DNA of 22,726 nucleotides from a virus. The notes under the pieces were generated by a model. It saw nothing but the letters and a program-made list of their open reading frames with translations. It had not been told where the DNA came from and ran no database searches. The DNA lies in IMG/VR virus record IMGVR_UViG_3300006350_000027, positions 1 to 22,726 of that record, one strand, 5' to 3'. Below, piece after piece: positions 1 to 22,726 of this stretch (positions are counted from its first letter, which is position 1; the number at the start of each line of letters is the position of its first letter). A program made the translations under genes and the position numbers.

Positions 1-537
1 TAACCCTGGAGTAAGAGAATACTTAAGTTTTTTGTAAAATTCTTGTAAAAATAGAGAACTTAAGTTTTGTACATAAGATCCTGAGAGATGATCTGCAGTA
101 CTAGAGGTAGAAAATGTTAATTCTTCTTGATTTAACTCTTGATGATAACTTGTAATACCACTAAAACCACGTTTAACACCTGTAAAACTATTAGTTGTTA
201 CACCAGTATAAGTTATAATCTCATCATTAATCTTTAATAAACCCCATTCATTAGGAAATCCCTTTGTACTGGAAACAGGAATTGTATCACTATCTGTGCT
301 AATTCCAGTAGAAAGGGTTGTTGATCCAACAACAACATCTGGGGTTAAATTATCTAATTTTAAATACTGATCTAAATTATCAGAGATGTCAATATTACCT
401 CCCTGATATTCTTGAGAAATATAATATTGCTTTAAAAAATCTACTGCACGAGGACTTTCACTCAATACATATTCGGGCAGCTGATTTTCAATGATTTGTT
501 GAACCTTTACTTTTGGTTCAATGCCAGTTTGAATCAT
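1..537 (-). CDS. Virion structural (tail/baseplate) protein, 3' part beyond window
   Basis: The first 179 codons of a longer gene are present and the frame stays open to the window edge, so the C-terminus is missing. The ATG lies 7 bases after the gp6 stop. The N-terminus reads MIQTGIEPKVKVQQIIENQL and is followed by SPRAVDFLKQYY and an acidic stretch, a pattern I recall from the large structural protein that follows gp6 in T4-like cyanophages (gp7/gp8 position). The rest is rich in Ser, Thr and Gly, as tail proteins often are. The role in the baseplate is inferred from position and from this N-terminal motif. No good Shine-Dalgarno sequence is visible, so translation may be coupled to gp6. 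Confidence 0.75.
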   Translation of the reverse strand, partial: MIQTGIEPKVKVQQIIENQLPEYVLSESPRAVDFLKQYYISQEYQGGNIDISDNLDQYLKLDNLTPDVVVGSTTLSTGISTDSDTIPVSSTKGFPNEWGLLKINDEIITYTGVTTNSFTGVKRGFSGITSYHQELNQEELTFSTSSTADHLSGSYVQNLSSLFLQEFYKKLKYSLTPGL

Positions 538-544
538 ATTTCGA

Positions 545-2479
545 TTACTCGCGTATTAATTTTCCGTTTAGATAACTTGAAGTATAGAAGTCCTTAATAA
601 AGCTAGTTCCAGTAATTTCATCACCTGAACTTATCACATCCCTAACCATATTTATTGTACTTTTTGAAAGACTAAAATTGAGATATAGTTCCTTTAATCC
701 AACTACATCATTGGATTCTGGGATTGCTTGTACTTCCACAACACCACTATTATTAAGTGTTGATGTAATATTTACTGTAGTGAGAAGAATTTCTCCTTTC
801 ATATAATCTACTGTTCCAGCTGAACCTATAACAGTATTTACAGTTCCATCATCTAATATTTCCACAATAGAGATAACACCCGTCTTCAAATCTGAATTAG
901 GAGTATCTGTAAGGTAAACAGTTCTAATATTATTAGATATTGTAAATCCAGTAGACTTAATATTCATTCCTGCTGCGTTTACATGGAATTGATTACCATA
1001 ACATAGTTCATATTGAGCAAATTGGTTAATTGCTGCCTTTAAATCCCTTCTAATACGTACACGTGTGATATTAGAGGTAATAGCAGTATCAGTACTATCA
1101 ATTACTTGCTGTACTTTACTATATTTGAATCTACCACCAAATTTATTCATATCTACAGAATTTGAATATGCAGTTAGTGAATTTAAGACTTTTGTTTGAA
1201 GAGCAGATGAAGTAGAAACTTTATTTTCATCAAAATACACTGCAGAATCAATCTCCACATATAGTATCTTAAGATCTTCAATTTTTTGGTTAATACCAGA
1301 TACAGCGTATTGCTTTAATTGGGATAAAATCCTAGTTTTGTTAAATGCTGATACATATGTACCATTTTTAGGTTTAATACTAATTGTAACAGTACCAAAC
1401 TCTGGTGGATCCATTTCTTCACCACCAACGACTGCTACTGACTCAGTATCTGGGTAAATTTTCTTTATTATTGCCTCATAATCCCTAGGTGTAACCGCCC
1501 TGTACTGGGAGGAATAGATTCTAGGTGCATAATACTTAATTGAACTAATAGACTCTATTTCAGACCCATTTGTGGATGCCTCAACGGTAGCCACACTAGG
1601 AGTTGATGTTAGAGTGATAGATCCCCCTGCTGCATTAACAATTCTACCTGCAAATGAGAAACTATTATTATGTCCAATACCATTTCCGTCTTCTCCATCA
1701 GTAATAATGTATTGAACAGTAACTACAGACCCATTTTCCAGTTTTTTACCAATTATTCCGTCACCAAACACTACTTCATATCTTTCATCTTGTACTTCTT
1801 GCACTAAAAAGATTTCTGAGACTGAATCTACGTCTAAAATGTTAGAAACTAGTGAATATTCGATTCCAACTGACCCAGATGAGTCACTAGGCCCCTTAAC
1901 ATACACTTTTATAGTCGAAGTATCAATATGTGGGTTGTCTAAAATGAATCTTTGGTCTAATGAACCATCAACTGTGAAGGTTTTATTAAGAAATGTGCCT
2001 TCTTTTAGTAAAATATTTTCAAATGTTGCTACAAAAGTGCCTATAGATGGTTCTCTTACTGGTGCAGAGATGTCTTCGGACGTTGAAAACACATGTGAGG
2101 TGTTATTTGCGTCTCCAACACACACTAAACCTGCCTTTATAGTCGCTATAGGGGTTGAATTGAGTGAAGTTATGTTTAGACCTACATCAAATGTTACTTG
2201 TGCTGTGGCTGCCGTCCTAGAACGGGGTACATAACCTATATTTCTTGCTAATGAGACGACATTTTCTCTAACTGTTGCTGAATCTAGGAAAGATTCGTTC
2301 ACAACCATGTTTGAGTTGAATGCTGTGATATACGTATTATAAGCTAACGTGTCTATAAGGACGGAAAAGTTCGATCCTTCGAAGTCAAAGTCCGTAAAAT
2401 TGCTATTTGCACGGAGATATGACTTAATTGAGGTTTTTATTTGATCAAAATCAAGATCTGTAAATTTAGTAAAAGGCAT
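545..2479 (-). CDS. gp6: Baseplate wedge subunit gp6
   Basis: A 644-residue protein, close to T4 gp6 (about 660 residues). In T4, gp6 dimers form the ring of the baseplate wedge and connect to gp25, gp53 and gp7. The N-terminus (about residues 1-60) has the DFEGSNFSVLIDTLAYNTYI pattern typical of these proteins. Near residues 325-375, SQYRAVTPRDYEAIIKKIYP followed by a VVGGEE segment matches the baseplate J core. The ATG lies 1 base after the gp25 stop, with an AGAGG ribosome site inside the end of gp25, so the two genes form an operon. Length, motifs and gp25 adjacency make this a firm call. Confidence 0.95.
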   Translation of the reverse strand: MPFTKFTDLDFDQIKTSIKSYLRANSNFTDFDFEGSNFSVLIDTLAYNTYITAFNSNMVVNESFLDSATVRENVVSLARNIGYVPRSRTAATAQVTFDVGLNITSLNSTPIATIKAGLVCVGDANNTSHVFSTSEDISAPVREPSIGTFVATFENILLKEGTFLNKTFTVDGSLDQRFILDNPHIDTSTIKVYVKGPSDSSGSVGIEYSLVSNILDVDSVSEIFLVQEVQDERYEVVFGDGIIGKKLENGSVVTVQYIITDGEDGNGIGHNNSFSFAGRIVNAAGGSITLTSTPSVATVEASTNGSEIESISSIKYYAPRIYSSQYRAVTPRDYEAIIKKIYPDTESVAVVGGEEMDPPEFGTVTISIKPKNGTYVSAFNKTRILSQLKQYAVSGINQKIEDLKILYVEIDSAVYFDENKVSTSSALQTKVLNSLTAYSNSVDMNKFGGRFKYSKVQQVIDSTDTAITSNITRVRIRRDLKAAINQFAQYELCYGNQFHVNAAGMNIKSTGFTISNNIRTVYLTDTPNSDLKTGVISIVEILDDGTVNTVIGSAGTVDYMKGEILLTTVNITSTLNNSGVVEVQAIPESNDVVGLKELYLNFSLSKSTINMVRDVISSGDEITGTSFIKDFYTSSYLNGKLIRE

Positions 2480-2480
2480 G

Positions 2481-2882
2481 TTATCTTGTTGCCTCTAAGA
2501 GGAATGAATATTCTTGTGTTGGAAACTCTTGTCCTATAATATCAAAGATAACGGTAACATCAAAAGAGTTAACTTCTGGATTTGGGTCTACCGCAACGGT
2601 TACGTTTTCTATTCTTGGTTCGAAGTTATCTAATGCAATGGCTATCTGCTGCCTTATAGTAGACGCAGTACCAAAATCAACGAATTCAAATAGACTTCTT
2701 TGGACATCTGATCCTAACAGTGAATTAAAGAATCTTTCAGTAGGAATTGTTTGCACTATATTTCTTACAGAACGACGAATTGCGTCTTCATTCTTCAATA
2801 CTTGTAAATCATCTGTTACAGGATGGGGTTTAAAAGACAACGAAATATCTTTAAATCCTCTAGATATCCTCTTAATCGCCAT
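2481..2882 (-). CDS. gp25: Baseplate wedge subunit gp25 (lysozyme-like fold)
   Basis: A 133-residue protein of the gp25/W family. This small baseplate protein initiates wedge-sheath contact and has a lysozyme-like fold without enzymatic activity. Diagnostic features are the N-terminal FKDISLSFKPHPVTDDL, the middle EDAIRRSVRNIVQTIPTERF (residues about 32-51) and the C-terminal PEVNSFDVTVIFDI. The length matches the family. A T4-type late promoter lies 19 bases upstream and a terminator lies behind that, so gp25-gp6-tail protein is a late transcription unit. Confidence 0.95.
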   Translation of the reverse strand: MAIKRISRGFKDISLSFKPHPVTDDLQVLKNEDAIRRSVRNIVQTIPTERFFNSLLGSDVQRSLFEFVDFGTASTIRQQIAIALDNFEPRIENVTVAVDPNPEVNSFDVTVIFDIIGQEFPTQEYSFLLEATR

Positions 2883-2900
2883 TAGACAAAGGTTTTTTAT

Positions 2901-2908
2901 TATTTATA
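2901..2908 (-). promoter_or_regulatory. T4-type late promoter of gp25 operon
   Basis: The minus strand reads TATAAATA exactly, the consensus late promoter of T4-like phages (recognised by the gp55 sigma factor with gp33 and the sliding clamp). It sits 19 bases before the gp25 ATG and directly downstream of a terminator, so it starts a late structural operon. Confidence 0.85.
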
Positions 2909-2921
2909 CTGGTTTTCCCAT

Positions 2922-2946
2922 AAAAAAAGTGCCTCTTTCGAGACAC
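2922..2946 (-). terminator. Rho-independent terminator
   Basis: On the minus strand, GTGTCTC-GAAA-GAGGCAC (7-bp stem with one G-T pair, GAAA tetraloop) is followed by seven Ts. It ends the unit containing the two small genes at 2952-3256 and isolates the late gp25 promoter. Confidence 0.9.
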
Positions 2947-2951
2947 TGCGG

Positions 2952-3089
2952 TTATTTTCCCTGTCCTCTGTACTTTTTACGAGCCGAGTTACGGGATGTT
3001 GCCGAATATTTTGAGTGATTTCCGTTTCCTTGACGAGTTTTTTTGGGTTTTGCCTCTTTAAGAGCATTAGTACTTGAATAAACTGCCAT
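2952..3089 (-). CDS. Small basic conserved cyanophage protein (45 aa)
   Basis: A 45-residue, very basic protein with many Lys, Arg and Ser. Its second half, ATSRNSARKKYRGQGK, matches my memory of a short protein found beside the gp25 region in many cyanomyoviruses. The start has an excellent ribosome site (AAGGAGG, 5 bases before ATG), and the ATG overlaps the previous gene's stop as TAATG. Function is unknown. The charge would suit binding to nucleic acid or a structural role, which is inference only. Confidence 0.75.
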   Translation of the reverse strand: MAVYSSTNALKEAKPKKTRQGNGNHSKYSATSRNSARKKYRGQGK

Positions 3090-3256
3090 TATTCCTCCTT
3101 GTTAATTTTAGTTTTTACTGTATCAGGATGTGGAGAACCTGTTTTGTAGAATTCAATCGCCAAGTCCTCCATTTGATCGAAGTATTCGTTCTGAGAAAGA
3201 TTTGAGTATACCTCCTTCCCATCTATAAGAATACTATATGATTCTTGTTTTCTCAT
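3089..3256 (-). CDS. Small conserved cyanophage protein (55 aa)
   Basis: A 55-residue acidic protein beginning MRKQESYSILIDGKEVYSNL and continuing with EYFDQMEDLAIEFYKTGSP. I recall this pattern as a conserved small cyanophage protein of unknown role. It overlaps the 3' end of the glycosyltransferase-like gene by 23 bases in another frame and ends in a TAATG overlap with the next gene, so the three are co-transcribed. No membrane segment or catalytic motif is visible. Confidence 0.7.
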   Translation of the reverse strand: MRKQESYSILIDGKEVYSNLSQNEYFDQMEDLAIEFYKTGSPHPDTVKTKINKEE

Positions 3257-3992
3257 GTCCTACACGCACACGTGGATCGCACCAGATTTCGAAACCTGCT
3301 TCTTTAGCATCAAGACAGAAAGAAACGTCTTCACCGCACATGTCCTGCACTTCGCCACTTTCGAAGACTTGCATTTTAGGTGCGAACCATGGATAAGGCA
3401 TACCTTCGTGTTCAAATACTCCCTTTTTAATAAGAAGCCATCCGAAACCTGTGTAGTCTACTGTAAAAGGTTTCTTTCTTTTCTGTATACTATCTACTGT
3501 TTCATGATTCATGACTCCACCGTTGTTACGGAAGTCATCTTCTTCTAACCAGTGAGCAACTGAAGTTGTTTTACCATCCTCTGTAGCATACCAACCTGCT
3601 GCTATATCTTTTTCCATTAAGACTAACTGAAAGAATTTCTCAGAATTGAAGACTATATCTGAGTCAATCCATAGTTGCCAATCATATTTTAGTTTTCCAT
3701 CCCATGGTAATTGCTTAGGGCCACGGAGAACGTTTGCACCCAAACATTTACAACGGGCGAAATTTACCATTGATGAATAATCTTGAGATATCTGTATACT
3801 TGCACCAGCCTGAACCAAGTCAAAGCATAGTTGTACGAAACTCTTTAAGTATTGATATGAGACTCCTCGGCCTGGTAAGCAGAAAACTATTGCCTTTCCC
3901 TTCACCAACTGCTTTGCCTTCTCATAGTCCCATTCTTGCACTTGCTTTTGTGCAGTCGGTGATTTTGCCTTCACCGTGAATCCTTTAGCCAT
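3234..3992 (-). CDS. GT-A type glycosyltransferase-like protein
   Basis: A 252-residue protein. IVFCLPGRGVSYQYLKSF (about 35-52) looks like the first strand and helix of a GT-A nucleotide-sugar domain. WQLWIDSDIVF places a DSD at residues 110-112, like the metal-binding DXD motif. GEDVSFC (220-226) followed by a late His (H246 in VGHEK) matches the usual GED and C-terminal His of family-2-like enzymes. Homologues are common in cyanophages. The substrate is unknown; decoration of virion proteins, DNA or host glycans is possible. A TTGACA-N17-TATGAT promoter and an AAGGA ribosome site precede it. Confidence 0.65.
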   Translation of the reverse strand: MAKGFTVKAKSPTAQKQVQEWDYEKAKQLVKGKAIVFCLPGRGVSYQYLKSFVQLCFDLVQAGASIQISQDYSSMVNFARCKCLGANVLRGPKQLPWDGKLKYDWQLWIDSDIVFNSEKFFQLVLMEKDIAAGWYATEDGKTTSVAHWLEEDDFRNNGGVMNHETVDSIQKRKKPFTVDYTGFGWLLIKKGVFEHEGMPYPWFAPKMQVFESGEVQDMCGEDVSFCLDAKEAGFEIWCDPRVRVGHEKTRII

Positions 3993-4015
3993 AAAAATTA
4001 AATTCCTTCAATTCA

Positions 4016-4044
4016 ATCATATCACATTATATAGTCGTTGTCAA
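4016..4044 (-). promoter_or_regulatory. Sigma70-like promoter for the glycosyltransferase-like gene
   Basis: On the minus strand, TTGACA (4039-4044), a 17-base spacer and TATGAT (4016-4021). The -35 box directly abuts the stop codon of the AbrB-like gene. This fits host sigma70 recognition of early or middle phage genes. Confidence 0.8.
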
Positions 4045-4218
4045 TCAATCTGTGTTTTCGGTTATTATCACTTCCTCATCTACCAAGTTCCATTTAAGTT
4101 CTGTATCTTCGAACCACCCCATCTCATTAATTACTGCTTCGGGTATTATGACCTTATACTCCCCAGTTACGTTATCGACTTCTATGGCCGAAAAAATATG
4201 TCCGAAATTTTTTTGCAT
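4045..4218 (-). CDS. AbrB/SpoVT-like small protein (57 aa)
   Basis: A 57-residue protein from the ATG at 4218. FSAIEVDNVTGEYKVIIPEAVINEMGWFEDTELKW resembles the swapped-hairpin AbrB DNA-binding fold, which has a strand-turn 'vtIPk.v...lg...Gd.l.w' layout. I recall this protein in many cyanophages. An in-frame ATG at 4299 would add 27 residues, but these run through promoter-like repeats and read poorly, so I prefer 4218, which has an AAGG about 12 bases upstream. A role as a transcription regulator is inference. Confidence 0.65.
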   Translation of the reverse strand: MQKNFGHIFSAIEVDNVTGEYKVIIPEAVINEMGWFEDTELKWNLVDEEVIITENTD

Positions 4219-4238
4219 AAATGAAACGACCTTACATG

Positions 4239-4338
4239 TTTTTATATAGGGGAAAAAATTTTTGTATAAGGGGAAACATTTATCTCGCTTCCGTAACACT
4301 TTGTAGGTTAGGTTCCCATTCGGTTTTTATATAAGGGG
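4239..4338 (-). repeat. Three copies of CCCCTTATATAAAAA-like element upstream of the AbrB-like gene
   Basis: On the minus strand, near copies lie at 4324-4338 (CCCCTTATATAAAAA), 4259-4273 (CCCCTTATACAAAAA) and 4239-4252 (CCCCTATATAAAAA). Each contains a TATA-type box after a C run. They may be repeated promoters or operator sites, possibly for the AbrB-like protein itself. Confidence 0.6.
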
Positions 4339-4352
4339 GGATCGGCCCCCTT
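4333..4352 (-). terminator. Hairpin after the nuclease-like gene
   Basis: The minus strand reads AAGGGGG-CCGATC-CCCCCTT, a 7-bp GC-rich stem 15 bases after the stop at 4368. No U-run follows, so this is a weak terminator or a 3'-end stabilising hairpin. It overlaps the third copy of the CCCCTTATATAAAAA element. Confidence 0.45.
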
Positions 4353-4367
4353 ACACTGTCTGGCTAA

Positions 4368-5120
4368 CTAATATGAATAATCAGTAACCTCTGTTGCTGT
4401 CTCCAATAGATTTGAGATGCCATCCTGTTGGAGCTTGAGTACAACCTGTGAGTTCTTATTGGCTTTGCTTAGGCCTAAAAATGCTTTTATTCCGTTGTTG
4501 CTTGTGAGTCTAAGTCTGAGCCCTGTGTCCATTATAGCTCCTGTGATTGATGATCTTAAGATGACCTTACGGCTGCTCTGCCCTTTCCAATCTCTTTGAA
4601 ATTCAGCAGTCCAGCCCCTCTTAAGTAAGTCAACTGTCTTAAGGTTTTCTTCTTTGACTATATGCACCTGCTTGGCCTCTGTGTCGTTTATGACCATGAC
4701 CATGCCATGATTATCCTCTAACATGACCTGCTTGAGCCATGTGGTGAGTGCATCAGACTTAATTGCGTTCAACTGGTTGTTACAGTGGCTGGCGAAGTAC
4801 TGACGGAAGTTTTCAACCTGCTTTTCGGCTTGGTCGGTGTCTCTGTATAACTTAGTCAATAGTATGAAATCTTCAAACTCTTTGGTGTCTACTAGGCCAT
4901 CTATCTTAGAAGTGTTAACCCAGTCAAAAGACCCATTCTTTAGCCCCTTCTTATGCTTGATTGAAATATTAACGTCACCCGCCTTTGCGTCTGCTTTGCT
5001 CTTAGTTCCTCCGAAGTGCTTAACCTCTTCAGCGAATAGGCCAGTCTCATTTAGAAAGTCTATTGTATTAAGTTCGTTTTTAATACCTGATGTATGGACT
5101 GAGCCGTCTGTTTTGAACAT
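4368..5120 (-). CDS. Possible PD-(D/E)XK-fold nuclease
   Basis: A 250-residue protein. The N-terminal part has the order expected of a restriction-endonuclease fold: an early Glu in a helix (E16 in GIKNELNTIDFLNE), then FGGTKSKADAKAGDVNISIKHK with D49 and S53-I54-K55 as a D...(S/E)xK active-site candidate. The middle is helical and charged. The C-terminal half (about 150-250) has no motif I recognise. The start has CGGAG 9 bases upstream, and a nested promoter overlaps the end of the preceding gene. It may act on host or competitor DNA, but the acidic residue usually before Lys is a Ser here, so activity is uncertain. Confidence 0.45.
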   Translation of the reverse strand: MFKTDGSVHTSGIKNELNTIDFLNETGLFAEEVKHFGGTKSKADAKAGDVNISIKHKKGLKNGSFDWVNTSKIDGLVDTKEFEDFILLTKLYRDTDQAEKQVENFRQYFASHCNNQLNAIKSDALTTWLKQVMLEDNHGMVMVINDTEAKQVHIVKEENLKTVDLLKRGWTAEFQRDWKGQSSRKVILRSSITGAIMDTGLRLRLTSNNGIKAFLGLSKANKNSQVVLKLQQDGISNLLETATEVTDYSY

Positions 5121-5149
5121 TGAGTTTACTCCGTGTTTTGTATATACTT

Positions 5150-5155
5150 ATTATA
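5150..5155 (-). promoter_or_regulatory. Promoter -10 box nested in the stop of the upstream gene
   Basis: The minus strand reads TATAAT, with its TAA being the stop codon of the 48-residue gene at 5151-5297. It is followed by AAGTATATACAAAACACGGA, a variant of the leader block that recurs after other -10 boxes in this window. It would drive the nuclease-like gene at 4368-5120. Confidence 0.6.
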
Positions 5156-5297
5156 ATGGTTTTTTCACTATAATAGTTGGTTTTGGGCCAGTTGTTTTAT
5201 TGGCACGTCTGTAGTCAATTTCAGTTGCTATGGCCATTCCGACTGTGTACAATGAATAACAGCCGCCAATCAAAATGAAAAGTTCAATTCCTGTCAT
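5151..5297 (-). CDS. Small membrane protein (48 aa)
   Basis: A 48-residue protein with one hydrophobic segment near the N-terminus (IELFILIGGCYSLYTVGMAI, residues 4-23) and a basic, Pro-containing tail. It probably spans the inner membrane once. The start has AAGGAG 6 bases upstream, two bases after the previous stop. It is the last gene of a small three-gene unit and carries the next promoter in its stop codon. Function is unknown. Confidence 0.65.
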   Translation of the reverse strand: MTGIELFILIGGCYSLYTVGMAIATEIDYRRANKTTGPKPTIIVKKPL

Positions 5298-5299
5298 GT

Positions 5300-5377
5300 T
5301 TAGTTCTCCTTTAGGTGACGTTTTAGTTTTTCTGCTTTGAGCAGTGCTTCGTAGACTTTGGGGTCTAATGGTTTCAT
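5300..5377 (-). CDS. Very small basic protein (25 aa)
   Basis: A 25-codon ORF, MKPLDPKVYEALLKAEKLKR plus five residues, predicted as one amphipathic helix. It is supported by an ATGA overlap with the preceding gene, a GGAG ribosome site and a tight spacing to the next gene. Function is unknown. Confidence 0.55.
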   Translation of the reverse strand: MKPLDPKVYEALLKAEKLKRHLKEN

Positions 5378-5634
5378 GCTTTGATCTCCTGTATTAATTC
5401 GGTCATTTCGGTTAGGTCTGCTTCCTGCCAAATTGCTCCGTCAGGTGTTTTGCCTTCGCCATTCTCTGGCAGAACCCAAAGTAAAAACTCACCGAATGTT
5501 TCTACCTCTTGGGCGATTCCGTAGAAACCCATGTCATTATTAATCCATAACGCACAGTTCCATGTAGTCCAATTTGACCAACCATTATATTTGCCTGTTC
5601 CTATGTCTGAAAGATTGAATGTTGTTTGAACCAT
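5374..5634 (-). CDS. Phage protein with GWSNWTTWN motif (86 aa)
   Basis: An 86-residue acidic protein. GWSNWTTWNCALWINND (residues 18-34) is the signature of a widespread phage family of unknown function (I recall DUF7249, not checked). The C-terminal half is helical. It starts after an AAAGGAG site and a TATAAT promoter with the recurring leader, so it heads the unit 5374-5377-5297. Trp-rich motifs like this are seen in many early phage proteins, but no activity is established to my knowledge. Confidence 0.75.
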   Translation of the reverse strand: MVQTTFNLSDIGTGKYNGWSNWTTWNCALWINNDMGFYGIAQEVETFGEFLLWVLPENGEGKTPDGAIWQEADLTEMTELIQEIKA

Positions 5635-5662
5635 GAGTGGATCTCCTTTTGTGTATGTACTT

Positions 5663-5681
5663 ATTATAACGGATAAATCCG
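5663..5681 (-). promoter_or_regulatory. -10 box with adjoining dyad
   Basis: The minus-strand TATAAT (5663-5668) is preceded by the short dyad CGGA-TTTA-TCCG (5670-5681), which occupies the spacer. It is followed by AAGTACATACACAAAAGGAG, the recurring early leader. No clear -35 box is visible. Confidence 0.65.
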
Positions 5682-5720
5682 CAGCGTAGTGATCAAGTAG
5701 ACGGTTTTTTAACTGTCACA

Positions 5721-5966
5721 CTAATGATCTGCCCAGATGATTTGTTTGCTAAAATTGGCGATGTCGAAACATATTTCACACATGCAATCCACGTCAGGGA
5801 AGCTGTCCCGCCAATAGTAGAGCTCTTCTATGGGTGCGTCCCAATAGTAATAGAGGTCGGGCTGATAGCCTTTGCGTCTCTTTGGTCTCTTACCAAGATG
5901 AAAACAGCCGAAGTCGTTTTCTATCTCTTGGTCATCAAAGTTTCCACAATTACAACAGATTGCCAT
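5721..5966 (-). CDS. Cys-rich, possible zinc-binding protein (81 aa)
   Basis: An 81-residue protein with two CxxC pairs, C4-C7 (MAICCNC) and C63-C66 (CMCEIC), plus C5, C21 and C61. A Tyr/Trp-rich middle (PDLYYYWDAPIEELYYWRD) lies between them. Two CxxC knuckles at opposite ends suggest one zinc-ribbon-like site. It starts in a TAATG overlap with the preceding gene. I do not recognise the family. A role in nucleic-acid or protein binding is inference. Confidence 0.65.
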   Translation of the reverse strand: MAICCNCGNFDDQEIENDFGCFHLGKRPKRRKGYQPDLYYYWDAPIEELYYWRDSFPDVDCMCEICFDIANFSKQIIWADH

Positions 5967-6115
5967 TATCCCATCTCCAGGAATTTGTTCATTGCCATTT
6001 CTCCTGCGATTTTCTCAGCATCTGCGTAGAATGGGGAATCCTCTTTAATTCCGATTTCAGCGAGTGCCTCTTCAAAGAGGGTTTCTAAAATTGAGTCGTT
6101 AACTGGGTGTGACAT
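5966..6115 (-). CDS. Small conserved phage protein (49 aa)
   Basis: A 49-residue acidic helical protein, MSHPVNDSILETLFEEALAE then SPFYADAEKIAGEMAMNKFLEM. A longer reading frame from 6157 exists, but the ATG at 6115 is chosen because it forms TAATG with the stop of the preceding gene. The FEEAL...SPFYADAEKIA pattern recurs in cyanophages as far as I recall. Function is unknown. It is the middle gene of a three-gene coupled unit. Confidence 0.65.
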   Translation of the reverse strand: MSHPVNDSILETLFEEALAEIGIKEDSPFYADAEKIAGEMAMNKFLEMG

Positions 6116-6357
6116 TATGCGTACCTCCCTGCAGGGTGTGGGTTTGATGGTGTGCAACCGAATGAACCAAAAAAGTCATTCACTGCTTCAAGGTCTAAGT
6201 CTGGGTCATCAAAATCAACTCCCCCTGCGTGGTCTACTCCCCACTCTGCAACTTCGTCAATAAAAGTTGCGAAGTCTTCGCAAAGATAAGCGATGTCGAA
6301 AAATGACTCTTTCTCTTTGATTCTGTTTATTAATCTTTCTGTTTTTGTCTGGATCAT
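6115..6357 (-). CDS. Hypothetical acidic protein (80 aa)
   Basis: An 80-residue acidic protein; its N-terminus is helical and charged (TERLINRIKEKESFFDIAYL) and residues about 38-58 are rich in Asp. I do not recognise it. It heads the unit 6357-5721 behind a TATAAT promoter and an AAAGGAG site. An acidic early protein may bind a host protein or mimic DNA, which is a guess. Confidence 0.65.
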   Translation of the reverse strand: MIQTKTERLINRIKEKESFFDIAYLCEDFATFIDEVAEWGVDHAGGVDFDDPDLDLEAVNDFFGSFGCTPSNPHPAGRYA

Positions 6358-6385
6358 GAATGAAACTCCTTTTGTTTATACTATT

Positions 6386-6417
6386 ATTATAAGGGATAAA
6401 ATCCCCTGATGGGGATT
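6386..6417 (-). promoter_or_regulatory. Terminator hairpin abutting a promoter
   Basis: On the minus strand, the hairpin AATCCCC-ATCA-GGGGATT (6400-6417) is followed by TTAT and ends the 58-residue gene at 6430. Nine bases on comes TATAAT (6386-6391) and a leader with AAAGGAG for the gene at 6115-6357. Confidence 0.75.
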
Positions 6418-6429
6418 CAGTGTGACAGT

Positions 6430-6606
6430 TTAATCTTTGTCTGTGTACTCACCTTCGATAACTCTGTTACCATTAAGAGCATACCAGACTAACTGAGCAT
6501 GACCGAATTGCTGTGCCATATCATAGCAAAGGTCGAATCCGAAGTCATTTGTGACTTCTTCTTTGATGTTTGTATTTGGAACTTCTACGAATTTTTGAAT
6601 GAACAT
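6430..6606 (-). CDS. Hypothetical protein (58 aa)
   Basis: A 58-residue protein starting MFIQKFVEVPNTNIKEEV, with a C-terminal NGNRVIEGEYTDKD. Codon use is even and its own TTGCAA-N18-TATAAT promoter precedes it. The leader lacks a Shine-Dalgarno sequence (AATTTAAAAATT before ATG). The stop codon lies inside the recurring ACTGTCACAC element and a terminator follows. Function is unknown. Confidence 0.7.
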   Translation of the reverse strand: MFIQKFVEVPNTNIKEEVTNDFGFDLCYDMAQQFGHAQLVWYALNGNRVIEGEYTDKD

Positions 6607-6638
6607 AATTTTTAAATTTGTTTTGAACTTATATTAGT

Positions 6639-6668
6639 ATTATACACACAAAAGGGGTCACTTTGCAA
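6639..6668 (-). promoter_or_regulatory. Sigma70-like promoter
   Basis: On the minus strand, TTGCAA (6663-6668), an 18-base spacer and TATAAT (6639-6644). It drives the 58-residue gene. It shares its -35 sequence with the promoter at 10369-10397. Confidence 0.75.
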
Positions 6669-6703
6669 CCACTTGTGTGCCACTAATCCAACTGGGCTCT
6701 GGA

Positions 6704-6988
6704 TCAGTATTCTGCGATCTCTTTCATGTAGGCCCACACCTCTGCAAAGGTTAGATAGCCAATGACATCCTGCCAGATTCCACTTTCCTCATAATGCAAA
6801 TTATCTCCTTTCAAAAGGGCCATTTCATACAGTCCATCTGGGCCACCATATGATCCCTCATGGCATGCTACACTGGCTCCATATCCATTTTCAAAATAAT
6901 ATCTTACGACTTTGTTTGGCTTGCGGATTACTCTTTCTGTGTACATAATGTCTGAAGTTAATTCCTTTAGGTCGTTTGGATCGTACAT
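6704..6988 (-). CDS. Conserved phage protein, function unknown (94 aa)
   Basis: A 94-residue protein. The middle RYYFENGYGASVACHEGSYG followed by GLYEMALL and the C-terminal VIGYLTFAEVWAYM match my memory of a widespread phage family of unknown function. The likely fold is mixed alpha/beta, with the HEGSYGG loop conserved. It has its own TATAAT promoter at 7020-7025 and a leader without a strong ribosome site (AACAAACAAAG). It stands alone between two terminator-like junctions. Confidence 0.7.
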   Translation of the reverse strand: MYDPNDLKELTSDIMYTERVIRKPNKVVRYYFENGYGASVACHEGSYGGPDGLYEMALLKGDNLHYEESGIWQDVIGYLTFAEVWAYMKEIAEY

Positions 6989-7019
6989 AGTTTTAAAACT
7001 TTGTTTGTTTGTTATTCTT

Positions 7020-7056
7020 ATTATAAGGGATAATGGGCCCTAGGGAAAGGGCCCAT
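7020..7056 (-). promoter_or_regulatory. Terminator hairpin abutting a promoter
   Basis: On the minus strand, the perfect 8-bp stem ATGGGCCC-TTTCCCTA-GGGCCCAT (7033-7056) lies just after the ArdA-like gene. TATCCCT and then TATAAT (7020-7025) follow, driving the gene at 6704-6988. Confidence 0.75.
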
Positions 7057-7062
7057 GTGCCA

Positions 7063-7491
7063 CTAATAGTACTGGCTGAATATGTGTCCATCATACTCTG
7101 TATAATCGTATGATAAATTTTCCCAGCTCTTCTCCCAGTCGATTTCGATCCATGAGGCCATAGGGTTCATCACTTCGCCACAGTCACTGGCCATTTGCTC
7201 CGCAAATTCTGCACCTGATCTATATTGGCCCATGTACGCATCACGGCAGCTGCTCACGTCATGAATTGAAAACTCCTCAATAAATGCTTCAACAACATCT
7301 GAGCCCATGTCTTCAATCTGATGCAAATAATCTAAGTAATCATATTGGAAAGCCTTCTCTCCATGCTCCTCAATAAATTCCTGCATATCTTCTCTCTCAT
7401 AGCCCTCATCTTCAATATATTCCTTTATCAAACTTTCTGTGATCTCTGAATTAGAAAAACAAGTTGTTTCAAGATTTGCTGGAATAGGCAT
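7063..7491 (-). CDS. ardA: ArdA-type antirestriction protein
   Basis: A 142-residue acidic protein. Residues about 66-142 follow the ArdA pattern: an acidic helix (VEAFIEEF), FAEQMASDCGEV, and the hallmark end IDWEKSWENLSYDY followed by DGHIFSQYY. ArdA proteins are DNA mimics whose acidic surface occupies the DNA-binding groove of type I restriction enzymes. This one is shorter than plasmid ArdA (about 165) and has a different acidic N-terminus (EYIEDEGYEREDMQEFIEEH). It has an AAAGGAG ribosome site and a TATAAT box 31 bases upstream. It probably acts early, protecting incoming phage DNA; in this genome it complements the methyltransferase at 18905-19876. Confidence 0.75.
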   Translation of the reverse strand: MPIPANLETTCFSNSEITESLIKEYIEDEGYEREDMQEFIEEHGEKAFQYDYLDYLHQIEDMGSDVVEAFIEEFSIHDVSSCRDAYMGQYRSGAEFAEQMASDCGEVMNPMASWIEIDWEKSWENLSYDYTEYDGHIFSQYY

Positions 7492-7534
7492 TAAGCTCTC
7501 CTTTAGGTTTACATGGCCATTATAACGTCAATGA

Positions 7535-7804
7535 CTAAAAACGACAGTCTTCGGTGGACGGTTTGTAATCTGGCCCAAACTCTTTGATGTCGGCCAAAAC
7601 TTCCTCTATAGTATCCGTGAACATTTCGTCAAAGTAAGATTCCAGTTCATCCATAGCCTCATTATAGGTTAAAGAGTCGATCCACTCTTGCTCACTGTTC
7701 ATGACATAACGAACTAAGTCTTTTGTCATCATGCCTTCTACGATCCGATCAACGTAGAGCTCCTTAAGATAACGAAATTCTACATCATTTAATTTGCGTC
7801 GCAT
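7535..7804 (-). CDS. Hypothetical protein, paralogue of the gene at 15976 (89 aa)
   Basis: An 89-residue protein from the ATG at 7804, chosen over an in-frame GTG at 7813 because AGAGG sits 8 bases before the ATG. LYVDRIVEGMMTKDLVRYVM (about 18-37) matches the layout of IEIVVDSMSVDELVNLGMNK in the 15976-16266 protein, and both continue with an acidic helical half ending in (D/L)E.(F/L).D..(E/D). I recall the family from many cyanophages, without function. It overlaps the preceding gene by 16 bases. Confidence 0.7.
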   Translation of the reverse strand: MRRKLNDVEFRYLKELYVDRIVEGMMTKDLVRYVMNSEQEWIDSLTYNEAMDELESYFDEMFTDTIEEVLADIKEFGPDYKPSTEDCRF

Positions 7805-8721
7805 TTGGCCCACCTCTGGTTGTTAAAGTTTGCGTGGCTGAACCACTCTCTGTCTATCAATTTGTATGATCCAATTTTATTATGAATTACGTAGCCCTCA
7901 GCATCAACAAGCTCTGGATTTCCTCCCTCATCTATCAAATACGCATCAGGGCCCCACCTATGACGACACTGGCCCAGAGCTATCATTTTTAAGTTTTTAA
8001 CGCTGATCCATAACGAAATTAAAAACTCATTCTCGAAATCTTCGGGGTGAATGTGAATACCATATCTAATATGGCTATTTAATTCTTTCTTCAATTCTTT
8101 GGCCTCTTTTGTAGTTACGAATGTAACCATGCTGGCCATCTGTCTAACGAATTTCAAATAGTTTTTAAACTCAAATTTAGATCCATATTTGTTATATTGA
8201 CCTATGCTAGTACCTGCGTTAGGCTTAATGAATAAACAGTCAGAATTGCAGTCAAGATTGTGACTAAGGGGCTTGGCTTTTGCATCTTTTAGAGTTGTTG
8301 TTGTGGTGTACTGTGTATGTGGAGCTATTATTAAATGCTCCATTACTACGTCATCAAAATCATAAACAATGGTATTTGGCCTGTATTGTTCTTTACCACC
8401 GAAGCCAATAAAATCTCCTTGATAAATGTTATCAGTATCAGGGAGCCAACGTAAACACGCAAGCAAAATATCTTGTACTGGGTGGCCCTCATAATGAGTC
8501 ATTACATCAGCAGGGCTTTCACAAATCTTGATTTTAACTTTGTTAAATACGGATTTCGTGCCTACGAACTGACGGCCTGTGGCTGGGTTCTTTCCCCATA
8601 CGATAGCAGGAGCTCCGTCATACTTGACGGATATTTCCTGCTCTTGCTCCAACGCATCTAACACGGATAGATCTCCAGTTAAAATTGTGTCTTCTGGGTG
8701 TTCAAGATGAGTGTTTTTCAT
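7789..8721 (-). CDS. Phage protein with nucleotidyltransferase/ligase-like KYDG motif
   Basis: A 310-residue protein. ISVKYDGAPAIVWGKNPATG (30-49) followed by FVGTKSVFN matches a phage family I recall as DUF6267. K33-Y34-D35-G36 has the form of motif I (KxDG) of the ATP-dependent ligase and capping-enzyme superfamily, in which the Lys becomes AMP-linked. NIYQGDFIGFG (about 98-108) could be motif III, and LFIKPN (about 163-168) is a weak motif V candidate. The C-terminal 100 residues have no motif I can place. It may be a polynucleotide ligase or another nucleotidyltransferase. The N-terminus LEHPEDTILTGD also fits the family. It directly follows the stop of the preceding gene (TAAATG). Confidence 0.6.
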   Translation of the reverse strand: MKNTHLEHPEDTILTGDLSVLDALEQEQEISVKYDGAPAIVWGKNPATGRQFVGTKSVFNKVKIKICESPADVMTHYEGHPVQDILLACLRWLPDTDNIYQGDFIGFGGKEQYRPNTIVYDFDDVVMEHLIIAPHTQYTTTTTLKDAKAKPLSHNLDCNSDCLFIKPNAGTSIGQYNKYGSKFEFKNYLKFVRQMASMVTFVTTKEAKELKKELNSHIRYGIHIHPEDFENEFLISLWISVKNLKMIALGQCRHRWGPDAYLIDEGGNPELVDAEGYVIHNKIGSYKLIDREWFSHANFNNQRWAKCDAN

Positions 8722-8934
8722 TTACCAATCTCCGTTAGCATCATTGTAACAATCCTCATTCCAGTGTTCGCCAACATTGAGAACACCTAAACGAGTCATT
8801 ATCTGGTCAAAACAGAACATACCTGACCTAGACATTCTCCCGCAAGAGTAATCCCAACCTAGTTCGGCTAGGTCTTCGCATAGATCAGTTTTGTTCTTAT
8901 AACGATCAGTTTTCATAGTTGCATTTAACGACAT
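8722..8934 (-). CDS. Hypothetical protein (70 aa)
   Basis: A 70-residue protein with TDLCEDLAELGWDYSCGRMS near the middle and a C-terminal HWNEDCYNDANGDW. It contains four Cys but no clear CxxC pair. It ends one base before the ATG of the KYDG protein, so they are co-translated. The family is not recognised. Confidence 0.6.
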   Translation of the reverse strand: MSLNATMKTDRYKNKTDLCEDLAELGWDYSCGRMSRSGMFCFDQIMTRLGVLNVGEHWNEDCYNDANGDW

Positions 8935-8935
8935 T

Positions 8936-9070
8936 TTACTTACCTCCGTTAAATTGCTGAATTAAATAATTTGTATTTCTATCCTGTTTCTTCTGTAAAT
9001 CATCACACATTTTTATTAATCTTCTTAACTCTGCAACATCTTTGTTGAACTGGTCAGTAGTGTAGGTCAT
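8936..9070 (-). CDS. Small coiled-coil-like protein (44 aa)
   Basis: A 44-residue helical protein, MTYTTDQFNKDVAELRRLIK then DDLQKKQDRNTNYLIQQF, with heptad-like spacing of Leu and Ile. The start has GGAGG before ATG and the recurring early leader after a TATAAT box. It heads the unit that continues to the KYDG protein. Function is unknown. Confidence 0.65.
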   Translation of the reverse strand: MTYTTDQFNKDVAELRRLIKMCDDLQKKQDRNTNYLIQQFNGGK

Positions 9071-9096
9071 TAAGTCCTCCATTTGTGTACATATAC

Positions 9097-9128
9097 ATTA
9101 TAACCCCAAACGAATCACGAATGGGGTT
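9097..9128 (-). promoter_or_regulatory. Hairpin abutting a promoter
   Basis: On the minus strand, AACCCCA (9122-9128) pairs with TGGGGTT (9102-9108), and the last bases run straight into TATAAT (9097-9102). The hairpin therefore takes the place of the usual promoter spacer while ending the gene at 9145. Confidence 0.65.
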
Positions 9129-9144
9129 ACAGTGTGCCACTTTT

Positions 9145-9369
9145 TTAAGTGGTTAAGTTATCAAAATATGTCTGGGGTTGCTCTGTTGCTACTTCACCAT
9201 CTAACCACTTGTTAATGTGTCTACTGGTGGTGACTGACCAAAACTTGTCAGTTCTATAATATTTGTTGTCATCAGATAAACAGGCAACAGGGGTTCTATA
9301 TGAGAATAAAACTTGAAATCCGTTTAGGTCAACTTGTGTCATGTTTGACGCAATAGGTGTGAGTTGCAT
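9145..9369 (-). CDS. Phage protein with VLFSYRTPVA...WSVTTSRHINKWL motif (74 aa)
   Basis: A 74-residue protein from the ATG at 9369, which has AAAGGAG 5 bases upstream; the longer frame to 9405 crosses the leader. VLFSYRTPVACL (about 18-29) and KFWSVTTSRHINKWL (about 41-55) are hallmarks of a small phage domain I recall as DUF8033. Function is unknown. It is a single-gene unit with a promoter hairpin on each side. Confidence 0.75.
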   Translation of the reverse strand: MQLTPIASNMTQVDLNGFQVLFSYRTPVACLSDDNKYYRTDKFWSVTTSRHINKWLDGEVATEQPQTYFDNLTT

Positions 9370-9393
9370 AAATGCTCCTTTTGTTGTACTTTT

Positions 9394-9418
9394 ATAATAT
9401 ATCACCTCATCAGGTGAT
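9394..9418 (-). promoter_or_regulatory. Hairpin abutting a promoter
   Basis: On the minus strand, the perfect stem ATCACCT-GATG-AGGTGAT (9401-9418) precedes TATTAT (9394-9399) and a leader with AAAGGAG. It separates the gene at 9454 from the gene at 9145. Confidence 0.65.
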
Positions 9419-9453
9419 TTGGGATCAATAGTAGACAGTTTAACGACTGGCCA

Positions 9454-9720
9454 CTATTGTGCGAATAATTTCGAATAATAGTCTATCTTGTCTGAGTCTC
9501 TCTTGAGAATACAGATTTGATTGACGTGCATTAGGTGTGGTAGATGGGGGTGGGCCTCTTCCCAGTTCTCCCAGTCGTACACGCTCACCGCATTTTCCAT
9601 ATCCACGGAGCCATCCTTGAAAGTTGGGCAACTCATGAACAGGCCGTCATCGTCTATCCAGAATGTATGGCCAAGGTGAATTGACTCATACATTCTCATC
9701 GTTGGTTTGGTGCCTATCAT
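9454..9720 (-). CDS. Hypothetical protein (88 aa)
   Basis: An 88-residue protein starting MIGTKPTMRMYESIHLGHTF. The middle VSVYDWENWEEAHPHLPHLM is Trp and His rich. Its ATG overlaps the previous stop as ATGA. An alternative minus frame at 9440-9631 reads as low-complexity Arg/Pro and was discarded. The family is not recognised. Confidence 0.65.
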   Translation of the reverse strand: MIGTKPTMRMYESIHLGHTFWIDDDGLFMSCPTFKDGSVDMENAVSVYDWENWEEAHPHLPHLMHVNQICILKRDSDKIDYYSKLFAQ

Positions 9721-9884
9721 TCGTCACAACACTCAATAGCGTTTACGAATCTTACACAAGCCTTTTCGAACTGTCTTAATGAGTAAACTGGGATTAGATC
9801 ATCCTCTTCACCCACGTAAGAAAATAATTTGCCGATATCGTTCTGTAGATTCAACAGAGCTTCTTCGTTCTTTGTGTAACTCAT
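9717..9884 (-). CDS. Hypothetical acidic protein (55 aa)
   Basis: A 55-residue protein, MSYTKNEEALLNLQNDIGKL then SYVGEEDDLIPVYSLRQFEK and a C-terminal ECCDE. It is probably two helices. It is supported by an upstream promoter (TATAAT at 9913-9918) with the recurring leader and by the ATGA overlap with the next gene. No clear ribosome site is visible (ACATTAACAA before ATG). Confidence 0.6.
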   Translation of the reverse strand: MSYTKNEEALLNLQNDIGKLFSYVGEEDDLIPVYSLRQFEKACVRFVNAIECCDE

Positions 9885-9912
9885 TTGTTAATGTGTTTTT
9901 GTGTACATACTC

Positions 9913-9953
9913 ATTATAACAAAAAATGGCCCGCTGTGTATACAGCCAGGCCA
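9913..9953 (-). terminator. Terminator hairpin abutting a promoter
   Basis: On the minus strand, an outer stem TGGCC/GGCCA (9949-9953 with 9927-9931) and an inner stem GCTGT-ATAC-ACAGC form a strong hairpin followed by TTTTTT. Two bases later comes TATAAT (9913-9918), the promoter of the unit 9884-9454. Confidence 0.8.
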
Positions 9954-9969
9954 CTTTATTAACTGTCCA

Positions 9970-10107
9970 CTAAGTCAGACATACAAACGAGAATAGTATT
10001 ATACTAATAATAACTAAAACGTTTCTCTCCTCCAATGCGTCTTTATTCTCTAAAAATGCTTGAAAGATTTCTGACTTGGTGTTTCTTAGGGATACTTGTT
10101 GCTTCAT
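9970..10107 (-). CDS. Small C-terminally anchored membrane protein (45 aa)
   Basis: A 45-residue protein, MKQQVSLRNTKSEIFQAFLE then a charged helix and a C-terminal hydrophobic segment (VLVIISIILFSFVCLT, 30-45). It is likely anchored with its charged N-terminal helix in the cytoplasm. NTKSEIF resembles small cyanophage proteins I have seen. An ATG at 10212 in the same frame overlaps the preceding gene and is less likely. No ribosome site is obvious. Confidence 0.55.
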   Translation of the reverse strand: MKQQVSLRNTKSEIFQAFLENKDALEERNVLVIISIILFSFVCLT

Positions 10108-10126
10108 TGTTAAAAATAATTTAGGA

Positions 10127-10258
10127 TCACCACGTAAAGTCAGTTTTCTCAATAAACGACTCAACATCAAATTTGTCATCCTGCTTAAACTCTGGCAGGT
10201 CGTAGAGTTCACCTGGTGTGTCCATTAGTTCTTGCAACAAAATGTCTTCGTATTCCAT
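10127..10258 (-). CDS. Small acidic protein (43 aa)
   Basis: A 43-residue acidic protein, MEYEDILLQELMDTPGELYD and then a short charged tail ending in FTW. It is preceded by a TTGCAA-N17-TATATT promoter and an approximately 110-base leader without a strong ribosome site. Function is unknown. Confidence 0.55.
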   Translation of the reverse strand: MEYEDILLQELMDTPGELYDLPEFKQDDKFDVESFIEKTDFTW

Positions 10259-10368
10259 GTTTTTTTGTGATGTGGTTTGCGTGTGGTCTTACAGTCTGTG
10301 ATCCTAACAGTATCTTTTACGGATTAATCCAACTGTATCATAATTACGACAGATCCTGCCACATTTCT

Positions 10369-10397
10369 AATATAATCTAGGCCGCCCACTTTTGCAA
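10369..10397 (-). promoter_or_regulatory. Sigma70-like promoter with long leader
   Basis: On the minus strand, TTGCAA (10392-10397), a 17-base spacer and TATATT (10369-10374). The leader to the ATG at 10258 is about 105 bases, much longer than elsewhere in this region, and contains GGATTAATCC (10321-10330), a 10-base palindrome. Confidence 0.7.
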
Positions 10398-10416
10398 GCG
10401 GGGGTGTGCCAGTTTG

Positions 10417-10635
10417 TTAATAGGCACTACGAAAGACTTGGAATATTATATCCTCAGTCTCCGTGAGAATGTCTTCAGATCCGTAGACCTCGTTAAGAAA
10501 TTCTGGATCATGATCCTTGAACTCACTCAACGCTCCGTCAATGAGAGTCCACTGATCATCTGTGAAAAAATCACGGATCAGATTTATCTGTTTGTGAGAA
10601 TAAGATTTCCCGTTGATCGTTAAAAAATTTTCCAT
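10417..10635 (-). CDS. Conserved small cyanophage protein (72 aa)
   Basis: A 72-residue protein from the ATG at 10635: MENFLTINGKSYSHKQINLI, then RDFFTDDQWTLIDGALSEF. I recall this family from cyanophages; no function is known to me. The frame extends to an ATG at 10677, but the inner ATG lies exactly 6 bases after a TATATT box, so the mRNA may be leaderless. The C-terminal half is acidic. Confidence 0.65.
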   Translation of the reverse strand: MENFLTINGKSYSHKQINLIRDFFTDDQWTLIDGALSEFKDHDPEFLNEVYGSEDILTETEDIIFQVFRSAY

Positions 10636-10707
10636 ACACTTAATATAAACCAAATTCACCACGAATGGGAATTTCATGTACCAGTTTATAAAGTGGCACT
10701 CGGCCTA

Positions 10708-10735
10708 TTGAAATGGTCGGCCGCGGTGCTATAAT
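10708..10735 (+). promoter_or_regulatory. Plus-strand sigma70-like promoter
   Basis: TTGAAA (10708-10713), a 16-base spacer ending in TGC (extended -10) and TATAAT (10730-10735). It points against every gene in the window and would transcribe into the repeat region, giving a non-coding RNA. Confidence 0.6.
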
Positions 10736-10745
10736 AAAGGTAAGA

Positions 10746-10763
10746 AGTTCGAGGGTACGAACT
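10746..10763 (+). ncRNA. Hairpin at the 5' end of a possible plus-strand RNA
   Basis: AGTTCG-AGGGTA-CGAACT is a perfect 6-bp stem starting about 10 bases after the -10 box at 10730-10735, where a short structured RNA would begin. No ORF follows on this strand. Confidence 0.35.
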
Positions 10764-10817
10764 ATAAAATCTTCGTCACAGCCGCTGCGATGAAATATTA
10801 TTAGCAACACTAAGTAA

Positions 10818-10872
10818 CATTCTCAATAAGAAAAACTTAATGAGAATCAATAACGAATCCTTATTGAGAATG
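10818..10872. repeat. Inverted repeat with 13-base arms
   Basis: CATTCTCAATAAG (10818-10830) and CTTATTGAGAATG (10860-10872) are perfect reverse complements. A variant, CTTAATGAGAATC (10836-10848), lies in the loop. The same unit returns in the cluster at 11426-11496. Confidence 0.8.
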
Positions 10873-10876
10873 AGAT
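10861..10876. repeat. Left copy of 16-base direct repeat
   Basis: TTATTGAGAATGAGAT occurs identically at 11481-11496, 620 bases away and in the same orientation. The two copies bracket the acidic 50-residue ORF and its promoters. Confidence 0.8.
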
Positions 10877-10879
10877 GAG

Positions 10880-10921
10880 AAAAAAAATGCGGTGTGACAC
10901 CTCATAAACCTGCACACACCG
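10880..10921 (-). terminator. Rho-independent terminator
   Basis: On the minus strand, CGGTGTG (10915-10921) pairs with CACACCG (10890-10896), or a shorter GGTG-TCA-CACC stem forms. CA and then eight Ts follow (10880-10887). It ends the transcript of the 50-residue ORF. Confidence 0.75.
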
Positions 10922-10932
10922 TGCATCACCCC

Positions 10933-10962
10933 CACATCCATGTGCTATAATGTAAGGATGTG
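10933..10962 (+). promoter_or_regulatory. Plus-strand -10 box inside an operator-like dyad
   Basis: An extended -10 box, TGC-TATAAT (10943-10951), is enclosed by CACATCC (10933-10939) and GGATGTG (10956-10962). Transcription from here would run antisense through the ORF at 11022-11174. No good -35 box is visible. Confidence 0.45.
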
Positions 10963-11021
10963 AGTATCTAGTACGTATGTATCATAATGTATGTGTGAAT
11001 GTACACATATCTCGTAGTGCA

Positions 11022-11174
11022 TTATGCGTAATGTATGTATGCAAGCTCTGTGTAATCATATGAATCTCGTGCGTATTCCTCGTCGAGATCCCAAGTATCT
11101 TGCATATTGTATGTGTAATTCTCGTCGAGATAATCGTGTGATGAGATCTCGTAGTCCCAAATGAAGTCTTCCAT
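11022..11174 (-). CDS. Very acidic 50-residue protein
   Basis: A 50-codon ORF starting MEDFIWDYEISSHDYLDENY. About 15 of the 50 residues are Asp or Glu and only one is Arg, with eight or more Tyr and no Lys, so the protein would be strongly negative. A textbook promoter (TTGACA-N17-TATAAT) lies upstream and a strong terminator downstream, making a monocistronic unit. The ribosome site is poor. Size and charge recall phage DNA-mimic inhibitors, but I know no homologue. Confidence 0.6.
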   Translation of the reverse strand: MEDFIWDYEISSHDYLDENYTYNMQDTWDLDEEYARDSYDYTELAYIHYA

Positions 11175-11209
11175 CAGATCTAGTAGAGAATTGTACTTTG
11201 TATATAATG

Positions 11210-11238
11210 ATTATACATGATCTCGACTAGATTGTCAA
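11210..11238 (-). promoter_or_regulatory. Perfect consensus sigma70 promoter
   Basis: On the minus strand, TTGACA (11233-11238), exactly 17 bases, then TATAAT (11210-11215). It is the best match to consensus in the window and drives the acidic 50-residue ORF. Confidence 0.9.
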
Positions 11239-11276
11239 GTATCTCGTAGTGAAATCTCGTAGTAAAGATCTCGTAC
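11239..11276. repeat. Three direct repeats of ATCTCGTA upstream of the promoter
   Basis: On the plus strand, ATCTCGTAGTGAA, ATCTCGTAGTAAAG and ATCTCGTACC follow each other with a 13-14 base period, directly upstream of the -35 box of the acidic ORF. Further copies of ATCTCGTAGT lie at about 11009-11018 and inside the ORF at about 11146-11155. They look like operator sites for a regulator. Confidence 0.65.
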
Positions 11277-11291
11277 CAACACATAATAGTA

Positions 11292-11299
11292 TATTTATA
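11292..11299 (-). promoter_or_regulatory. T4-type late promoter
   Basis: The minus strand reads TATAAATA, inside the palindrome AGTATAAATATACT. It would give late transcription of the acidic ORF in addition to the consensus early promoter. Confidence 0.55.
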
Positions 11300-11425
11300 C
11301 TATAAGCACTTATAATGTAACGAAATACACATATTCTGGGAAATTTCCGATCCTGATACTTGACAGATCGCTCGTCTCATGCTACGCTCCCTAAGCCAAC
11401 AAGAACTGGCCACCTTTATGAGAAT

Positions 11426-11496
11426 AATAAGCACTATTGAGAATCATTAATGATGCTTATTGACTATCAATAAGAGAGTGTTATTGAGAATGAGAT
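11426..11496. repeat. Cluster of CTTATTGA(GAAT) repeats and dyads
   Basis: AATAAGCA (11426-11433) pairs with TGCTTATT (11454-11461). CTTATTGA-CTA-TCAATAAG (11456-11474) is a perfect dyad. TATTGAGAAT occurs near 11435, and the 16-base repeat TTATTGAGAATGAGAT lies at 11481-11496. Together with 10818-10876 this makes about seven copies of one unit. Confidence 0.75.
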
Positions 11497-11510
11497 AATT
11501 AACAGTTTTA

Positions 11511-11518
11511 TATTTATA
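11511..11518 (-). promoter_or_regulatory. T4-type late promoter
   Basis: The minus strand reads TATAAATA exactly. It lies just outside the right 16-base repeat, with no gene start close downstream, so it would transcribe the repeat region. Confidence 0.5.
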
Positions 11519-11575
11519 AAGCCATTTAAAACCTATTTTTTAATACATTATGTATCAAAGCCTGATACATTTTCT

Positions 11576-11983
11576 CTAAGGATCAATGTATCTGTGTCTC
11601 TGACTCTTATAAGCACCATAACTTAGGTTTTCAGTATCATTATAATCAATAAATTCCTGATCCTTTTTGTCCTCTGTAGTGAGTTTATCAGGATCACGAT
11701 TGTCTGTTTTAGATACTCTTCTCCTTACAAATTTTAATTCATTCCATTGATGCTTATAACACAATAAACATACATGATGTTTCTTATGCTTGATAGGTTT
11801 ATCTGCTGTGTATTCACATACTTCTCTATCTTTGGTTGCTATCTCTATGGTAATATAATCAGTTGGTGTCGGCCAACCTTTTTTAGGTTCTATTGGATCT
11901 CCCTTCCAATATACCCATCCTTCATGTACCATACCCAAGGCTGTTGTCCATATAACATAGTCATTAACTTCGGGTTCATACAT
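11576..11983 (-). CDS. Conserved cyanophage protein with Cys/His cluster (135 aa)
   Basis: A 135-residue protein. VNDYVIWTTALGMVHEGWVY at the start, TDYITIEIATK in the middle and C56, H66, H69, H70, C72 and C75 (HKKHHVCLLC) suggest a beta-rich fold with a metal site. The tail (95-135) is charged and disordered. I recall homologues in many cyanophages and related marine phages, all without function. The ATG directly follows the previous stop (TAAATG). It is the last gene of the operon starting at 13417. Confidence 0.7.
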   Translation of the reverse strand: MYEPEVNDYVIWTTALGMVHEGWVYWKGDPIEPKKGWPTPTDYITIEIATKDREVCEYTADKPIKHKKHHVCLLCYKHQWNELKFVRRRVSKTDNRDPDKLTTEDKKDQEFIDYNDTENLSYGAYKSQRHRYIDP

Positions 11984-12211
11984 TTACGATACTCTTTTTA
12001 CTTTGATACGATCAGGGGATACTCCACTATCTAACATTACTTGTGAAAAGTGTTGACTTACCTCCTTAGTGATATTCTCACATCTTTGGTCATCTATTAC
12101 TACTATCTCCCATCCAGTAGTATCTAACGTATATAAGTTATATCTGGGTGGTTCATCAGGTGTATTAGCAGATGGGTCTACACTTGGTTTACTGTTAAAA
12201 TTTTCGCTCAT
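11984..12211 (-). CDS. Conserved cyanophage protein (75 aa)
   Basis: A 75-residue protein. After a Ser/Pro-rich start, NLYTLDTTGWEIVVIDDQRC, CENITKEVSQHF and GVSPDRIKVKRV follow a pattern I recall from many T4-like cyanophage and pelagiphage genomes. It is probably a small alpha/beta fold. Its ATG overlaps the previous stop as ATGA. Function is unknown. Confidence 0.7.
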   Translation of the reverse strand: MSENFNSKPSVDPSANTPDEPPRYNLYTLDTTGWEIVVIDDQRCENITKEVSQHFSQVMLDSGVSPDRIKVKRVS

Positions 12212-12438
12212 ACGATAAAGGCCTCAATTAAATCGGATTTGTAATTTGTTGTAAGAGTCAGTTTTTGTGCGTTCTGTATAGCAGGCCATATAAGACTATT
12301 CCACTCTTTAGGGAATTGTTCTTCGGATGATAGTATTTCATTACATTCATTGTCCGACTCTGCTATTACATTTAAAATACCTTCTCTTTTAGGTTCCCAA
12401 TAATTTAGAATGTACAAATACTTGATAGGATCGGCCAT
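12208..12438 (-). CDS. Hypothetical protein (76 aa)
   Basis: A 76-residue protein, MADPIKYLYILNYWEPKREG then VIAESDNECNEIL and EEWNSLIWPAIQ-like helices. The strand-then-helix layout (VIAES..E) resembles the small DpnD-like proteins elsewhere in the window, but weakly. The ATG directly follows the stop of the 27-residue gene. Function is unknown. Confidence 0.6.
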   Translation of the reverse strand: MADPIKYLYILNYWEPKREGILNVIAESDNECNEILSSEEQFPKEWNSLIWPAIQNAQKLTLTTNYKSDLIEAFIV

Positions 12439-12522
12439 CTAATTATGTGGGTTGTAATACCTTAGTACAGTATATATTATACCACATATTATGGCGATTG
12501 AAAAGAATGTTAGGTAAATCAT
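12439..12522 (-). CDS. Tiny membrane peptide (27 aa)
   Basis: A 27-codon ORF, MIYLTFFSIAIICGIIYTVL plus YYNPHN-type tail, is almost entirely one membrane span. It is supported by an ATGA overlap with the preceding gene, a CGGAG site 5 bases before ATG and a stop directly abutting the next ATG. Function is unknown; it could be a membrane effector. Confidence 0.6.
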   Translation of the reverse strand: MIYLTFFSIAIICGIIYTVLRYYNPHN

Positions 12523-12701
12523 AAAAACTCCGATATGTAATAATCAACAGTAACCTCTAACTTTGCGGCTTTGGATTCTAAGTCCTCTGTGATTTGTTTG
12601 TTCTGTTCCTCCCTGAGATAGTACTCAAAGATTGATTGTTCTGAATTAGTCATGTAAGATTTAATTGCATTGAGTAGTGTGTCGATCTCTTTATCATTCA
12701 T
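12519..12701 (-). CDS. Hypothetical helical protein (60 aa)
   Basis: A 60-residue helical protein beginning MNDKEIDTLLNAIKSYMTNS, rich in Glu and Lys, with a likely coiled coil (EEQNKQITEDLESKAAKLEV). The inner ATG at 12701 is chosen because it overlaps the metallopeptidase stop by 8 bases, with AGGAG upstream; the frame from 12779 would overlap that gene deeply. Function is unknown. Confidence 0.6.
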   Translation of the reverse strand: MNDKEIDTLLNAIKSYMTNSEQSIFEYYLREEQNKQITEDLESKAAKLEVTVDYYISEFL

Positions 12702-13143
12702 CGCCAAGCCAATCTCCTTTTGTATCATAGATGTAATCGACATAATATGGCCATTCATTATCGAAAGCCTCGATTTCATGCGGTTGTACTGAGTAATCTA
12801 AGTCATGTACTCTAATACCATCCCATGTAACTCTACCTGATCGGTTCTTGAGTTGTCCTTTTACCCATTGTCTTAAATGTATTAACTCATGTATGAGTGT
12901 AATAGCATATACAGTAGGATTCAAGTTTGATTGAATATCAATCGTGAAGTCACGTGGCCTGTGTATATCCCCAAAGTCAAGGTCAATATCACAAAATCCA
13001 AATGCACATTCACGTTTTAAGCCACGATGCTGTATATTAAGGAATAGTTTGTGACGTGGTAGATACTTAGTTATAAACCAGTCAACAATATCCTTACAGG
13101 TTGTTGTGCTATAACCATATCCGCAAGTTTGTAAATGATACAT
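12694..13143 (-). CDS. Small zinc metallopeptidase-like protein (HELIH)
   Basis: A 149-residue protein. ITLIHELIHLRQWVKGQL has a HExxH zinc motif (H85-E86-L87-I88-H89), followed by PHEIEAFDNEW (121-131), where a Glu is a likely third ligand. This is a compact gluzincin/SprT-like layout that I recall from marine phages. The ATG at 13143 is preferred to an in-frame TTG at 13164. It overlaps the end of a small membrane ORF by 73 bases. Substrate is unknown; cleavage of a host or phage protein is the likely role. Confidence 0.7.
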   Translation of the reverse strand: MYHLQTCGYGYSTTTCKDIVDWFITKYLPRHKLFLNIQHRGLKRECAFGFCDIDLDFGDIHRPRDFTIDIQSNLNPTVYAITLIHELIHLRQWVKGQLKNRSGRVTWDGIRVHDLDYSVQPHEIEAFDNEWPYYVDYIYDTKGDWLGDE

Positions 13144-13211
13144 GAGCCCCAATGTAAAAACCAAATAAAAGAACTGATAAAAATTAACTTCTCTTTAGAA
13201 GTCATATTCAT
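13071..13211 (-). CDS. Small membrane protein overlapping the peptidase gene (46 aa)
   Basis: A 46-codon ORF, MNMTSKEKLIFISSFIWFLH and onward, with one membrane span (about 9-28). It starts in an ATGA overlap with the preceding gene, which supports translation, but its last 73 bases share sequence with the start of the metallopeptidase in another frame. Function is unknown. Confidence 0.5.
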   Translation of the reverse strand: MNMTSKEKLIFISSFIWFLHWGSCIIYKLADMVIAQQPVRILLTGL

Positions 13212-13417
13212 AATAGAACACCCTCCTTACCATCTACGTTAATAAAACTCTTACGTGCTATCTCAGGGATATACTCATAAAAGTTTGTGTACATAGAATC
13301 ATAATCAAAGTACTCATCCATTTTAGATGCTATGGTAGAAACTTCATCCTCAGTTAGGCCTGGATAAAATTGTCTTACAACTTCATTCAAGTTGATTGTG
13401 ATGATTGAATCGTTCAT
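13208..13417 (-). CDS. Hypothetical acidic protein (69 aa)
   Basis: A 69-residue acidic protein, MNDSIITINLNEVVRQFYPG then LTEDEVSTIASKMDEYFDYD. It is probably helical after a first strand. It is the first gene of the operon 13417-11576. A TATACT box sits exactly 6 bases before the ATG, leaving almost no leader. The family is not recognised. Confidence 0.65.
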   Translation of the reverse strand: MNDSIITINLNEVVRQFYPGLTEDEVSTIASKMDEYFDYDSMYTNFYEYIPEIARKSFINVDGKEGVLL

Positions 13418-13423
13418 AATAAT

Positions 13424-13429
13424 AGTATA
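13424..13429 (-). promoter_or_regulatory. -10 box giving a possible leaderless mRNA
   Basis: The minus strand reads TATACT, then six bases (ATTATT), then ATG. The expected start of transcription coincides with the start codon. The -35 region is weak. Confidence 0.45.
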
Positions 13430-13470
13430 TCAAATAAAATGAATAAGTGCGAGTACTGTTTTACCTTTAG

Positions 13471-13719
13471 TTACATAAATGATGTGAGTCTGTGTGGTCT
13501 ATTCTCACAAAATGAAAATGATTTTACACACCATCCTAATTTCTCTGTTATCTTCTCAACAAGTAATTCTTCGGCCTCTTCCATATCCTTAGTGTCCACC
13601 CACCATACACCGAGTGCATTATCAATTATAAACTGTTGCTCATCTTCGGGAAGTGTTCCCATGCTATCTTCAAAATCAAGTTCAAGTGCTTCAAGAATGA
13701 CGTGCATAGTGTTCTCCAT
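13471..13719 (-). CDS. Hypothetical protein, ALGV family (82 aa)
   Basis: An 82-residue acidic protein. FIIDNALGVWWVDTKD followed by ELLVEKITEKLGWCVKSFSF matches IRDLALGVYEADNDDDLLDE...ITATTGYDIENIYYE of the protein at 14895-15086, so the two are paralogues of a small cyanophage family of unknown function. The ATG directly follows a stop codon of an upstream broken small ORF. Confidence 0.7.
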   Translation of the reverse strand: MENTMHVILEALELDFEDSMGTLPEDEQQFIIDNALGVWWVDTKDMEEAEELLVEKITEKLGWCVKSFSFCENRPHRLTSFM

Positions 13720-13816
13720 TTAATGTTGATTAAGGGCAGTTAGTTGGTGGCGAATTGCATTACTAACATTTAATAATAATATTGCGTGGTAATCTTCTAA
13801 TAAACTGACTTGTCAT
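13720..13816 (-). pseudogene. Small ORF apparently broken by a +1 shift
   Basis: A 30-codon frame ending in TAA directly before the next ATG encodes SLLEDYHAILLLNVSNAI and a further helix. It reads as real protein but has no start codon. The only nearby ATG (13814-13816) is out of frame by exactly one base, and in its own frame it gives only 17 residues. This is either a frameshifted gene, a recoding site or a sequencing indel. Confidence 0.4.
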
Positions 13817-13879
13817 TTATTAGTGGGGACTTACACCTCCTCAGTTGAGCAATGTGACCTAATTAACCCTTATATGATT

Positions 13880-13885
13880 ATTATA
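13880..13885 (-). promoter_or_regulatory. Promoter -10 box upstream of the broken ORF
   Basis: The minus strand reads TATAAT. The 60-base leader to the ATG at 13816 contains the strong ribosome-site-like GAGGAGGT (about 13838-13845), but this is too far (about 22 bases) to serve that ATG. Confidence 0.5.
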
Positions 13886-13899
13886 ACAGATACGGATGC

Positions 13900-14193
13900 C
13901 TATTGTTGGCTCTGTGTGACACTTTGTGAACTGTTCATATCTTCAACCAATTTATCCACACATTCACTATAATGCGTAAATCCATCATCCCACTCCATAG
14001 TGGGTTGTTTTGCCTTCTTCTTTTCTAACTCATCATAATACTTATCAACAGTTCCCTCTAGTTCCTTGAAAATGGTATCAACTTCTTCGATATATTCTGA
14101 GTCTGCATACTTAACAGATTTCTCAAGTGAACATAGAATAACACCGATTTGACCTTCGGTTAAGGTAAGATTGTGTAAAGTGTTTAAAGACAT
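13900..14193 (-). CDS. Conserved small cyanophage protein (97 aa)
   Basis: A 97-residue helical protein. LTLTEGQIGVILCSLEKSVK (about 9-28) then DTIFKELEGTVDKYYDELEK resembles a family I recall from cyanophages. The C-terminus VTQSQQ runs into the recurring GTGTCACAC element. It has its own promoter (TATAAT at 14219-14224) and a leader without a strong ribosome site. Function is unknown. Confidence 0.65.
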   Translation of the reverse strand: MSLNTLHNLTLTEGQIGVILCSLEKSVKYADSEYIEEVDTIFKELEGTVDKYYDELEKKKAKQPTMEWDDGFTHYSECVDKLVEDMNSSQSVTQSQQ

Positions 14194-14218
14194 AATTTTA
14201 GTGTTTTGGGGCCTTACT

Positions 14219-14224
14219 ATTATA
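14219..14224 (-). promoter_or_regulatory. Promoter -10 box
   Basis: The minus strand reads TATAAT, about 25 bases before the ATG at 14193; the -35 region is not convincing. Confidence 0.5.
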
Positions 14225-14275
14225 CCTGAGACAAGTTAGAGGGCAGCCACAGGCGATTCTGAGAGGAGCAGTTTG

Positions 14276-14289
14276 GTATCATATGATAC
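14276..14289. repeat. Perfect 14-base palindrome after an operon end
   Basis: GTATCATATGATAC lies two bases behind the stop at 14292, at the end of the operon 15948-14292. No U-run follows. It may be an RNA-stabilising hairpin or a protein-binding site. Confidence 0.55.
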
Positions 14290-14291
14290 AA

Positions 14292-14501
14292 TTAGAGTGG
14301 ATAGTCTATTTGAACTGGTATGAAGTCATCATACTCATATTTGTACCCAATTACTCTAACATCCTCAAATTGATCAGTATTTTCATCTACTGTACATACA
14401 TGAGCATTGAGATATGCCTGTATCTCTTCTGCTAAGTGTAGTGGGTTGATCTCAGCATCAGGTGTTGCTTCGAGTCTGACTTGAAAAGTTGCTGTTTTCA
14501 T
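14292..14501 (-). CDS. Hypothetical protein (69 aa)
   Basis: A 69-residue protein, MKTATFQVRLEATPDAEINP then LHLAEEIQAYLNAHV and a strand-rich end. The strand-helix-strand layout (QVRLEA...EEIQAYL...VRVIGYKYEY) is that of small ferredoxin-like or DpnD-like folds. The ATGA overlap with the preceding gene supports the start. Function is unknown. Confidence 0.65.
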   Translation of the reverse strand: MKTATFQVRLEATPDAEINPLHLAEEIQAYLNAHVCTVDENTDQFEDVRVIGYKYEYDDFIPVQIDYPL

Positions 14502-14746
14502 TTGTATTTGTAAATCCTATCTACATTTTTGATTAGGTCAAAATCTGACTTAGGGTTCTTGTCTGCATCCCAAGCCAATGTAAATGCTTTTGCATATACT
14601 AAATTTAATAACACTTCTTCTCTGTCTGGTAGTTCACTAGGGTTGCTACAATTTAATCGTGACTCAACCATCATTTCACTCTCTCCTTCTAAGTGTGTAA
14701 CAAGTGCTGTAAGTTCAAGATCGTCAAGTTCTATTGTGTGTTTCAT
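14498..14746 (-). CDS. Hypothetical protein (82 aa)
   Basis: An 82-residue acidic helical protein from the ATG at 14746: MKHTIELDDLELTALVTHLE then SEMMVESRLN and a C-terminal helix. The longer frame from 14773 is rejected because 14746 forms an ATGA overlap with the preceding gene. The family is not recognised. Confidence 0.65.
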   Translation of the reverse strand: MKHTIELDDLELTALVTHLEGESEMMVESRLNCSNPSELPDREEVLLNLVYAKAFTLAWDADKNPKSDFDLIKNVDRIYKYK

Positions 14747-14898
14747 TTTCCAAATTCTAATAGTTTTGTACATCTGCTTTGAAGTTCATTGATATAATCA
14801 ATGTCCTCTTTATCTAAGTTTGCATTATCAATGTAATAACTACAAAGATAATGAACTGTGGATAGATCATAGTCCGATAGGAATAGTGCTGATTTCAT
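14743..14898 (-). CDS. Hypothetical acidic protein (51 aa)
   Basis: A 51-residue protein, MKSALFLSDYDLSTVHYLCS then YYIDNANLDKEDIDYINELQ. ATGA overlaps at both ends place it in the coupled operon. Function is unknown. Confidence 0.65.
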   Translation of the reverse strand: MKSALFLSDYDLSTVHYLCSYYIDNANLDKEDIDYINELQSRCTKLLEFGK

Positions 14899-15086
14899 TT
14901 TAGTTGAATCTCATAATAAATGTTTTCAATGTCGTAACCAGTTGTTGCTGTAATTTCATCAAGTAGGTCATCATCATTATCTGCTTCATATACACCGAGT
15001 GCAAGATCACGAATTTCTATCTCTTCATCATACGTGAGTTTAGAATCGTCAAAGTGAAACTCAATGTCTGTTACATTGTAAATCAT
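14895..15086 (-). CDS. ALGV-family acidic protein (63 aa)
   Basis: A 63-residue acidic protein. IRDLALGVYEADNDDDLLDE followed by ITATTGYDIENIYYE matches the 13471-13719 protein, and I recall the pattern VTDIEF...ALG...D..DDL.D.IT..TG from many cyanophages. ATGA overlaps lie at both ends. Function is unknown. Confidence 0.75.
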   Translation of the reverse strand: MIYNVTDIEFHFDDSKLTYDEEIEIRDLALGVYEADNDDDLLDEITATTGYDIENIYYEIQLK

Positions 15087-15286
15087 TTTACTACGTAAGT
15101 GGGTTCATCATCAAATTGATGGGGTTTACCCTTAGTGTGATAGAATCTCTCATCAAGTTCAAGGTCTTCAATAACAGCATTGCAAGCTGTCTTTAAGTCC
15201 TCTTCATCAATTTCAAAATCTGCAAACTCTACTACTTCATATATTTTGTTGTATAGGTAGTAAAGTTGATCGTCATTAGTTCTCAT
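15083..15286 (-). CDS. Hypothetical acidic protein (67 aa)
   Basis: A 67-residue protein, MRTNDDQLYYLYNKIYEVVE then FEIDEEDLKTACNAVIEDLE, helical and acidic. ATGA overlaps at both ends tie it into the operon. The family is not recognised. Confidence 0.65.
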   Translation of the reverse strand: MRTNDDQLYYLYNKIYEVVEFADFEIDEEDLKTACNAVIEDLELDERFYHTKGKPHQFDDEPTYVVK

Positions 15287-15468
15287 AGTTGTGTCTCCAG
15301 TTCAATGTTTTCTGTTAGTTCATCATCAAATAGTCTCAATGAAAGTTCTGAGTTGGATACGTCATAACCTTCTCTGTTCATAGCAATTTCGATAATGTTC
15401 CATATCTTGTGAAGTTCATCATCCTCTAAGAATGTTTGAACCGCATAGTAGTGTTCTGAATCACTCAT
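15283..15468 (-). CDS. Hypothetical acidic protein (61 aa)
   Basis: A 61-residue acidic protein from the ATG at 15468: MSDSEHYYAVQTFLEDDELH then KIWNIIEIAMNREGYDV. An ATG nine bases earlier (15477) is also possible: it sits only 3 bases after AGGAGG, which is too close, whereas 15468 is 12 bases away, so the start is uncertain. Overlapping ends place it in the coupled operon. Confidence 0.6.
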   Translation of the reverse strand: MSDSEHYYAVQTFLEDDELHKIWNIIEIAMNREGYDVSNSELSLRLFDDELTENIELETQL

Positions 15469-15658
15469 AATAACCATTTTCCTCCTCTTCTTCTTCTATC
15501 TCTGCAGCCGCCATAGCAAAAAAGTCTCTAATAGTCATGTCTGGATATTGAAGTTGATAGGATACCAACGCACTCATTTGCATATGACGACTTTCTTGCA
15601 TTATGAGTTGTTCCATTAGTCTGTCTGCATCCCATTGTAGTGATTTCTGTTCGTTCAT
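15461..15658 (-). CDS. Hypothetical protein with poly-Glu tail (65 aa)
   Basis: A 65-residue helical protein, MNEQKSLQWDADRLMEQLIM, then SYQLQYPDMTIRDFFAMAAA and a run of seven Glu with one Ile break. The Glu codons also form the AGGAGG ribosome site for the next gene. Function is unknown. Confidence 0.65.
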   Translation of the reverse strand: MNEQKSLQWDADRLMEQLIMQESRHMQMSALVSYQLQYPDMTIRDFFAMAAAEIEEEEEENGYYE

Positions 15659-15660
15659 GA

Positions 15661-15948
15661 TTACTCTCCTACAAATTTGTAATTGTACTCTTCAAGAAGT
15701 ATATCTCTTACTCTTTCTCTATCAAGAGAATCTCCATCCCCCCATGTGCAATTTTCGATAGAGTCATTACTACACATTGATAGGTAGTTCTCTGTTGCTC
15801 TTAAAATATCAAACTTTGTAAGTGGTTGCTTTGTCTCTCTACTCATCATAGGATAGAGTGGGTCATCCTGACCATAGAATGAATCAACATAGTTCACAAA
15901 ATTTGTAAGTTCATCATTGAGTGCTGTACTTGATTTTCCTGAGTTCAT
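15661..15948 (-). CDS. Conserved phage protein with WGDGDSLDRERVRDILLE motif (95 aa)
   Basis: A 95-residue protein. VDSFYGQDDPLYPMM (about 21-35) and WGDGDSLDRERVRDILLE (about 69-86) match a family I recall from cyanophages and pelagiphages. The acidic, helical layout gives no enzyme clue. It heads the operon 15948-14292, with an AGAGG site and the recurring promoter leader upstream. Confidence 0.75.
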   Translation of the reverse strand: MNSGKSSTALNDELTNFVNYVDSFYGQDDPLYPMMSRETKQPLTKFDILRATENYLSMCSNDSIENCTWGDGDSLDRERVRDILLEEYNYKFVGE

Positions 15949-15974
15949 AAGTAACCTCTTTTGTGTATATACTA

Positions 15975-15980
15975 ATTATA
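15975..15980 (-). promoter_or_regulatory. Promoter -10 box nested in an upstream stop codon
   Basis: The minus strand reads TATAAT, its TAA being the stop codon of the gene at 15976-16266. TAGTATATACACAAAAGAGG follows, the recurring leader. It starts the operon 15948-14292 with no terminator in between. Confidence 0.7.
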
Positions 15981-16266
15981 GCAAGTCTAAGTCCTTACGT
16001 ACGTGTGTAGTAGACACTTTATCAACTGGTTCAAAGGGCTTGCGTTTTGAATCTATGTACAGTACATTATCAACTAACTCATCAAACAACTCAGGGTCAT
16101 ACTGACCTATTTTTCCCTTTAGTTCATCTAAGTCATAAGAATTGAACTCTTCCTGTAGTTTATTCATACCTAAGTTCACAAGTTCATCAACACTCATACT
16201 ATCTACTACAATTTCAATATACTGAGTGATAAGGTCATCACGTTGTTGCTGAGTTAGTTTAGTCAT
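15976..16266 (-). CDS. Conserved acidic protein, paralogue of 7535-7804 (96 aa)
   Basis: A 96-residue acidic helical protein. TQYIEIVVDSMSVDELVNLG then YDLDELKGKIGQYDPELFDE shares its layout with the 7535-7804 protein. The family is common in cyanophages, without known function. It is the last gene of the operon starting at 17782; its start overlaps the previous gene as ATGA. Confidence 0.7.
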   Translation of the reverse strand: MTKLTQQQRDDLITQYIEIVVDSMSVDELVNLGMNKLQEEFNSYDLDELKGKIGQYDPELFDELVDNVLYIDSKRKPFEPVDKVSTTHVRKDLDLL

Positions 16267-16436
16267 TTGCTTAATCCGTAAAAGTTTACAAGTGTGTTTT
16301 CAACTGTATCTAATTGTTCTATGGTTAGATTGTTAAAGATTACATCCATTATATCATATATGTTGTTATTATCCTCTTCCATAAGGTCACAACAACATTT
16401 ATATAATTTTGCTTCTCTTTCTTTTAATGGACTCAT
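16263..16436 (-). CDS. Hypothetical protein with CCC motif (57 aa)
   Basis: A 57-residue protein, MSPLKEREAKLYKCCCDLME, then NNNIYDIMDVIFNNLTIEQL. Three adjacent Cys (14-16) are unusual. ATGA overlaps at both ends support it. Function is unknown. Confidence 0.65.
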   Translation of the reverse strand: MSPLKEREAKLYKCCCDLMEEDNNNIYDIMDVIFNNLTIEQLDTVENTLVNFYGLSK

Positions 16437-16651
16437 ACTAATACTCCTGATAATGTTAATTGTTGTTCGGGAATCTCTTGTTCCTTGATCTCTACAGTTT
16501 CGTAGTCAAACTCTTCCCAATCGAAGTCTTTGTAATCATAACCCTCTTCTGCTTCATACTTGGCCTCTTCCATACTCTCGGCCATAACAGTAAAGTATTC
16601 CATTTTGGTGCATTTGCGAGTCACATAGAACTCATGTAATTGTGGTTTCAT
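16433..16651 (-). CDS. DpnD/PcfM-like small protein (72 aa)
   Basis: A 72-residue protein. EFYVTRKCTKMEYFTVMAES followed by MEEAKYEAEEG and a late DYETVEIKEQEI reproduces the strand-strand-helix-strand layout of DpnD/PcfM-type phage and plasmid proteins ('V.a.s.eeA...a..g....E..ei'). The protein at 17034-17255 has the same layout. Function is unknown. Confidence 0.65.
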   Translation of the reverse strand: MKPQLHEFYVTRKCTKMEYFTVMAESMEEAKYEAEEGYDYKDFDWEEFDYETVEIKEQEIPEQQLTLSGVLV

Positions 16652-16654
16652 TGT

Positions 16655-16855
16655 TTAATCCTCCAATTTGTTAATGTACAACCATTTGTAACTATCATCT
16701 TCTACTCCATCACATAGGTATTCACTCATAATACTTTGTGCATCCCTATGTCTTTTTACCTGTAAATCCAACATTTCTCCCTCTAATAGGGTCTTGAATC
16801 TCTGAACATAATGATCACTCATGATCTCTACATTTTCTTGTATACTTTTATTCAT
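16655..16855 (-). CDS. Hypothetical helical protein (66 aa)
   Basis: A 66-residue helical protein from the ATG at 16855: MNKSIQENVEIMSDHYVQRF then LLEGEMLDLQVKRHRDAQSI. This start overlaps the preceding stop as ATGA, so it is preferred to 16870. The family is not recognised. Confidence 0.65.
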   Translation of the reverse strand: MNKSIQENVEIMSDHYVQRFKTLLEGEMLDLQVKRHRDAQSIMSEYLCDGVEDDSYKWLYINKLED

Positions 16856-17034
16856 TGTGCTATCTCCCAAGCTTCATTGTGCATAAGATTAACTAAGTAT
16901 TCAATTTTAGGTTTATGATTTACACCAAATTCATCAACAGCACATTTTATGATTATGTCTTCTCCAACTTTTCTTTCAAGTTCTGTTAGAACTAATTGCA
17001 TAATTGCAAGGTTTCTATCTCTGTTATGAATCAT
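16852..17034 (-). CDS. Hypothetical helical protein (60 aa)
   Basis: A 60-residue protein, MIHNRDRNLAIMQLVLTELE then KVGEDIIIKCAVDEFGVNHK. It is probably a helical bundle. Its ATG overlaps the previous stop as TAATG and its end overlaps the next gene as ATGA. Function is unknown. Confidence 0.65.
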   Translation of the reverse strand: MIHNRDRNLAIMQLVLTELERKVGEDIIIKCAVDEFGVNHKPKIEYLVNLMHNEAWEIAQ

Positions 17035-17255
17035 TAGTACTTTCCTCCTGTATTGTTAATGTCTATGAAACTGTCTTCTTTCTCTTCATTGATTGAACAA
17101 AACTCAAAATCATAGAACATATCATCCATATCATACTCACTATCTGGATAATGACCTCTATTGTATAGAGATAGTGCTTCTTCTTCGGTTTCTGCTTCAA
17201 TACGAATGTTCGCATAACCAGTAAACTTTTCTTCAATAATAAATGTTTTCATAAT
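17034..17255 (-). CDS. DpnD/PcfM-like small protein (73 aa)
   Basis: A 73-residue acidic protein from the ATG at 17255: MKTFIIEEKFTGYANIRIEA, then TEEEALSLYNRGHYPDSEYD and a late YDFEFCSINEE. It has the same strand-strand-helix layout as 16433-16651, and the two are probably distant paralogues. The frame from 17288 would overlap the previous gene and is not needed. Function is unknown. Confidence 0.65.
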   Translation of the reverse strand: MMKTFIIEEKFTGYANIRIEAETEEEALSLYNRGHYPDSEYDMDDMFYDFEFCSINEEKEDSFIDINNTGGKY

Positions 17256-17257
17256 AA

Positions 17258-17782
17258 TTATCTCAAGTAAAGGTAACCACCAGCCCAACCCACATTGTTA
17301 GGGTCAAGTAAGAATCTTAATTGATTAGAGTCTTGGAATGTAAATCTAACGTGCTTTGCAGGCTTATTCCATGATGCAGCCTTGTAAACATCCCCTGTTT
17401 TTTTATCAACAAAACAATGAACTGAACCATCACGATATCCAGCCTTTGTATTGTAATACTCGGATGCTTCACGATAGTCTTGCTGAACTATCTTATAATA
17501 TTTTCTACCTTCATAAATCTTGAATCTCATTAGGTTAGCAGTTCCATATTCAATCTCTTTGAGTTGCTGATTAGCATAGTCAGATAAAGATTTGTCTCCC
17601 TTACCATTATAACGTACTGAGTTATACTTTAATTGTCTTATATGATTTCTCTTGTAATTCTCTGTAATTGCTTCTGCGTAACTAATTGTATAATCCTTAA
17701 CAAATAGTCTGGTTGTTGTTAATGTATCTCTATAATCTGGCTTTTTCTTGTCCTTGATAAAACTGTGAATTGAAGTAGTCAT
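17258..17782 (-). CDS. Conserved phage protein with SVHCFVDKKTGDVYKAASW motif (174 aa)
   Basis: A 174-residue protein and the first gene of the operon 17782-15976. GRKYYKIVQQD (about 92-102), GSVHCFVDKKTGDVYKAASW (119-138), PAKHVRF and the C-terminal WAGGYLYLR are signatures of a phage family found across many tailed phages, whose function is not known to me. The basic N-terminal half is less conserved. The start has AAAGAG upstream after an extended -10 promoter. Confidence 0.75.
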   Translation of the reverse strand: MTTSIHSFIKDKKKPDYRDTLTTTRLFVKDYTISYAEAITENYKRNHIRQLKYNSVRYNGKGDKSLSDYANQQLKEIEYGTANLMRFKIYEGRKYYKIVQQDYREASEYYNTKAGYRDGSVHCFVDKKTGDVYKAASWNKPAKHVRFTFQDSNQLRFLLDPNNVGWAGGYLYLR

Positions 17783-17812
17783 TGAGTTACTCTTTGTGTT
17801 TGTTATGTACTT

Positions 17813-17818
17813 ATATTA
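17813..17818 (-). promoter_or_regulatory. Extended -10 promoter
   Basis: The minus strand reads TTGC-TAATAT and then AAGTACATAACAAACACAAA, a variant of the recurring leader. It drives the operon 17782-15976, directly behind a terminator. Confidence 0.6.
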
Positions 17819-17823
17819 GCAAT

Positions 17824-17848
17824 AAAAAAACCCCCTGTAAAGGGGGCC
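17824..17848 (-). terminator. Rho-independent terminator
   Basis: On the minus strand, the stem CCCCC-TTTACA-GGGGG is followed by seven Ts. It ends the unit of the 37-residue gene just before the next promoter. Confidence 0.9.
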
Positions 17849-17870
17849 TTGTTCCACTTATTTAACTGGC

Positions 17871-17984
17871 CTATAGGTCGGTTCCTCCTGTTTCAGTTAC
17901 CTCTACAATATCATCAAGAACTGAGAGAATCTCATTTCCTGTAGATGCGTTATCGAGTAGGAACTCAGCGAAAGTTTGAGACAT
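17871..17984 (-). CDS. Small conserved cyanophage protein (37 aa)
   Basis: A 37-residue acidic peptide, MSQTFAEFLLDNASTGNEIL then SVLDDIVEVTETGG. The AEFLL.NA.TG.EIL pattern recurs in cyanophages as far as I recall. It lies between the unexplained stretch at 17985-18290 and a strong terminator. No ribosome site is obvious. Function is unknown. Confidence 0.6.
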   Translation of the reverse strand: MSQTFAEFLLDNASTGNEILSVLDDIVEVTETGGTDL

Positions 17985-18151
17985 AATAAAATAGTCAGGT
18001 TTACAAAAAGGTGTGGTATGCTCAAGAGGTGCTTCACTCAACTTTGACCTTCCTAACCAAAAATGGATGTATAGGTGTGAGTACTAAGTCATACCACGAG
18101 GGTGTTGAAAAGGTGCTTAAGTTCGAATTAAAGGAAGTTACTTTAAATCCT

Positions 18152-18194
18152 ATCGGTCTCTGCAGCCGTTCTAAGATCGGTCTCTGCAGCCGTT
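18152..18194. repeat. Tandem repeat, two 19-base copies with 24-base period
   Basis: ATCGGTCTCTGCAGCCGTT occurs at 18152-18170 and again, identically, at 18176-18194, with CTAAG between. The period is a multiple of three, so a frame crossing it repeats the same eight codons. Confidence 0.85.
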
Positions 18195-18209
18195 AGGCAA
18201 ACTCAACAT
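18171..18209 (-). CDS. Possible 12-residue leader peptide
   Basis: MLSLPNGCRDRS is preceded by AAGGTGG close to the ATG and lies about 35 bases after a TATAAT promoter. Its last codons are the first copy of the tandem repeat. It is very short, so this is speculative. Confidence 0.2.
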   Translation of the reverse strand: MLSLPNGCRDRS

Positions 18210-18246
18210 AGTCCACCTTGAAAGTCTTATCCTTCTCAACAACTGT

Positions 18247-18274
18247 ATTATAGCAGTTTTACATCATAGTACAA
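18247..18274 (-). promoter_or_regulatory. Sigma70-like promoter
   Basis: On the minus strand, TTGTAC (18269-18274), a 16-base spacer ending in TGC and TATAAT (18247-18252). The transcript would cross the tandem repeat and reach the 37-residue gene with a leader of about 255 bases. Confidence 0.6.
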
Positions 18275-18290
18275 TATCGGATGTGACAGT

Positions 18291-18791
18291 TTAACTATCG
18301 TCTGCTACATCCCATGCAGGTATGGTTACTGGTGTAACATCAGTATTAGTAACATTATAGTCTTTATCATACATAGGTCTTACTGACCATGCACTCCACC
18401 CTTCAGTTGCAAAGATTGTACCTTTTATGTTATCCTTATTAGATTCTATCACTTCATTTGAAGTAAAGAGATAAAGAAACTCCTCAGACATATTTGCATC
18501 TTTTAGAAAGTCTTGGATTGATTGATTATGATTTGGCCTCTCATCATCCCCACCATAATATTCTGGTTTAGGGTCTCTCTTCACAAATTCCTGTTTCTCC
18601 TCATCATACTGATTATCTGACCAACATGAACTCATATTACCACCATCAATCAACTCAGCAACCTTCTCTCCTGTATTGTACTGTTGCTCAAGAGTCACTC
18701 CTAACCACTCAGGGTATCCATCCCAATGATGATATACAGATTTAACTGTTAGGTCTTTTTGTAAGATTCCAATTCTTGATCTGGTTGACAT
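18291..18791 (-). CDS. Conserved phage protein with YHHWDGYPEWLG motif (166 aa)
   Basis: A 166-residue protein. MSTRSRIGILQKDLTVKSVY leads into HHWDGYPEWLG (21-31), the hallmark of a very widespread phage and bacterial family of unknown function. KVAELIDGGNMSSCW then follows, as in the family. The C-terminal half (AWSVRPMYDKDY) is less conserved. It stands alone behind a weak TATTAT promoter and ends in the recurring AACTGTCACA element. The high conservation across phages suggests a general takeover role, but none is established to my knowledge. Confidence 0.8.
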   Translation of the reverse strand: MSTRSRIGILQKDLTVKSVYHHWDGYPEWLGVTLEQQYNTGEKVAELIDGGNMSSCWSDNQYDEEKQEFVKRDPKPEYYGGDDERPNHNQSIQDFLKDANMSEEFLYLFTSNEVIESNKDNIKGTIFATEGWSAWSVRPMYDKDYNVTNTDVTPVTIPAWDVADDS

Positions 18792-18904
18792 TTAATGCTC
18801 CAATAATAATAGGGTGCGAGAAACAAAAACAAGGACTTACAAGACGTAATTTCTCTGCTGAACAAAGACAACCATAGATCTTTGCCTGTTTTGTTTCCCC
18901 ACTA

Positions 18905-19876
18905 TTAATATAGCACCTCAACCAGAGGATTCAACTTCTCTTGTGACAGTTCTTTTACTGCCACATCGGCCATCTTGATTGCATCAGGGTTCACGTCAGT
19001 TGTGATACAATTTCTATCAAGGTTCAAAGATGCAATAGCAGTTGTTCCTGATCCACAAAAAGGATCCAGTACCCATCCGTCAGGTGGGCAACTTGATTTG
19101 ATTATTCTTTCTAATAGTTTTAGAGGTTTCTGAGTAGGATACTTTCTCTTGTTCTTCTCACTCCTCGATATAAAATATACATCATCCCAGAAGTTCTGAA
19201 CTGGAACTCCCTTAGACTCATGAGAGTATATCTTTTTGTATAACATATTCTTACCATAATGTAGTAAGTTCTGATCGTCTAGTGCTTTAAGTTTCTCTTG
19301 TGCTATTCTAAATCCGTACTCTGGGTTGTAACCCTTATACTCATACTTAGCACACGGCCTACTCTTCTCTCCTGTAACTTTTGCTAGTGCATAGTAACCA
19401 ACTTCATCCTTATTCTTGAAACTATTTGCTTCATATACTGGATCTAGTGATCCATATTCAACCTCAAAATAGGGGTTGCCTTTTTTGATAACCATGATAG
19501 AATCTACAATATTCCCCCATCCATTCTTAATATTATTCTTCGGCCCTGATCTCTTCCATGATATATTTGTATAGAAACTATCACGTATCTCAGGTATTAC
19601 TTTAGATAATAATAAAGCATTACCAATAAAATTATTATGTAAATACATCCATCCGTTCTTCTTTAACTTATACCATGCTGAATGTACAATATTAGCATAC
19701 CATATAATATAATCATCAAATGAATCCCATTGATCGGAAAATCCCTTCTTCTCTCCATCTTTCTCGACCATAGTGAAGTCACGTTGTAGTCCGAAAGGTG
19801 GATCCATGTAAATTAAATCAAAATCTTGCTCTATATCCTTTATCTTCTCAGCAGGCTGTTGCTTTATCTCGATCAT
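18905..19876 (-). CDS. Beta-class DNA methyltransferase (N6-adenine or N4-cytosine)
   Basis: A 323-residue S-adenosylmethionine-dependent DNA methyltransferase. The catalytic motif IV (DLIYMDPPF, DPPF at 25-28) precedes motif I (VLDPFCGSGTT, 269-279), which is the order of beta-group enzymes. PTQKPLKLLERII before motif I is also typical. DPPF favours N6-adenine. No restriction partner lies nearby, so it is an orphan enzyme that could protect phage DNA or alter host regulation; this is consistent with the ArdA-like gene elsewhere. A TAGACA-N17-TATAAT promoter precedes it. Confidence 0.9.
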   Translation of the reverse strand: MIEIKQQPAEKIKDIEQDFDLIYMDPPFGLQRDFTMVEKDGEKKGFSDQWDSFDDYIIWYANIVHSAWYKLKKNGWMYLHNNFIGNALLLSKVIPEIRDSFYTNISWKRSGPKNNIKNGWGNIVDSIMVIKKGNPYFEVEYGSLDPVYEANSFKNKDEVGYYALAKVTGEKSRPCAKYEYKGYNPEYGFRIAQEKLKALDDQNLLHYGKNMLYKKIYSHESKGVPVQNFWDDVYFISRSEKNKRKYPTQKPLKLLERIIKSSCPPDGWVLDPFCGSGTTAIASLNLDRNCITTDVNPDAIKMADVAVKELSQEKLNPLVEVLY

Positions 19877-19897
19877 AGTGGTATGGTATTTAATTGT

Positions 19898-19926
19898 ATT
19901 ATAGCAAATATTATCCGAATTGTCTA
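19898..19926 (-). promoter_or_regulatory. Sigma70-like promoter nested in the halogenase 3' end
   Basis: On the minus strand, TAGACA (19921-19926), a 17-base spacer ending in TGC and TATAAT (19898-19903). The -35 box lies in the last codons of the halogenase gene. It drives the methyltransferase. Confidence 0.75.
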
Positions 19927-21530
19927 ATATTTTTCATATTATTTTCTTCCATTGCCTTCTCTTTCTCAGAACTGATCATTCTCTCATTAAGTGTTGGTTT
20001 ATATTCTAGTGCTTCAAGATGTGGTAATCCTTTATTAGCATTTCTTTTCATTTCTTGCAATCTTCCAATTAATTCTCTTCTCCATACTCTATTATCAAAA
20101 TATGTCTTGGCTGGATACCCACCTTCCTTTTCCATTAATTGATGTAACCAAATTGCCCAATTATGACCACCAAAGAATCCATGTCTCAATACTTTATATG
20201 TTGGATAATCAGGATCCATGATAGAACTCTCCATCATTTTCTGAAATCCAGATTTCTTAAATGTTTTTCTAACATGATCCCAAAATGGACTCTGGATATG
20301 TGAGTAGTCATAGTGCATACTAATGAAATCTACAGCAGACTCATAATCATTTATCATTTTCATATTATATTGTTTCTGATCCATCCAATCATAACACCCA
20401 CCAATTAAACTATCCTCTAGTAGTTCTATTCCATTAATAATGAAACCAATTCCAGTACTTTCTAATGGTTCAATGAATCCACCAGATAGACCAATATTAA
20501 TTACATTGCCTTCCCAAAACTTACCAATTCTACAGGGATCCCAATTTATAACTCTTAAATCTTCCTTCTTAAATCTACCATTCCAATGCTTAACAAAACA
20601 TTCCTTAGCATCCTCAGGGTCAGTAATATGTCTATTAAATACATGACCTGTTCCTATTCTAGTAGTCAATGGTGTTTCCCATATCCATCCATGATCAGTA
20701 GCAGTAGCAGTTGTATATGGATGTAACTCTTTCTCTTTATCAATATACTGTACTCTCGTAGCAACAGCAGTATCTACAAATAATCTATCACTATAATCAA
20801 TGATCTCTCTTTTCTCTGATAACAGTCTCTTAAATCCAGTACAGTCAATGAATATATCTGCTTCATTCTTAGTACCATCAGCCAAGTCTAATGATGTTAT
20901 ATTATCATCATCCCAATGTATATTTTCAACAGTTGAATTGATGTATGTAAATCCATCTGCTCCCTTAAGATTTTTAATTAAAAACTCAACATATTTACCA
21001 CAATCTAGTTGCTCAGAATATGCTGAGAGTTCATCTATCTCTACTTTATTCTTAACTAAAGAGGGAAAGAAATATAATGATGACGGATAATCAATATCAG
21101 GATTGGCAGATAGAACATCACCAAATGGTATTACAAACTCACCACCATTTGAGTCCTTAGTGTGGAAGTGATACTGACCAAATGGATGATAAATTGTTTT
21201 ACCATCTTTACCCCAATTAGGATACATGATACCACCTTTATAAGTAGCATCTACAGCCTCCATCCATGCAGTAGGATCACTAAATCCACAATATTGCATA
21301 AACTTATTAAAGTTTAAAAGATTTGCTTCTCCTACTCCTATTCTCTCAGGTACTTCCTTATCAATTAAAGTTACATGAGCATGATGAAAAGCAGCTGCTC
21401 TTCTTACACACCAAACAGCAGTCATCCAGCCAGCAGTACCACCACCGACTATCGTAATGTTCTTCACATTTTTCATTTCATACTCAATGGTTTTTCTACC
21501 TGAGACATCTTTTACTTTAATTCCTTTCAT
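19911..21530 (-). CDS. Flavin-dependent halogenase (tryptophan-halogenase family, VirX1-like)
   Basis: A 539-residue enzyme. GGGTAGW (29-35) is the FAD-binding signature of the family. GVGEANLLNF (65-74) and DATYKGGIMYPNW (94-106) give the catalytic Lys at 98. The GWIWETP stretch (281-287) is the WxWxIP motif with T in place of I. EPLESTGI (354-361) supplies the active-site Glu at 357. These enzymes use FADH2, O2 and halide to form HOX, which the Lys carries to the substrate. Phage members include VirX1 from cyanophage Syn10, which prefers iodide. Counted from the in-frame ATG at 21473, the Lys becomes residue 79, as in PrnA, so that start is a real alternative. A near-late promoter (TATAAATT) lies just upstream. 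Substrate is unknown. Confidence 0.9.
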   Translation of the reverse strand: MKGIKVKDVSGRKTIEYEMKNVKNITIVGGGTAGWMTAVWCVRRAAAFHHAHVTLIDKEVPERIGVGEANLLNFNKFMQYCGFSDPTAWMEAVDATYKGGIMYPNWGKDGKTIYHPFGQYHFHTKDSNGGEFVIPFGDVLSANPDIDYPSSLYFFPSLVKNKVEIDELSAYSEQLDCGKYVEFLIKNLKGADGFTYINSTVENIHWDDDNITSLDLADGTKNEADIFIDCTGFKRLLSEKREIIDYSDRLFVDTAVATRVQYIDKEKELHPYTTATATDHGWIWETPLTTRIGTGHVFNRHITDPEDAKECFVKHWNGRFKKEDLRVINWDPCRIGKFWEGNVINIGLSGGFIEPLESTGIGFIINGIELLEDSLIGGCYDWMDQKQYNMKMINDYESAVDFISMHYDYSHIQSPFWDHVRKTFKKSGFQKMMESSIMDPDYPTYKVLRHGFFGGHNWAIWLHQLMEKEGGYPAKTYFDNRVWRRELIGRLQEMKRNANKGLPHLEALEYKPTLNERMISSEKEKAMEENNMKNIRQFG

Positions 21531-21551
21531 AATATAATTTATATTGGTTAA

Positions 21552-21818
21552 TTAATCGTCATATACTCTACATTCAAATGCGTCAGGGTGGTTATCACAA
21601 TATATTTCTAAATGCTTATCCTCGTGTCTTGTGTGCCAGTCATTTATGTGGCCCTCGTTTGGATCAACAACATCATCTTTATGGTATTCTTCATAATCTG
21701 CATGAAGTTCTTTAAGTTCAGACTCTTTATACTCTAACATACCATGATTAATATGTTCCTTATGATCTTTTGGATCAAGATACACTTCATGGTCTAAATC
21801 GTGCTTAATCTTAGACAT
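21552..21818 (-). CDS. CP12-like protein with divergent N-terminus (88 aa)
   Basis: An 88-residue, His- and acid-rich protein. Its end, CDNHPDAFECRVYDD (74-88), is the C-terminal module of CP12: two Cys eight residues apart (C74, C83) around a Pro and a terminal YDD. In cyanobacteria CP12 binds GAPDH through this tail and holds PRK through an upstream AWDxVEEL helix, shutting the Calvin cycle down. That helix is missing here; HINDWHTRHEDKHLE occupies its place. Cyanophages are known to carry cp12. The N-terminal 55 residues (many His, Glu and Lys) are unlike CP12. It lies directly before the halogenase gene. Confidence 0.6.
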   Translation of the reverse strand: MSKIKHDLDHEVYLDPKDHKEHINHGMLEYKESELKELHADYEEYHKDDVVDPNEGHINDWHTRHEDKHLEIYCDNHPDAFECRVYDD

Positions 21819-22026
21819 TAATTTTCTCCTTAAGTGGTTCTTTGTACTGATATACTTGGTTGTTATTATAATATAATTTATGGTTTTCTGTAGTAAGATA
21901 GTAACCTTTTATCTCGTTTCCATCACAATGCCAACCATATCCGATTAATTTCTCGCTGATACCATCCATCCTTATTAGTTTACCATTAATAAGGTAATCG
22001 TGATATCTTTCGTCTAAATTAACCAT
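21811..22026 (-). CDS. Hypothetical protein (71 aa)
   Basis: A 71-residue protein, MVNLDERYHDYLINGKLIRM, then YGWHCDGNEIKGYYLTTENH and a Tyr/Asn-rich end. It is mostly beta strands. The start has CAGGAAA just before ATG and a TATAAT box 23 bases upstream. It overlaps the CP12-like gene by 8 bases and so heads the unit CP12-like, halogenase. Function is unknown. Confidence 0.65.
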   Translation of the reverse strand: MVNLDERYHDYLINGKLIRMDGISEKLIGYGWHCDGNEIKGYYLTTENHKLYYNNNQVYQYKEPLKEKINV

Positions 22027-22048
22027 TTTCCTGAGTGTATGTGTTGGT

Positions 22049-22054
22049 ATTATA
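22049..22054 (-). promoter_or_regulatory. Promoter -10 box of the CP12-like/halogenase unit
   Basis: The minus strand reads TATAAT, followed by ACCAACACATACACTCAGGA. No convincing -35 box is visible. TATAAATC, a near-late promoter, lies about 20 bases further upstream. Confidence 0.6.
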
Positions 22055-22101
22055 ACATAGGTTATATAAATGATTTATAAATTTAATGTTGTCTTTATAA
22101 T

Positions 22102-22323
22102 CTATTCATGAAATGTACCAAAGAACCCACTATCTCCAAATTTTCGACTCTCGATACTCTCAATCATTTCTGTAGCATCTAGTAGATTCTCTATATCAGC
22201 AAGTAAGGCTGCTATGTGCTTACTTACAAATGGTTTTTCAGTTCTAGCTGCACACGCAAGTGCTTCTCTTAGATCATCTTGTGCATCCTTTAAGGATGAT
22301 TTTACTGTATCAGATAAGGCCAT
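22102..22323 (-). CDS. Conserved small cyanophage protein (73 aa)
   Basis: A 73-residue helical protein. MALSDTVKSSLKDAQDDLRE then SKHIAALLADIENLLDATEM matches a short family I recall from many cyanomyoviruses. It probably forms a two-helix hairpin. It overlaps the preceding gene by 14 bases. Function is unknown. Confidence 0.75.
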   Translation of the reverse strand: MALSDTVKSSLKDAQDDLREALACAARTEKPFVSKHIAALLADIENLLDATEMIESIESRKFGDSGFFGTFHE

Positions 22324-22468
22324 CTTCTTTCATTGCTTTTTGTATAATATCTTGAATTTCCTTAGAAGTCAAGGTGTTCATAAATTTCCAATTAGGATCG
22401 TTTTTATCCCACTCAACAGCAAATGAACCATCTTTATTCTGATTGATTTTGAGAGAATCGTTTTTCAT
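22310..22468 (-). CDS. Conserved small cyanophage protein (52 aa)
   Basis: A 52-residue protein, MKNDSLKINQNKDGSFAVEW, then DKNDPNWKFMNTLTSKEIQD and a helical end. The SLKINQN.DGSF..EWD.NDP.W pattern is one I recall as common in cyanophages. It overlaps neighbours at both ends. Function is unknown. Confidence 0.75.
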   Translation of the reverse strand: MKNDSLKINQNKDGSFAVEWDKNDPNWKFMNTLTSKEIQDIIQKAMKEDGLI

Positions 22469-22589
22469 TTTTGATGCGTCTTTTAATCAGTTTAGCATAC
22501 AATACGTCTGCTGTCGAATATACGTTTGGATTAACTTTTGCTACCTTTATGATTCTCTTTGCTGCCTTCTTATCCGTTATATTACACAT
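22434..22589 (-). CDS. Small basic protein (51 aa)
   Basis: A 51-residue basic protein, MCNITDKKAAKRIIKVAKVN then PNVYSTADVLYAKLIKRRIK. The NP..YS.ADVLYAKLI.KR pattern recurs in cyanophages, to my memory. It overlaps the next gene by 35 bases. No strong ribosome site is visible. Nucleic-acid binding is possible given the charge. Confidence 0.65.
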   Translation of the reverse strand: MCNITDKKAAKRIIKVAKVNPNVYSTADVLYAKLIKRRIKNEKRFSQNQSE

Positions 22590-22642
22590 TCTGTGTTGAT
22601 TCGCTTACATAGTATCTATACAAACCAACTTTGCTATTATGA

Positions 22643-22726
22643 TTACATTTTAACTTTACCTGATACAGACGGACTTACTGATCTTTTCTTTACCTTGAAT
22701 GATAATTTTTCCTCGTGTTCATCTAA
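22643..22726 (-). CDS. 3' end of an unidentified gene
   Basis: The frame is open from the window edge and ends in TAA at 22643. The last 27 residues include LDEHEEKLSFKVKKRSVSPS and end in GKVKM. Too little is present to assign a family. Confidence 0.5.
   Translation of the reverse strand, partial: LDEHEEKLSFKVKKRSVSPSVSGKVKM

Follow-up and report, generated by a model that had tools for sequence, protein, structure and literature searches.

A conserved, repeat-rich island as a candidate replication origin in T4-like cyanophages

The island at 10818–11496 of the window is probably a replication origin of T4-like cyanophages (Kyanoviridae), perhaps their principal one; from sequence comparison, we put the probability of this reading at roughly 60%. 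The window is the whole stretch of DNA that we analysed, i.e. all 22,726 nucleotides of IMG/VR record IMGVR_UViG_3300006350_000027. The reading is drawn from a promoter that points into a set of spaced sites and then into an easily melted stretch, from the single-copy and syntenic placement of this arrangement, and from the presence of DnaA boxes in several lineages. The anatomy, conservation and uniqueness of the island, as well as the enrichment of sites within it, are direct observations. The original prediction had offered an origin, a cluster of regulator-binding sites or a mobile unit; the origin is the best supported of these and the regulator cluster is its main rival, while comparison across phages speaks against the mobile unit.

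The repeats on which that prediction was built are present where it placed them. Specifically, the left side carries the 13-base inverted pair, with perfect copies of CTTATTGAGAATG at 10818–10830 (minus strand) and 10860–10872 (plus strand), and a copy with one mismatch lies at 11480–11492. The right-hand dyad, 19-base CTTATTGACTATCAATAAG, is at 11456, and the 16-base perfect direct repeat TTATTGAGAATGAGAT occurs at exactly 10861 and 11481, i.e. 620 bases apart. The left cluster as a whole (10818–10876) also includes CTTAATGAGAATC at 10836–10848 and CTTATTGAGAATGAGAT at 10860–10876, both on the plus strand, and is kept in five other loci (L018, L024, L052, L056, and L060), with a shorter version in L008. 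In 500 dinucleotide shuffles of its sequence, the longest repeat averages 9.5 bases and is always shorter than the direct repeat of the island, and an inverted pair of 13 bases is reached in 35 of the 500, making that pair alone the weaker evidence. Copies of CTTATTGAGAATG with up to one mismatch are confined to the island across the 22.7-kb record, and exact TATTGAGAATSA is found three times in a 152-kb related contig, always within the equivalent island; as such, the repeats are not scattered at random sites. A further inverted repeat, TGTATC...GATACA at 11551–11569, recurs imperfectly in relatives.

Early, late and plus-strand promoters were also predicted here, and all three kinds are found. 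The early promoter at 11238–11210 (minus strand) is a perfect TTGACA-17-TATAAT (12 of 12 positions), the late-type sequence TATAAATA is at 11518–11511 (minus strand), and rightward promoters lie at 11360–11388 and 10708–10735. The first of these rightward promoters, which a simple promoter scan misses, reads TTGACA-N14-TGC-TACGCT (TTGACA-17-TACGCT) with an extended -10, and it opposes the genes; its transcript would start near 11394. Matching DNA is detected by BLAST in S-SKS1, P-SSM2, P-SSM5 and one marine single-cell virus, and their alignment reveals two strongly kept blocks, namely this promoter and an AT-rich element at 11509–11543 (TATATTTATAAAGCCATTTAAAACCTATTTTTTAA), which contains the minus-strand TATAAATA.

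Both blocks lead to the same architecture in a much larger set of viruses. A scan of IMG/VR with the AT-rich element returns 76 loci, nearly all of which, where enough flank is available, carry TTGAC about 100–310 bases upstream, and a scan with the promoter returns at least 120; once redundancy is removed, 109 loci are left. These 109 loci, from T4-like viruses of ocean and freshwater cyanobacteria, share one order: first CTCGACGAG palindromes that overlap a small acidic gene, together with a leftward early promoter, then the opposing rightward promoter, a lineage-specific cassette and the AT-rich stretch. Named phages with the island include S-SKS1, P-SSM2/5, S-SRM01, SynMITS9220M01, Sf-CH5, and S-SCSM2R; it falls at 65.8–66.2 kb in P-SSM2 and at 151.0–151.5 kb in S-SKS1. 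Diverged forms are present in S-PM2 (about 19.2–19.35 kb) and Syn9 (about 52.57–52.7 kb), each with TTGnnn-N14-TGC-TA, AT-rich DNA and clustered DnaA boxes, and in P-SSM4 (about 51.1 kb), with TTGACA-17-TA, AT-rich DNA and GGATACTATCC. The promoter geometry in S-PM2 and Syn9, and the promoter spacing in P-SSM4, are retained despite changed sequence. In P-HM2 we find no convincing island, and in P-TIM40 only a weak version, both of which count against an origin. We located gene 25 (PF04965) in 13 records; recognisable islands lie 3.5–10.5 kb upstream of it, with the promoter directed against the genes.

Of 15 long records, 12 have a degenerate form of the rightward promoter a single time, and none has it twice; S-SKS1, SynMITS9220M01 and the L018 contig are at least one position off this motif. 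The exact core has 9 matches in 257 Gb of cellular genomes, about the level of chance, versus at least 120 viral contigs. With such chance-level matches and no plasmid match, a host origin of the promoter was rejected. Three bacterial metagenome-assembled genomes (L284, L287, and L289 among the genome_contigs) carry the phage promoter motif, perhaps through phage contamination. No conserved RNA fold was found in the first ~45 bases that would be transcribed from this promoter.

The AT-rich element, about 110–120 bases past the expected start site of the promoter, is a candidate DNA unwinding element. In S-SKS1, P-SSM2, SynMITS9220M01, and the window, nearest-neighbour energies place it among the least stable 0.02–0.3% of 40-base windows, and some 10–20 other places per record are equally unstable, so that its instability is supportive and not specific. 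A role as a terminator was considered and dropped: some relatives have a hairpin here, which is absent from the window.

Between promoter and AT-rich element lies the repeat cassette (11434–11497), which in the window consists of three sites related to the dyad TTATTGAnnnTCAATAA, each about 17 bp (11434–11450, 11457–11473, and 11481–11497) and spaced by 23 and 24 bp. The same place is taken in other lineages by three DnaA boxes or by other repeats. By the rule used, 16 of the 109 loci have DnaA boxes, 34 have TATTGAGAAT-type sites (including the window and S-SRM01), 8 have GATACTCAAG/GATACTATCC and 4 have ACAGATT repeats. The remaining 47 cassettes fall outside all defined classes, which counts against an origin; some of these loci have DnaA boxes past the AT-rich element. 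Identity between lineages is 73–94% in the promoter part and 77–93% in the AT-rich part versus 43–66% in the cassette, the last by forced global alignment; on this comparison the cassette appears to be exchanged between lineages within conserved frames. Cassettes hold sites of the window's class at 11 times the density seen elsewhere; these sites were selected with the TTATTGAnnnTCAATAA consensus, and their dyad shape is therefore partly built in. A Fur box was also considered, the half site being Fur-like, and was dropped in view of the dyad TTATTGAnnnTCAATAA, variable at its centre, that the cassette sites make up.

The DnaA boxes are strongly concentrated at the island. We count 63 in 32 kb of cassette versus 18 in the remaining 808 kb of the same contigs, i.e. 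an 88-fold higher density. Their spacing is 21 and 21 bp in S-SKS1 and 21 and 31 bp in the L025 contig. Boxes are otherwise scarce in the diverged phages: S-PM2 has 9 genome-wide, of which 3 fall within 34 bp at the island, and Syn9 has 4, of which 2 fall within 33 bp there. Some lineages thus have a cluster of boxes beside the AT-rich element; the window's own cassette has none, which counts against the origin reading, as does the fact that DnaA is also a transcription regulator. In S-PM2 (NC_006820, 19177–19333) the clustered boxes overlap annotated tRNA-Asn and tRNA-Leu genes, and these annotations may be wrong. In S-SKS1 (~5400–5500 of L002) about five tandem 22-base units (GAAGGTTTATAAGAGTATTAGA) stand between promoter and DnaA boxes, and many relatives have comparable TTTATAAG repeats after the promoter.

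For the events at the island, i.e. transcription, protein binding, melting and priming, we infer the following course. Host RNA polymerase would transcribe rightward from 11360–11388 early in infection, and proteins bound at the cassette would help to melt the AT-rich element; these would be host DnaA where DnaA boxes occur and, in the window's lineage, some protein that recognises TTATTGAnnnTCAATAA-type sites. The transcript would then stay hybridised at the AT-rich element, or the bubble would be used directly, so that leading-strand synthesis is primed and the phage helicase and primase are admitted, as at T4 oriF and oriG. More tentatively, and at somewhat under even odds, a fixed frame of opposing promoter and AT-rich opener may hold an exchangeable initiator cassette, served by DnaA in some lineages and by another protein in the window's. 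If so, the choice of initiator would be swapped by recombination, with phage replication tied to the host initiator in some phages and freed from it in others. GC skew in three whole genomes is monotone and follows the gene strand, with no reversal or strand switch at the island; because nearly all genes are on one strand, skew cannot decide on an origin.

The island had been described as a gap between genes, and its left half is not gene-free: a small gene at 11022–11174 (minus strand) encodes 50 acidic, tyrosine-rich amino acids (...DLDEEYARDSYDYTELAYIHYA). Relatives of the product are found in the loci of most lineages, ending ...YARDxxDYxxLAYxHYA; SWZG_00191 of S-SKS1 corresponds to it by position and C-terminus, and no Pfam or PHROGs family matches the product. 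Conserved coding sequence across the region would have told against a regulatory island, and it amounts to this one gene, about 150 of the 680 bases, while the promoter, cassette and AT-rich element are non-coding and conserved in place.

An array of ATCTCGWCGAGAT-type palindromes extends over 11079–11231 (11079–11089, 11120–11130, and 11221–11231), and half sites of related sequence continue to about 11275. Upstream of the promoter, 53 kb of sequence hold 216 palindromes that fit TCTMGWCKAGA, versus 9 in 808 kb elsewhere, and in P-SSM2 a 13-base form (up to one mismatch) occurs four times, only at the island. Inside the small gene the palindromes encode LDE, a tripeptide spelled CTCGACGAG in 94 of its 113 occurrences there versus 0 of 35 elsewhere. 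Their density is nevertheless higher outside the gene, with 156 in 14.1 kb, than within it, with 38 in 13.0 kb. This codon choice and the greater density outside the gene indicate that selection acts on the DNA of the palindromes, and an explanation by coding sequence alone was rejected on the same grounds.

These palindromes would probably be operators of the adjoining leftward early promoter, and perhaps also of the origin. They gather upstream of the start codon, often 10–19 bp away, and one sits within the spacer of the perfect early promoter of the window, a position that is operator-like as judged from sequence. Of 104 loci, 58 have a leftward consensus promoter, and in 16 the spacer holds a palindrome. 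All of this fits a reading in which the island serves transcription only: the early and late-type leftward promoters and the palindromes would regulate a long leftward block of small early genes, the rightward promoter would adjust the output of this block through an antisense or regulatory RNA, and the cassette would bind regulators, not initiators. The presence of TATAAATA within the AT-rich element fits as well, and, given this overlap in the window, the conservation of the element could be partly for transcription, which weighs against an origin. We nevertheless regard this reading as rather unlikely, because it leaves unexplained both the repeated DnaA boxes in the cassette and the single-copy, syntenic placement, and because S-PM2 and S-SCSM2R retain the AT-rich stretch without the late-promoter sequence.

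The close packing of a single palindrome, with few copies beyond the island, could suggest a packaging or partition site, similar to pac or to a centromere. This is very improbable: SynMITS9220M01, Sf-CH5, S-PM2, and P-SSM4 have no palindrome matches and keep the promoter and AT-rich element, and, to our knowledge, T4-like phages package by the headful, without a fixed pac site, and have no need of partition. Least probable of all, and largely refuted, is the proposal that the 16-base repeats bound a mobile or recombining unit of 620 bases, which draws on the perfect direct repeat and on an imperfect inverted pair, 36 bases long, at its ends, because both clusters and everything between them are kept at about equal spacing in close relatives, no empty site is seen among the relatives examined, no recombinase gene lies inside, and all of these relatives share the frame, distant phages with other repeats included.

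Just left of the island, the region 10708–10803 may encode a small RNA, as suggested by its sequence. The sigma70-like promoter at 10708–10735 (plus strand; TTGAAA-16-TATAAT, 11 of 12 positions), whose TATAAT block is also found in relatives, precedes a candidate structured RNA at 10746–10803 (plus strand). Its hairpin at 10746–10763 is paired in all six compared sequences, with changes on both sides in three of its six pairs, and is followed by a block TTCGYCAC...CTGCGATGAAATATTATTAG. The candidate contains the conserved block TTCGYCACTCCCCCTGCGATGAAATATTATTAG, and 17 distinct RNA sequences occur in related loci. A second helix of four pairs is only half paired and is not supported, and an Rfam search of the region returns nothing credible. 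Elsewhere in the window, a 539-aa open reading frame at 19911–21530 (minus strand), which looks like a flavin-dependent tryptophan halogenase, adjoins a DNA methylase (PF01555) at 18905–19876.

T4-like cyanophages rank among the most abundant viruses in sunlit ocean waters, and in the literature we searched there is no experimentally mapped origin for them. A description of this element was likewise not found there; many subscription papers lay outside the search, and priority is not established. The origin becomes testable through a candidate that is conserved, present once per genome and precisely located in the well-studied phages P-SSM2, S-PM2, Syn9, and S-SKS1. The reading would also account for a non-coding, repeat-rich gap that annotation leaves blank or fills with doubtful genes, and, given the DnaA boxes, some T4-type phages would be borrowing the initiator of their host.

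Among known systems, the best reading of the island is an origin similar to T4 oriE and oriF, with exchangeable sites for an initiator or regulator. The T4 origins oriF and oriG combine a promoter with an AT-rich unwinding element and use an R-loop primer, and oriE combines 12-nt iterons with an early promoter (PMC3016281). Similar to oriF and oriG (ori(uvsY) and ori(34)), the island has a promoter followed by an AT-rich element, with gene 25 nearby. Its conserved, single-copy TTGACA-N14-TGn-TAnnnT motif is directed into the putative origin, where transcription would lead, and the downstream element is a candidate for unwinding by stability calculation. In T4, uvsY is adjacent to gene 25. The island differs from oriF and oriG in having repeats or DnaA boxes between promoter and AT-rich element, and in having a host-type promoter, with a full -35 TTGACA and an extended -10, in place of a MotA-dependent middle promoter; on the latter count it is outside the oriF/oriG class. 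It shares with oriE evenly spaced short repeats near an early-type promoter (23 and 24 bp in the window; DnaA boxes at 21 and 21 bp in S-SKS1), but these are dyads of ~17 bp, DnaA boxes or other sites that are exchanged between lineages, not 12-nt direct repeats. Some lineages resemble bacterial oriC and DnaA-dependent plasmid origins, with three DnaA boxes in the same direction 20–30 bp from an AT-rich stretch, whereas the window's lineage is without DnaA boxes and the promoter and palindrome array are extra. We know of no T4-type phage that uses DnaA. Finally, a single theta origin is predicted for Syn9, according to a review (PMC2984593); this would likewise be a single origin in a T4-like cyanophage, and the Syn9 island lies at 52.6–52.7 kb.
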